64,000 bases of DNA, from assembly GCA_006384855.1 (NCBI GenBank), contig VCJN01001096.1:40250-104249 (forward strand), read 5' to 3'. The stretch comes from Tetraselmis striata (taxonomy: Eukaryota > Chlorophyta > Chlorodendrophyceae > Chlorodendrales > Chlorodendraceae). Below are positions 1 through 64,000 of the stretch, one piece after another. A model generated the notes under the pieces. It did not search any database and was not told the origin of the DNA. It was given only the letters and a program-made list of their open reading frames with translations. How positions within the stretch are numbered: the first letter of the stretch is position 1; each line of letters starts with the position of its first letter. A program made the translations under genes and the position numbers.

Positions 1-237
1 ATCAAGTAATGCATCAGCAGGTGGAACAGGGAACTCAACCTTTTTGGTGTACTTATTCAATTGACGGTAGTCAATGCACATGCGCAGACCGCCATTGGCC
101 TTGCGGGCGAAGAGAACAGGAGCTGCATATGGAGAGAAGGACTCCTGTATAAACTGTTTCTCAAGAAAATAATTCAGTTGTGTTCTTAGTTCCTCTAAGT
201 CTGCAGGTGATAATCTGTATATTTTTCCTGCAGGACT
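1..237 (-). pseudogene. Ty3/gypsy reverse transcriptase, N-terminal part
   Basis: Minus-strand translation gives the pre-RT linker ending in a proline-rich turn, then FIQESFSPYAAPVLFARK and CIDYRQLNKYTKK, the first conserved RT blocks of gypsy Pol. The catalytic YxDD region would lie left of the window. The upstream linker (roughly 240-385) is in a different frame: one frame reads an IPLVPDAQ-type linker and then stops, and the RT resumes in another frame near 237. That is direct evidence of a frameshift. The fragment is truncated by the window and disabled. Confidence 0.82.
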
Positions 238-1560
238 TGAGCATCAGGAACAAGAGGGATCTCATGATCAAGACCAGGGCGTAATTGTGGAAGGTCGTCA
301 AGTGGAGAGCATATTGGTTTATGCTTCCGCAATAAGTCTCTGACTTGAGCTGTATAAGCTGCAGACTCATTAGTGTCAATTGCATTATCTCATCATCTAT
401 ATGAAGCTCATCACTCTCTTTGGTGGCATTGTATTGTTTAACAATGGCACAGAAATAAATGTGTCAGGGTCATGCTTGGCAATCTCTCTGGCCATGCATG
501 GCATTAGCATGAACCATTCTGACATTAGCCTAGCGGCGCTCTGTTTGGCATTGGACTTTCAGTCCTGTGGGAAATGTCATCAGACCAGATTTCCAATCAA
601 CATGTGGGTTGTGTTGTTTCAGGAATTGCATCCCTAAAACCAGATTGAAAGTATTCTGCAACGGTGTGACTATGAAGTCAATGGGTATTGTGTAATTGTT
701 GATATTCAATTCAAGGGTGGTTTTTTGTGAAGCGAGAACCATTCTACCGTCAGCAAGAATAACTCTTACTTTATTTTGAAATGGTGAAGTTGGTATTTGA
801 TTCTCTTTGACATACTTGGTGCTAGCAAAGTTCCAAGTAGCACCGCTGTCAACCAGTAATGAGGGTGTTGTATTATATTCAGCACAGGTGAGGTGTAACA
901 GCAATAAATCATGATCAGACTTGCTGGTAACAAAACATTTTTCTGTCATCATACGTGACTGATGGGACTTCTTGGCTTTTGGTGTATACTCCTTACCTTG
1001 CTGCTCAACCAGCATGGTTTTGAGTTCCTCAGTGGTAACGACATCATTAATTGCCTGGGCTGAACATTCCTCAACGGTATAGTCAGCCAGGTAGACATCA
1101 ACATACCACTCAGTGGGTCCCATAGGTTCAGTATCAGTTGCTGAACTGGGAGTGTGAAACAGATATGTTCCATGCAGGTAGCTGTGAATTTTCTTATACT
1201 TTGAAAGCAGCGGTTCCCAGGATTGTCCTAATTGTGAGGACCATCTGGGCATAACAATAATAGCTCTTAAGTCAAAGGGTGAGTCTTGTTTTTGCATCTC
1301 AAAATGTTGCAAGATGGGCAGGGCTGTGTCATCATACACTGGATTGCTGAACACAGTTTTACCTTTGATGTCATGTTGCAGGTATGGTTTTTCAGCACTG
1401 CAATAATCTGAACACACAGCATTATATGCTGAGGCACATGCATCAAAAGTGACTGGACCACAGGCATTATTCAATCTCTTGAATTCTGCTTGGTCAAACA
1501 CAATAGAGTCAGTTGGACGTGCATTTGGTTTTGCATATTTGTTAGTTTCAGTGTCATCGC
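1..1560 (-). mobile_element. Decayed Ty3/gypsy-type retrotransposon fragment
   Basis: This AT-rich block is cut by the left window edge and reads on the minus strand. From high to low coordinates it carries a methyltransferase-like segment, an aspartic protease with a D-S-G-A motif, a linker, and the start of a reverse transcriptase containing CIDYRQLNKYTKK. The order protease then RT with this RT signature is typical of Ty3/gypsy. The reading frame is broken between protease and RT, so this copy is not intact. Near 1560 the composition jumps to GC-rich sequence, which may be the element edge or a later insertion junction. No LTR could be recognised. Confidence 0.8.
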
Positions 1561-1909
1561 ATGCGACGAACGCGGCGGATGGCCAGTAGACGGTGATGGT
1601 GTGCCAGTGTAGTCGGCCAGTCAAGTGGGACATGGCGGGGTAGCGTCGGCACCAGCCACGTCGGGAGGGGAGGGGTTGCTTGGATAGATGAAGCATCGGC
1701 GGGTGGGATAACGTCCCGAGGCGGTGGGGTTTAGGTAGGGGAAACAGCGCCAGGCGACTTAACCTGCGACGAGTCGTTGGCGTCAGTGCCGTCCGCGACA
1801 TGGCCGGTGTCCGTGCCGAAGGTAGGCTAAGGGGTTTGGGTTCGAAGAGCAGCGGCATCAATGTCGGCTGTGGCGGGTGCTGGAGTGGACGGCGGCGGCG
1901 TGGAAGCAC
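530..1909 (-). pseudogene. Gag/protease region of Ty3/gypsy element with methyltransferase-like segment
   Basis: A 459-codon minus-strand reading frame. Its last third contains LLVDSGATWNF followed by an ILADGR and LGMQFL pattern, a retropepsin-like aspartic protease (D-S-G-A catalytic motif, hydrophobic-LGM flap region). The middle part has FDACAS, NAVCSDYC and NPVYDD in the order seen in phage-type DNA N6-adenine methyltransferases (DACAS, then an NPPY catalytic motif). Here NPPY is NPVY, so activity is doubtful. The first ~110 codons, in GC-rich DNA above 1560, look like arbitrary Pro/Arg/Leu-rich translation rather than Gag. The frame ends before RT, so the polyprotein is broken. Confidence 0.7.
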
Positions 1910-2006
1910 ATGGAGCAGCTGCGGCTGCTGCCTTTGCTGCTTCCTTGTCGGCCTATATAAAGTGACGACGACGTTTCATTTTCAATATCGATTCAGCAGC
2001 CGATAT

Positions 2007-2325
2007 ACTACACCAATAGTAAATCGAGAGAGCGAGCACTGATATAGATACTACACCAATAAAAATCTTGACATCGCGCGGTGAAATATACTCTACCAAT
2101 AGAATATCGACATATCATCTCGCGGAACAACGTTTTATTCGTCGTAAATCGAGCGGAAATACTCTACCAATAAATTATCGACGTATCGTCTCGCGAGACG
2201 GCGTTTTTGTTCGTCGTCAGTTGAGTGGATATACTCTACCAAAACAATGTCGAGAAATCAAGCACCGTGACGACGATAATATTGATATTGCTTTCAACTC
2301 ATTTGGCAGATACACTCTACCAAAT
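2007..2325 (+). repeat. Six-copy TACTCTACCAATA motif array
   Basis: The 13-base motif TACT(A/C)(C/T)ACCAATA occurs at about 2007, 2049, 2089, 2160, 2232 and 2311, spaced about 42, 40, 71, 72 and 79 bases apart. Each later copy sits in a larger imperfect unit that also shares an ATCGACxTATC(A/G)TCTCGCG block and a CGTTTTxxTTCGTCGT block. It lies upstream of the Ty3 Gag/protease frame and may be LTR or leader sequence. Confidence 0.75.
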
Positions 2326-2329
2326 ATAT

Positions 2330-2348
2330 CCCCCCCCCCCCCCCCCCC
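2330..2348 (+). repeat. Poly(C) run, 19 bases
   Basis: Uninterrupted C run directly after the ACCAATA array, one of about twenty long G/C homopolymers in the window. Confidence 0.95.
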
Positions 2349-2539
2349 ATAATATGTCTTTCAAGCTAGCAAAACAGAAAGCTTAAGACCAAATTAATAG
2401 CCCCATTTTACAGCGGTCAATACAACACGAGCAATCATGCTCAAGGCTACATACATGCACGGACTTACCGCTCTCTTGTCGGCAGCAGCGGCAGCAGCTC
2501 GGATAACCGCCATCCCGTGGCAGTGGGCCATGACAGCCT

Positions 2540-5291
2540 CAAACTCCTGATCCATCTGCATCAGCGCCAACGCAACGCACTTCATGCATGGCGAGATTGA
2601 TCGCGCCCATGACACGCTCTGCATGGTTAGCATAGATGTACTGCAAGGCCATCCTGGCCACCGACATGGTACCCATGCCCCCGTCAAGGAAGAGGGCCAA
2701 AAGCCCAAACTGCACCGAAATGTGGTTGCAGTTTTGGTCGGGGCCCCCGTCATATATCATCAAGACGGGGGTCAATTTGGCCGGTGTCCTAAGGACTGTG
2801 CCATGTGCCGCAGTGGGGACGATGGCTCTAGGACAACGTCCTTAATTGTCAGATGCACTTGACCTGCGGTAGCCCGCCACACGTCTCAGCATGACGCAAA
2901 ATACATGTGTATGCATGATGGCAGGGATGGGAAGGGCATGGAGGCAGAGGCAACATCGCATCACAGCGGTGGTAGCTTGGTAGCTGCTCCATGATTCTTG
3001 CGAAGTCCGTGGTTTCAGCGGCAGGGACCTCGCGCACCAATGTCACGATGGGGGTGAACGACGCCTTGCGAAAGTAGTGGTCTCCAGCAACATGCGCATG
3101 CTCTGCTCCTGTTGGGACGATGCTCGCCTTGCCTCTGGAAGTGTCTGCGATGGCCAGGGTGGGCTCTCTAATGTTGCCCTGCGTATGCACACGTGTATAA
3201 TTCTCAACGACAGACATGTAAATATCTACAAGGCTGATCAATACATGAGCAGAATCAACTGCACGGCTTACCTTGGCCTTGTGGTCCATGAAAGCAACAA
3301 CAGTAGGTCCAGCCTGCAGTGGCCGCTTGTCCAACATAGTGGCAAACAACACCCCGTACACTTTCATGTACTTAAATGGGGCTGCACAGTAGTGCGTGTT
3401 GATGCTCTTAGACCTGAGCGTCCTCTGTTAGACTGCGTGCTGCAGGTCAAGCCTCCCTGCAGGCATGCAAACATATTCATACCACAGTTTAATACCACAT
3501 CTCACATGCAGCATTGCACAACATGCTGGGCAGAACATGCACATAAACTGGCATGTGAATGCCAAGGCCTTGGTGGCCATGATGCTCTTTGGGCAGACTG
3601 CAGCTCCACCCATGCATGGGATGGGACGCTGATGCCAACCTCCTCCAAGTCGCCGTGCTCTTCCTCCATGGCCTTCACAACCTTGTCCACCATGGCCCTG
3701 ATGGAAATATTAAAGAGAGCTTCTTCAAACCTGCACATGCACAACAAGCATGTCAATATCTGCATGATGCCAAGTCAACATGGTGTATTAAGTAACTAAG
3801 CATGATAGGCCAAGCGGGGCAGCAACGACTTAACGTGCCTGATCGGCCACACGCCTGCGCTCCTCGAACTGGGCAGCCAACTTGGTCTAGAAAACGTCGA
3901 ACTCGGTGGAACCAGGCTCACCGTTCAGCTTTCTCAAGTCAAAGATTATGTCAGGGTCGTCAACAAATAGGGCGTAGCTGGCCAGGCTAGCCGCCTCATC
4001 ACTGCCATCGAAGGGCACCTTCCCTCCGGTGAGGTACTCGACCACATCTCTTGCTGCTGCCTTGCTAGACATGAACGATGGCTTCATCACGTTCGCGTAG
4101 TACGCTTGCTTCGCTGCTCGCGGCTATAAAGCACCTCGGTTGTATCCCTCAGTCTGTTGCTCAGCTAGGCGGTTCGACTTGTTCACCATGTCCGCCCTAC
4201 CGTCGGCGGGCACGCGAGGGCGGGTGCCTTTCATATATGATGCAACGAGAGCCCAGCAGCTCGGCTTTCCCCATACTGCCAAGTCCAAAACATGTACGGA
4301 CAGCCCCTGTCTCATAGCATGGAGGAACTCATGCCGGGAGTACTTCCGCATGTCGCGGAGGAACTCGGTCCCGTTTGTCGGGATGTACAAGTCGGCATGC
4401 TCGAGTAATGCGTCTATGCGGGCGAAACGGGGTGGTGGCTTGTGCGAGTGCCTCGTAGAGGTTCGTGCTCATGGGGGTGTCGACATAAGGCGGGGCAGGA
4501 AGGTTGTGCACATATGCCTGCCTATCAACTTGCGGGAACATTCAGTTGCGGTAGCCCACGGTAGATTGCCACACAGCCCACATGCGGGGGTACGTCGTCA
4601 TCCACTTCCCTCGGAGGGCCCACTTGCCTCTGATAGCGAACGCATCCTCGAACGACAGCACCGCGGAACGCACGCGCGTCTCGATCTGCTCACCCTTGTT
4701 CCCTCTCTCCTTTCTGCCAAAGAACTGTTCGAGTTCGGCGTGCGGCGGGGGGGGGGGGGGGGGGGGGAACCTAGTCGGCGGGGAAGTCGATGCGTGAGGG
4801 TGCTACAACTACGGGTAGTCGCCTTCAACCCTATAAAACCGTATACGAGGGGGCGGGCGACGATTAGGGCGCAAGGTCACTTGCATGCGTTCGCTGTGTC
4901 ATGGAAGGCCATGCAGTACTCGACCGGGTGTAGCAGCACATCCATGCACTCCATCGTGCCCGCCGTCCCTAGCCGCTGCTTCTTCGACCGGCTATCGCCA
5001 GACAAGATGAAGTGCAGAAAGTCACGCTGCAACATCACCTTTAGCGAAATCTCCTCTACCTTGCTGGCGTCTTTCAACGTGGGCATCAGAGTTGCATGCC
5101 CCGTCTGGCGCAGCTGCGATTGCAGCCTTCAACACTTGCATGCAGTCGTTGTTCTCCACCCATTTTTGGCTCTTGATGAGGAGCAGCTTGTAGGTGTCGC
5201 CAAGGACTTCATCGTTCCACCTAATAACGGAAACGTGGAGCATGTGCATAGGAACCGGTCGTGACGACGACGCCATGGTAGTGGTGCGCAT
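2540..5291 (-). pseudogene. Decayed transposase-like gene with D-G-G-P-D motif
   Basis: Coding-looking minus-strand segments occur in order: about 5274-5110 (starting MASSSRPVPMHML), 5086-4877, 4390-4130 (PTNGTEFLRDMRKYSRHEF, then WGKPSCW and SYMKG), 4090-3890 (VPFDGSDEAASLASYALFVDD), 3367-2960 (MDHKAK, then VPTGAEHAHVAGDHYF) and 2775-2540 (YDGGPDQNCNHISVQF, then NHAERVM). They occupy different frames and contain stops. I recall similar D-G-G-P-D..ERVM proteins as repetitive, transposon-like genes in algae and invertebrates, but cannot name the family. Some gaps could be introns, but frame conflict near 5080 with no convincing splice site argues for decay. Confidence 0.45.
4747..4767 (+). repeat. 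Poly(G) run, 21 bases
   Basis: Homopolymer inside the decayed transposase-like gene. Confidence 0.95.
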
Positions 5292-5516
5292 GCGCTAGTA
5301 TATATGTGAGAGCTAGCGGCCATCATAGGTTGCTGGCGGGCGCTGGAAGTGTGATGCGGAGCGGTCGTCAGTCGGTAGGAGGTAGCTGGAAGGTAGCTAG
5401 GTTTGCATGCGGGCGAGCACGGTGGCAGCAGCGGCGGCGGCGCAGGATAAGGATAAACGGGAGGTGCACAGGGGGCGCCGGAAGGCTGTATACTGAACAA
5501 CTTTCGCAATTTACAA

Positions 5517-5539
5517 CCCCCCCCCCCCCCCCCCCCCCC
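5517..5539 (+). repeat. Poly(C) run, 23 bases
   Basis: Homopolymer between the transposase-like remnant and the truncated LINE tail. Confidence 0.95.
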
Positions 5540-5707
5540 ACGCCCCCTCCATTTCCACGGATAATACTGACCTGAACAAGGTCATTTTGTCGGAATGGCC
5601 TTACGAGTATGAATGACTATTCGCGTAATATTATTATCATATTACGAGTATGATCACGTACATCATGTTGGCGTCGTCATCGCGTGACCACCAGACTTGT
5701 ACTACCA

Positions 5708-5803
5708 GGGCTTTCCGTAACTGGATTGCTGCCTAAACGGCCGTCGTAGAGACGCTGCAAGGGTTTCACTGGTGCCAGTCCTGTCCCGGGGGCGAAAAAA
5801 AAA
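5708..5803 (+). mobile_element. 5'-truncated LINE 3' tail, copy 1, with target-site duplication
   Basis: Starts GGCTTTCCGTAACTGGATTG and ends CCCGGGGGCG followed by a run of A. The same tail occurs at 26951-27067 (+), 53306-53399 (-) and, shorter, 16890-16944 (-). ACTACCAGG flanks it at 5701-5709 and 5803-5811, a target-site duplication. Terminal A run, 5' truncation and duplication are the hallmarks of target-primed reverse transcription. Confidence 0.85.
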
Positions 5804-5811
5804 CTACCAGG

Positions 5812-6196
5812 TACTGGTTTTAATTACAAAAGCGTAAGCAACTACCAGGTACTGGTAGTCGCTACGCGGTACCTCTGTACCAGTGTGAATTACAAAAAAA
5901 GGCAGTAACAAATACCGCTACAGTCAGTCGCTACGGGGCTTTATTATTACGGTAGTGTTCGCCTCTTCGGCGCTGGCTGCTCATCGCCCCAGTAGCCGCC
6001 GATGACACAGTACTCGCTAATTGTTGTGGCAGCATATTTGGTACCTGGGTAGGGTGTCGTCATTTCACTTGCACCTTACGCCACGCCCCCCAGCCCACCG
6101 GAGCAGCAAGGAACCGATATAAGGCTGCCCAGCGTATCCACTACCCTGTAGTCACAAGCGCGTCCAACATTCACTGTTATTGCTGCCGGCCATCAC
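5812..6196. other. Intergenic, palindrome-rich, no gene seen
   Basis: Contains repeated TACCAGGTACTGGTA-like palindromes (about 5805-5880) and one copy, reverse orientation near 5883-5925, of the dispersed motif GTTACTGCC-TTTTT-TAATTCACAC. No coding signature was recognised. Confidence 0.6.
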
Positions 6197-6487
6197 ATGC
6201 CTACCCGCTCACATCACCCGTCTGCCGAATCCGTCGCCATCTTCGCCAGGCATAGCAGTACTCGTCGTACACTGCAGAGCCCGCTACGTGGTCGTCTTTC
6301 GTGCTGGTCGAAGGCGCTGCTTCTTGCGGTCGTGACAGTCATGGCTATGCCAACAAAGGGAGCCGGGGCCGCCTTGAAATCCGTCAAGGCTGTTCTACCA
6401 CGGCCAAGACCTCACTGGTGCGAGGGCGCTATGCTTGCCACTTTCACTCGTGATACCAGCACGCTGATACCATCGCGCGGGTGCTGA
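6197..6487 (+). CDS. Small ORF upstream of pirin, unrecognised
   Basis: A 96-codon open frame rich in Ser, Arg, Thr and Ala with a hydrophobic stretch ALLLAVVTVMAM around residues 41-52. The composition resembles a transit or signal peptide, and it ends 51 bases before the pirin ATG. It could be an upstream exon, an upstream ORF or chance. I recognise no family, and no splice pair joining it to pirin was identified. Confidence 0.2.
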   Translation: MPTRSHHPSAESVAIFARHSSTRRTLQSPLRGRLSCWSKALLLAVVTVMAMPTKGAGAALKSVKAVLPRPRPHWCEGAMLATFTRDTSTLIPSRGC

Positions 6488-6538
6488 TAATGCTGGCGCG
6501 GAACTGCTTTTTAAACGCTATGGTGTTCGCTCCTCGCC

Positions 6539-7675
6539 ATGGCATTCTCTTTCCCCGCCAGGGTCGGCGATGGTTTCCATGTATACCCGGTGTTCTCGAA
6601 CAAGGCCTTCACGAATGAGCTTTCTCCCTTCCTTATGTTCGACTACGCCTCCCCGAAATACTTTCCACCCACGAAATCGAAATTGGGCGTCGGAGAGCAT
6701 CCGCACCGCGGGTTTGAAACGGTAACGATGGCGTTCCAAGGCGAGGTCGAGCACAAGGACAGCGCCGGAAACTGCGGGGTGATTGGACCGGGCGACGTTC
6801 AGTGGATGACAGCAGGCCGGGGTATCATCCATGAGGAGTTCCACTCGCGCGAGTTCGCCAAGACTGGAGGCACCTTTGAGATGTATCAATTGTGGTGAGG
6901 AGTCTGCTGTGCCCACCCCCCCCCCTCCTCCCCCAACCTCCTGCTGACTACTGGCTTCACCTAATTTCCCGCTTGTTGCGCACTCCGGACCATATGGTAG
7001 CTGACTTCTCTGTGGTTGTCCGCTCCTGCAGGGTGAACCTACCAAAGGAGCATAAAATGACAGCGCCACGGTACCAGGGCATTCTGCGCGATGACATCCC
7101 CAGCCACCCGCTATCCACTTGGTCTGGCGACGTGGGAGGAGAGACGTCACTCTGTGATAGCAGCGAAGGGGAGGTTCGTGTTGTGGCGGGGAAATTCAAA
7201 GACGCTGTCGGGCCAGCCAAGACGTGGACGCAAGTGGACGTGTGGGATGTCAACATCGCCAAGCAGTCTCCCAAGCAGTACGTGTTTGACATGGTCGAAG
7301 ACAACAATGTCATTGTGTTCATCAGGAAGGGAAAGGTCAATGTGCAAGGCCACGAGCTGGGCCCGCAGGATGTGGCGCTCATGGGAAAGAGTGGGAGCCA
7401 GGTAAACAACAGTAGCCAATGATGCATGCTGAAGACCCCCCCCCCACACACACAGACCTCTCCCAGCAGCGGCGGCCAGCTTCTGAGACTGTCATTGATG
7501 TCACCCAACTGCGCAGATCACACTGCAGGCCGACGAGGACGACTCAAAGGTGCTCATTCTTGCTGGCAAGCCGATCGACGAGCCGATTGTTGCGCATGGC
7601 CCAATGGTGATGAACACCAGGGAGGAAATCAACCAGGCGTTTGTGGATTTCCGTAGTGGCAAATTCGGCACGTGA
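6539..7675 (+). CDS. Pirin family protein
   Basis: Three exons, 6539-6894, 7032-7401 and 7517-7675, joined by GT-AG introns with closing phases, give 294 residues, the usual pirin length. The N-terminal cupin has the metal site: HPH at residues 54-56 in EHPHRGFETV, and H98/E100 in GRGIIHEE, matching the His-His-His-Glu iron ligands of pirin. The C-terminal cupin follows (VRVVAGKF, then NVIVFIRKGKV, then HGPMVMNTREEI). Pirins are non-haem iron proteins; animal pirin is a nuclear cofactor and some bacterial ones have quercetinase activity, so the substrate or partner here cannot be inferred. The stop lies only 185 bases from the convergent CLASP stop. An ORF with transit-like composition just upstream leaves a longer N-terminus possible. 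Confidence 0.93.
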
Positions 7676-7860
7676 AACAACTCGGGGGCTGTGCACTGCG
7701 CTTGAAAGGAGGTTACAAGAGCATCTGCCAACTGTTGACAGTCTTTAGACCTTGCCCATCGTGCAATGTTAAATACTTTGTTCAAAACCGAACTGTGACC
7801 AAAAGCCGATTCTGGCGATGTCTCATCTCAAATATGCCCAATCCTAAGAGGATGGGGGGC

Positions 7861-10800
7861 TCAGACTTGCACCATGGGGGGTGGGCGATCAAGACGCTGG
7901 GCCGCTCGGTTGACGTAGATGGTGACGAGCTTGAGCTGACTTGTGGACAGCGGGCTGAGCAGCGGCATGAGCTGGTCGCCGATGACGAGGTACATGTCGA
8001 CCAAGCAAAACACGACGGCCTTGCGGACGTCTGCGCTGATGTTGCGGAAGGACTCAAAGAGACCCGGGAGCAGGTCCGGCACGCGGAGCATGAGCTCCGC
8101 GGTTGGCAGGCAGGCCACAGCGCGGCCCACATTCCGAATGCACGCCTGCAGCACCATGCCGTCGGCTGCTGTGCCGCTGCACTGTGTCTCAGGCACCGGC
8201 AGCCGCGACACCAGGATGCCCAGACACTGTTCCGGGCTCGCGCGCTTGACTAGCTGCTCCATGCAGTCGTCTGCCCCAATGGCGACCTGGAATCCGCAGC
8301 GTGGCACAGTCGGATGAAGCTGGCAGTGGTTACACGCGATCAAACAAAACACGCAACAAAGAGAGCCACGCGCCCTCCATACTCTGTGGGCGCACCTGGC
8401 GGGTTTGCTGGCTGAGGTTGAGGAGTAGGGGTACCACGAGGTCGAGGTGCGGAACAAACAGGCTGGTTTGGTGGAACGTCATTTCCCGGAGCGCCTCCAC
8501 AGCAAACTCCTGGATGTGTTCGTTGCACGTGTCGATGACACGCAGCATGCCCAGCAGCACCTGCGAGAAGCACGCCTGCCAGGCGGGCTCACACGCGCCT
8601 CGCGCCATGTCCTGGATGCCGATCAGCGTATCCGGAGCAGGGCCGCCCTGCACACTGAGTCGGCCGACGAGCATACGCAGCCTGCAGAAACAAGTGCGAC
8701 ACTCAGTGTGTATGACATGCTGGCGGCCAGGCCCGACTTGCCAAAGGGACCGGGGCGAGAGGCTGCGCGTACCTCGCCTCGGCAACTGCCGGATCTAGTG
8801 GCGGGTGGGGCGCCTCGCTCCCGGGTGTACTGCATGGCGTGCCGAGGTAGGCGTTTGCTGCATATGTTGAGTATGCAGGCATGTGGTGCTGCGGGGGAGT
8901 AGCATACCCAGGCTGGTGCTGGGTAGGCTGGGCCAACGGCGCAGACGCGCCAGGGACGGCAGCGTCAGCCGGCGCGGAGGAGACAAAGACGGCGACGCTG
9001 CTATCATGTTTGGACGCTTTCTCGCCAGGAGGCGGTGTGCCGCAGCCGTGCTGTTGGTGGTCGATGTGAGTCGGCGCTGCCTCCCGGGCTGACGAAGTTG
9101 GCTGTGCGCTGTGCTGCGGCATGTTGGGCGCCAGTGCAGGCGTGGGGGCCACGGCTCTGCCAGCTTCCACGCTAGGTGCCTGCTCAATGTGGACGCCCGT
9201 CGCGGCCTTGCAGATGTCGGCAGCCTTCTGCTGCATTCTCCTGAAAGTGGATGGGCTGTCAGGAGACAGCGGCCCGGGTGGGCTCTGCGGCTGCTCTGCT
9301 TCTTGCCAGGAGGGTAGAGAGGGCTTCTTGCCGGTGGGGGAATGGCTGGGAGACTGCGGGGCGCTGCGGCCCGCCATGGACAACCGCCTGTTGCGCTCCG
9401 CGTCAGGCCCCGCGAAGCTGGCGCCGCCACCGCGCTGGTAGGTGACCAGCTCCGCGGCAAGATCCGGCACCCCGCGGGCCAGGGCGCGCTTGACATTCGC
9501 CGCGGCCTGTGCCGTGGTTCCCGTGATGAAAGCCAGGACGGTGAGCGAGTCGATGCTCTTGTAGACATGCTCCAGCGCGGAGCCAGCCAACTTGCGGACA
9601 TCCGGGTTGCGGTCTGCCAGCTCATTGGCGCAGGCTTCCACCCAGGCAGAAAGAGCGGCGCCTCGGCTTGGCGGGCCGGCCGTGGTCCCCGCGCCCAGGG
9701 TTGCCGCAGAGTACTCCATGACAGCCACCTTGCCCTTGGCAGATTTCGTGACGGCCAAGCTCCTGGTGATTGCCATGAGCAACACGTCCGCGGCGAACGA
9801 GTCCCCGACGGCCAGCATCGCCGCCTGGGCGGCGTTGCGGATGGACGCCTTGGCGTCCACCACCCGCAGAAACGCGCATCCCATCAGCCGCTCCAGGTAG
9901 GGCTCCATCGCTTTGCTGCCATACTTTGCGGTCTCAGCCCACGCCTCAAGGGAGGCAACCACCACCTGCGGGAGCGGGGGCATTTACCGTGAGCGCAAAT
10001 ACCCGTGATGTATGCGCAGATATGGTGACACATATCCGGAGAGGGGGGGAGAATGCGGACCGGGGCCAACCTGGTGATGCGCATCCTTTGTACTGTCCAT
10101 GATGATCGGCACTAGCTTGTCCATGCACTTGGACAGCTCGTGGCCTGCGCTGGGCCCGTGCTCCATCACCCAATCGCGTAGATCGTGGAACCCGTCACGC
10201 TGATCGGCCAGGCGCACAGCAGGCGCTGTGTCAAAAAATCATGCGGATGATGTGGGAGGCGCAACTACTCACGTGGGGCAATGGCATTTGACGAGAAGGG
10301 AACGCGTCCATTGCCATGCCGGAATTGCGCGCCTACCTTCTTCTCCCAGTCGCTCTGGCCCTTGGCGGACCGGATCTTCTTCAGGACAGCCCCAAGCGAC
10401 CGCGAGTGCGCGCTGCTGCCCGCGTTGCTGATGGCGCTGCTGCCGGTGTAGCTGGCGCTCTCCACATCATCCATCGGCAGGTCTCGCTCGAAGACGCGCC
10501 TTGGCCCCACGTCCGACACACGGGTAGGCCGCGCGCTGCCAGCAGGAGCTGCCGCTGGGCGGTGGCTCTGCTGAGCGGGAACCCTGGCTGGGCCGGCTCT
10601 TGCGCTGGACAGCCGCCTGTTGGGCACCTCATCGTGCGGCTCCTGCACTCGCACACAGCGCTGTGAGCAAGAATCGGCCCGACACAGGCAGAAATTGCCG
10701 CTGAAAAGGGACCAAATGTGGGTTTGTGTTCATACCTCTGCGGCCGGGCAGCGGAGCGCGCCTCCAGCTACCGTACTGCGCGCCGAGGCAGGCTTCATCC

Positions 10801-13622
10801 CGGCATCCGAATCACGCCGCACCGGAGCGGAAACAGGCCTGGATGCGGGCGGGCACATCTGGGATGGAGGGTTGGGCGGCGCCCCCGTCGGGCTGCTCTG
10901 GCGGATGTACTCTGCCCCTGCCTGGAGCATCTTCTCTCTGAGTGCCGGCTGGAGCTTCTTGAGGTAGTTAGTCACGCGGTCGGGGCAGGCCTGGGCGTAT
11001 GCACCATAGCAGAGTCGGCCATTGGTGCGGACATCTGCCTGTGCGTCTTGGACAGCTGCGGAGACAGAGGCGGCAAATGCACATCGACGTCAATGCACAC
11101 ACTCCTACATGCCCACAATACACTCGTTTGCATGACCTGGCCGCACTCTTGGAATGGCCGAATGCAGTCAAGCCAGCAGTCATACCTGCAGAGATTGACT
11201 TTTCCACAAGGTCCAGATGCCTCTCAAATGTCTTTCGGTCCCACACCTGAAGGAGGGGCACACTACTCGGTCAGGCTACTGCCACCCGGTATGACTATGT
11301 GCAGTCTCGGAGCAGGCAGATGAGAGGTTACACCACCTCCAGCATTAGAAGAAGCAGTTTGGAGCAGTTGGTCCTCATCACTTTGTTCCGCTCACTGATC
11401 ACCGCGCTCAGAATCTGCACCACGGCGCCTTTGGCACGGCAATGCTGAACAACGGTGGCCATGGCCTCGTTGGCAGCGTCCGCCATGACTTGGACAGAGA
11501 TGACAGACACCTTCATCATGAAGGGGAGGAAGTGGACTGCCAGAGGCTCAAACTTGTTGCCCAGTGAAATTGCGAGCTCCGCCAACAGGTGGCAGGCGAC
11601 GCGTGACACCGCCGACCGTCGGTCGTTCAGCTGCTCTGTCACAGCGTCTTTCAGATTCCTGAGCTCGTCCAGAAAGTTGTTAAGCTGGGCAGCGCCGCCG
11701 AGGACCATCCCCTCGAGCTGCAGCATTGCCTGCAAGACAAGCGGCGGAACAAAGGGGGAGTGGGGATGAGAGGATGAGTGCCATCGGACAGGGCTCCAGT
11801 GACGGGTTAGTGTGCCATGCAGTCGGGGTGTGACGAGCAGCAGGGTCCACTGCACATGCGCTGGCAGGGTGAGAAGGGGACTGATGTGGACCTTGATGCG
11901 GGAGTCCCAATCATTCTTCACATCAAGCTGAGGCAGGAGCTTGGCGCATTTCGATTTGAAGTCGCTTTCAGACGTCACGGGCACGACCTCTACCGGGGGC
12001 AGCTCCCCATCCGCTGTGAGGCCGCCAGCATCTCCAAAACCACCTGCGAGTGCACATGGAGAGGGCCACGCCTGTCATAGCTGGTTCAGGCTAGCACCGC
12101 GCCTCCTTAGCGCATCACTGCGCATTGCCGTACTCACCGCGCTTCCCATTCTGGCTTGGCCGGGCTGAACCAGGACGCGATGAACCGGACGATCCAGATT
12201 TGTCGGATTTCCCGCTGGAAGACTTGTCAGTATGATTCTTGGGCGCAGCTGATGGCAGCACCGCATGATGTCAGTGCCTGTGCCATTACCCCGGCACGCG
12301 TGTGCAGCAGCTCCGCCGCCTATGAAACTGGCGGGACCATGCTCACTCACCGTTGGCCCGCTCCACCCCATGCTGGATGGGGTCGATGTCCGCAAAGCAG
12401 TTGTCGATCTCGCGCTGCTGCGCAGGGCGGATGTCGAACTGCTTCAGCAGCGACACCAAATGGTCCCCCGTCTGGCAGTACATCTCGCCCAGGAACGCGA
12501 GCGCGGCTTCCCTCACGCTCCTGCATGCCAATGACAGAAACAAGGCCTCGGGTTAGCTTGCGCAAGTACACTGCTGGTCAGCGCTGCCATGCCGGAGGAG
12601 AGATGGGCAGTGGTGTCTTCCACTGCCCTCTAGGGACGGACTGGAGGCTCACGCTGTCGGGTCCTCCATGACGGAAATGATGCTGAATAGCAACTGCTTC
12701 TCTGCGGCAGCTGTGATGGACCCAAAGCCCAGATTCTGAAATACGATTGTGATGGTATTTGCCAGCTCCTCCCGCACGCGTTGATTCTTGTGCGTCCACG
12801 CCCAGGCAACCTTCTCCAACAGCAACCCCGGATCCAATATCTGTAACCAGGGCAGCGGTCAGCAGCAGCACCGCCATGTCTTTTGCCTGCCCACGCATAT
12901 CCGCCCGTCACTTACCGCAGCTGGAAGTACGGGTCGTCACTGGGTAGGGATTTATACACCGCGCTCCCATGCACGTACCTCGGATAAAGCAATCAACAGT
13001 CGTTGGGCAGAGTCTCTGACCGTCTGCTTTGAGTCTCCCAGCTTCTCAACCTGTGCATGTGAAGGAAAGGCCAGTCCGCATCTGAGCCACGACCTTCGAA
13101 CCGCGGCATTAACAGTGTGACGCTGTAGGTCAGGACCATGAAAAGTGCTTACGCACCGTTGGTGGTATCAGGGCGTTGGCGTATCCTTTGAAGGCATCCC
13201 CGTCCTGAAGAACAGCTGCGTGCAGCACCTGGAGGGTGCCTTGGCAGATCTGTAGGCAGCGGATGGTGGCTGGTCAACGCGAGGCACAACACGGCGGCGC
13301 ATGCGGCAAATCCGAGCTCGGCGGATCCTGCCTACCTTGAAGTTGTGGTCCTTTACCAGTACATCACTGACTCGAACCAAGTCAGCTACCTCATCTCGAC
13401 CAAGTGAGTTGTTCTCCACATAGTCCTGCGAGTGGAAAAAGGGCATCCCACCGTGAGCACACCAAGAAAACCACCCAGGACGATGCACACCAGCACAACC
13501 GCAAGTTCTGCACCCACCTGCAGAGCAGGGAGGACTGCGAGCCGCTGCTTGGTGTCACCGGTTTCTGCATCAGATACAAGGCTCTCCCAGTCCATGCTGC
13601 CTGGAGAGTCGCCCAAAAGCAC
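7861..13622 (-). CDS. CLASP: CLASP-type microtubule-associated protein
   Basis: Sixteen exons on the minus strand close in phase: 13622-13518, 13425-13336, 13249-13157, 13050-12979, 12840-12653, 12520-12351, 12248-12138, 12043-11892, 11729-11337, 11246-11186, 11055-10736, 10660-10273, 10225-10071, 9965-8773, 8681-8396, 8286-7861, encoding about 1400 residues, the normal CLASP size. An N-terminal TOG domain (about 1-245, with VRDSAQRLL and VREELANTI) is followed by a second TOG (about 295-480, NDWDSRIKAMLQLEGMVLGG), a Ser/Pro/Arg-rich linker, a third TOG-like block (about 760-930) and a C-terminal HEAT block ending SQLKLVTIYVNRAAQ. CLASPs stabilise plus ends and organise cortical or spindle microtubules. 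MDWESL at residue 10 is an alternative start. The donor GTCCAC after 11892 is unusual. No clear SxIP motif was seen. Confidence 0.9.
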
Positions 13623-15541
13623 ACACTAGAGGGGGCACATGTCGCGATGTCAACAGTATGCTGAACTACAGTCCGCCGAACTACAGTCCGCCTGATCACC
13701 AGGGCGTTTCCGCTCAGACAGCTGGTGCCATACTGGCTTGTCACTCACTGCTAATAGGACCTAACCAACGCCCCGACACGATGACATAACGTAAACTGCT
13801 GCGCAAGAAGCAGGTGGTGGTGTTCGCATCGGGCCTGGTCAACGGTATCGGCCGCTCGGCACAAAGGCACAAGTAGAACATCATAGAGCGCTGTGTTACA
13901 AATGCGCCCCATACATGAGAGGCAAGCTCTTGCAGAACCAAGGAGACGGCCTGAATGCTGTTCGCGGCATCCCCAGACTAGTGAGCGCGTTGGGTTCCGA
14001 GCTGGTCATCGGATGGCTACTACAGCCGACGGTAATAATTCCCCCCCATCCCCCCGGCCACACACCACCACCGTGCCTCAGCCCGCCGCGCCTTGGCCGC
14101 TTCGCGCCAACACCATAGTCAAACTCCCCGTCTCGAAACATTGCTCTAGCTGAAACACGAAACTTTGGCTAGGCCGGCCCGTGAACCGCTGCTCAGATAC
14201 CCGACGGCCCGTCTTGCCTGCCCTCCTGAGTGGCTGACCGGTCGTCACGTGACCTGCGGACAACAGACGGCGGCCCGGCACAACTGGCTCACTGCGTCCG
14301 GGGGTCCCACCTGTCGGAAACAACCTGCAACGGCTTGCCCGAGGTGCCGAGGCAGGCACGTTGGGGATTTCTGGGTCAGCCCGACTCCCTTCCGCTTGCG
14401 CTCCCAGATTCGGATGGCAACACGGCTAACTTGACGGCTGCTGGCATCACTCGGGCGGACCAGACCACTCGAGTCCGTTCTTCAGTCGTCGTCAGTAGTC
14501 GGCGCGCGGACCCGCGACGAGCGCGTGCGGCAAGGCGGCAGCACACAAGCAAACGCATGCGCACCGGCCGGGGGACTCCGGGTACCAGTACTTAGTATAG
14601 AGTTTCAGAACGTATCAGTAGTTTTCGCAGCTAGACAGCGTAGATTTTGCATCAAAATGTACGGGGTCGGCTGGGACCGAAAGATCCAACAGATGAAAGA
14701 ACAGTGGCCGGTCTGGCGGGGCCCGTACACGGACATATGTGAGTCAATTATACAGGGAATATCCATATATAATCCACAGGACGCACAGGTTCTTCTCTGC
14801 TATGGCCCAGTGGCAATAACAAAGCGATCTGCCCATCAATAAAATCGGGGTGCTGCAGCGCGGAAGGGCGATGTGGCAGATGCCTGGGTGGTGCGGGACC
14901 ATCAGCCCAGTTCATACGGTAGCCATGCCTGACCCAATCTCTGACTCGACTGACTCTGACTGATTCAGAGAAACTGTCCCAAAATAGCAAGCCTTAACGG
15001 ATAACACCGGCCGATTCCACAGGAGAATTGACGTCCAGAGCCGGCTCATGAGGAAGCTCAAATTTAGCTGACGTTAAAACCGTCACAAAATGCCAACGCC
15101 ACAGATAGCATCATAGTGGTTAGCATGCAGTCTGGATGACTGCTGCATGAATCAAACAATGAGTTTGAACTCGAAAATGTCTGTAACTGAAAATCGCAGT
15201 ATTTTCAAATAAAATATCGCTCCGACACAACGGGAGATATGAATCGTCCCACAGGGTGTGTCGCCTTTTACACGAAAGCATCGCCGGCCAACTGATGGGA
15301 AGTTGCCGAGACAACTGCCAGGGGCAGCACAGGATAGCAGAGGCCATCATATGTATTACACACGAGGTATCTCTCGGAGATACACCACCTAACAGGTGAC
15401 TCTCCCGGAGGAGATCAGAGCTGCTATGACACGAGCCTGAGCTCAGCTCCCGGAGGAGGGCTAACAGTCGCCCGGAGGCCTAACTGCAGCTACATGAACA
15501 CCATCACTGGCCAGGCCAGGAGGACTGCAGACTCCACAGCT
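13623..15541. other. Intergenic region upstream of CLASP, no gene recognised
   Basis: Holds the presumed CLASP 5' leader and promoter plus sequence flanking the Gag-like ORF. A plus-strand ORF at 14525-14842 (105 codons) contains a compact segment MYGVGWDRKIQQMKEQWPVW, which I do not recognise. Near 15395-15480 the motif CCCGGAGG occurs three times, which may be the 3' end of the Gag-bearing element. Confidence 0.5.
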
Positions 15542-16615
15542 TCATCGACGTGCACTCGGGCAGTCCCTACTGAAGTGTCCCTTCCTTTGGCAACGATAAC
15601 AGGTGATGTCCGCAGCAGAAGACCGACCAGAAGGAGACTTCTCCTCGCGCCGGCCGCCCTCCCTCCGGTCGTCGCTCCCACGGTGAAAAGACTCGGGCTC
15701 GCGAGAAGAGGAAGAAGGCTTCTCGCGCGAAGAAGAAGAGGAAGGTTTCTTGGCCTTGACCTTCTCAATCGCCTTCTTCAGCTCCTTGTAGTCCGCTGAG
15801 CCCTTCCCGCCGAGAGGGTCCACTGCATCGAACTCCTTGGCGACTTCCGCGCCGTACTCGTGCTCCACATGCAGCTTCTTGCCACGCTTGTTAATCCGAA
15901 GAGCTACAGTGGTACACAAAGCTAGTGCCGCGGTGATCGTCTTGAACAGCTCCGCAGGCGACGCTGGCGAGGAAGCAGGAAGATCGGCGCCGTCCTCAAC
16001 CAAGTCACGCAGAGGCTCCTCCGCCGGTGCCAAAAGGTCGTAGATCTGGAAGACGTCGTCTAGGTCGCGCTGAAGAATACGAGCATCAGCAGTATGGCGG
16101 CGGTGAACCTTACCATCTTTGTCCAGCCAGCCATCCTCGGGTGCGTGGATGGTGCGAGGCGGGGCTTCCACAGCTGAAGGTTGAGCTGGTCTTTTGCCCT
16201 TGCGGTCGTAGTCGGCGTCCCCCTCCGCAACGCGTTTCGAAGCTGAAGCCGAAGTGGACGGACCGCTCGACGACGCGACTGCCTGCCTAAGCTCAGAGAC
16301 CTCTCGTTCGATACGGAGTAGAGCAGTAGAAGTATCAGCAACTGCCTGTCTAGCGGCGACGAGAGGGGGAGATTCAGCTACCCCGTCTGCAGGTAGAGTG
16401 TCGCCACCTAGGACAGTGAGATGATTTTCGCGCGAAACGAGTTGCTCGCGAAGAGCTCTGCGAGACTCAAGTAACTCGTTCCAAACGAGTTCAAACTTGT
16501 CTATTGCTAAAACAGAGACGAGAAAGCAAGGCGACAGCACCACAAGCGAGACAAGGAGCCACGCCCAAGACGGACTCGTGGAGCGAGCCATGGTGAGTGC
16601 CGGGATCAAACACAC
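15542..16615 (-). CDS. Gag-like protein with CCHC zinc knuckle
   Basis: One uninterrupted 357-codon frame, unlike the broken elements elsewhere here. The N-terminus has a hydrophobic stretch (WAWLLVSLVVLSPCFLVSVL, about residues 17-36), followed by a charged helical region (SRRALREQLV, TALLRIEREVSELRQAV), a Ser/Lys-rich tail, and near the C-terminus CYRCQRKGHFSRDC, a classical CX2CX4HX4C nucleic-acid-binding knuckle of Gag proteins. No protease or reverse transcriptase follows, so it is either a non-autonomous element or a domesticated Gag. M at residue 9 (MARSTS) is an alternative start. A TATA box lies about 120 bases upstream. Confidence 0.75.
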   Translation of the reverse strand: MCLIPALTMARSTSPSWAWLLVSLVVLSPCFLVSVLAIDKFELVWNELLESRRALREQLVSRENHLTVLGGDTLPADGVAESPPLVAARQAVADTSTALLRIEREVSELRQAVASSSGPSTSASASKRVAEGDADYDRKGKRPAQPSAVEAPPRTIHAPEDGWLDKDGKVHRRHTADARILQRDLDDVFQIYDLLAPAEEPLRDLVEDGADLPASSPASPAELFKTITAALALCTTVALRINKRGKKLHVEHEYGAEVAKEFDAVDPLGGKGSADYKELKKAIEKVKAKKPSSSSSREKPSSSSREPESFHRGSDDRREGGRREEKSPSGRSSAADITCYRCQRKGHFSRDCPSARR

Positions 16616-16735
16616 TACAGAACGCAGAAGAAATTTGAATTTTTGTAGTCGAAGATAAACGAAAATGTACCAGTCGTAGAAGACAATATAGTCGGATGCC
16701 TTCCAACAACTGAAGGCGCCCCCGGTCCGCGGCCG

Positions 16736-16750
16736 CCCTTTATACTCGGC
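16736..16750 (-). promoter_or_regulatory. TATA box of the Gag-like gene
   Basis: Minus strand reads GCCGAGTATAAAGGG within GC-rich DNA, about 125 bases before the Gag-like ATG at 16615. Position and context fit a core promoter, possibly inside an LTR. Confidence 0.55.
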
Positions 16751-16889
16751 TAAAGGGCGCCGCCGGACCGGCGCTGGCCGGTACCGGCGTACCGGGCCGG
16801 CAGGGGCGTCACTTAACCCTGACGGCGCTGCGAAAACCAGGGTTTCCTAGGTCGTTCCTCCCAAGGAAACCCTACAGTTTCAAACTCGT

Positions 16890-16944
16890 CATTCTTTTTT
16901 CCGCCCCCGGGACAGGACTGGCACCAGTGAAACCCTTGCAGTGA
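16890..16944 (-). mobile_element. LINE 3' tail, copy 2, strongly 5'-truncated
   Basis: Minus strand reads CAAGGGTTTCACTGGTGCCA and ends CCCGGGGGCGGAAAAAAG, matching the last half of the tail at 5708-5803. It is embedded in the 3' part of an unrecognised minus-strand ORF (16813-17169), whose C-terminal residues are therefore element-derived. Confidence 0.75.
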
Positions 16945-18085
16945 AACCGGCATCGATTCCGAAATGGACTCGGGCGTCAATTCCGATACGGATTCCGACG
17001 ACGATGAGTCGTCGTTCAGAATGGAGTCCAGCCATTGATCGTCGACATGGCCCATGAAGTAGCCTATCAGAGTGGAATAGTAGAGCGCAACGTAAATCTT
17101 TAGCATATCCGCCGCGGGCTCCGACTGGGAGGGGCGCAGTCTCTCGTGAACGATCCCATAAACACCCAATACGGCTTGTACGGGAATCGAGGAACATGTA
17201 CACCGTTCGGGTTTTCGGGTTTAGTCCGGTAGGGCCGTGTAAGACGCTGGGCGACTTTTCCGGGCTCCGCGAAAATCACAGACTAGTAACAATCGCCAAG
17301 CGTAACTGCGGAGACGAAAGCAAACCGGCGCTTCTCCCCGTTATCTTGACGCCGCTCATGTTGGTGAACCTCGGCGAAACGGAACATGAGCGCGCCCATC
17401 TGCGGGAATGCGGATCGTGGTTGACGGAACGGGCGGTCATACAATTGTATCACTCTCGTATTAATTATTTGCTGATGATGCTCTCGGTGCTGTGCGCGCG
17501 CAAGCACGGTGCCAGGATGATAAAGCGCGCGCAGCACGCGAGCAATGACGCGCCGCGCGCGCCACCTCACTACCGCCCGCGGACGCACATCAGCAGGCGC
17601 GCTGATCCGCGTGCTGCCGCCCGTCTTCCGGCTGCTCCGTATCACTGTCTGCTGCTGCTGTGGGCGTCAATCCAGGGCTCGGGGGCCCCAGTGCTGGCTG
17701 GGCACAATAGTCACGCTTGGGTCCTGGCGGCACGGAACACGGTCCGTGAAGGGGGAGGAGCCGGACTCCCTTGGCGACTGTACCGGCTAAATCCGTGGGA
17801 GCGCGGTGGCGTGTTCGGGGAGACGCCGTATAGTACTGAAACATAATACTGACGTTGTGACGTCGTCCTCCTCCGAACGCCGCTTTCCGTCCCACGGGGA
17901 CATGCTCTGCGGAGCTCTGCGTCTTCACAGACCGGCTTGCTCCACTGTAACGCTGTGGAATTGGCAGCGGCCTACAATTTGGGTTCCTGAGGTGGCGCAG
18001 TCCGTGCGCTGACTCTGCGCGCTGCACCTGGACTACCGGGCAAGGGCGCGGGCGTCACGTGCGCTGCGAGTACGAGTGAGAGGAA
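16945..18085. other. Intergenic, unrecognised ORFs only
   Basis: A minus-strand ORF at 16813-17169 has an acidic Ser-rich patch (SILNDDSSSSESVSE), and a plus-strand 216-codon ORF at 17196-17846 overlaps a minus-strand ORF at 17283-17645. None shows a family motif. The 17846-18085 part probably holds the RING gene promoter. Confidence 0.45.
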
Positions 18086-19448
18086 ATGGACTCCTACTTG
18101 ATTGAGCAGCACGTTGAGCTGGAGGTGGACGACCTGCTGTTGACGTTGGTGGAGGACGCGGAGGTTGTCCTCGAGGGGTTTCTTGCGGAGCGTAATGCGC
18201 CGGCAGCAGCTGTGAGTGCGGCGGGTTTGCTTGTGGCAGGAGACCCCAACTTGAAGTTTTGAATTTGCTTCGTCTCTCCCGCTGGCTTTCTGAAGAGCTG
18301 CGCCCTTCCCTGCAGCAGGGGGAGCTGTCTGACCAATTATGCAAGGAAGAAGATTGGACGTGTGCCATCTGCTTGGACTCTATTGCACTTGCGGAGACAG
18401 CAATCGTTAAGGGCTGCGGTCATCTGTACTGCGGTGCGTGTGGCTGCCCAAACTTCCCAATTGATGGCTGGACTCCATGCTCAGTGGTAGCCCAAATTGT
18501 CGATTAACGCATGTGGCAGGACCTGCCTACGTTCTTTCACCACGGAAACGATTCGCCACCTCACTCTGTGCGCTGTCTATTTTTCGCACTCCACCTCACT
18601 CTGTGCGCTGTACAATTTGCGCAGTTGGATGCATTTTGAAGTGGTCGCTTGTGAAGGAGGACAAGGTCACATGCCCGAAATGCAAGGCTCCCTTCAATTT
18701 TCTGTACACGTACCGCGCTCTAGATGGGACGCTGAACGACTTCCCACAGGTATTGACAGCCCCATCCTCGACCCTGTATGGATGGGGTCGCCCGCTTGCT
18801 TCGGATGCTGAGGTGCGCTGCTTTTTTGGAATTCAGGAGGAGTCTGTGGTGTTGCTCCAGCGGGCTGTGTGGTTCGAGGAGTCTCTCGGAAACTTCAAAG
18901 GTAAAGGGATTGCCTTCGAGCCGGAATTTGATGTGCAAGACTGGCTGGAAGAGGAGTGTTTCGAGTATGATGAGGACGACGATGACGATACCAGCCAGTA
19001 CTTCATGAACTCCTCTGGAAGTGCGCAATCACACTCTCCCGTCCCCATGTGCCCGTCCCCCATTCCCCAGTTCATCCTGGGCGTTGGCACTGATACTGCG
19101 TGCGTCCGTGCCTTCCGTGCAGGGCGATCGCGTGTCATGATCGGCAACCGTCGCTGGGGGTCCAACGGGTACATCCAATCTGGCCGCATGGCTGCAAGGC
19201 CTGTCGACCCAGGCCCGCACCGTCCCTCCAAAGCCCACCACCGGGTGGCCTCAAAGGACATCAACCTGGAGCCAGCCCGTGGTCGCAGGGGCGTCGGTTC
19301 CCGCGTCCATGCGGGCGCAGAACCATTTGGCACCTCACCCCCACAGCGCAAAGAGATCCCTGGCATGCCTCCGCCCGAGCCCTCGCCAGCTGGAAAGGGC
19401 CGCAGGGCGCGGCGGGCGCGGAAGCGGGCGGCGGTGGACGAGAATTGA
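18086..19448 (+). CDS. RING-finger protein, plant-type
   Basis: Five exons, 18086-18211, 18316-18433, 18625-18749, 18837-19020 and 19123-19448, close in phase to give 292 residues. Residues about 54-105 form a C3HC4 RING: CAIC, then CGHLYCVGCILKW, then CPKC. After the RING comes FLYTYRALDGTLNDFPQEES and VVLLQRAVWF, the extension I recall from a conserved plant RING/U-box superfamily. An acidic run (DEDDDDD) precedes a basic, low-complexity C-terminus (GKGRRARRARKRAAVDEN) that could be a nuclear targeting signal. The likely role is E3 ubiquitin ligase; the substrate is unknown. The last intron is optional, because the frame is open through it, so a longer isoform is possible. Confidence 0.85.
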
Positions 19449-19517
19449 CCGTCGCGGCGAATGCGACAGGGCCCAGAGCTCTGCTGCCCACCCGAGCATC
19501 GGCGAGTATCATGCAAT

Positions 19518-19522
19518 TGTAA
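19518..19522 (+). terminator. TGTAA polyadenylation signal of the RING gene
   Basis: TGTAA lies 70 bases after the RING stop and is repeated at 19534-19538. It is the usual poly(A) signal of green algae. Confidence 0.5.
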
Positions 19523-19930
19523 AGTTTGTAGTATGTAAACAAGCGGCAACATCCGATGTATCAATTGTTTTGGCGCAAACCCATGTCCGCCGGCGTGCAG
19601 CTGGCATGCGGTATGGCGCCGCTGCCGGTGGTTTCAGCTGCATTCACCATACAACGGTGTGGAGCATGTACGCTACTACATTCCACACACCCGCCTAAAA
19701 AAGGTTTGGTTCGGCGGGGCAATTAGTTTTCCCAATTTCCCACTGGAATGCGTGGGAAGCGATGATGTCATGTTGGCAGTGTGGCAGCTGAAATCTGGCG
19801 GTACGGCTTGTGAGTTACAAGCTGCCTGAGCCGCCGCCATCCATGCACCACCAAGGCGCATCAGCCGCATCCCATCCGAGTGCGGCGGGTCACGTATCAG
19901 GCGGCCGGAGACTGGCGATTGGAGCCCGCG

Positions 19931-22665
19931 CTAAAGCAGGCCGTACGTCCCCAGCATGCTTCGAACGAGCCCCTGCCATGCGGCGGCGTTGTGGTACAGC
20001 GGGCAGTTGCGGCTGCACGCGAGCACGTAGTTGGGGTCCAGGGGCGGGAGTGTGTGGCATGTGCAGAGGGGCGGCAGCTTGACGCCCAGCTCGGCGGCGC
20101 GGGCCTCGTAGTTGGCGAGGCTTGCGCGAGGGAACGGCCCCCTCCTGCTGCCCATGGCCGCCTCGCCACCGCTGCCAGTGTCAGCCCTGCCCACAACCCG
20201 GATGGCGTAGTCAGCGTGTTCACATAAACAAAGGACATATTCTCATTTGATATCCGTCTGCCTAAACGTTACCTGTCGCTGCTGTACGCGGAGGTGGGTT
20301 TCGGCGTGCTCCTGCGAGGCTCCACATCAGGGTCTTGCGATTGCCCCAGCCTCTCTTGGTCGGCTGCGGGCGAGCTCCAGTATTGATAACTGCAGCACAA
20401 CGCCGCGTCAGCGGCATGGCCTGGCATCACAGGTGGCAAGGGCATGGCCGCACAGAGATCCTCGCCCACCTGTGGTGCACCACTGTCTTGAAGGGTGCGT
20501 GAATGTCCACGAGGCTTGCCTGCTTCTCCAGTAGAACGCTGTCGTGCTCATAGTGCGCAGGCTGTGCAAATGCGTGCCAGGGCAGCATCATGGACCAGCC
20601 CTGGTTCAGTACACCCGTTCTCTCTCTCTCTCTCTCTCTGGCATCAAGAGGGCGTGTAGAAGTACCCACAGAAGTCAAATCGCATCTAGCTGGCCAGCAT
20701 ACCTCCGCTGGGTATTGCACAGTTGGCACATGCCTCGCCAAGTTGAGCCTGGCAGTCTGCCCTGCCTGGCTAACTAGCTGCATGTTGGACTCAAAGCTCT
20801 CCGGGGGAGTTATGTCTCCTGCACAGCAGCGGCGCTGCTTAGTAGCGCCAAAGGGGCCCAGTGCACACAGCTTGCCGAAACGATCGTGTGGATGAATGGG
20901 CGTTCATGGAGCAGGCAGGCAGTGAGTGCCAAGCTGCAAAAACACGGCCCGAGTGTCTTCATTAAGTCCGCTGCCGCACTCACCGAGAGGGTGTCTCCAT
21001 TCCGGCAGAGCCCACTCCTCACGGGAGCTCTCAGGCCACTCCTGCACACATCAGTCGCTCGTCAGGCTGCGTCTTTCCAACATGGCATTTGCTTGCCATC
21101 CATTCGCTGTGCACTCACCCCTTCCTCCAGAGCGTGCGGCTCTGGCAGGCCATCCTTCAGCGTCATCTCTTGCATGTCGGCGGCCAGCAGCTCGGGGCGA
21201 TCCTCGGCCTGGCCGTCATCCGAGTGCGGTTCACCCATGGACAGCTCCTCCGCCAGCACGTCGCACACTTGAATCTCCTCAAGCTCCGGAGCTTCAGAGC
21301 AGGCAGTGGCGACGACTTCCCGCCCAGATGACACGCTGTGGCGCTCCGCGCTTGGCTGTCGAGCATTGCGCGTACCCATCGGAGACGGGCGAGGGAGGTG
21401 TCAGACGGATACGCGGTATGCCTATTGCATGGTATCCTACGGCCGGCTCAACACATCCCCTGACCCTGTCGCGCAACTGGCATCCATCGATGGGGACTAC
21501 GGGTGCCGACGCGATTATAAGGACAAAAAACTACAACCCAGAAGAACGCGCCATGCCCTTATCGGTCCAATTTCAGACGAATACATCACGATATCATCAC
21601 GAGAACTGAGAACATTCGCTAGCATCCCATTTCTGAGAGCCGAAAACTGGGTTGGGTCGGCCCCCGTAGTAGCCCAATGCATACACGTTATCACCACTGA
21701 GCCTATGCGAGTGCGGACGCGGTAATAGGAATCACTGCAAATGAGGACCTGGCCTGCCTGTTGGAGGTCAGATGCAGGCAAAGCTACAGCAAATATCCCT
21801 GAAGGGTGCACGCAAAGCCCGATCTCGGGCTCGGCACCCGTACTGGCTCTGGTTTCCTTTCCGGTACAAGTAGGAGAAACCAACCGATTCTCCTGCATTT
21901 TCCTTCCTGCCCCATCCTTAATTCAATGGTGTGTGTACCGAGCGACCAGGGCGGCCGTGCGCGTACCTGAGACCGAGCGATCGCGGAGACATCGATGGTG
22001 TCGCCGTCTTCAGACGCGCCTGCTGCCTGATGCGCGCAAGTCCACAGAGTGAGTAAGCCGGCAAGCGCAGTAACCTGGGCGTGCATGCAATGCAGCTCTC
22101 ACCGCTTGCTCTCCTGGTGTTGGGGTCGCCACTGACGGTGGCGATGTGGCCCCATTGACCTCGTGGAGTGGTGCCTGTGCGCGTTCAGTGGCCCGCGGCC
22201 CCTTCTTGTCCATGCTTTTCACACGCGGCTGAGAGATGGACCACGGCTTCTTGGGGGCAACGGCATGCTGATGCGCGGGGAAGGCGCCCACACAGTCAGA
22301 GAAACGGCAGGTGGCACAAAGTGTTCGCATGCGAGCCCGATCGGGTGCCACTCAATCCAGGGGCGGGTCGCATATTGACCTGCTTCTGGAATTGATTCAG
22401 CGCCTTCTGGCTCCGCATTTCCGTCTGCTGCTTCAGGGCCTCCCTGCGCCTCTTCTCTGCCAGCTTCCTCTCCATGACCTAACAACAAGCAGCGCGTCGG
22501 AGCTATGAGGCGATGTGCGGGAGAACACACTCCCAACCACTTGGCGAATCGGACACGCCGGATGAGCATGCGATGCAGGAGGCGTCTCACCAGTTCCGCT
22601 TCCCGAAAAGCGTCCTCGCTCTGATGCAGGCTGCTCCGATCTACGCGTGGCCTCAGCAGATCCAT
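19931..22665 (-). CDS. Coiled-coil protein with C-terminal Cys-rich motif
   Basis: Ten exons close in phase: 22665-22591, 22478-22380, 22267-22103, 22026-21967, 21355-21119, 21041-20984, 20818-20703, 20600-20470, 20389-20273, 20186-19931, giving 437 residues. Residues about 26-58 are a strongly charged helix (MERKLAEKRRREALKQQTEM), a coiled-coil candidate. The middle is acidic and low complexity. The C-terminus carries LPPLCTCHTLPPLDPNY and ACSRNCPLYHN, four cysteines and two histidines in a compact block followed by a short helix, which may bind zinc. The layout reminds me of the centrosomal CCDC15 family, but this is unverified memory. It converges on the RING gene with 482 bases between stops. 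Confidence 0.7.
20619..20639 (+). repeat. (TC)n microsatellite
   Basis: About ten TC units in the intron between exons 7 and 8 of the minus-strand coiled-coil gene; in the transcript this is a purine (GA) run. Confidence 0.9.
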
Positions 22666-24675
22666 TGCGACATTGTTTGCAGACTATGCACGGTGTCCAG
22701 ATGGGGAGGGGGGGTCACGGGCGTCAGCCGAGCATGTCATCTGGGCTGAATCGTCATCTGGGCCTGTCGTTGCTGAATGTCTGCTATAACTATTGCATGG
22801 GCAGCTCTTGATGTATTATTGAGGTTCATGTCCTGACATGTTATCAATATCAACCTGCTACTTTCTACAACCCTTGTCATGAACACAGCCGCGGCCGCAA
22901 TAGCTGTAAAGCTCCGCAAGTTGGTGAGCAGAGGAGGGAGCAAGCGGGGCAAGTGACGTCGGGGATTCACCACCACGCCGCCCTCGCTTTGAGGCGGCAA
23001 AGACAGATCCGCACATGGGCTGGCGGGAAGCCTGCCAAGCCTGGACAGTCTGATGCTGTCCTCCCACCCATGAGCAGAGGTCATAGTTCCTTTCGGGGCA
23101 ATGCCGCTGTGTGTATCCTGCCCACAGGGGGTCGGGGGCAAGTGCCGGCCGTTAATAAGCAAGCCAAACAGTCATGCGCTTGCGACAGGTGAAACACTCG
23201 GAGCAGGAGGTTGGCAAGACGACAAATCCATCCCGCGGCTTCAAGTACGAGTATAGTTCTGCGCTGGGCTGCGCGTTCGTACACACAGCTGCCATGGCAA
23301 AGGCATTGGAAGCAGAAGTAAAGCGTCCATCGAGATGTGAAATACCAACCTACATCTACAGCCTGGGGCTTGAGCATGTAATACATGCATCAGTGAATGG
23401 TTACAAGGTGCTAACCTCTACTCGGTGACTGCTTGAGGGTAAGCGTGGCGGTAGTACACACCCTCTCGTGATATGTCGACCTCGCGGATGTCAGTGCGCC
23501 GTGGTCAACGTGGTCAACGCGACGGCGAGGAAACGTCGGGCGTTGTTTCACGCAAAGGCCGCGTCCCGCGGACAACGGTAGCGGCAGTGAACAGGAACCG
23601 CAGGTAACTGCAAGATTATCTGGTCTGCTTCGGAAATGAAGAGCAGCAGAAGTAAACCACGAGCTGCGGTGCGTCGGCCTGCTGGCTGGGTGCATCTGTG
23701 CAAGCACACCCCGCATATCAGCAGAGTGCCACACCCTGCCACTGGGCGGGTAGTCGGTACTCATACCCGGTACTCATACCCGACGCTAGTACTTAACGTT
23801 ATTATGGAAAAACTCTATACTCGTGTGAATTAAAAAAGTGCAAATACTAAATCCACCGCTAAAAGCAGTACTAAAAGATCAACACAAAGGGCCGGCATCC
23901 CGTAGTCCGTGGCGGCAACATTACGCCAGCGTGATCTTGCGTGCTGATATACGCGTGATATGCGCGCAATATGCAAATGCTATGCGAGATATTAAGGATT
24001 ACACCAACTCAAGCCCATATAAAAATTTCAGAGCACATGTGTATCGTACCGGTACTACTGATCGACTAGCATTTACTCGTATTACACAGTGCGCGCCTTC
24101 TGCAGCTAGCTTATGAAATCAAGGAAACTAGTACATAGGACGAGTGTAGGACCCGATGATTTTGGTGCGCGGTGCTGACGCGACAGCGCCGGCGAGCCAC
24201 TGTGAGAAGACTACTGTAGGACCCCAATCAACCGCCATCAGCAGCACACTCTAACAGCCGCAGCGGCAACGCAGCAGCATCACTTCCCCGCACTACAACC
24301 GCCCTCCCTTCCTGTCGCCACTCGCTGCCGCAGCTGTTTGTCACTGTGGCAGTAGTTGCTGCGAGCGGGTCATACTGATCGGCAGTCCTGGCTGCTGGTG
24401 AGACGACCGAGGCACAAGTGTTGCACTTTTTTGAACACGAGACAGGCGGGGGCTTTTGGAGACGCGGCAGCAGCCGGAGCAAGGGAGCGCCCACGCGGAC
24501 CAACTCTATCACCGCCTGAAGGGGTGAGCATGCAGCTCAAGAGTGCTGACGCCACTGCCTCAACATTTTTTGTCTTACACTCAGGCGACTGTGCCATCTC
24601 GCCAGAACCAGCACAAGAGTTTGAATATGAGCGGGTGGGCAAGCGTGAGGCCATGGGGCGGAGAGCTGACCATTA

Positions 24676-24713
<38 letters not shown>

Positions 24714-24834
24714 TGCATGTATAGCATCGAAGAAGGTGCTCTGGGCAGCCAACGTACCCACTACACGAGGAGTTCACCCCCTGCGCTGCCAGGGAACGCG
24801 TGTGTCTAGAGTCTGACCATGCTGCTGTCCTGCA
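22666..24834. other. Intergenic between divergent genes, no gene recognised
   Basis: Contains a plus-strand ORF at 23174-23428 (84 codons, unrecognised), palindromic GGTACTCATACCC repeats near 23755-23785, a reverse copy of the dispersed TAATTCACAC motif near 23805-23860, and an AT-rich stretch at 23920-24130. The start of the homeodomain gene could lie farther upstream than annotated; an ATG at 24529 opens a frame that would need another intron. Confidence 0.5.
24679..24711 (+). repeat. Poly(G) run, 33 bases
   Basis: One of the two longest homopolymers in the window, about 120 bases upstream of the modelled homeodomain gene start. Confidence 0.97.
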
Positions 24835-26628
24835 ATGTGTGCGGGCTTGCCAGGGGAAGCAGCGTCAGCGGTCATGACTGGCGCAAAGCACAATGCGGGC
24901 TCGCAACCGCCAAACCTGCAGTATATGCCAGTTCCAGGTGAGTTACATAGATGCGAGGATCTCTCCGCGCGCACTGTCCAAACTGTGCACTGTTTGGCGT
25001 GCTGTGTGTGTGTGTGTGTGTGTGTGTGTCTGGTGGGGGGGGGGGGGGGGGGGGTTCTGTTGCCTGCTGGGGACCAAAGGAAGACGGGCCTTCCCGGCCG
25101 CCCAGTGACCATCATGAATGCGTTGGCTGTGTACAACTTTACCACAGGGCGGCCCGGAGCGGACAATGTGCCGCGCGGGAGTATCGGCGGGGATGCCAGG
25201 ACGTTCAGGTTCACTGCCGCTACGGACCTTGAGGACGTGCGCAATCAGCTGGTACGCCTGGCGGCACGGTGGCATCCATGTTGGCATACTACCACGCCGC
25301 TCCATGCTGCGGCAGCGTGTGTAGATGAAGCACAGGCGGCTACCCGCCGTGCTTGCAAAGACGACTGGATGAGAGCACGGTTGAACCACCCCGCTGGTTG
25401 CCCGCAGGATCTGTACGACAACAGAGGGAGTCTTCGATCGCACCACACACCAGGCCTGGTCATGCTGGATCTCATACAGCATTCCGGGCGCCTGGCTGAG
25501 CTGTTCCATCAGCCTGGCTTCAGCGAGACTGCGGCACAGGGGACAGGTGCGGCCGCTGAGGGCGAGTGAGTGGGCGAAGGTTCGGTGAGGGCGCGTGATC
25601 AACCATGCACCATGTGCTGTGCCGCAGGGATCTCTGAGGCAGGCAGAGCAGAGCTCGGTGGACTGATAGCCGACTGCTGCCTGGCGTCCGTCCGTATGGC
25701 TGGCGCTTGCGCCATTGATCTGGGCGCCGCCATCAAGGACAGACTGCAACCGGGCCTCTCCCGGCCAGTCCAAAGACCCAGTGTCTGGTACGTCACACGC
25801 TTCATGCCGTGTCTTCAGGCAATGCATAAACTTAAAACATGAAACCTGCTATGTGACGGCATGCGCATGGAATTATCCGGTGACCAGCCGTGTGCAGGAG
25901 CGGGTGGATCGTGTGTTGAGTGTCGTGTATGATTGGAACCGCAGGGAAAGGTATGGTGGCAACCCTGCTGTGCAGGAGCGGGTGCAGACTGTGAGCTTTG
26001 TTAAGCCCACAGCTGCGGACGGCAGCAGAAGGCGTGCAGAGGGCGACGGCAGGGGAAAGCCTGCGCTTGCCGAAGGCAAAGGAAAGCCCATGGCTGAGGA
26101 CGGCAAGGGGACGGCCCCGGTTCCGGAGGGCAGAGAAAGGCCCGCGGCAAAGGAGGGCAGAGACGTGCCCGCGGCCGATGATGGCACAGGCAGCATGCCG
26201 GGAAAGCGAAAGCGCTTTACGGACGCGCAGGTGAAGGCCTTGTCAGAGCTGGCGGAGGTGAGCAACCCCGCCCGCAGCGCAGACGGTGTGCATGAGCGCT
26301 AGCAGATCTCTACTCTGGAGGACGTCTACCTCTGGAGCAGCGGCTGAGGTAGTGCGTGCCCCTGCTGCGTTCGGGCAGAAATCCAACTGGAGCATGACGA
26401 GCATCCCCTTGGAGGAGCGTGACGCATTCTGCACCACCCACGACATCACGAAGGACCGGATGCACAACTTTTTCAACAACCGGTACGCCCCCTCACCCTG
26501 GCGCCTCTTGCCTTGGGGGATGTCGGCAAGGATCCTCTCGCCTACCAGGGTCAACGAGAGAAGCAGCGCTCATCCATGGTATCATCTACTGTGACTGCTG
26601 CAGGAAACCCAAGGCGGCAAGGATTTGA
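24835..26628 (+). CDS. Homeodomain protein of ZF-HD type without visible zinc finger
   Basis: Seven exons, 24835-24937, 25106-25251, 25408-25546, 25628-25787, 25945-26257, 26379-26482 and 26604-26628, close in phase to 329 residues. The C-terminal ~60 residues form a homeodomain split by two introns: GKRKRFTDAQVKALSELAE, then NWSMTSIPLEERDAFC, then recognition helix KDRMHNFFNNRKPK. The FTxxQ..L.E.AE..NW and FC spacing is closest, from memory, to plant zinc-finger homeodomain (ZF-HD) proteins, where helix 3 reads VLKVWMHNNK; here W is replaced by F. A low-complexity Glu/Gly/Lys/Ala-rich region precedes it. The N-terminal 200 residues show no ZF-HD Cys/His finger. It is presumably a DNA-binding regulator. 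The start codon and the 25945 acceptor are the least certain parts. Confidence 0.6.
25003..25029 (+). repeat. (TG)n microsatellite
   Basis: Thirteen TG units in intron 1 of the homeodomain gene, immediately followed by a G run at 25035-25054; together they form a long G-rich sense-strand tract. Confidence 0.95.
25035..25054 (+). repeat. Poly(G) run, 20 bases
   Basis: In intron 1 of the homeodomain gene, on the sense strand, next to the (TG)n tract. Confidence 0.95.
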
Positions 26629-26950
26629 CGAAGATGGGGATGGCCCGGACGGCCGTTGATTAGTACGGCGAGCGTTAAATGTCTGCACCTGTGCGCTGCA
26701 CGGTGTGTGATGCTGTGATGTTGCCAAGAGGGCGTACCGATGTAGCGGCGGTTTCTCTACGCATTGATTGGGTGATACTATGTGATACTATGGGGCTGAT
26801 GCGGGATCTGATGCGGAATCTGACATGCGGGGGTGTCAATCATCTCTAGCTTGCCTGTGACCATTGTTAGCACCCAGTGGGGCGAAGACCAAGGGCCGCA
26901 TTTACATCTTCTCCACAATCAGTCAAGCCAAACGCAGCACAAGCCGTGAA

Positions 26951-27067
26951 ACCAACAGAGCGTCGCATACCGAGGGCTTTCCGTGACTGGATCGCTGCCT
27001 GAACGACCGCCGTAGAGACGCTGCAGGGGTTTCACTGTTGCCAGTCCCATCCCGGGGGGCGAAAAAA
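26951..27067 (+). mobile_element. LINE 3' tail, copy 3, with target-site duplication
   Basis: Runs from ACCAACAGAGCGTCGCATAC through GGGCTTTCCGTGACTGG to CCCGGGGGGCG and a terminal A run. AAGCCGTGAA occurs at 26941-26950 and again at 27068-27077; extending it to AAGCCGTGAA(A/G)CC gives 13 bases with one mismatch, a clear target-site duplication. It lies in the convergent gap between the homeodomain and GTPase genes. Confidence 0.87.
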
Positions 27068-27143
27068 AAGCCGTGAAGCCAGGGCGCCAGCACAGTCTGA
27101 CGATTGCGTCCGGCTCCGTATTTGACCCCGCGCTAGCGACCGC

Positions 27144-29775
27144 TCAATGCACGGATGTGATGACACCGATCCCCTTTGTCTTGCCCTCTCGGAACACAAA
27201 GCGGCTGCCCGCATTCAGATACTCGGGTCTCTGGGGCAACACACCGCCCAGGATCGTCAGAGTGGGAACGGGTGGGGAGGGGCACGCGCGTTGGTCCGGT
27301 GGATGCATTCGGGGGAGGCACCGTACCTGCAGGAACCGGAACCTCACGATGGCACGGTCACCGCTGCGTAACCGCTCCGTATCCATGGCAATGACACGCG
27401 CAGCTTGGCGGATGATCTCGCAGTGGATGACGGCCTGGTAGCTCGGCTGGATGGTGGTCGAATGCGTCAAAATGGCGATGTCGGCGTCAAACTCCCAGCT
27501 AGCCCTGGGCTTGACCTTCTCGTCGACCAGGACCATGCCTTTGCGGACTTGAGACCGCTTCACCTTTTTCAGCGCGAGTGCCGCAGTCTGTCCTGCCACC
27601 ACCTGCAAGTAGGCATGGAATTCATCAGTGCCTGAATTGGATGCGCGTCCACAGAAAACTGCACACTGTCCGCAGGAAAACCGCACCATCCACCGTGGTG
27701 CGGGCGCAAGATTGGGCTAACACATGCATCCATCAATGGCAGCCAGACGCGGTGAGGCGGCCCACCTGATTGACAGGCATGCGCTTGTAGTGCACCGACT
27801 TGACAGCAGTGGTCCAGAACGAGCCGTCTCCGATGTCGGGACCCAGCATCAGATTGGAGTTCACGTGGATGACGCCACGCTTCACAGTGCCGGCCACCAC
27901 CGTGCCGACGCCGGGCACGCCAAACGTCTCATCGATGACAAACTCCGTCGCCTCCTGAGCATGCTCCCCCCATCGTTGTCGCTGCGCACCATCACACTAC
28001 ATTCAGCGCACTTCCCTGTGTGTGTTCGATGACGCGCCCACTCGGCAAGCCACTGGCGAGGAGAGGATTAAGCGCCTCCCCCCTGCTGCTGGCTCTACCT
28101 GAGGTAATAAATTCAAGAAGCAGCGTAAGAGGTCCAGTCCGCGCCCGGTGACTGCAGACGTCAGGAATATGGGAGCCAAGCTGGCGCTCTGGATGTTCTT
28201 GGCGCACGTCAGCGCATCGGCAACATTGTGCACGACGAATGGGCGCTTCTTCACTCCGTTCTTCTTCAGCAGGGTCGACAGGCGTTTCAGGGAGTCCTGC
28301 AGCCGCGCGGAGCAAACAGGTCGGTTTCAAATCGGCAAGGGCACTTGGTGCCTTCCCCGCACAGGGATTGTTTGCGCAACTCGGCCAAGTCCCTCAAAGG
28401 CCGCCTACCTTGAGCACATGCTCGGGGCAAAGGTCGTCGCACTTGGTGACCAGGAAGAAGGTCGGCACTTTCAAGGCCAGCGCCACCCCGAGATGCTCCT
28501 TGCACATGCCGATTAAGCCGGCGTTCGCCCCGATCACAAGGCAGGCGTAGTCCGGCATGTGTCCCGTCAAGCCAAAGGCAGTGGTGCGGAAGTAGCGCTC
28601 GTGCCCAGCGAGGTCAACCAGCGTGACCACCTGCGCGGCACACGGACGGTTCAGTGGGCCTCGGCCTGCGAACCCATTCACTGGCGCTCATCCACCCCGA
28701 AAAACGGCAACCTGCGGCTGCTTCGACGACGTTGTCAAAGCCGGCATTGTGGGTATGATGCGTCTCACCTTCCCTGACTTGGCCACATACTCCGCGCAGT
28801 TGTTGCTCTTAAACATGGCGTTGTTCAGGATCTCGCCCCGCTCATCCAGGCAGAGGTTGTGCTGCCCCACGCAAGACGTCCTGCCAGTGCTCTCCTCATG
28901 GTGATGCTTGAACACCTGTGCCGGCAGGGAGCGGGCGTCACGGGGGCCCGGCTCGGCGCCAACGTCTGCCCCCAGTGAGTCGACAATGTGCGTTCTTGCA
29001 ACGCCACGGAGCCCCCTCGTGGGCGCACCTTGGACCGGGCCAAGCCACGTCCGTCATCCAGAATGGAACGGGTCAGCACGCCGACGATTGTGCTCTTGCC
29101 ACTGTCCACATTGCCGATCACAGCGACCCGCACCTTTGGGTACAAAGGCAGAAGCCCGTCTTAAAAGGCGCGCATGCACAGCTGCTAACGCAGCCACTAG
29201 CAAATGCCGTGCGCAGAAGCGTCTCGCTGCGTGATGCATGGCAGACAGTGCACGGTGTTGAGGCCCGAGGGAAGCTGCCTCCTACCTCCAGAGGCTGGCG
29301 GCTTCCTGGCCGCATACGCACAAGCACATCCGCTCTGCTGCGAGCCGTTCCCTCGTTGGAATCGCTGTAGCGGTTCAGCACGGTCGCCGCCGCGTCCCAA
29401 GACGTCGCTGTCGCCTGAATGCTTGTCAGCGTAGCGTCCAGAGACTCTTCATCCAGGGGGGCGGTGGGGCCGAACACACTCTCCCCGCCCCCGACCTCCA
29501 GCAGCATCTCGCCCATGCTTTGGACCTCAGTGTGCGCCGCCTGCGGGCATCAAGGTGACGCTCTCACATAAAGTTTTAGGATGCTATGGATGTCGCATAG
29601 GGATACAGAGTTGCAGGCCTGGCCAGACCTCCAGTGCCTGTGATAGTTCGTCTGCATCCATAGCGTTATCCGGTGACACAGCAGCCACCCGCACAGTTTT
29701 GTAGTCGGCTTTCTTCTGTTCAGGGTTCATGATGTCCACGCGAACGTTCACAATGCCAGTCTCCATGGTTGCCAT
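27144..29775 (-). CDS. GTPBP1/GTPBP2-like elongation-factor-type GTPase
   Basis: Nine exons close in phase: 29775-29629, 29540-29286, 29133-29029, 28915-28769, 28630-28409, 28296-28099, 27954-27766, 27602-27327, 27230-27144, giving 541 residues. G1 is GNVDSGKS (about 141-148), G3 is DLAGHE (about 223-228), and the NKxD position reads [29 protein letters not shown] and the C-terminal beta-barrel segments [25 protein letters not shown] and [11 protein letters not shown] match GTPBP1/2. These GTPases act in mRNA surveillance and ribosome rescue in animals; the same role here is inference. The first exon, poorly conserved in the family, is the least sure, and an in-frame ATG at 29799 would add eight residues. 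Confidence 0.92.
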
Positions 29776-30887
29776 GGTCTGAGTTGCCAAGTATGGCATT
29801 TGAGTCAGGAAAACCGCACCTCGCGCACTGGTATCCCTGTTCTATCAGCACTCGGCACGTATCGCGCGCGGCACATCAAGTGCATGTCACTGGGTCGAAA
29901 TGAGAGAGACAGACAATACAGCTCTGCTCACATGTCACTAGTATCTGCGACTCACATTCGCTTGTGTATCACCCTGTTGCGAGAGCGCGATGCTGCATAT
30001 CGCCCAAAATATCGTGCACATACAAACTTCTCTTCGAAAGTATTCACTCTGGAGTAGCACCGACAGCAACGGGAGAGGTATGGCCACAGCGTGCAAGAAG
30101 CTCGCCAAGAAGCGAGCGGCAGAGTGTGTTATGCTAATTTCACTATCTTCCACGATATTACTACTCGGCAGGCTCCGCAGTTTTAGTGTCGCCATATACT
30201 GTAAGGATAGCCGGGAGCATTCAGTTGCATCGTGTCGAGTGACGGGTCCCTCCCGGCGCGAACTTCCAACCGCCACACCAACCACGTCACGAGTCACACC
30301 AACCACGTCACGAGAACGCGAACGCGTGGACTGACGATGCGGCTCGCTCCGAGCGCCGCACAGCATGAGAATGGCATGTATATTCGCGTAGATTTTCGGT
30401 ACCGGGAAGACGCCGCATGTGCGGCTGGCGGAGCGTGATGCGCAGGAAGTGCCGGGAGGGGGGGTGGTGGGGGGTAGGCTGCCGTGGCGACAGCATCTTC
30501 CGGAACCCGAGCACGACGCCCCAAGGGGATTATGACCGAGTACAGCGGGACGGGTACAGGTACGTACCTGTTCTTGCTGGTTACGGTGAGAGCCTGTCGA
30601 ATGACTGCCAGAAAAGAGCAGTTCCCCGAGGTCGGCAGGGACGAATACAGGTCCGAGCGGGGGTCTGTCGCGGCACGCTGGCGCGGTTTGCTGTGTGCTG
30701 AGACATCCACGGCATCATCATCATCAAGCAGCACAAGCGCATGCACGCTCCTCCGACAGTGACAGGCGCGCGCTGATGACAGGACAGCTGCTCGAAGCGT
30801 CTTGCCGTATTACGAGTGCAGTATACCCTACAATTGTTCTTAGGGTACCTGTACCGCAGCAGCGACTCCGGCACTTGATCAGGTGAT
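29776..30887. other. Intergenic, no gene recognised
   Basis: Presumed promoter side of the GTPase gene. A 21-base direct duplication (CACACCAACCACGTCACGAG) lies at 30272-30313. The longest ORF (30294-30746, minus) is low complexity and unconvincing. Confidence 0.5.
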
Positions 30888-32990
30888 TACATGTGCTAGC
30901 TGCAAAATTCAAGAAATCCATGCAGAAATCCAGAAGAAAATCCAGCTGCGGGCCACAAGAGGCGGGAACCGCCATGACAGCCACCTATCAGGCATCGCCA
31001 CCAGCCAGCCGCCTCTCCACGCAGTAGGGACGCTCTCCCCAGCACACAATCCCGGGCCACTCCAATAGCGGCACTAGGCCGAATGTGATGTGAAGGCGCC
31101 GACAGGAAAGGGGCTTCGAAGTAGAGGTCTCGCAGCAAAGGGCGGAAGGACTCCGGCACTTGATCGCCCCACCAACTAATCCTTACTACTTGACGCTCTC
31201 CCTGTAACCAAAAAGAAGTTGTAATTACTACTGCTAAGTACAACCATCATGCGTAGGGACGGTAGGGTAGGGAGAGTCTAGAGGAGGGCGAGGGGCTGTG
31301 CTGATGGACCCAGAAACATCGTCTATATATCGTCGCCACCGACGACCACGGCGACGCGAGCAGGCGAATAGGCGGCCGCCGCCGACATCCGACATCCGCC
31401 GGCGCAGACATCCTAGCAGGGCGCGTCATTAGCAGGGTGAGGAATTCCAGGAAGCCGGCAGGACCGAGTTTACCCGCGATAGCCTGATAGGGGGAAATAA
31501 TGGACGAATTCAGTTTTACGCGTGAAAACACTTAAAACATTTTGACCCGCGGAGAGTCGGAGACTGGCTACGAAATGATTACATGAGCTAGCAGCAGAAG
31601 GCGATATCGGAAAACTGGCTACGAAATACTGTGAGAACGTAAAGATTACTGGTAGCTACTATCTGTCGTTTGGCCTGCCCTTGACCTGAACAACTAGGTT
31701 TTTGTGACGCCACGCGCAGGCAGCAAACCCCGGGCAAAACCGAGCTCTGTGCGCTATGCTGTCTGGAGGTAGTCGCTACCGGTAGCTACGGCGGTATTAA
31801 TTACATGACGGGAACCACCACCCACCGCCGCCTGGGCGGGCCCGACGGCTGTCCTCGGCCCTCGGAACCGCGGGCCCTTCCTCCGCCTCCACCCCCGGCT
31901 GGGGATGGGGGCGGGGATCGTGCACGGGTGGCGCCTTGGTAGCCTTGGCCCCGCCCGTGCTGCCACTGCCGCGGAGGAGCAGTGTGAGCTGGACACCGGC
32001 GTCTTACGTCGTTGCTGGTCCGGTCAAGTCCCCGTTCGTTGTTCTCTGAGCACCCTCTCCCTTCTTGTCCTGTCGGCGCCTCCACATCACATTCGGCCTA
32101 GCTAGTGCCGCTATTGGAGTGGCCCGGGATGTTGTGCTGGGAAGGAAGTTCTACGTTCGGCGGAAGGGGACGCGACCGAGCTGGCGGCGGATCTAGCGCT
32201 GGGCGGAACAACGTGCGCTGGACACCGGCGTCTTACGTCGTTGCTGGTCCGGTCAAGTCCATGTTCGCTGTTCTTTGAGCCCCCTCCCCCTTCCTGTCAT
32301 GTCGGCGCCTCCACATCACATTCGGCCTAGTGCCGCGCTATTGGAGTGGCCCGGGATGTTGTGCTGAGAAGGGAGTTCTACGTTCGGCGGAAGGGGGCGC
32401 GACCGAGCTGGCGGCGGATCTGGCGCTGGGCGGAACAAAGCGCGCTGAACACCAGCGTCTTACGTCGTTGCTAGCCCGGCCGGCTCTGCATTCCCTACTC
32501 GTTGAGCACTTTCTCCCTTCCTGTCCTGTTGGCGCCTCCACATCACATTCGGCTCAGCGCCGCTATTGGAGTGGCCCGGGATGTTGTGCTGGGGAAGGCG
32601 TTCTACGTTTGGCGGAAGGGGACGCGACCGAGCTGGCGGCGCATCTGGCGTTGGGTGGCCTGCGTCTGTTGCACGCCCGTGGCGCCCCGTTCTGGGTTGG
32701 ACCCCCCCACTTCCGCTCCTTGCTGCGAGACCTCAACTTCGAAGCTCCTTTCCTGTCGGTGCCTTCACATTACATTCGGCCTAGTGCCGCTATTGGAGTG
32801 GCCTGGGATTGTGTGCTGGGGAGAGCGTCCCTACTGCGTGGAGCGGCGGCTGGCTGGTGGCGATGCCTGGTCGGTGGCTACCATGGCGGTTCCCGCCTCT
32901 GTTGGCCCGTAGCTGGATTTCCTTCTGGATTTCCTTCTGGATTTCTGTGTGGATTTCTTGAATGTTGCGTCTAGCACATGTAATCATTAA
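30888..32990. mobile_element. Unrecognised repetitive element, two copies in inverted orientation
   Basis: The segment 30888-31145 is repeated, inverted, at about 32700-32987. Read outward, both arms translate in the same frame to RPLLRDLxFEAPFLS, IRPSAAIGVAxDCVLGRASLL and AAGWWRCLxGGxHGGSRL, ending GFLxGFLExC with a stop. Both terminate in repeated CTGGATTTC units, then TCTTGAAT(G/T)TTGC and CTAGCACATGT. No family was recognised. The spacer holds further related units in tandem. Confidence 0.65.
31988..32680 (+). repeat. Three tandem 225-240-bp units
   Basis: Units begin GCTGGACACCGGCGTCTTAC near 31988 and 32217 and, diverged, near 32442. Each contains CACATCACATTCGGC, a CGCTATTGGAGTGGCC block, and TTCTACGTT(C/T)GGCGGAAGG. 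A fourth partial unit continues into the right arm of the inverted pair, where the same CATTCGGCCTAGTGCCGCTA block recurs near 32772. Confidence 0.75.
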
Positions 32991-33284
32991 TTACATGAGC
33001 TATAGCAGCAGCAGCTACGGCGGTATACTACGAGCTTTTCAAGTTACATGCCCTCGCATGTGATAACGTACCCCGGCATACCCTGCCCTGGCATGAGAAT
33101 GGGTACCCTGTACCGCTAAGGGTAGCGGTGGCTTATTGGCAGTAGGTGGATTTGTTACTGCCCTTATTTGTAATCCACACCCGCGGAAGCCGGCTGATGA
33201 CAGATAAACTCTGTGACATCGACGAGCCGCCAGGACTCCAACGTGAGCGCTTGTCTTTGATAGCGGCGGCTGGTTCACACGAGT
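32991..33284. other. Short intergenic region upstream of TruA gene
   Basis: Carries palindromic GGGTACCCTGTACC sequence and one plus-strand copy of the GTTACTGCCCTTATTTGTAA dispersed motif (about 33155-33178). No gene is seen. Confidence 0.5.
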
Positions 33285-34904
33285 ATGACGACAGACGCTG
33301 CCGTTGTCGCTGTGCCGTCGAGGGCGAAGCCGCGACCCGGAGCTGGCGGGTCTGCGGAGGGGGCCGACTGTATCCGTCCTCAGATGATGCGCCTCCGGAT
33401 GATCGTGGCGTATGATGGCACCAGGTATCGCGGCTTTCAGCTCCAGGTGAGCAGGACAGGAGAACCCGTTATGTTGGGCCGCGTCGTCTACCGCTCTATT
33501 AATGGAATACACTGGACGCGTGCCAGTGCTCCCTCAGAGGAAAGGCACCGTTGCACCGATTTGACCTGGGAGCACCTCTCCGGAGTCATTTTATTTGCTC
33601 TGGTTATCTTGGGCTGCTGCTGGCGCCGGAGGCTGCAACTGTCATGGCGGTCCGCAGGAGGGTGATCGGAGAATCCATCCGCCTCACTTGCGCTACGAAT
33701 GCGGGCCCATGTGTGCAGTCAGGGCAGGTCATGCGCCAAGAGTTCCGAAACAGAGCCAGCGGGTGGGAGAGCGTGTCGACGGTGCAGGGCGTGCTGGAGG
33801 CGGCCTTTGGCAGGGTCCTCAAGGTCGGGGCCGACTGCAGAGTCATCGTGGTTGGCTCATCCAGGTTAGTACTTTCAACATCATCTTGCCAGTTCCTGTC
33901 ACACAGAGGTCACAACGACACACCTGTGACGGTGCCGATTGGTGCCTTTCTCCGTGGCGCTGGCAATGCTGGGAGCAGTGCCAATGGCTGAAGGTTTGTA
34001 TGCTGCAAGGAAGGAACGGTGACACGTCACGCTGACATGTCAGTGCCCGCCATGCCGGTAGGACAGACACGGGTGTGCACGCGCGGGGTCAGTGCTGCCA
34101 CGTGGACGTCCCTGAATCGCATCGCCACGTTGATCCCCAGGTGACCGATGCTGATGGCACGGCTGCGCCCTCATCCCGCGAGATACATCCCATGCCGGGC
34201 ACCGCATTGCCTCCGCGCGTGCCACCCGTGAACACTGCTGCGACTGGCCCGGCAGGTCATTCTGCACCGGCTGAACCGCGCATTGCCGCCGGATGTCTCC
34301 GTGTGCGAGCTCCGGTTCGCGGAGCCGGGCTTCAGTGCGCAATACTCCGTCGCGGGTGAGAGCGCCTGTCTCACAGTCTGCCCGGCATCAATGCGACATA
34401 CCCGTGACATTACCCGGCACGCCTGCAGCAGATCACACCCTGTGGCCTTGGTGGGGCAGTGCCGCGGAAACAGTAGTGCTGGCTCAGATGGCAGCAAGCG
34501 CAAGATTCATCGGCCTTGTCGCGTGTTGGCATACACAGGGAAATGCTACCACTACCGGATCTGCTGCGCGGACTGGCAGGACCCCACGCAGCGATTCACC
34601 CAGTGGTGAGACTGCACACCGGCGCGGTTGAGAATAGCGATGCCCGTGCCGTCTCCTCGGTGGCATTTCAGAGGAGCTGAGCTGCTGCGTCACCGGTCCG
34701 CCGCCCGGCTGCGCTGCAGGTGGGTCAGCGGCCGGTGGAACGTCGTGAACCGCGGCTTGCCCAGCGCGCCCGGGTCGTACGCGCTCGACTTGGGCCTGAT
34801 GAACGCGGCAGCAGGTCAGCGGACAGCCCTAGCCGGAACTGCATGGCGCACACGAGAGAACTGCCTGCTGACGCCTACCATGTGACAACCTGCATGGGGG
34901 AGGA

Positions 34905-34943
<39 letters not shown>

Positions 34944-35716
34944 CTTTGCATGCCACCCGTTGCCCCCACTGCCCAGGGGTGTTTGCGCTGATGCCAGGCA
35001 GGCCTGCCGCTGAGGTAGGCGATTGCGTGGCGGGCAGGCATGCTTGTCGGGACCCACGACTTTGTGGCCTTCAAGGACAAGAACACGTCCGCGCAGCAGA
35101 GCAAGTGCACCGTGCGGACAATGACCAGCCTCCAGGTCCGCGGCGCCATCCGCCATCACGACGGTGCATGGGCTGCGTAGCAGTGCGCGACACCGGGCAG
35201 ACGCGGGCATGCCTGACAGAGCTGATCCGCGTGTGCAGGTTCTGGAGGAACACCTCCCCGGCAACCTGACCATAGTCATCGAGGGAGAGGGCTTTCTGTT
35301 CCGCATGGTTCGGATTATCGCCGGTGCGCCGCGATGACGCTCACTTTGCGGTGCTCAGACGCTTACGGCGTTCCGGGGCTCGTCACCGCCGGGCTTTAGC
35401 CGGGGGCGGGGCCGCTGCCGCTGTGCACACTGCACATACGCTGACCTGCCGTGTGTTGTGCAGCCGCGCTTGTGGAGGTGGGGGCGAAGCGAATGCCTCT
35501 CTCGACGATTGCGCAGGCTCTGGAGTCCGGGGACAGGTGCGCCCCCTGCAGGTGTCTCTACACCTGAGATGTGCAGCTGCTCCGCATCGCGCCCTGTCGC
35601 TCCTCGTCCACACGGGCTCACGTGCTTGCGCTGGATGCAGGCTGCTCATGCCCGGCGCCGCGCCGCCCGAGGGACTGTCGCTGATTCGGATAGACATGGC
35701 GGAAGGGTTCAAGTAG
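33285..35716 (+). CDS. TruA-like tRNA pseudouridine synthase
   Basis: Ten exons: 33285-33446, 33770-33864, 34062-34140, 34256-34355, 34539-34605, 34720-34814, 35038-35135, 35239-35323, 35464-35536 and 35641-35716, phases closing to 309 residues. The start of the fold is IVAYDGTRYRGFQLQ, followed by TVQGVLEAAF. The catalytic Asp is D88 in SRTDTGVHARG, then HRLNRALPPDV, the Tyr-containing KCYHYRICC strand, GTHDFVAFKDKN and GEGFLFRMVRIIAG, all TruA landmarks in order. TruA enzymes convert U38-40 of the tRNA anticodon arm to pseudouridine. The 75-residue-scale Ala-rich N-terminus could be a targeting peptide, so organellar location is possible. The exon 2 acceptor (GGGAG) is weak; that boundary is uncertain. 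Confidence 0.88.
34907..34940 (+). repeat. Poly(G) run, 34 bases
   Basis: In intron 6 of the TruA-like gene, on the sense strand; the longest G run in the window. Confidence 0.97.
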
Positions 35717-35974
35717 ACGGGCGGGATTGATGCCGCCCATTGTGGCATCCGCACTGCCCAGGCATTCCGTGGTAGTACAGAGGTGTACATCGATACACCG
35801 GCACCGTGTGATTGACACCACCAGACCTTGTCTCTACGTGTCCGGTATTTTATCGTGAGCCATTGACTAGTCACGCGCCAGAGGGGCTCGGCAGGGAGAG
35901 GCTCCTGCTACTGCCGTCACGGCATGCGGGGCGTCTTTCTTTTTTCACACTGGGCGCCGGCAACTGGATGCCGC

Positions 35975-36000
35975 GGGGGGGGGGGGGGGGGGGGGGGGGG
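35975..36000 (+). repeat. Poly(G) run, 26 bases
   Basis: Homopolymer 258 bases after the TruA stop. Confidence 0.95.
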
Positions 36001-37125
36001 ACTGTAGCAAGTGTTGTGCTTGTCTACCCTGACAACACCGCTCTTGAGCTGTCAGCCGCAGAGCATGTTACAATATCTGGTTTAGACCTGAGCGGATGCA
36101 GCCATTGGCTGCGATCCGCTCGTGATCGGCATCCGATCCTCCCCACCCGCGACGACCAGCAGCGCACCCTCCAAAGCTTGGGGCCGGCCGCTGCCGCGGG
36201 TTCCCAGGCTGTACGGGGCGACTATCGGGGCGTTGGCTTTTGCGATCAGTGAGTCCCACCGGGCAGTCCTTAAACAGCTGGGCTGCTGGACGGGGGCATT
36301 GACCGACGCATGGGTGGGCGGCACCGGTAGCAGATAGTCGCTAGCGACCTAGTTTGGCGTCAGAAACCACTGGCTGTCGGAGGTCTGCCCGAGCTGCTCT
36401 GCCGCAGGGGCGGATGCTAGGGTTGCCACCATAACCCTACACACAAACTCATGCCAATGCCAACAATACCTACATATATACCGTGTATATATTTGTATTT
36501 GTATGCCGCCCGTACTTGTGACACATTAAACATGCGTACGGCGACATTAGGCTCACATGACTCGACCCAATGCCCGAGGGTGTTCGCAGCAATCCCCGAT
36601 GGCTCCAATACTACACTGCATTTCCAAGCTCACTACGCGCGCAACCGGTTGCCAGCCACTAATTGTACATAGCGGTTTACGCCCCGGTACACTGTAACAT
36701 TTCTCCTTGCCGAAGCCATTTCTCTGCTTGAGCCAAAGCGCCTTTCGCCTAATCTAACCGCGGACCTCCGCGTGCTTGTGGCAGAAGGGTGTAGAAAGCT
36801 GTCGGGCATTCCCTAGAGGCGACGAACAACCAACTCAGAACTGGTATGGACGAGGGGAATGCGACTGTGTAGTGAAAACAAAGCATTGTGATGGCCCCAC
36901 TAACGGATGCTGACGCAGTGTGATTTCTGCCCAGTGCTCTGAACGCCAAAGTGAAGAAATGCAATCAAGCGCGGCTTGACGGCGGGGGTAACTCCAACTC
37001 CCTTCAACACCATGGAGAGAGATGGTGGAGTGTTGGGGTAAGCAACCAGCATATTATGCCTGCTGAATATTCATTACTATGCCGCTGCTCTGCTAGATGC
37101 TGCTATGCAACGGGCTGCATGGGCC

Positions 37126-37147
37126 GGGGGGGGGGGGGGGGGGGGGG
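37126..37147 (+). repeat. Poly(G) run, 22 bases
   Basis: Homopolymer in the TruA-CYP65 gap. Confidence 0.95.
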
Positions 37148-37300
37148 TAGGATGGGATCCCTCCGTGCTAGGCGAATTGAGGGGGGTATGCCCCTCACAC
37201 ATTTCCCTTCACAAACCGGTGGATGGGCGCCTAGGGCTGGGACACAGTGTTAGTGCCAGGAGGAGCTCACAAGGAATCACTGTGCCAGCTGCGAGGGGGA

Positions 37301-37324
37301 GGGGGGGGGGGGGGGGGGGGGGGG
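37301..37324 (+). repeat. Poly(G) run, 24 bases
   Basis: Homopolymer in the TruA-CYP65 gap, 154 bases after the previous run. Confidence 0.95.
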
Positions 37325-37559
37325 TGGTTAGGGACCCGGCCTTCAGATGCATGCTAACTAAGCACTTCAATTAGTGGACCCTATGCGGGTTCGTGCTGCC
37401 GGGCCGCAAGACGGCTGGCCTGCTTGGGAACAAAGACTGACCAGGAATAACACTCTATGAATTTTCAAATTTCAGATCATGCCTGCTAGTTTCACTTCCA
37501 CCGTAAATCTGCGCTGCCCTTAGAAAAGCACAGCAGCCTTTGTTTACACCCGCCCTTTG

Positions 37560-37582
37560 CCCCCCCCCCCCCCCCCCCCCCC
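37560..37582 (+). repeat. Poly(C) run, 23 bases
   Basis: Homopolymer in the same gap, opposite polarity to its neighbours. Confidence 0.95.
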
Positions 37583-37837
37583 TTGTTTGACTGGAATGTG
37601 GTGAAGCGGAGGTGCATTGCTCAGCAGAAAAGGCCAGCGGCAGGCAGGCCGTGATGCGCTCGCTCAGGCCTGCCAGCTCAGGCCTAAGTCCAATTGCCGT
37701 GGAGAAAGAGAAGCATTGGGCAGCCGCATACGCCAGCACAGGTACTTAAAGGGACAGTGCGAGGAGCTGCGACCGCAGGGCCGGGCCTGTCCCCGCGGCA
37801 CGGTGCCCCTCGCAGTGCATCTGCTGCATGGGGGGCA

Positions 37838-40800
37838 CTACCAAGCATCGAAGTTGCCAAAGCCGCCGGTCTTGCTGCTCTTGCTAGGCCGGCCCCCGGG
37901 CGCGTCGCCCCCCTCCTGCCGCACGCAAGACAATCGCAGGTCAGCACGCGGGTGCCCCTGCACTTAAAACAACAACTCATGTGGCGACGCATGACACGCC
38001 AAAGCACCAGCAACCACGACCGCAACTGGCCGCGACCGCCTGCCTACCCTGCGAGCAGACTTGGCTGCCTTCATGTACTTCCCGACTCCGCCTCCGCCGC
38101 CCCCTGGCCGCCACAGGGCACCAAGCCATTGTCAGCATCAAAACTGTTGGGGGCGGGGACACCCCAACGCAATGCACGTCACTTCAAATATCAATTCAGA
38201 ATAGTCGGCCTAACATATTATTCCGCCGGTTATATTATCTGATAATTTCAGAGCAACACGGGTGCGTTCGCCTGATGAGGTAAATGGGGCATCAAATAGG
38301 AGAACAGCGGGGGGGGGTGGGGGGGGGGGGGGGGGGGGGCATGTGCCGTGTACACCTGCCCCGCCTTGCATGCCCGCTGGATTGCTGAACCACGACCCAA
38401 ACTCCGAGTCGTCCGGGCCATTGGCCGCCTTCTCCGCCTGCGGATTGCAAGCGCGCTGTGGCTCAGCAGACCGACCGGCCCGCTCGTTGCCTCGACCGCC
38501 AGTTCCTCACCAGGACGGAATGTGGTTTCTACTCCGCCACAGAGGCAAAACGTTGTCTTCTGACATGTCAGTGTGCTCTCTCGCGGAACGTATCACGGTG
38601 TGATAAAGCTGATGAAGAGGAAGGGCGGGGGGGGGGGGGGGGGGGGGGGGGCGGGTAAGGTGGACCTTCTGCCGCTCCTCCTCAGCTGCCTTCTCCTCCT
38701 CGGCCGCCATCTCCCGGAAGGGGTTCACAAAGACGGAGGCCGACAGGAAGGTGATGCTCTGCAGCAGATGCGGCAGCCAGTCAACGCCCAACCGCCGATG
38801 GCCGCCAATCGGCGAGCAGCGGAGGGCGGGCCGTTACATCGGCATTGCGGCCTTCATGTCATGACGGCAGGCAGCAAAATAGGCAGCCGGCGGCGGCATG
38901 GGACAGCATCCACCTTCTTGGGCGTGTCCTCGCTGTCGGTCTCGATCTGCTCCATAGCGCTGAGGATCTCCATGCCTGGTGGGGTGACGGGCATGCGGTT
39001 ACCCCCCGCCGAAATGGGCGCAGCCTGCACGTCACGGAGGGCTGTTATATGTGATGGGGCCGCTGCGGGTGCCCCGGGCCCGGGTGCCGACTTACCGCCC
39101 ACCACTTTGCCAAAGACGGCGTGCTTGTAGTCCAGGTGATGGGCGCTCTTGTAGAGGATGAAGAACTGGCTGCCGTTGGTGTTCTGCCCACTGCGCACAC
39201 CACAGCGGCAGCGAGTTCATTGGTGTGTGAGGCGTGCCGATGTCTGTAGACAGAAAGCGAGTGTTGAGAGAGACACACCGCGAACCTTCGAAGGGCCAAA
39301 GAGGGGGGGGGGGGGGGGGTGCACCTGTTCGCCATGCTCAGTACACCGCGGCTAGAGTGCGTCAGCCGGCTGTCCAGCTCATCCTGCAGCCGGTGACGAA
39401 TATATCAGCAAACACAAGCCTCATTGGCGCTCCTCCGCACCTGGGAGGCTTCACCGCCTGTGGCAAGAGCGACAGGGGGAAGAGGGCAAGAGCTTACGCG
39501 GAACGTGGCGCCGTAAATGGACTCCCCGCCCTTGCCAGTGCCGGTGGGGTCCCCGCCCTGCAGCATGAAGCTCCTGCATACGCACATGGGGGACTCGTCA
39601 GGAATGGCGGCGGCGCCACTACGGCACCGACAGCAGCTGCGCCCCGTACAAGGTACAGCAGACGTGCGCATCGTGCCCAGAGGAGGGAGCTGACCTGATG
39701 CTCCGGTGGAACGCCGTGTTGTTGTAGTATCCTTGCTCGCACAGCTCCAGGAAGTTCTCGCAGGTGCGCGGCACAATGTCGCAGTGCAGCTCAATGTTCA
39801 GGTCGCCCTGCGGGTGGCACCGCGGCATGCGAAGCGCACCATCAGCAGTTCCCTTGTGGCTTTGTCTCACGGCGGGGCGTCCTTTTGGACGAGCGAGGCC
39901 TTTCACTTGGCGCTCTTGCGTCTCCCATATCCGCGGGCGCATGACGGCCAGGACAGCCCATAACCTACCTGGTAAGCTAGGGTTACATACCCTGGTTTCA
40001 ACCCAGATAGGGCACCTAGTGCTAGGGTTTTACGCCCTATACACAGCCCTAATTGGGGCACGACGAGACCTACAGACAAGCCCTTGCTGAACTGTGTGGC
40101 GAAGTGTAGCATTACTGGCGAAGTGTACGGTTGCCTCCATTGGGATGGCACGGGATTCTGTGGGCAGCCCATCGCCCCGCCGGTGACAGCGCCCCACGCG
40201 AAACCACGAGGATGCGACGGACCAGGCAAGGCGGGCGACCAGCGGTTGCTAATGCGCATCTGCTTACTCATGTTCTCGTGGCTGTGCGGACCGCCATTGT
40301 GTAGTGCTCGCGGGCCAATGCTCATGGCGGCAGATACCGGGGCGAAAGAGCGTCATCGTTACTCGTCGCCATCATGCCAGAGTACGCCGATGGCCGATGT
40401 TTCATTATTACTTCATGGTGAGTTACAACATTGGCGATGCACAATAAACCTCGACGATTTCGGCACTGCAACAGTGTAAAAGACAATTTGAGGAATATCC
40501 GTAAGTCACAAAGTAGTAGTTATCGATTTACTTGGGGACTGTTGGAAGTATATGCGATACATATTGTATGTATATTGGTGCTACGGCCGCATGTATTAAA
40601 CATGTGACAGAAGAGGTTTTGGCGGCTCATCATGATGGCGATGATGGCGATGATGGCGAAAGCCTAAGCCCCGTTTTGCGTCCCGGGTAGGTCGGCCCCC
40701 TGAACCCACCAGATTGGTGTGCATGCGCACGTAGCCCTTCTTCTTGGGGTGGCGCTCGATGAGGACGCGCTCCCGGGCGTTCTTCTTGATGGGCTCCCAC

Positions 40801-43437
40801 GTCGTGGAGGTGAAGCCCCGCGAGGCCGCCCCCGTCGTGTTCTTGCCCTCCACCCACTTCCCCGCCGTGTTCTTGTACACCTCCGACGGGGAGGGCTTGC
40901 CTGCGTTTGGGTCCAGGGCGCCCGGCGGGATGGCGCCCCCGCCGTGCTTCTTCTTGCTCTGCTCATCCGGCACCGCAAAACGCACGGACATGGGGGTGCC
41001 TCATTAGACCCGGCGAATGTGTAGATAGGAGCAGCCCTGCAGGGGCAACAATCGCGACCCGGGGCCAGACACGGCACTGACACCCGCCGCGAGCGGGTCA
41101 CCTTTGACAGCAGCAGCGGATCGCCCTCCCTGCAGTCATCCGTGTTCCAAGTCGACGCACCCGGCCTGAACGCCACGTCGCCGTCGTTCCGCTCCGGCGC
41201 CCGCAGCCGGGGGTCGTTGGTGACGGGCCTGCAAGCGCATGGGCGCCCGCGCGTCAATGAGCAGCCTGTGAGGGCCCGGTCCTGCGAGGCCTTCCCAGCC
41301 TGACGTGAGGGCAGCAGGGGTGGGGTCTCACTTTGAAAGGGGAGCGGCACTGGTGCTGGCGTCGTTCGACTTTGCGGCCGCCAGTACCCGAGCGAGCTGC
41401 GCTTTCCTGCCTCCCCCTGCGCGGCCATGGGCGTGCTCGCTCAACCAAACGCACCGCCCACGGCATGCTGGCATTGAGGCGCTATTGCTGAAAGACATCC
41501 TGAAAGCTGGGACCGGGCGGGCGGTGATGCGCAGCACCTCCGGCAGACGCCTTTGCCTGCTCGTCCTGCGAGCTCAGGGCACCGAGCGCTCTCCTCACGT
41601 CATCGTTCACGACCTTGACGTTGTTCTCCGGATCCGCATCGCGCCGCGCCTGGGCGGGGACGACGCAAGGGGGTGTCACATGGGGAATGTGGCAGGGCGC
41701 TCATCACTGCTGCTGGCCCTGCCATGGTCCGCACATGACATCAATGGACAGGTGCCGGCCGCCTGGAGGGGGGGGGGGGGGGGGGGGGGGTAGACCTGCT
41801 CCTCCGCATCTACAAGCTGGCGGTTGTTCTTCACGTGGTCAAACGACTGCAAAGCACGCCACACCACAGCACACTTTGGTACACGCGCAAGCCGCCACCG
41901 GCTCAGTAGCATCCCGCGAGAGGGCAGAGGCGAGCGCGGGCCGGTGAGGGCCGCCCACATCCAGCTGCTTCCCCTCCAGCTTCAGCGGGTCCTGGATCGT
42001 GATAATGTCCTTCCGCACAAACTTCTCATCCGTGAGCAGGTCCTGCCACATTCGCCACCGGGTGGCCTCCCGTCAGCCCAGGTGCGCGGCTGCCCGGCCA
42101 AGCGATCCGGTGCATGCACGGAACCGCGCCCCGGCACATCTGTGTGCCGCAGAGGGCGCACCCACCTTCCAGTTCTTTGGCTTGATGTTGAGCTCCTCCA
42201 CTGCCTGCGCGCACATGATTGGGCATGAGGAGACTTGGGGAGTTCAGGCATCGGGTGCAAAGATCAGCTGGCCCAGGGGTGGAAGGGGAAGGGGGAGTTG
42301 GAATGGTATAATCCCTACATGGGCTGCGCACCTCATAGCAGTAAACATTGCCGGTCGTCTTGACTGCTACAATGTGTGTGCTCTTGGTGAACACCTGCAA
42401 GTTTTGGCATGCCACACCGCGACGAGCATGTGATCTGGACAGTGCAACCCGTCCTGCGCGGCCTTTGTTATGGGCGTCCGGGCATCCTTGACAGGAGGGC
42501 ACCCCGGGCAAACAAACCTTGTTCATGACGGGACAGTGGTACTCCCCGTCCGCATTCTTGTGAAAGTTCAGCTGGTAAAGCTGCGACAGCTGCAGCAGAG
42601 CGCGGGATGGCTGTCAGTGCAGATGGAATGCATCATGCGTCATGACTGTTGGCTTTGTCCCCGTCACGCTGCTCGGATACCGGCACACAGTGGTCCTCGC
42701 ACCCAATGAATGCGTGTAAATGGGGACGGCGGTAGTTGCCACCGCCGTGTTGGGCCACAAGCGGGCGCAACCACGGTGTGGTCCCCACCTTGAGAGGCTC
42801 CCCGGTCACAGGATGCTTGCCAAACTTTTGAACATACGGGACGATGTTGGTGATGTCGAACACCGTGCCGTCTTCCGTGCACACCTGCAGACGTTGGCAG
42901 CACAGGGCTGCATGTGGCCACATAGCGATGAAGAGGAACGCCTACAAGTGTCGACATGCATGCCCTTGCCTGTGCTAGGCGGCAAGTGGGAAGGTTGCTG
43001 ATTTGCCTGCCTGCGCCATGACGACTCGAGCAACGCAGCGGCGTGTGCATGGCAGGTGGCAAACATGTGGTTGGCGATGCCTCAAAGCTGCCGGGCAACG
43101 TGGTGCAGAAGGTGGCCCTACCGGGTCTTCAAACGGAGTGAACGAGATGCCGCAGCAGTGAAATGGGAGACTGCGGAAGCGGATCTCCTGCTTCGCTTTG
43201 AAACCTCCCCACTCTGTCGCCCACTCCGTCTTGGTGATATACATGCGATCCTTGCAGCCCCGAGCGGCGAGACAGTCAGCGAGTGTTTGGAGATTGCCAA
43301 TGAAAAGACAGTCATGCCACAAACAGCATCCGCGTGTGAGTGCCAGCAGATACACCATGATTTCGTGTTCCCTTGCGGGCAGAGCCAAGATGCCGCGTAG
43401 GTGCATGCCTCACCTTTGAATGCTGTTTCTTCCCCAT
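37838..43437 (-). CDS. U-box/cyclophilin-type peptidyl-prolyl isomerase (CYP65/PUB49/PPIL2 type)
   Basis: About 21 exons: 43437-43414, 43250-43122, 42884-42789, 42589-42518, 42394-42332, 42204-42166, 42042-41959, 41846-41796, 41649-41538, 41416-41333, 41228-41102, 40958-40710, 39807-39695, 39573-39498, 39383-39325, 39190-39096, 38975-38914, 38758-38666, 38437-38356, 38103-38048 and 37915-37838, about 615 residues. It begins [18 protein letters not shown], then a U-box-like region ([28 protein letters not shown]), [30 protein letters not shown], and the cyclophilin domain ([65 protein letters not shown]). It ends GGFGNFDAW, as in the family. PPIL2 and CYP65 are nuclear proteins, spliceosome-linked in animals and ubiquitin ligases. 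The acceptor at 40958 and the 41333 boundary (one base) are uncertain. Confidence 0.93.
38319..38339 (+). repeat. Poly(G) run, 21 bases
   Basis: Intron of the minus-strand CYP65 gene, so poly(C) in the transcript; a second G run lies just left at 38309-38317. Confidence 0.95.
38627..38651 (+). repeat. Poly(G) run, 25 bases
   Basis: CYP65 intron, 15 bases beyond a 5' splice site; poly(C) in the transcript. Confidence 0.95.
39303..39319 (+). repeat. Poly(G) run, 17 bases
   Basis: CYP65 intron, about 6 bases beyond the donor at 39325. Confidence 0.95.
41768..41790 (+). repeat. Poly(G) run, 23 bases
   Basis: CYP65 intron, about 6 bases beyond the donor at 41796; poly(C) in the transcript. Confidence 0.95.
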
Positions 43438-45033
43438 GGCTGCGGACGCTCTAGGGCTTAGACACGACCAGAAAGGGGTATGTAGTTCTCTGGTAGCGGA
43501 GGCGTCTGTTTGGGTGCTGGGAAGGTGTTCAGGGGCGCCGGTGACTAGCTGGGCGTATGGTAGTAGGGGCGCTGCAGGTTACCTTCCCCAACACAGCGCG
43601 AAGAGCAACTACTAAGACTGTAGCCGACGGCAGGTTGTGCCGCAGCCGCTTGCTTTCAGCGTCTGTGACAGTCGGCAAGTGCGAGTACGCCCTTTCTTCT
43701 AATAGCGATTATATGCTGCTGCTGCTGCTGCTAATGGCTATATATGCACAACCTGTGCTCCCCTTTCTCTACATATAACAGTACCACTGTACTTGTCTTC
43801 AGTTGTTGGACAAGGCAAAGCATCAGGTCGCGGCGATGAGCCACAATGCTGGGTCAGCCGCGTCTCGCGCGCGATGTCGGCGTCGTCCCGCGAGCAGCAG
43901 CTTTATTTTACAGGGTTTGCTTGCTACTGTTTCGTAAGGACAGTAGTATTTGGCCCCTTGTATCTGTTAGCGACAATAGAGAGAGCCCTCTAGTAAAGCC
44001 ATATCTGAACGTGAAAAGCCGATGGATCGACCATTACTATCGCTTTATATAGATTCTTTTTGTGGTGCGCACATTATGCTAAAGCCGTGATGCTGTAAAA
44101 AATACTGATTACATGTGCTAGACGCAACATTCAAGAAATCCACAAAAAAATCCAGAAGGAAATCCAGAAGGAAATCCAGCTGTAATGTAAAAAATACTCA
44201 AGTATAGATTAGCAGCGAATTTATACTATTGATATATTATGAATAGTAACCCTAATATTGAAATACCCTGCAGTTGCGAACCGACCAATGGTCGCTTTTA
44301 TACATGTAGATCATTGATCCCATCTATTAGAGATATCATATATGAGCTAGCTGAAAAGGCGATCAGGAAATCACAGAAAAGGCAACAGGAAACGTTCGCT
44401 AAACCAATTGCGGGGTGGAATTAACACATAGATAATGTATTAAGGTCGTGGTAGTCTCAGACAGCATGTGTACAGGTATTTGTAAGGTATCCTATCTAAG
44501 GTGATTTTTCACTCTTACCGTACGACTACGAATTCGACTCACTCAACTACGAGGACAAATATTCCTGGCGGCGCGGGGCGCACGATGTGACGATGCTGCT
44601 GACGAGACCCGATAATCTGCTGCGCGCGCGGAGCAACCCACCGGGCAGTCCTGGCGCCATCGACAGCCCAGCGTGGCAGCATATATGTCCACGCTGTCGT
44701 CCTGCAACGGCTCATGAGATGTCTGAAGATGTACAATAGAAGCGTTATATTTGCGAACATAATTCGTATCTATTACAGTCGCCAACACCAGCAAAGCCTA
44801 TGCTGTACCCGCCGGCGAAATCATCGTCGTCGCTTCACCGGCAGCAGCAGCTGAGTAGCGCGTCGTCTGCTCGCCCTTGCCTCGCGGACTCTGGCGTATA
44901 TCATCCTTACATAACGCTCCCACAGAATCACACGAGTTCGGACAGTCTGTGGAACTGCTGCTACTTTACGCTGCTCACTGCCTTCGGAGCTTTCCGGCTT
45001 TCAGCTGTCAAACTACGCGCGTCGCCCCACGAG
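43438..45033. other. Intergenic between divergent CYP65 and aldolase genes
   Basis: 43985-44760 is AT-rich. It holds a copy of the CTGGATTTCCTT-type tail (44106-44184) and a plus-strand 61-codon ORF at 44239-44424 (Lys/Arg-rich C-terminus, unrecognised). No other gene signal was seen. Confidence 0.5.
44106..44184 (-). repeat. Dispersed CTGGATTTCCTT tail repeat, copy
   Basis: Minus strand reads CAGCTGGATTTCCTTCTGGA, further CTGGATTT units, then TTCTTGAATGTTGCGTCTAG and CACATGTAAT. It matches the outer ends of the inverted element at 30888-32990. Confidence 0.8.
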
Positions 45034-46884
45034 ATGGCGTCTACCGCGAGCGTGTGCGCCGTCCGGCCAACTGCCCAGCGGGCCGCTGGCCGCGTAGAGC
45101 GAAGCAACACCGCCAGGCACGCTCCCTGCGCTCAATCGATGCGGCAAACCCCTCAAAAGATGCACACAATCGCGTTGACATTGGGGCCCCGCTTCTGATC
45201 GCTGTATTCCGCGGGACACCGTGTCCTCAGTGGATGGACAATCAGCCTGTCGATGACCAGATGGCCGACATACACTGTTTCATTTCATTGAAGTGGAGCG
45301 ATATGTCCATCTGGTCAAAATGAGCTGAAACGTGCACATGATATAGCCTCGTCGTGCGATAGGTTCTGCCGACCTGCCATCAGGGGCAGGATGTCGCAGT
45401 ATCATGTCTAGCCGTCAGCAGTGCCGCTGAGATCGATTATGATTGGCTAAGTTATTGGCGACACATTTACGTACTCATATTGCCTGCTGGGGAGTTGTTC
45501 TGTGATGTGTAACTCATATTGCCTGAGGCGCTGGCTGATGATAGGGTGTTTCCTCCATGCCAGGCTGCATGCCTTCGCCCGTGGGCAGCCGCTGCTGCAG
45601 ACCCAGAAGCTGGCGAAGAACAGGCGTGCGACATGCGCTGCCAAGGCCAAGCGGAGCTCGCTGGTTGTGAAGGCATCCTTGCTGTCTTGCCACGGAGGGT
45701 CTTTCCTCAGCGCGGACGAGAAGGCGGAGCTGGAGGAGGTGGCCGAGCTCATCGGCCAGGCTGGCAAGGTATGATTCGCCCCATGAGGGGTGTCTGCACG
45801 GCAGCGTGAGCAGGGATGAACAAGTGCGCTCAGGGAATGACGCTCGTTGGTTGTGGCACAGGGCATCACTGCGTGCGATGAAGGCCCGGCGACAATCGGG
45901 TCCCGCTTTGAGGCGGTCGGAATCGAAAACACGGAGGAGAACCGTCGTGCATACAGGCAGATGCTGTTCGAGACTCCTGGCGCCAACGAGTATCTGTCGG
46001 CCGCGATCCTTGATCCTGAGACTCTCTACCAGAGGAGCTCCACTGACGACATGCTGTTCCCCGAGAAGCTCAGCTCGCTGGGCATAGTGCCTGGAGTCAA
46101 GCCCCATCTGAAGGTGTACGCTCTTCCTGGACAGGCGGGGTCTACGGTCATGCAGGGCCTCGACTCCCTGTCGGCCCGTTGCAAGGAGTACAAGGCTGCA
46201 GGGTGCCGGTTCGCCAAGTGGCGCAGCCCCCTGGCGATCGATGTGGCGTCAGGCCAGCCAAGTGATCTGGTCATTGAGGCAAACATGCTGGACCTGGCCC
46301 GCTACGCGCTGATCTGCCAGGATGAGGGCCTTGTGCCCATCATCGAGCCTGACGTGTCCCTCACGGGCGACCACGATCTGGAGACAGCTGTTGCCATCAA
46401 CGTGAAGATCCAGGCAACCCTGTACAAGGCATGCCTGGACCATGGCGTGTACATGGAGGGCTGTGTTCTCAAGAGCAACATCGTCAACCCTGGCAAGAGC
46501 TGCCCCATCCCTTACACAGTGGAGGAGATCGCACATGCCAACATCGCCACACTCAAGCGGTGCATGCCAGTGGCGATCCGCACCGCCAACTTCCTCAGCG
46601 GCGGCCAGAGCCTAGCAGATGCATCGGCGCGCCTCAGCGTCATGAACAAGGTGAAGGGGACATTCCCCGTGAACCTGAGCTTCAGCTGGAGCGCTGCTCT
46701 GCAGATGCCGCTGTTTGCGCTCTGCAAGGGCAAGGGTGGCCTCTGCCTGGATGAGATGAGCGAGCTCTATCTGAACGAGCTGAAGATTGCGTCCGCTGCG
46801 TCGCTCGGCAAGCACGACCCTGCCCGGGGCGAGGGCGATCACGTCCCCCCTGCTGTGAAGGCGAAGGAAGCAGTGGCTGCCTGA
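45034..46884 (+). CDS. FBA: Class I fructose-bisphosphate aldolase, probably plastid-targeted
   Basis: Preferred model: exons 45034-45093, 45601-45768 and 45862-46884, phases closing, 416 residues. Exon 1 gives MASTASVCAVRPTAQRAAGR, rich in Ala, Ser and Arg with no acidic residue, a good chloroplast transit peptide that continues through KNRRATCAAKAKRSSL. The mature enzyme starts near LSADEKAELEEVA. Class I motifs: GITACDEG, VGIENTEENRRAYR, CRFAKWRSPLAI, IIEPDVSLTGDHDLE and GCVLKSNIVNPG with the Schiff-base Lys at residue 280. It cleaves fructose-1,6-bisphosphate in the Calvin cycle and glycolysis. Without the first intron, translation could begin at 45502 instead, giving 429 residues. It converges on the kinase with 400 bases between stops. 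Confidence 0.94.
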
Positions 46885-46937
46885 ACCCTGACGGCAATCA
46901 CCCTACATACTTAGCTACCCATCCCACTACTGCTCGC

Positions 46938-46942
46938 TGTAA
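46938..46942 (+). terminator. TGTAA polyadenylation signal of the aldolase gene
   Basis: TGTAA 54 bases after the aldolase stop, the green-algal poly(A) signal. Confidence 0.5.
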
Positions 46943-47284
46943 GAGACAGAAATCCTGAAGCCTCAAAGGTGTAGCACGTGGGGTGGGTGGCAGAATCCCG
47001 CATGCATCCAACCGCCTCTGTGGCATTGAAGCACGAGGCAGTGTGACGCAGTGATGGTGACTCTTATCGAGGGTCGGTCCATATTGTTTGCTGGTGGCTA
47101 TTAGTAGTTAAAATGCTATGTAGTACTCCTAAAATACAATTTGTGGTCAGCACGCCACAACGGCAGTGCAGCCAACACGGCGGCAGGTCCGTTGCGCCGG
47201 CCACAGCAGCCTGAAAAATGTCGTTTGGTTCTTGCTGGGGAGCGCATCCAACCCTGAAACCGTATGGATGGATCTCGTGGCTGT

Positions 47285-48502
47285 CTACTCCATCATGGGC
47301 TGCATATCCCCGCTGGATATGCGCATTGCGCCTGTTCGCAGCCCGTTGTGGGCAGCTCTCAAGGGATGCCCGGGAGCCCCGCTGCCTGCGAGCTTCAGCC
47401 AGGGGTGGTTCAGGGCCTCTCGTGCGCTCAGCCGCTTGCCGACATCAACGGTCAGCAGCCTGCCCACCAGGTCTTTTGCGGCGTCCGTGACCTCGTCCCA
47501 GACGGGGTCGTCGATGTCGTACAGGCCCTTCTTGATCTTGTCAAAGAGGGCCACGTCGTTGTCATCGTCAAACGGGGAGTACCCGGACAGCAGGATGAAC
47601 AGGATGACGCCCACGCTCCACATGTCCACAGCGGGGGTGTACTCCTCCACCGTCACGCCCACTGACAAAATCTCCGGAGCGACGTACTGTGGCGAGCCGC
47701 ACATGGTTTTCAGCAACGAATCTGGCTCCATGAGCTTGGCAAGCCCGAAGTCCGCGATCTTGACAGGCGAGTCATCCCGGTCGTTCTCCAGGATAAGGTT
47801 TTCGAGCTTGAGGTCGCGGTGCACAATCCCCCGTGAGTGCAGATACGCCACGCCCTCCAGGATCTGCGTGATCATCTGCGCCGCCAGCTGCTCCGTGTAG
47901 TTGCCCTTCTCAGTGATGCGGTCCAGAAGCTCGCCGCCAGAGAAGAGCTCCATGATGATGTACACATTCAATTCGGTGTAGTGCACCGCGTGCATCCGCA
48001 CGCAGTTGGGGTGGTCCAGCATACACAGAACTTCAACCTCCCTCTCCAAACTGAGGTCCCCCGGCCGATATCGGTCCCTGTCTACCACCTTTATGGCCAC
48101 ATACTGCCCGGTGTGCATGTCAAAGGCCTTCCTAACCACGGCGTAGCCTCCGACGCCAATCTTCTCCCCGAAAGTGTAGCGCTGCTGGAGCTGCTGTATG
48201 GTGACGATCTGGCTGACACCGGACAGGCTGCCCGGAGGAGCACCACGGGAGCAGGCTTCAAGGTTCCCCGGGGCACTATCATCAAGAGCCCCCGCCCGCT
48301 CAGCGCTGTAGCTCTGGAGGCAAGGGTCCATCGCGCCGCTGGAGCTGGGCCCCTCCTGCATGGCGCCCGGGGATATGATTACTGCCCTGGATATATCCGC
48401 TCCACTACGGACGGCTGCGCGGATCGACGGAGCGGTATGAGAAGCGATACTCCGCTCTGACCCCACCGAAACGGGTAACGTCCTCTGCACGAAGGTCAGC
48501 AC
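47285..48502 (-). CDS. CaMK/SnRK-like Ser/Thr protein kinase, intronless
   Basis: A single 405-codon frame. The kinase domain spans residues about 109-370: glycine loop KIGVGGYAVV (third Gly replaced by Ala), Lys138 in YVAIKVV, catalytic Asp230 in HRDLKLENL, DFG at 251-253, GSPQYVAPE at 269-277, WSVGVILFILLSGYSPF, and the HPWL end. This pattern is that of the CAMK group. No EF-hands follow, so it is not a CDPK, and a calmodulin-binding helix is not evident in the short C-terminal tail. The first 100 residues are Ser/Ala-rich and possibly regulatory; M48 or M58 are alternative starts. Lack of introns contrasts with most neighbours. Confidence 0.9.
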   Translation of the reverse strand: MLTFVQRTLPVSVGSERSIASHTAPSIRAAVRSGADISRAVIISPGAMQEGPSSSGAMDPCLQSYSAERAGALDDSAPGNLEACSRGAPPGSLSGVSQIVTIQQLQQRYTFGEKIGVGGYAVVRKAFDMHTGQYVAIKVVDRDRYRPGDLSLEREVEVLCMLDHPNCVRMHAVHYTELNVYIIMELFSGGELLDRITEKGNYTEQLAAQMITQILEGVAYLHSRGIVHRDLKLENLILENDRDDSPVKIADFGLAKLMEPDSLLKTMCGSPQYVAPEILSVGVTVEEYTPAVDMWSVGVILFILLSGYSPFDDDNDVALFDKIKKGLYDIDDPVWDEVTDAAKDLVGRLLTVDVGKRLSAREALNHPWLKLAGSGAPGHPLRAAHNGLRTGAMRISSGDMQPMME

Positions 48503-48612
48503 ATGCCTGGAGCGAGGCGAAAGGATGAGGGCTCCGCTGCTGTCGCTCCCTACGGCTCCGACTGCCTGATAGGGCTTGCAGCACCGCGATCGCGTCTCCC
48601 GCGTTCCGGGGA

Positions 48613-48628
48613 CGGCAGTATATAAGAT
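48613..48628 (-). promoter_or_regulatory. Possible TATA box of the kinase gene
   Basis: Minus strand reads CTAATCTTATATACTG about 110 bases upstream of the kinase ATG at 48502. The site is TATATA-like but not a perfect TATAAA. Confidence 0.35.
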
Positions 48629-48788
48629 TAGCGACTATTGAGTTGGAATTCAGGCCGAAGGAAGATATAAGCGCGTGTCATCAACTACTACGTCAGTCGT
48701 ACAGTTGGCGGTATAAGTACCAGTACTGTCGTACCGACCGCTGCGCTGAACCCGCTAATACTGTACTAAGTACTAATCATCGATCACC

Positions 48789-49310
48789 GAGGACGGGCCA
48801 TATATGGCACTACAGGTATCTGTAGGTGGATTACTGCCCTTTTTATAATTCACACCGGTACCTGCCGGGATCTGATGAGCTTTTAACCGGCCCGGGTAGA
48901 GATACCCGGGTACGTGCCGCGTAATTTCTCAGGTTTCTAGCTAGGCCACGGTGCTATGACTTCGTGCGGCAGGAAGCATGACTGCAGGGCTAAAGCACGG
49001 ACCCAGCAGATCGACAAATGCCGACACCGACACCTGGGACTGTGGAACTCCGAGGACATGCCATATATGGTACCGGTATCTGTAGGCTGCGGTTACTGCC
49101 CTTTCACAATTCACACCGGTACCTGTACCTGCTGGGATCTAATAATGCTGAGCTCTTAACCGGCCCGGGTACAGATACGTGCCGCGTAATTTCTCTCAGG
49201 TTCCCAGCTAGGCCACGGTGCTACGAACTCCGTCAGCCGTGCGGCAGAAAGCATGACGCGACTACCGGGCTTAAGTACGGACCTAGACAAATGCCGACAC
49301 CTACTGGAAC
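48789..49310 (+). repeat. Tandem duplication, period 263 bp, with CArG-like palindromes
   Basis: CCATATATGG occurs at 48798-48807 and 49061-49070, and the following blocks recur at the same offset: AATTCACACCGGTACCTG, AACCGGCCCGGGTA, ACGTGCCGCGTAATTTCTC, CTAGGCCACGGTGCTA and CAAATGCCGACACC. Copies differ by small indels and substitutions. Confidence 0.88.
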
Positions 49311-49489
49311 TCCGTGAGCGTTGCTTCCCCTATCTCCCCCCTATGCAGATGCTAGAAAAACCCTCGGGCTCCCCCGGAACATTGTATATTGAGCCACCCT
49401 ATCTAGGCCTTGCCGAAAGGCCATCTGCAATGCGGGTGCAATGCCGAAAGGCCACTCACCTTGGACAACCCGCGCGCCTAGCGCGTGCA

Positions 49490-50760
49490 TTAATTAATAT
49501 TGTGAGCAGTTGACACATCCGTTCTAGCTTTGTCGATAGTCAATGGCGACTTCCGATCGTCGCATCCTCCGTGTCTGGATATTTCCCTGCTCTCCCCATA
49601 TTTCGCACTCGGTGCCAGCTCGGGCGGACCGGACATGAACGACGTGCGGACACGCGAAACACGTCCAAAAACTGTGACCTCTTTCAATGTAATGTGTGCA
49701 GTGCGGTCATCGTCGTACCAAAAACCCTGAGCCTCGTGGTGTTCGTTCAGAACGGCACCCCAATCGTACGACGAAATGTCGACGTGTAGGTAACCAGTTT
49801 CGACGGGGCGGTTAATGGGGCGGCCGTTGTGTTGGGTGGGCACGCCCACCCACCATTGCAGATCACGTTCGAGCTGGCGGGTGAGCTTGACGCGCCCGGA
49901 CCAAGAGTCGCGCGTCTTGAGCACATCATGCAGCTCAGGGAGGTAGAAACGGGCAGGGGTGATGTCCAAGTAGAGAACTGACATTTGCCCGCGAGAGCGG
50001 CCAACTCGCGAGCAGGCAACCACCTGCGATTGCGTTTTGCTCGTTGGATTAGGCGTTTTGCCGCTCGAACAATGCCAGCGAGTTTCTCATCGGGCGCACG
50101 AAGAGTAGACGACCCCGATGTGTCAATTTCTAACCCCAGGTGCACAAGCTTCTCGGCGGGCTCCCACACGCCCTTGTTGGGGTTGCGCAATAGACCAAAT
50201 CCCGAGAGGTGGCGTTTAATGTAGTCGCGTTGCCAAATGGCCTCAGCCTGAGTCCGAGCTAGAAACAGGAAATCGTCCATGTAGGGCAACATGCATGCGT
50301 AGGCCAAATCGGCGCTGGGAATCGGTGTGCCGTCTGCTTCAAGCGGATTACAACGCAATGCCCTAGTGAGGACGTTGGTGAATTGGCAGAAGTAGTAGGG
50401 GGGCAAAGACCAGCCCATGGGAAGGCCAGCCACTCGGTACAAAGTGCCGGCGGTAATTGACAATGAAAAAGTCCATGTCCTCAGGGGCGATTCCAACCGC
50501 GTAAAACCCATCATGCATGTCCATCCGCAACATGTAGTCCCCAAGGCGCGCCAGATTGCGCAAATGCGAAAGCGTCTCGAACGAAAGATCGCGCGTCTCG
50601 CAATAACGGTAAAGGGGGCGAAGGTCAATGATGAGCCTCCATTTGTTGGTTCTAGGTTTAGGAACCAAGAACAGCCGGGACACCCATTTTGCCATGCCCC
50701 AACGGCCGGGAAGCGAGCCAGTTCACCGTCCAATATAACTCAACTTGGGCCGGAGTAGCA
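49490..50760 (-). pseudogene. Decayed DIRS-type reverse transcriptase/RNase H
   Basis: Conserved blocks appear in order in three different frames: KWRLIIDLRPLYRYCETR and MDMHDGFYAVGIAPEDM (50363-50695), LPMGWSLPPYYFCQFTNVL, PYMDDFLFLARTQAE and LGLEIDTSG (about 50460-49990), then ITPARFYLPELHDVL, RQLERDLQWWVGVPTQHNG, HVDISSYDWGAVL and ITLKEV (RNase H, about 50023-49650). The polymerase motif YMDD is present. MGWS with YxxDD and this RNase H type match DIRS-like elements rather than gypsy or LINEs. At least two frameshifts make the copy non-functional. Confidence 0.82.
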
Positions 50761-50764
50761 TCCC

Positions 50765-51695
50765 TCATTGACATCCCCTGATGAAAAAAAGGTGGGGCAA
50801 GCCCGTCCAAGAAAGGAACGCGTACACCTCCAGAGATCCAGCTGAGAACACTGCGATTCGCACCAGCGGCTTGTTAGTTGCCGACATCACGACGGACGCG
50901 ATGTCGCATAAAGGGACAGTCGGGGTTACAGTAATTGGCGCGATGGATGTCGAGAGCGCTGGGGAGGCGAGCAGAGCGCCATGTCGCTCTGCTGGCCCTC
51001 TCCGCGTCGGCGTCAGGGTCCACGGTGCGCGGTACAGTAGAAGTGCCGCGGCGTGGGAGTAGCCATGTGCCACTAGGCGTTGGCTTAGCCACTGGCACTG
51101 TATTACCACTTTGTACTCGAATTTGTACTAGGCGCTGGCATGCGCCCGAGTCGGAGCGCATCGCGACACCTACGCCGAGTAGGCGGGGCCAGTACGGATC
51201 GAGCCATGCCCACACGGGAGGGGCAGCAAGAGGTTACTGTTGGTCGACACTGGGCGAAGGGCTTGGACCTTGTTCCACTAAATGGGAAAGCGCTGCGGCT
51301 TCGTCCTCTCCGCACGTTGGGCGAGTAATCAGCAGCTCGTTCGCGGGTAGTATTTCGCACATCGCAAGCGGCGCGCGTCCATTAACCACACAAACCCTTA
51401 TGGGTTTCTCGCTCCCAAGGGGGGGGGGGGGGGGGGTGCCGAAAGGCTTTCGCTCACCGCACATGGTACGATAGCGGACGACCGGCACCCTGCGCGGCAA
51501 CACTGCCGCGACTTGCGCTCGATGGAGCGTGCCACAGCAAAGGAGAGTGACCGGTCCGTCCGCCGTGATGGCAGGTGGTGGCCCTGGCCGGCCCCCGCAA
51601 TCATGCGCACGCACACGCGCGCCAGGGCTATTTCGTACATGTAGAGAAACAACATAAACTAGTTCAGAACAGTACGGGCCGAAAACGGGTTGCAT
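50765..51695 (-). pseudogene. Upstream part of the DIRS-type element, frame-broken
   Basis: Minus-strand open stretches at 51695-51234, 51215-50874 and 51109-50765 adjoin the RT remnant. One contains RVQSGNTVPVAKPTPSGTWL and a CNPDCPFMRH segment with two Cys and one His. They may be remnants of Gag or the region between Gag and RT; no motif is decisive. A poly(G) run at 51419-51436 interrupts. Confidence 0.3.
51419..51436 (+). repeat. Poly(G) run, 18 bases
   Basis: Homopolymer inside the DIRS-related region. Confidence 0.95.
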
Positions 51696-52009
51696 TGCAG
51701 TAATTCAAACTTAGCCAAATCACCTAGGATAAGATTGGGAGAGGTAGGGGCACTAGATATGATGCGTATGACGGTTGTTCCGGCCGTCGTATGCCACACG
51801 CACGCACCGGCATATCCGTATACCCCACCGCCATCGGAGGTCACACCCCACACACGGCCCCCTCACCACCACTTATCCCCACGCCTCCGCGTCGCATGGA
51901 TATGCGCGCGCCATGCCACAAGGCAAGAGGCGAGCTGCGTCAATTACTCAAGGCCGAGAAAACAGCAGTCACGCTCGGAACGACAGCGACATGCCGGATG
52001 CCCCGTTAC

Positions 52010-52560
52010 GGCCCGTTGTCGCGTGCCTGGGCCGCGTAAGCGACCGGGACACATGATGCAGTGACGGCCCGTTCGCGCCGACCATATGCGTGCGCAGTCC
52101 GCGGAAGCCACCGGGCACAGGATGCAGTGACGGCCCGCTGGCGCCGACCAGCTGCGTGTGCAGGCCGCGGAGGCGGCCGGGGCGCATGATGCACGGACTG
52201 CGTGACGGCGCCGACCAGCCGCGTGCCCGGGCCGCGGAAGCGACCATGCACAAGGTGCAGTGATGGCCCGTTGGCGCCGACCAGCTGCGTGCGCCGGCCG
52301 CGGAAGCCATCGGGCACATGGTGCAGTGGCGGCATGATGGCGCCGACCAACTGCGTGTCCGGGGCTGCGAAGGCAATCGAGGCAAAACGTGCAGCGACGG
52401 CCCGTTGACGCCGGCCAGCTGCGTGCCCATGCTGCCGCGGAGGCAACCGGGGGGCACACTGTGCATGGGTGGCATGATGGCGCCGATCAGCGCGGGTGTC
52501 CGGAGGCTGAATATAGTGGTGGCCGGTTAGCGCCGACCATTTGTGTTCTTGGGGCTGCAA
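52010..52560 (-). repeat. 66-bp minisatellite, about eight units
   Basis: The anchor GCGCCGACCA (with variants) occurs at 52075, 52141, 52208, 52274, 52340, 52408, 52480 and 52530, mostly 66-68 apart. Unit content: GACGGCCCGTTGGCGCCGAC, CAGCTGCGTGC, GGCCGCGGAAGC, GGGCACATGATGCAGT. Because the main spacing is a multiple of three, the minus strand stays open in all three frames for 168-194 codons; these frames are probably by-products of the repeat. Confidence 0.88.
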
Positions 52561-52700
52561 CCGGCATGGAGTAGCGTGTTGAAGCCGCATGTCTCACCGG
52601 CGCATGAATCGTTCTTGCCCGGAAATGGCGGTCTTCTTCACCGGCGAGCCGAAGGCCGGCGGCATGGGGGAGCATCTTGTGTCGCGAGGCGTGAAGAGCG

Positions 52701-52723
52701 CCCCCCCCCCCCCCCCCCCCCCC
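52701..52723 (+). repeat. Poly(C) run, 23 bases
   Basis: Homopolymer about 140 bases right of the minisatellite. Confidence 0.95.
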
Positions 52724-53305
52724 GAAATCAGTCGAACGGTTGTCCGTGTGGGACAACACTGGTTGTCGGCGCGAAGAACCGGCGCACGGTGCCCTCGCTC
52801 TGGACGATCGTCGACCGCTTCCCGGCCATCGAGACACGCCCTCGAGCTGGGCACGGGGCGTCACTTTTGAGAGGCTTGTAAACTGAAGACCTTTCATATC
52901 ACGAAGGCACGAGCGAGCTCTGTCGCGACCCCATGGTGGGTGCGCCGTGACAAAGGAAGTTGGGGATATACACGCCCCCGCCCGGTGCTTTAAGCACGCG
53001 ACGAAGCAACATCATGTGGGAGCAGCCTTAACCGGAATGGCTGCGTCGGGAACCGCACGCGGGTGGTGTTATATGGGAATACGGTGTTCATGCAGCTCCT
53101 CGAGGCGCTGCGGGGTCGATGCAGCTCCTCGGGCGGTACGGCATTCTAGCACCGGACATATTAGCACCGCCGTATTTGCGCCGCCGCTCACCGCACTGCT
53201 GAGTAGACGACCGGGAAAAGGAAACCCTAACTACTAGTAGTAAACCTAACATACATTCTGATTGCTGGCCCTACTTGGTGGTAGGCTGGTAGCACGTCCT
53301 TTCTT
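52724..53305. other. Intergenic, no gene recognised
   Basis: GC-rich at first, then mixed sequence with CAGCTCCTCG repeated twice near 53090-53130. No coding signature was seen. Confidence 0.45.
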
Positions 53306-54060
53306 TTCCGCCCCCGGGACAGGAGTGGCACCAGTGAAACCCTTGCAGCGTCTCTACGACGGCCGTTTAGGCAGCAATCCATTTACGGAAAGCCCTGGGT
53401 AGGCGACGCTCCGTTATAGTCATCAAGCAAATTGCCGAAGCATTCTGCAAGACTAATTGGAGGCCAGTGACGGAATTTCCAACACTGTTGGATCACCGTC
53501 TAAAACACTGCCATCAAATTACCCGGCACTGACCACGAAAGGTCCGCCCTACCCGTTTGGGCGTCGGCCCATTCGAGTAATGCGAGTTGGGGCAAGCCCC
53601 AACCCGCGGAGCAAAGCATTTCGGGAGTGCGATACATGTGCAACAAAAAAGGCAATGTGAGGGAGGGCCCGACGCCATAGCTGGAAAAATTTCCCATTCC
53701 CAGTAAAATCCAGGGCGCCGTGAAGAAAGGGGGGGGGGCCGCCCAAAATAAAGGCAGTTAAGTAGTCCTCAGGTGTTGACGCAATAACCTGACTACTAAT
53801 AAAATCCCTGAACTCCGGAACTAACAACCCAAAATTATGACGGTGATACCCCCACCGCGGGCACTCCACCAACATATGTTCGATAGTCTCAGATTCACCT
53901 CCGCCACATGCAGGGCAGTGTTCAAGGAACCGCTCAGGCATGGCATGAATCCGGGCCAATCGGCGGGCAGTGGGAAATACTCGGGTGCGTAATTGTATCA
54001 TAATGTGCAACCCGGCCACAACCCCCGCGGGGACACCCACACCGTACTGTTGCAACGGGT
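53306..54060 (-). mobile_element. LINE (non-LTR retrotransposon) 3' portion, copy 4
   Basis: Minus strand carries the end of a LINE ORF (54055-53549), then about 240 bases of 3' UTR ending in the tail GGGCTTTCCGTAAATGGATT through CCCGGGGGCGGAAAAG. This links the short tails at 5708, 16890 and 26951 to a coding LINE. The preceding AGCGTCGCCTACC also matches copy 3 (AGCGTCGCATACC), extending the homology. Confidence 0.8.
53549..54055 (-). CDS. LINE ORF2 C-terminal zinc-finger region, truncated
   Basis: A 168-codon open frame with no upstream RT in the window. It contains RTRVFPTARRLARIHAMPE followed by CPACGGGESETIEHMLVEC, a CX2C..HX4C finger of the type found after the reverse transcriptase in LINE proteins (zf-RVT-like), which helps bind RNA or target DNA. 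A hydrophobic, poorly conserved tail follows. The frame is open to its left end, so the copy is 5'-truncated rather than frameshifted here. Confidence 0.72.
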   Translation of the reverse strand: MQQYGVGVPAGVVAGLHIMIQLRTRVFPTARRLARIHAMPERFLEHCPACGGGESETIEHMLVECPRWGYHRHNFGLLVPEFRDFISSQVIASTPEDYLTAFILGGPPPFLHGALDFTGNGKFFQLWRRALPHIAFFVAHVSHSRNALLRGLGLAPTRITRMGRRPNG

Positions 54061-54159
54061 TTGACGCATAGGACGCCTGGACATATATACCCCAGGTGTT
54101 ATTGCACGTCCTATCGCGGCCCGCTCTCGACTAATCCTTACCACCTAGCGACGATATTT

Positions 54160-54222
54160 ATTACATGTGCTAGACGCAACATTCAAGAAATCCACAGAGA
54201 AATCAAGAAGGAAATCCACTTA
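54160..54222 (-). repeat. Dispersed CTGGATTTCCTT-type tail repeat, copy
   Basis: Minus strand reads AAGTGGATTTCCTTCTTGAT, then GGATTTCTTGAATGTTGCGT and CTAGCACATGTAAT, matching the repeats at 30888, 32987 and 44106. It lies just beyond the 5' end of the truncated LINE. Confidence 0.75.
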
Positions 54223-55245
54223 GCGACCATATCATCCTGAACAATTCATGCTAGTATCATAATCATTTTAATGTGTAAAGTGACCAGGCATCCCTATTAC
54301 ATCTGCGATACAACCAATCCTTATACACTACAGACGCGATTCTCGGCCCCCGGCTCCGCCGGCCTCTGCTGCGCGCCTGCGCGCCACTGTCGTGATTAGC
54401 CCCTTGCGCCCGTCGTCATACATGCCATCAAACCCACGCCGCCGACACAGCTCTGCCGCCATTTCGCAAGTGTCAGGTGTGTCTCCGAACCGCGGAGCAA
54501 AAACACCTTCGTGCCCAAGCCGTTCCGGTTCATTCCCTCCGACGATGGCGTGCTCCACCTTGTCTGCTGCCTCTGGCGCCGTCCTCAAGGACAGCCGGCA
54601 GCAGCCCGCCCGGCCCCTGTCCCGGGCAGCCGGCTCCTACAAGTCCCCTCTGCAAGCGCCGACGGCGGCGAATAGGAGCCGCAAGGGTGAGAATCACCCC
54701 GTTGTGCCCAGCGATATTTATCACACGGGAAGGCTGTTTGCGCAGCTTTTGTTAGCACCGTGTCGAGGACGGCTGCCATCCTACCCTGCAGACCCCCCCC
54801 CCCCCCCTCCCCCCCCGGGTGTTTCAAACGGACAGCGATGCGACTGTTGGTGACAACCGGCAAACACGCACAGTGCTCGAAGGGAGAACGATAGTTTGTG
54901 GTGATAGCTGGTTTTGATCTCAGTGGGGAAGGCGCGTATGATGTGCTGAAGCAGTGGCTGAAACTGGGAGCAATCGGGTATGTATGTGTACGGAGCTACA
55001 GAGCCTCCTTTTAAGGTCACTCGTACAGCTATTTGTTAAGTGTTCATACGTAATTTCTGGAGAATATGATTCGGCGATTCTAAGTCAATTTGGACTGTAT
55101 GAGAAGCCTCGGTAGCACTCCGTCGCAGCTAGTGCTTGCTTCCTCCGCTCAAAGACCAGCTCTAGGTATCAGGCCAACGATCTCAGTGGTCTCCGAATCC
55201 AGGCCAATCCAACAGTGGAGCTCCGCTTAGTGTTTCACAGCAAGC
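54223..55245. other. Intergenic upstream of adenylate kinase
   Basis: Contains an interrupted poly(C) run (54793-54815). A plus-strand frame at 54392-54853 is Ser/Pro/Arg-rich and unconvincing. The sequence just before 55246 probably includes the promoter; no TATA box was identified. Confidence 0.5.
54793..54815 (+). repeat. Poly(C) run interrupted by one T
   Basis: Fifteen C, one T, then about eight C. Confidence 0.9.
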
Positions 55246-56556
55246 ATGAATACCCATCGCCCTGACTCACCCCCTCTGCAGGGCCATCCGTGTCTTTGGC
55301 GTCAACGTTTGTGGCGCGGCGCGCCCAGGCTCAGAGGACAATGTGCAAAGCAAAGGTATCCGTTGTTGATGGGGGTTGGGAAGGGGGGCGCCTGCACAGT
55401 GCGCAATTCTGTTCTGCAGCGATGTTGATTATGGCCTGCTGACCAACATGCAGGTGACCATGGCTGCGGATGGCTTGAAGAAGATCATCATCTCTGGCGC
55501 GCCAGCCTCTGGGAAGGGGACGCAGTGCGAGAAGATCAAGGAGGAGGTGCGGCGGATAGCCTGCGGCGTGTGATCTGTGGAATGTTGTGAACGTTTTCCT
55601 GGTTGGACTCGCTCTTGCGCACAGCCAGTGTAGCACCATGGCATTACCACAATGACATGATGATTCACTCAATGTGCCTCACGTGCGGCGCGCAGTTTGG
55701 CCTCGCGCACATTTCAGCAGGCGACTTGCTGCGCGCCGAGGTTGCCGCTGGCACTGAGGCCGGCATGCGTGCCGAGGGCTTCATGAAGGCTGGGGAGCTG
55801 GTGCCGGATGAGGTCGTCATCACCATGGTGAAGAACCGTCTGGCGGAGGACGATGCCCAGACCAAGGGCTGGCTCCTGGATGGCTACCCTCGGTCAGCCT
55901 CGCAGGCGGCTGCCCTCAAGGAAGCCGGCATTGAGCCCGATGTTTTCCTCCTTCTTGAGGTGCTACTCCTCCACTGACTTTGCAGCATGTCACTGCCAAG
56001 TGGATATCTGTTGTCCTGAGATTGGTCCCGCTCCCCTCTCCCAGGTTCCGGACGAGATCCTGATTGAGCGCGTGGTTGGGCGCCGCATGGATCCCGAGAC
56101 TGGAAAGATCTACCACATGAAGTACTTCCCGCCGCCCGCTGACATTGTGGACCGCCTGACACAGCGCAGCGATGACAACGAGGAGGCGGTGAGTGAACGC
56201 CATTTGCCTCGGCTATCGGATTGTGTTTTAGCTAGTTTTTGAAGCCGTTACATCGGTGACGTCTTTGTTGGACCGGCCTGGTGGCTGCAGGCAAGGAATA
56301 GGCTGGCGACACATGCGCGCAACGTGGATGCCGTCCTTGATAACTACCGTGACATCATGGTGCAGGTACACGAGCCCGCCTTTCTACATGCCTGCATCGG
56401 GATGCTGTGACATGCTGACGCATGGGTCGTGTAGACTGTGAGTACGGGAAACCAAAGCGCAAAAGGTTGATGCTGACAACACCCTTGGAGCGCTTGCAGA
56501 TTGATGGCAACCGGGACAAGGAGGCGGTGTTCAATGACATCATGGCAGCTCTCTGA
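55246..56556 (+). CDS. ADK: Adenylate kinase, long form, probably organelle-targeted
   Basis: Six exons, 55246-55355, 55420-55546, 55696-55959, 56045-56188, 56291-56365 and 56500-56556, close in phase to 258 residues. P-loop GAPASGKGT at residues 63-71, then [33 protein letters not shown] and [20 protein letters not shown] with [13 protein letters not shown], the long lid of the plant and bacterial form, lacking zinc-binding cysteines. It catalyses ATP + AMP = 2 ADP. The first 37 residues are Arg-rich with few acidic residues ([17 protein letters not shown]), resembling an organelle transit peptide. If exon 1 is wrong, translation could start at M44 or M51 in exon 2, giving a cytosolic form. 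Confidence 0.92.
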
Positions 56557-56620
56557 AGTTGTGGTGGTGACGACTGCCTCTGGCCTACAAATTGAGTTAT
56601 TTTGGCGGATCCCAATCCCT

Positions 56621-56625
56621 TGTAA
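56621..56625 (+). terminator. TGTAA polyadenylation signal of the adenylate kinase gene
   Basis: TGTAA 65 bases after the stop, the green-algal poly(A) signal. Confidence 0.5.
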
Positions 56626-56629
56626 ACAA

Positions 56630-59600
56630 GACCACCAAAAGCAAAGCAGTTTCTTGTGGTTTCTAAATGATATTCTTCAACTCCACAGCGCTTTGTTATT
56701 CTTTCCTATGATTCTCGTTTTCGATGGGGGTGTGTTCTACGAAGCTCAAACTATGTCCAGCCACTTGAGAATTATTGCTGAAGCTTCGCGGCTTTTTGCA
56801 GCGCTGCTAGCATCAGCATGCTGAAATGCTCATCACCATTCTCCGCGATTTGCCACTCTTTTCTTCCCTGTGCCATCGGTGTCAAACCTTCTGAGAGCTT
56901 CCTGAACAGCGCCGCAACCAATTACGGCTTTTGTGAAGTCATGCTTGGGCAACCCTCAGGCTGTTCGTGAATTACCGATTGTAACAGCAAGCCGCGCCGG
57001 ATAGGCGGTCCCAGTTCGTCATCTGGCCGACATGTCCAGGCCACGGTCGAGCAGTCTTCATGGTTGAGCGATGCAGCAGTCACCGCTAGACCAGACCTCC
57101 AATTCTCCCCTCAGTAAAAATAGAGTTGCAGCCTCGCCATGTGTCCTCATGTGTGCTGACTTGTGCCATGACTGGACTCCGTGGTATGCATTGAACATAA
57201 GGGGCCGCCGCAGCTGGGCATAGCACATCAAAGTCTCGGTGCGGTACTGATCGCTAGTACATCTTAGTGATCAGTATTCGCGGCCGTACTCATAGAGGAC
57301 TCGCGGTGAATAGGATGACGGTTGTGAGGTAGTGGTGTAGGCCCCACGTCAGGTGTACACGGGTGTAGAGGGCATGTATGGCACAAGGGATGATGTTCAG
57401 TTCGAGCAGACACTGGCGCAAGCTTCGTACTGCTTTCCCGGCAGCCTTGATTATGTTGCCAACGTCGTAGTTCTCACTGCAACTATAGGAGGTCAAAAGG
57501 AGACATTTGAAGCGGTCCACCACTGACATGAAAATCGCTTAGCTATATCTTAGCTTATTGTTATTGGGTAGATCCTCCCCATCATTGCAATAAAGGCTGA
57601 TGAACGGGTGGCGGCAGTGAGGATGACGATGCGGCTGCAGAGAAGCATTGGCCAATTATGAGCGACAACACGGATATCGATACCTCATCCCTCGAAGTGC
57701 TGAATCAGTTGCGGAATAGTCACCATCTTCTCGAGATTATCCCAACAGTCAGTCGGCAATGATGTAAGAATCTGTGCCGTAATCCCCATGCTTATAATCA
57801 GGGAGTTCGCCATTCATGAAGCCCTAGGCAGTTGCTGAAGGGCATCATCGCATCCCTGAGGTAAAGTGGACAAGGAGTTAAGCCATGTTACCCACAAAAC
57901 ATAAATGTGAGGATAATGCTGCAGTGTTTCATACCGGTATGCAAACATATATGTTTACATGCACAGCCTGCTACACCCCTCCACATAAGTTTGGGGTCCT
58001 TTTTTGGCTGAATATGAAATGAAAAATACAAGGGTACCTAAACGTAGGGCTTTAAAGCTGGAACCCAGGAATGTTTTAGGTTGTTATAAAAAGTTTTGCT
58101 TGATAGGTTCTGAATTATAACCTATTACCCTAATAATAGGGTATTGCGATCTGGCGCGGGGCTCAAAGGGCATGACGCAGTGATGCACAACAATACATGT
58201 TATTGGCACATACATGATGGCCCACATGCATAGAGCATTGTATGGTGCAATGGCCGTAGATGTGTGAGGAAACATAGTAGCTCGCGGGTTGGGTGGGTTT
58301 GGGTGGGCATAGTCACTTAAGGCAGAGTGGGCACACGTGCGTGTGGCGATGCTAGGACCAGTGCAGTTTTGCCCACTGCAAGCGACACCCCCTAGACTTC
58401 AAACGCTTATAGCGGCTCAGGGAGTGCTCCAAAAATTCTAAAAGAATGCGCAAACAAATCCTTGCGTCAAACGCAGGAGGTGGTTTGGACTTTGAGCACC
58501 TAATTTTCACGTTTTGACCACTTTCTAGCGATGAACATAAAATACATCAATCGCGGCATCATTTCGCAACACTCAGCCTCAACATGGGGGCGTAGCTTTG
58601 CGCTATGTGTGTCCCCTTACTCCATACGCGTTTGTGTGGCAGTGTTATGAATGTAGATGCACACGGGCGGCGCAAACTTGCCACATGCTCCCTCTCTAGC
58701 CATGTCCTCGATGGCCAACAGCGTTGTGCTGTTTTCGACATATTATTTTTGGTGATATTCAAGCATTTAATAGCGCGCTGCTATGTGGCATTTTACTTGT
58801 GATTCGGCGCAATTGCCATGCGTGCACGCGACCCCCATTGATGCGCTCTCGCCTAAGCCAAGGAGGGCTCAATAAGCCTTTCATGCGTGAGTAGGCAAAA
58901 ATAACAGCACCATTTTTGGCCGAAAATCACGCCATGTAGTGGTGAAACTGTAATTTAGGGCTTGTGTAATACCCTTAGTGACCTAATCTTGGTGCCCCAC
59001 ACATGTTGTAGGTGAACCTTACACTTGAGATGGCAGCATGTCAGTACGGCGTGGATTTGCGCGTTGGATGTGTGCGTACGAAGGGATGGCGCAACTTGTT
59101 ATTTTCCAGTGCAAGTTTTACACGCATTGATTTGCCATTTCTCGAGGGGCGCAGAACGACGCATGCCATGTCGCACGGTTAGGCCTAGAGCGCGCCCCCA
59201 TTTTTTCCCAAGTCAACCTCGCCCTTATTCACTTGCATGCAATTCCCCACGCCGTATTTTCTACATGACATGCGCATGTCGAACAAAACTGCAAAACCCA
59301 AACTTATGTGGAGGGGTATATATCCATGCAGCAGCCCCGAGCATGCCTGTAGCGATAGACTACATATTATATTCTGATTAATCCTGAAGTCCCCTTTAAA
59401 GTACTTCAAAGTATATGCAGTGTGGTAGCAATCAATTAATGAAATAACATCGTCCACCCCCGCCCCATCAGGCGCAGGATCATTATTTTATAATTATCTG
59501 AAATATTAGATAATTTTTAACAGCACCTAGAGTGGGCGTTTACTACTGCCTTTTCGGGTGATTTCTCGATCTCGCCTTTATTTACAGCGGCAGTAAATGT

Positions 59601-59740
59601 AGAGAAGACTTGTCGATTTGGAGTCTCAGCAGTCTCAGCAGTAGTATTTTTGAAATAACAATATAGCAAAATAACACTTATTATTATGACATATATAAGT
59701 AAAACAGCAAGTAATCAAACAGTACGGGTCTAAAATCCTG
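56630..59740. other. 3.1-kb gene-poor, AT-richer stretch
   Basis: No intact gene was recognised. A minus-strand ORF at 57290-57529 (79 codons) contains FKCLLLTSYSCSENY and HALYTRVHLTWGLHHY, which weakly resemble the post-polymerase region of LINEs. Both strands of 57650-59740 are dense in stops. A block at 59744-59790 has GGATTT repeats recalling the dispersed tail. Confidence 0.5.
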
Positions 59741-59901
59741 CAGTATGGTGTCTGGATTTACTTATTCGGAATTTGTGTATGGATTTCAAAGTTGAGTCTG
59801 GTGCTGCCAAAAAGATCGCGCAGGCTGTTTTACACGGTCAAGAGCCGAAATTGGCAGGATGGTTTAGCGAAAGCCTGGAGGGAAAACGGAGTCAGGGGGG
59901 G

Positions 59902-60091
59902 CGCTGCGTGGAACGCAGCGAAAACTGGAAGATGGCAGGCTCAGCTGTTCTAGCTGCTTTTATGTCTACTCGTGCTGCACCCAAAAAGGGCGCAACAACA
60001 GATGCCTAGTTCCCGTACCACCGAGCAGCACTTGTAGCTGAAAAGCGGTTAGGTCAAGGGAGGAAACCCCATAAACTAGTTTAAAACATTT
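59902..60091 (+). repeat. Left 190-bp direct repeat of the recombinase element
   Basis: Begins with the perfect hairpin CGCTGCGTGGAACGCAGCG (8-bp arms, 3-base loop). It overlaps the C-terminal end of the recombinase frame. Confidence 0.93.
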
Positions 60092-61582
60092 CAAACTTGA
60101 GTCTGGTTTTGCCAGTCTTGAGCGAACGGAGAGAGCGGTGGATTGACGGAGAAGAGGTAGCGCCAAGTCATGAAGGAGGCACTGGGAAGGCCACCGCTGC
60201 GGAGTCCTGTTGGACTTGGAAGCGGCGTAGGGGGCGATGTGTCCAAGGAAGAACCATGCGCCAGGTGAAAGAAGAACGTTGGGGTCGATGTAGTCCAGAA
60301 CGACGTCAGAGTTAGTGGCCCAACTGCCTTGGTAGCGAATGTGGGACAACGGCACACCGATGGCGTTCGCTGCAGAGGCTGCGCCCTTGCGAAGACTGTG
60401 CGAGGTACAGGAGGTGCCAGCAGGGGGGGGCAGCGTTGACTAGACGGACGGCTGTGAACAAAGCAACCAGTCTGACAGTGCAGTCGCAGTCCAAGGGTTC
60501 TGACTGCCCATCCGAGCTGACAGCCCAGAAGTTTGACACAGCCAAGCCAACAGTAACCAGGAGGACTGACTGGACGTAGTCGAGGAAGTGGTGCAGGAGA
60601 CGTGGCACTCGGGGGTGCTCTGACAGTGGGAGGAGAAGTACGCGTAGGTCGTCGGGTCCCCGTCGACCAGCGCGATCTCTCGGCACGTGCAGGGCGATGT
60701 TGTAGTCGTCGACATGCACGTCTTGCACTCGACAGGACACGCTAGTAAGGTCCCTGGCAAGAATATAAGTTGACAACCGAGGCCAGGAGGGCTCGGAGGT
60801 CGTGGTGGTACTCTGGGTAGGGAGCAGACACAATCAGCTCGGCCTTTGTGACGAAGCGACAAGCCACATCCGCAGGCGGAGGGACACGCAAAGGGGCAGC
60901 GTCCAATCGGCGCTGACCCAGCGTCAGCCCACGAACTGAGGCAGCCGGCCGCGTAGCTCTTGAGTGTCTGAGCGTTGAGGGAGCTGGAGAGTAGGTCGAG
61001 CGTCCGCTGGCCCAGCTTGTCTGAGCCGAACGCGTCATGCAGCCGAGATCGCAATGAAGCGGCCCAGGGAGCGACAGCTTCGAGCTCGCTAATCACGTAA
61101 GTGCGTCGTTTTACTGATAGAGTTCCACCGGTACGACTACTGTTCGCAAAGTACTCGGCAGCAGCGGTTAGGTTCCCGGCGGTTGACCGGTAGCTGCTGG
61201 ACGGTTTTGCAGTAGCGTCGGTACGGGTTTGCGGGGCTAGGTTCAGGTAGGAGGGCCGCCCCGCGCGCCCTTCGCGCTCGTAGCGCCTGTCACGCGCGTA
61301 ACGTACCTGCGCGAAACTTGGTCGTTGCGAACCAGTTGTAACACGTGGTGTAACAACCGACGGACGCAGGGATGGGGTAAAGAAAGCGGTTGGTTGAGCC
61401 GCCATGTGCAGGTGTGCGGATGGTTGAGCCGCACTCGGTTGTGGCTGTAAGAAGCGCCGCACCGAGGAAGGTCTAAAGGAAGTCTGTAAGGTGGGGGGTT
61501 CAGGTCCTGACACAGGGCGCTCATCTCGCCGTTGAGCTGCAAGGGTGCGTCTTGCGGCGGTCACCGAAAGGTGGCCTCGCAA
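60000..61582 (-). pseudogene. Tyrosine recombinase, probably frame-broken
   Basis: The N-terminal part (61582-60950) is Pro/Ser/Arg-rich, then has LDLLSSSLNAQTLKSYAAG, a likely core-binding helix. The catalytic end (about 60420-60240) reads TSHSLRKGAASAANAIGV, IRYQGSWATNS and VVLDYIDP: the HxxR box at 60389-60400, Trp in place of the third His, and the nucleophilic Tyr at 60290-60292. Between about 60950 and 60400 the best coding pieces are in different frames (for example FVTKAELIVSAPYPEYHHDL in another frame), so this copy needs at least one frameshift. The first catalytic Arg was not located with confidence. Confidence 0.72.
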
Positions 61583-61618
61583 AGCCCCAGCAGCTCCGAC
61601 GAAAGGCGCCCCACACCG

Positions 61619-62515
61619 TCACTCGTGCTCACCCTCGCGGCCACGTCCGCGTCCACCACCACGTCCTCGCCCACGCCCGCGACCTGCAGCTGCAGCCGCC
61701 ACCCGAGCAGTAGCGGTCGCTTTCGCGCTGCTCGCAACGGTCGCCTCGAAGACACGGCGCTCGTAGTCCTTCATGAGGTCCCCAAAAATCGCGGAACCCA
61801 GATGCTCCGAAGCAGGCTGGAAATGTTGGGCTCGCAGCACCTCCAGAACACCTTGGTCACCGTTCACACGTTTGATCTCATTTAGCCTCCGCAAGAAGGC
61901 CAAGCGAAACCGAAACGCCTTGTCGATGGCCTCGGCGTGGTTCCGAGCTCTCGCCAGGTAGGGGGTGAAGTCCTGGTTGGTGACAGGGACGTAAGGCAGC
62001 AGCTCGTCGAGAGCCACGAAAAGCGCGGCCATGTGGGCCCCGAAACACGACATCCACAAATACTCCTCCTGGGCCGGCAGACGCCGGTCATCCTGCTTGA
62101 GGTACTCGTTCGTTAGGTCGGTGCTCAAGGGAAAGAGTCCAGGCACTCGGCTGACCGGTCGAACGGCCTCGTAACCAGAGCCTGATCTCTGCAGTAGTTC
62201 TGGCACAGCGAGGTAGTCATCCTTGGCACTCACGGATTTTGCTCCGACACGGCCGCCTTGGGCTAGCTCTAGCAAGTCGGGGCGCTCTGCGGCTCCCCCG
62301 CTGCTTGTCGGCTGTCCCGTGATGCGCTGCCCGAAGCTGGAGCCATGTGCTCCTTCACCAACAACACTCTCACGAGCCGTCAATTGAGCTACAGCTGTAG
62401 CTAGTGCCCGCAAATCTGCTTGCAGCGACTCCAACGTCGGCTCGGCGACGTTACCATGGGCTCCTTCTTCTCCATCTTGCATGGTAACGCACGGACGTAC
62501 GGACGAGAATATCAC
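61619..62515 (-). CDS. Gag-like protein of the recombinase element
   Basis: An uninterrupted 298-codon frame; MQDGEEGAHG at residue 12 is a likely start. A short coiled-coil candidate (LESLQADLRALATAVAQL) is followed by a helical middle (EEYLWMSCFGAHMAALFVAL, EAIDKAFRFRLAFLRRLNEI) and an Arg/Gly-rich tail GRGRGRGRGGGRGRGREGE that would bind nucleic acid in place of zinc knuckles. Position directly inside the right repeat and upstream of the recombinase on the same strand fits Gag. No database family could be checked. Confidence 0.65.
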   Translation of the reverse strand: MIFSSVRPCVTMQDGEEGAHGNVAEPTLESLQADLRALATAVAQLTARESVVGEGAHGSSFGQRITGQPTSSGGAAERPDLLELAQGGRVGAKSVSAKDDYLAVPELLQRSGSGYEAVRPVSRVPGLFPLSTDLTNEYLKQDDRRLPAQEEYLWMSCFGAHMAALFVALDELLPYVPVTNQDFTPYLARARNHAEAIDKAFRFRLAFLRRLNEIKRVNGDQGVLEVLRAQHFQPASEHLGSAIFGDLMKDYERRVFEATVASSAKATATARVAAAAAGRGRGRGRGGGRGRGREGEHE

Positions 62516-62592
62516 ACTCGGATGGCGAGCCGAGTGCGGTCTTGAACAACCTGGGGGTGACCTTGCAACTGGTTACGAGACAGTTTTTACAT

Positions 62593-62782
62593 CGCTGCGT
62601 GGAACGCAGCGAAAACTGGAAGATGGTAGGCTCAGCTGTTCTAGCTGCTTTTATGTCTACTCGTGCTGCACCCAAAAAGGGCGCAACAACAGATGCCTAG
62701 TTCCCGTACCACCGAGCACCACTTGTCGCTGAAAAGCGGTTAGGTCAAGGGAGGAAACCCCATAAACTAATTTAAAACATTT
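62593..62782 (+). repeat. Right 190-bp direct repeat of the recombinase element
   Basis: Near-identical to 59902-60091, including the terminal hairpin, and located 78 bases upstream of the Gag-like frame, so it may hold the element promoter. Confidence 0.93.
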
Positions 62783-63284
62783 ATTGAATGTTGCATATAG
62801 CACATGTCATTATATACATGTACTGGATTTTTCACGACGGAGTTTCAGGAGTCCGCACCAAAGGATTAATCCTTAATCCTTACTGTTTTCACATACCTGG
62901 ACGTGACGGATAGCGACTTTGCGTAGGCGAAGTACGAACGCGTGGGTGAAATACGGCCACTTAGCCCAGGGATATAGCGTTTTTCCCGCTCCAGGGATAG
63001 TAGTCGCTACGTACCTACCTGGTACTGTACTGGTATGTTGGTCCTCTGGCCCGCAGGCGCCTCCTCGGCGACGGACGAGCAGCCAGGGCGCACTGTCCTC
63101 CTGGAAGCCGGCGGAAGGACGCTCCTGTCCCAGCCAGACTCGGCGCCACAGCGGAATATAACCTCTTTAGCACGGCTCTTGTCGGCACCTCGCACCAACA
63201 GCACTTTCGAACTGCCGACCGTCAGCCCACAGGAGAGCCCCAGCCGGGGCGAGTACAGTGCGATTTACGCCGAAAGAGGCATCT

Positions 63285-63291
63285 CCCCCCC

Positions 63292-63312
<21 letters not shown>
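63285..63312 (+). repeat. Poly(C) run, 28 bases, followed by poly(A)
   Basis: Twenty-eight C then ten A. Confidence 0.95.
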
Positions 63313-63323
<11 letters not shown>

Positions 63324-63867
63324 AAATTAGCCCCTGGAACCCATTGCACTCACCCTGGCCCTGAATTCCCCACATGCAGCTTGCTATGGTGGCGGGTTGA
63401 TTCTATATGTGCGGCACGTATGTGCGAGGCAAAGGCAGCAAGGTACCCATCCCTGAGGGCGGCAACGGTAGAGAGGAGCGGCACTGCTGCCGCCATAAGG
63501 AAAGGAACAGTACGACGAGGCACTGCCATCAGAGGGACAAGTAGGAGGAGGGCGGAGGGGAAGCAAGACATCGCACTCCTCCGCCAGTCACAGGCATATG
63601 TATACCGTATGAGGGCGGCAACAGTGCAAAGGACCGGCACTGCCATGAAAGAGGGGGCGATATTCAGTCGGCATGTCACTGTCACCACCATCGAATGTCA
63701 TATGTATGATGACACACTGCGAATGACGGCTCTGCATGCCCGGCTTCGCTGCAGACGTGCAGGCATGTCGAGTGCCGCAGTGGATCTCGCGCCGGGGGTG
63801 TCTACAGAACGCGCTGCCTCCGGCAAGACAATCCCCGCGAAGCGCGCAGCTACCGGTATGTCTAACG

Positions 63868-63888
63868 CCCCCCCCCCCCCCCCCCCCC
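63868..63888 (+). repeat. Poly(C) run, 21 bases
   Basis: Homopolymer near the right window edge. Confidence 0.95.
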
Positions 63889-64000
63889 TCCCGCCCGCCC
63901 CCAGCCAGCTTGCGTGATGCCTCAGCGCCGCTGATGCCCCCGCGTGCCCAGCCGTCTAACAGTTGGTGGCACTGTTCCCCCCAATGCTCAGGCCCACCCC

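Follow-up and report, generated by a model that had tools for sequence, protein, structure and literature searches.

A high-copy split-direct-repeat element of Tetraselmis striata with a Gag-like ORF and a tyrosine recombinase and no detectable reverse transcriptase

Background

The copying of tyrosine recombinase (YR) retrotransposons has so far been modelled mainly from sequence. The PAT-like DIRS elements (PAT, Toc3, Kangaroo) contain split direct repeats of the form A1...B1A2B2, a Gag-like ORF, a YR with the residues R-K-HxxR-W-Y, a reverse transcriptase (RT) with RNase H (RH), and a Dam-type methyltransferase. The compact element of Tetraselmis striata that is described here is similar to these elements in its split direct repeats, its Gag-like ORF, and its YR, but it does not encode RT, RNase H, or methyltransferase, and its B repeat and spacer comprise only 26 and 92 nt, respectively. 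The VIPER and TATE elements of trypanosomatids have the same order of a gag-like gene followed by the YR as well as A1 and B1-A2-B2 repeats. They do not generate target-site duplications, which is also true for the compact element at 16 of 17 insertions, and a CH-box is absent from the compact element as it is from TATE and some VIPER copies. However, VIPER and TATE bear RT/RH after the YR, whereas the YR of the compact element usually stops about 80 nt before A2. Of the gag-YR-RT/RH order, only gag-YR is present together with the repeats. From the Ngaro elements, which combine RT/RH, YR, and split direct repeats without a methyltransferase, the compact element is distinguished by its missing RT. 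SIRE, a short derivative of VIPER, is also RT-less and tied to split repeats, but corresponds to the A2-B2 region of VIPER, while the compact element retains two conserved ORFs. Cryptons encode a YR without RT, like the compact element, but have terminal repeats of 4-6 bp and no long ones, in contrast to the 187-nt and 26-nt repeats found here. In the gag-only LTR elements of the TR-GAG and BARE-2 type, the structural protein is kept or lost separately from the RT, which is provided in trans. Those elements belong to the LTR/integrase class, and the compact element to the YR class.

Results and discussion

Repeat structure and copy number

The window, by which we mean the entire stretch of 64,000 nt that was analysed, contains one copy of the compact element (Table 1). 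Its two direct repeats of 190 nt (59902-60091 and 62593-62782, 97.9% identity, E 9.6e-92) have one orientation, as had been noted in a sequence-only reading of the window, where they were given as about 98% identical. That reading had overlooked the second pair of repeats, B1 and B2, which are identical at 23 of 26 nt in the window copy. Because of this second pair the compact element is a split-direct-repeat element with the part order A1-Gag-YR-B1-A2-spacer-B2, and its split repeats are arranged as in retrotransposons of the PAT/VIPER type. The left end of the extent proposed earlier (59902..62806) had to be revised: the element reaches 118 nt further on this side and spans about 59784-62779. 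At the flanks the window copy starts with TGTTTTAAA and ends with TTTGAAA, and a comparison of both flanks did not reveal a target-site duplication.

Table 1. Features of the compact element in the window
Feature	Position	Strand	Basis or remark
Whole compact element	59784..62779	minus	2,996 nt in the window copy; edges compared over the window copy and 19 other copies
A1, left split repeat, 187 nt	62593..62779	minus	repeat comparison and copy edges
Gag-like ORF, RG-rich tail	61619..62515	minus	ORF translation; codon-position bias among copies, p 7e-10
YR, N-terminal part, in phase past the Gag TGA	60443..61618	minus	broken by a deletion of about 205 nt near 60931
YR, C-terminal catalytic stretch HSLRKGAAS...GSW...LDYIDP	60281..60400	minus	in another frame in the window copy
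B1 repeat, 26 nt	60089..60114	minus	repeat comparison
A2, internal/right split repeat, 187 nt, abutting B1	59902..60088	minus	repeat comparison and copy edges
Unique spacer s, 92 nt, containing TGTAA	59810..59901	minus	TGTAA 25 nt before B2; motif according to PMC1868727
B2 repeat, 26 nt, at the 3' terminus	59784..59809	minus	repeat comparison and copy edges

The search for further copies that had been suggested was successful: the genome contains the B1/A2 junction 913 times and the A start 1,823 times as exact matches, which is about two A repeats per element, and the reversed-pattern controls for both counts gave 0. The compact element is thus present in roughly 900 copies. Among the matches listed, the two repeats of a pair are separated by 2.6-3.0 kb in 37 of 45 and in 26 of 33 cases, and the wider pairs span 4.8 kb (C1678), 8.8 kb (L051), and 9.6-14.5 kb. 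The 8.8-kb pair was considered as an RT-bearing long form, but its length is due to an insertion of 5.9 kb nested in a compact copy. On C1425, the pair of 9.6 kb encloses an RVT_1 match, which has the opposite orientation.

The Gag-like protein and its junction with the YR

The predicted Gag-like ORF with its RG-rich tail was recovered (Table 1). In the window copy it encodes 298 residues if started at a GTG and 287 residues if started at the ATG at which other copies start, which is at 62482, 11 codons inside the GTG start. Its C-terminal sequence is GRGRGRGRGGGRGRG. The protein matches no Pfam family, its fold models are poor (pLDDT 48.6 and 40.6), and with a single cysteine it has no zinc knuckle. 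The assignment as Gag-like is based on position and composition; compared to the Gag of PAT-like/DIRS elements, position, RG tail, and selection fit, while homology and a reliable fold are absent.

The stop codon TGA (61619-61621) is followed by CGG, and this TGACGG is found at the end of Gag in 22 of 22 copies. In the linker between Gag and YR the Gag frame is open in 15 of 20 copies and both other frames are stopped in all 20. The linker variants are distributed over the codon positions as 3/3/8 (p 0.17), a third-position bias that is not significant taken alone. Therefore, the linker provides partial support for a putative readthrough. Alternatively, Gag and YR may be joined by splicing: gene models of Tetraselmis striata (e.g. 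P0043, from a cluster of 92) fuse Gag to YR, with joins that sit at GT-AG ends as judged by eye against an open copy elsewhere in the genome (L034).

The tyrosine recombinase and selection on the ORFs

The YR of the window copy is split over frames and its pieces give no Pfam match. The YR of L034 matches Phage_int_SAM_1 over its cut-off (1.3e-6) and Phage_integrase below its cut-off (0.0066), and it matches Cre at 0.0048 as a single sequence and at 3.8e-6 with a profile of eight relatives. The recombinase proposed earlier is therefore corroborated by homology in the open copy, but not by the window copy's own pieces. The residues R, K, HxxR, W, and Y, which are also those of the PAT-like/DIRS recombinases, are invariant across these eight sequences in an alignment, with the first R and the K assigned by eye against Cre. 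Relatives of the YR are found at 40-51% identity among the matches listed (the best 120 of 265), and a search of viral contigs returned no relatives.

Variants common to copies are distributed over the three codon positions as 26/10/61 in Gag (p 7e-10) and as 35/20/71 in the YR core (p 8e-8), with ns/s-like ratios of 0.20 and 0.25, respectively, and neither region contains a common stop variant. Judged from these variants, both Gag and YR are under purifying selection. Within copies, A1 and A2 have 10 variants in common compared to 1.36 expected on re-pairing (19 copies, picked because one A resembles A2 of the window, which biases the divergence low but leaves the within-copy pairing unbiased), and none of 20,000 permutations reached 10. 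Such sharing is expected if one template rebuilds both repeats, but gene conversion could be an alternative source. Only two of 54 private variants are present in both A copies.

Absence of a reverse transcriptase

Pfam searches revealed no RT in four ORFs of the window copy, and neither RT, RNase H, nor a Dam-type methyltransferase in the 12 ORFs of at least 90 codons of L034. We also considered that an RT could be concealed in a different frame or on the complementary strand, but ten ORFs of L034 examined for this had no Pfam match at E 0.1. With a DIRS-type RT as query, tblastn gave no match in the window between 56001 and 64000, so the earlier statement that the element lacks an RT is confirmed for the window copy and L034. 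Over 55 stretches the same query had two matches, one to its own locus and one to L035:398-895 (E 4e-4, 24%). The latter match is part of a 1,021-codon frame, which by its RT and integrase motifs is Ty3/Gypsy-like. Because this frame precedes a compact copy that is cut off at the YR, it is a neighbouring or nested LTR element outside the compact plan.

According to the BLASTN layout, the compact copies in 20 fetched loci have neither room for RT/RH nor contain them. The type that had been proposed, keeping Gag and YR without RT within a PAT-like repeat logic, is therefore seen across 20 loci. These RT-less copies together with the spacing of mostly 2.6-3.0 kb also dispose of the alternative offered by the sequence-only reading, that a single internal deletion copy explains the missing RT.

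DIRS-type RT loci do exist in the genome, and at least five of them are long and have no stops within the match. Judged by eye against the compact copies listed, all 106 DIRS-type RT matches are located outside of these copies, the closest to a listed copy at a distance of about 2.9 kb, on C2423. A PAT-like element of 6.8 kb with RT and methyltransferase (C103) resides in the same genome. It has the same A1...B1A2B2 geometry as the compact element, but its B repeat comprises 121 nt instead of 26 nt and its A1 contains no TATA box. The search for RT-bearing relatives thus yielded a PAT-like element but no recognisable sequence relation to the compact family: the DNA comparison gave nothing beyond words of at most 23 nt at E about 1, and Gag and YR of the two elements do not align in BLASTP. 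A derivative of an autonomous element would have termini or genes in common with it, which is not the case with respect to C103, the sole PAT-like element compared.

Transcript-end signals and a possible copying mechanism

The promoter-like TATA position in A1, nt 124 of 187, reads CATAAAA in the window copy; of the 19 A1 copies measured, 15 have TATAAAA. TGTAA is located 24-25 nt upstream of B2 and is seen before B2 in 18 of 20 copies, although its frequency is no higher than chance (2 versus 1.4). UGUAA has been reported as poly(A) signal in Scherffelia and is a chlorophyte motif (PMC1868727); Scherffelia and Tetraselmis belong to one family.

We think it rather probable that the compact element is a high-copy, RT-less YR retroelement that provides its own Gag-like protein and YR, obtains RT from elsewhere, and moves through RNA. 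Because it has no RT itself, it would probably borrow it from other elements in the cell. The repeats, the YR, the missing RT in the copies examined, the copy number, the selection on Gag and YR, and the insertions without duplication (16 of 17) can be read from the sequence, whereas the RNA intermediate, the function of Gag, the RT in trans, the transcript ends, and the readthrough are all inferred. Transcription would start in A1 at the TATA box and end near the start of B2 after TGTAA, and the products may be Gag and a Gag-TGA-YR readthrough protein. Gag would bind the element RNA, which a foreign RT would then copy. The internal B1-A2 block would be a copy of the circle junction, supplying the untranscribed ends and closing the circular cDNA, which the YR would integrate, usually without target-site duplication. 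This reading is favoured by the repeat plan and its geometry in common with the 6.8-kb element, the counts of junctions and A starts, the 20 loci without RT in a compact copy, the selection on Gag and YR, the variants common to A1 and A2, the TATA and TGTAA positions, the YR deletion common to the window copy and L031, and the presence of DIRS-type RT loci in the genome. Points against it are the missing sequence relation to the PAT-like element, the location of the DIRS-type RT matches outside the compact copies listed, the lack of a Pfam family, good fold model, and zinc knuckle for Gag, the short B repeat, gene conversion as another source of the A1/A2 sharing, the flank repeat of L037, the chance-level frequency of TGTAA, and the A1 of the PAT-like element without TATA box.

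It is unlikely, in our opinion, that the compact element is a Crypton-like DNA transposon, whose YR would excise or replicate a DNA circle and reinsert it, with the Gag-like protein as DNA-binding accessory and the repeats as recombination sites. The presence of a YR under selection, the lack of an RT in the compact copies of the 20 loci, the B1/A2 block that reads like the expected circle junction, and the 16 of 17 insertions without duplication would be consistent with such a transposon. However, Cryptons have short terminal repeats and not long split ones, and the positions of TATA and TGTAA agree with an RNA that lacks the ends duplicated by A and B. In addition, excision by recombination of A1 with A2 should leave an excess of solo A2-s-B2 remnants, which is not apparent from 1,823 A starts versus 913 B/A junctions (exact matches).

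Still less probable is an origin as old internal-deletion derivative of a full-length RT-bearing element with the same termini. That element would be lost, rare, or unsampled, and the compact copies would still use its RT and perhaps its Gag. The Gag-YR order is that of VIPER/TATE minus RT/RH, the ORFs and repeats are otherwise complete, and a rare long form could escape among the matches listed (about the first 100 sites per pattern). On the other hand, no compact copy in 20 loci contains an RT, the one long pair examined (L051) is the compact copy with the nested insertion, and with both ORFs under selection the element is more than a passive parasite. This origin overlaps with the borrowed-RT retroelement and adds only an origin to it.

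We are more doubtful yet about a self-contained Gag-YR system that reached about 900 copies without the RT of a partner retroelement, the YR for instance driving the replication of DNA circles, and equally about the split repeats being paired recombination sites instead of jump points of reverse transcription, as such a system would imply. It is very improbable that the element is no more than a single, decayed PAT/DIRS copy of the ordinary kind. The deletion and frame break in the YR of the window copy could point to this, but it is refuted by the RT-less plan in 20 of 20 loci, most of the listed spacings, and the genome-wide junctions and A starts.

An RT-less family with selected Gag, YR, and repeats separates the functions that an element has to carry from those that can be borrowed. 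The compact element is a short and abundant test case, with a 26-nt B and a 187-nt A that seem to correspond to the ends of the predicted RNA. Gag and YR would be the cis-preferring parts if RT is borrowed; otherwise, amplification of a YR element does not require RT.

Probable mobility of defective copies

About 205 nt of the YR are missing from the window copy but present in 19 of 20 fetched loci. A spliced intron was considered as source of this difference, but by eye there are no GT...AG ends and the junction in the window copy and L031 has a 5-nt overlap, and it is therefore taken as a deletion. L031 and the window copy have the same deletion but different flanks, which strongly suggests movement of a YR-defective lineage. 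Thus, it appears that dead copies are mobilised in trans. The only flank repeat at the 17 insertions examined, the other 16 having no target-site duplication, belongs to L037; it comprises 13 nt and is located inside a repetitive stretch.

Layout of the compact element

The two direct repeats of about 98% identity read from the sequence alone are borne out: they span 190 nt, are 97.9% identical, and start 2,691 nt apart. A second pair of 26 nt (B1 and B2) is imperfect in the window copy (23/26 identical) and identical at 26/26 positions in the copies L033 and L046 (seven copies measured). According to PMC4157794 and PMC6681497, the arrangement A1-B1-A2-B2 is the split direct repeat plan of PAT, Ngaro, and VIPER elements, and the compact element follows this plan.

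Features of the window copy and of the resident PAT-like element
Feature	Position	Strand	Remarks
A1	62779-62593	minus	
Gag-like ORF	62515-61619	minus	
YR frame	from 61618	minus	
B1	60114-60089	minus	
A2	60088-59902	minus	
Spacer	between A2 and B2	minus	92 nt
B2	59809-59784	minus	
PAT-like element	C103:23652-30487		A 268 nt (99.6%), B 121 nt (100%)

Adjoining the element, a 24-nt inverted repeat (57972-57995 and 59297-59320, 96%, 1.3 kb apart) encloses an apparently TA-flanked unit that looks like a small DNA transposon. Elsewhere in the window (about 1286-1483, minus strand) there is a weak Dam methyltransferase-like match under the cut-off (E 8e-4).

Copy number and absence of reverse transcriptase

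The genome searches covered the 224-Mb T. striata assembly including the window contig C869; of the 1,837 candidates for the 190-bp repeat, 40 were scored as matches. Proteins named Tetstr1/TSEL, a label that fits Tetraselmis striata, have identical stretches of 348-358 residues in common with three of the loci fetched. Further copies, for which the sequence-only reading had proposed to look, are abundant in pattern counts: a 23-nt core matches exactly at 1,570 sites, the B|A junction, allowing either subfamily start, at 913, and the A start at 1,823, while the reversed control gave 0 in each case. The ratio of 1,823 to 913 is 2.0, corresponding to a pair of A repeats per element, with lone A-spacer-B remnants not in excess. 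Same-strand neighbours less than 20 kb apart, taken from the first 100 sites listed, are spaced by 2.6-3.0 kb in 37 of 45 cases (core) and 26 of 33 cases (A starts). The two main subfamilies start with TGTTTTAAAC (window) and TGATCTAAAC, the latter accounting for most sites listed among junctions and A starts, and TGTTCTAAAC is rarer.

It had been considered that the window copy might be just one deleted copy of an RT-bearing element. This reading fails, because the interval between the repeats, in the complete copies of the 20 fetched loci (L031-L050), aligns colinearly with Gag and YR and contains no RT-sized stretch. Compared to the window copy, 19 of the 20 loci have about 205 nt more YR, somewhat less in L045, and L031 carries the same YR deletion. 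L049 is without Gag, L039 has an insertion within A1, and L035 and L047 each contain a second, incomplete copy. A tblastn search with a DIRS-type RT over 55 stretches matched only its own locus and, weakly, L035 (24%, E 4e-4); the latter match lies within a Gypsy-like frame located before the cut-off second copy. This frame (L035:2-3064, 1,021 codons, labelled Ty3/Gypsy-like from motifs) precedes a compact copy ending at the YR, and L035:3648-8132 holds two copies in opposite orientation, one of them truncated, with about 110 bp between them. The 8.8-kb repeat pair of L051 was rejected as a long form, being a compact copy interrupted by a nested insertion of 5.9 kb (L051:2241-8141), which sits within the YR and has an 8-bp overlap at its edges.

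Insertion edges and relation to known elements

Left edges read flank|TGTTTTAAAC or flank|TGATCTAAAC (the window copy, L036, L038, and L048 deviate by base changes), and all 18 readable copies have GAAA|T or GAAA|C at the right edge. A flank repeat of at least 4 nt is absent in 16 of the 17 copies with both edges readable, the exception being L037 with 13 nt within a repetitive stretch. L032, L040, and L045 are inserted in a repeat whose uninterrupted form, by eye, adjoins L034. Within the element, B1|A2 reads identically to a junction of joined ends.

VIPER/TATE elements are described in PMC12278014 as gag-YR-RT/RH elements with A1-B1-A2-B2 type repeats and no TSD, and SIRE as an A2-B2 derivative. 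The compact element shares the split repeats and, in 16 of 17 copies, the missing TSD, whereas it is without the RT that VIPER/TATE contain and that is a criterion for membership of the PAT/VIPER type. It probably works like a non-autonomous element of this type. No Gag-plus-YR element without RT was found in the literature searched, which comprised few subscription papers and did not extend to Repbase.

Gag-like and YR proteins

L034 has open frames for both proteins: a Gag-like protein of 284 aa is followed by TGA and, in phase, by 582 open codons extending beyond ...PVPPS, the end point in L037 and the gene models shown. The homology of the proposed recombinase is confirmed by Pfam (L034: Phage_int_SAM_1 1.3e-6; Phage_integrase 0.0066, sub-threshold), by profile similarity to Cre (3.8e-6), and by the residues R194, K221, H311, R314, W337, and Y347 (numbering of protein P0231), which are invariant in an alignment of one family sequence with seven relatives. 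Among the matches listed, relatives are 40-51% identical. A transcript-derived (MMETSP) protein, P0159, is 84% identical to the catalytic part and hints at YR expression. For the Gag-like protein, no Pfam family scored above cut-off and the two structure models were poor; the protein is named Gag only for its position, predicted helices, and RG-rich tail. Searching the genome with it gave 137 scored matches of 4,686 candidates, 12 of the 137 containing a stop.

Variants present in at least two of 21 aligned copies were assigned to codon positions 1/2/3. The counts are 26/10/61 for Gag (p 7e-10, ns/s-like ratio 0.20), 10/16/32 for the N-terminal part of YR (p 0.001, 0.32), 35/20/71 for the YR core (p 8e-8, 0.25), and 3/3/8 for the linker (p 0.17, 0.22). 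The bias and ratios in Gag and YR lead us to infer that the lineages giving rise to the copies made use of both proteins. In 15 of 20 copies the Gag frame stays open over the 71 codons from Gag to the first YR ATG, the other two frames contain stops in all 20, and TGACGG is conserved in 22/22. The open linker and the retained TGACGG, a leaky stop context, suggest Gag-TGA-YR readthrough; the T. striata gene models join Gag and YR by splicing instead.

Possible RT source and proposed movement

The resident PAT-like element comprises a 700-codon Gag-like frame, a frame combining Dam methyltransferase (8.7e-12) with RVT_1 (1.3e-6; at 28.7 bits just below the cut-off of 29.6), and a YR-like frame downstream, RNase H and YR being labelled from motifs. 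With 83 of 728 candidates scored, its RT has at least 106 genomic matches. Of these, at least five are long and stop-free (C103, C1324, C2569, C330, C515), and by eye none of the matches lies within the compact copies listed. Several close RT copies are found at other loci, and its B repeats are 100% identical. Many near-identical scores in the RVT_1 genome search, among 150 of 3,001 candidates listed, suggest that a single family dominates. Neither the DNA nor the Gag or YR of the PAT-like element aligns with the compact family. Given DIRS-type RT elements in the genome and this lack of alignment, an RT donor is available in principle only.

TATAAAA is found at about nt 124 of the 187 nt of A1 in 15 of 19 copies and is CATAAAA in the other four, including the window copy. 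TGTAA occurs in the spacer of 18 of 20 copies, 24-25 nt upstream of B2 in the 17 copies with both measurable. In PMC1868727, UGUAA is reported as the poly(A) signal of chlorophytes, with a peak about 17 nt upstream of cleavage, and one Scherffelia gene has sites 14 and 26 nt downstream of it. By taxonomic lineage T. striata is a chlorodendrophyte green alga, and Tetraselmis and Scherffelia belong to the same family. The element contains two TGTAA versus 1.4 by chance, and therefore only the position is informative. RNA with such ends would miss the initial part of A and the greater part of B, and the internal B1-A2 block could restore the missing parts. A1 and A2 within one copy have 10 variants in common versus 1.36 under re-pairing. 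A YR-breaking deletion is common to the window copy and L031, which differ in their flanks; it therefore seems that a lineage with a dead YR was mobilised in trans.
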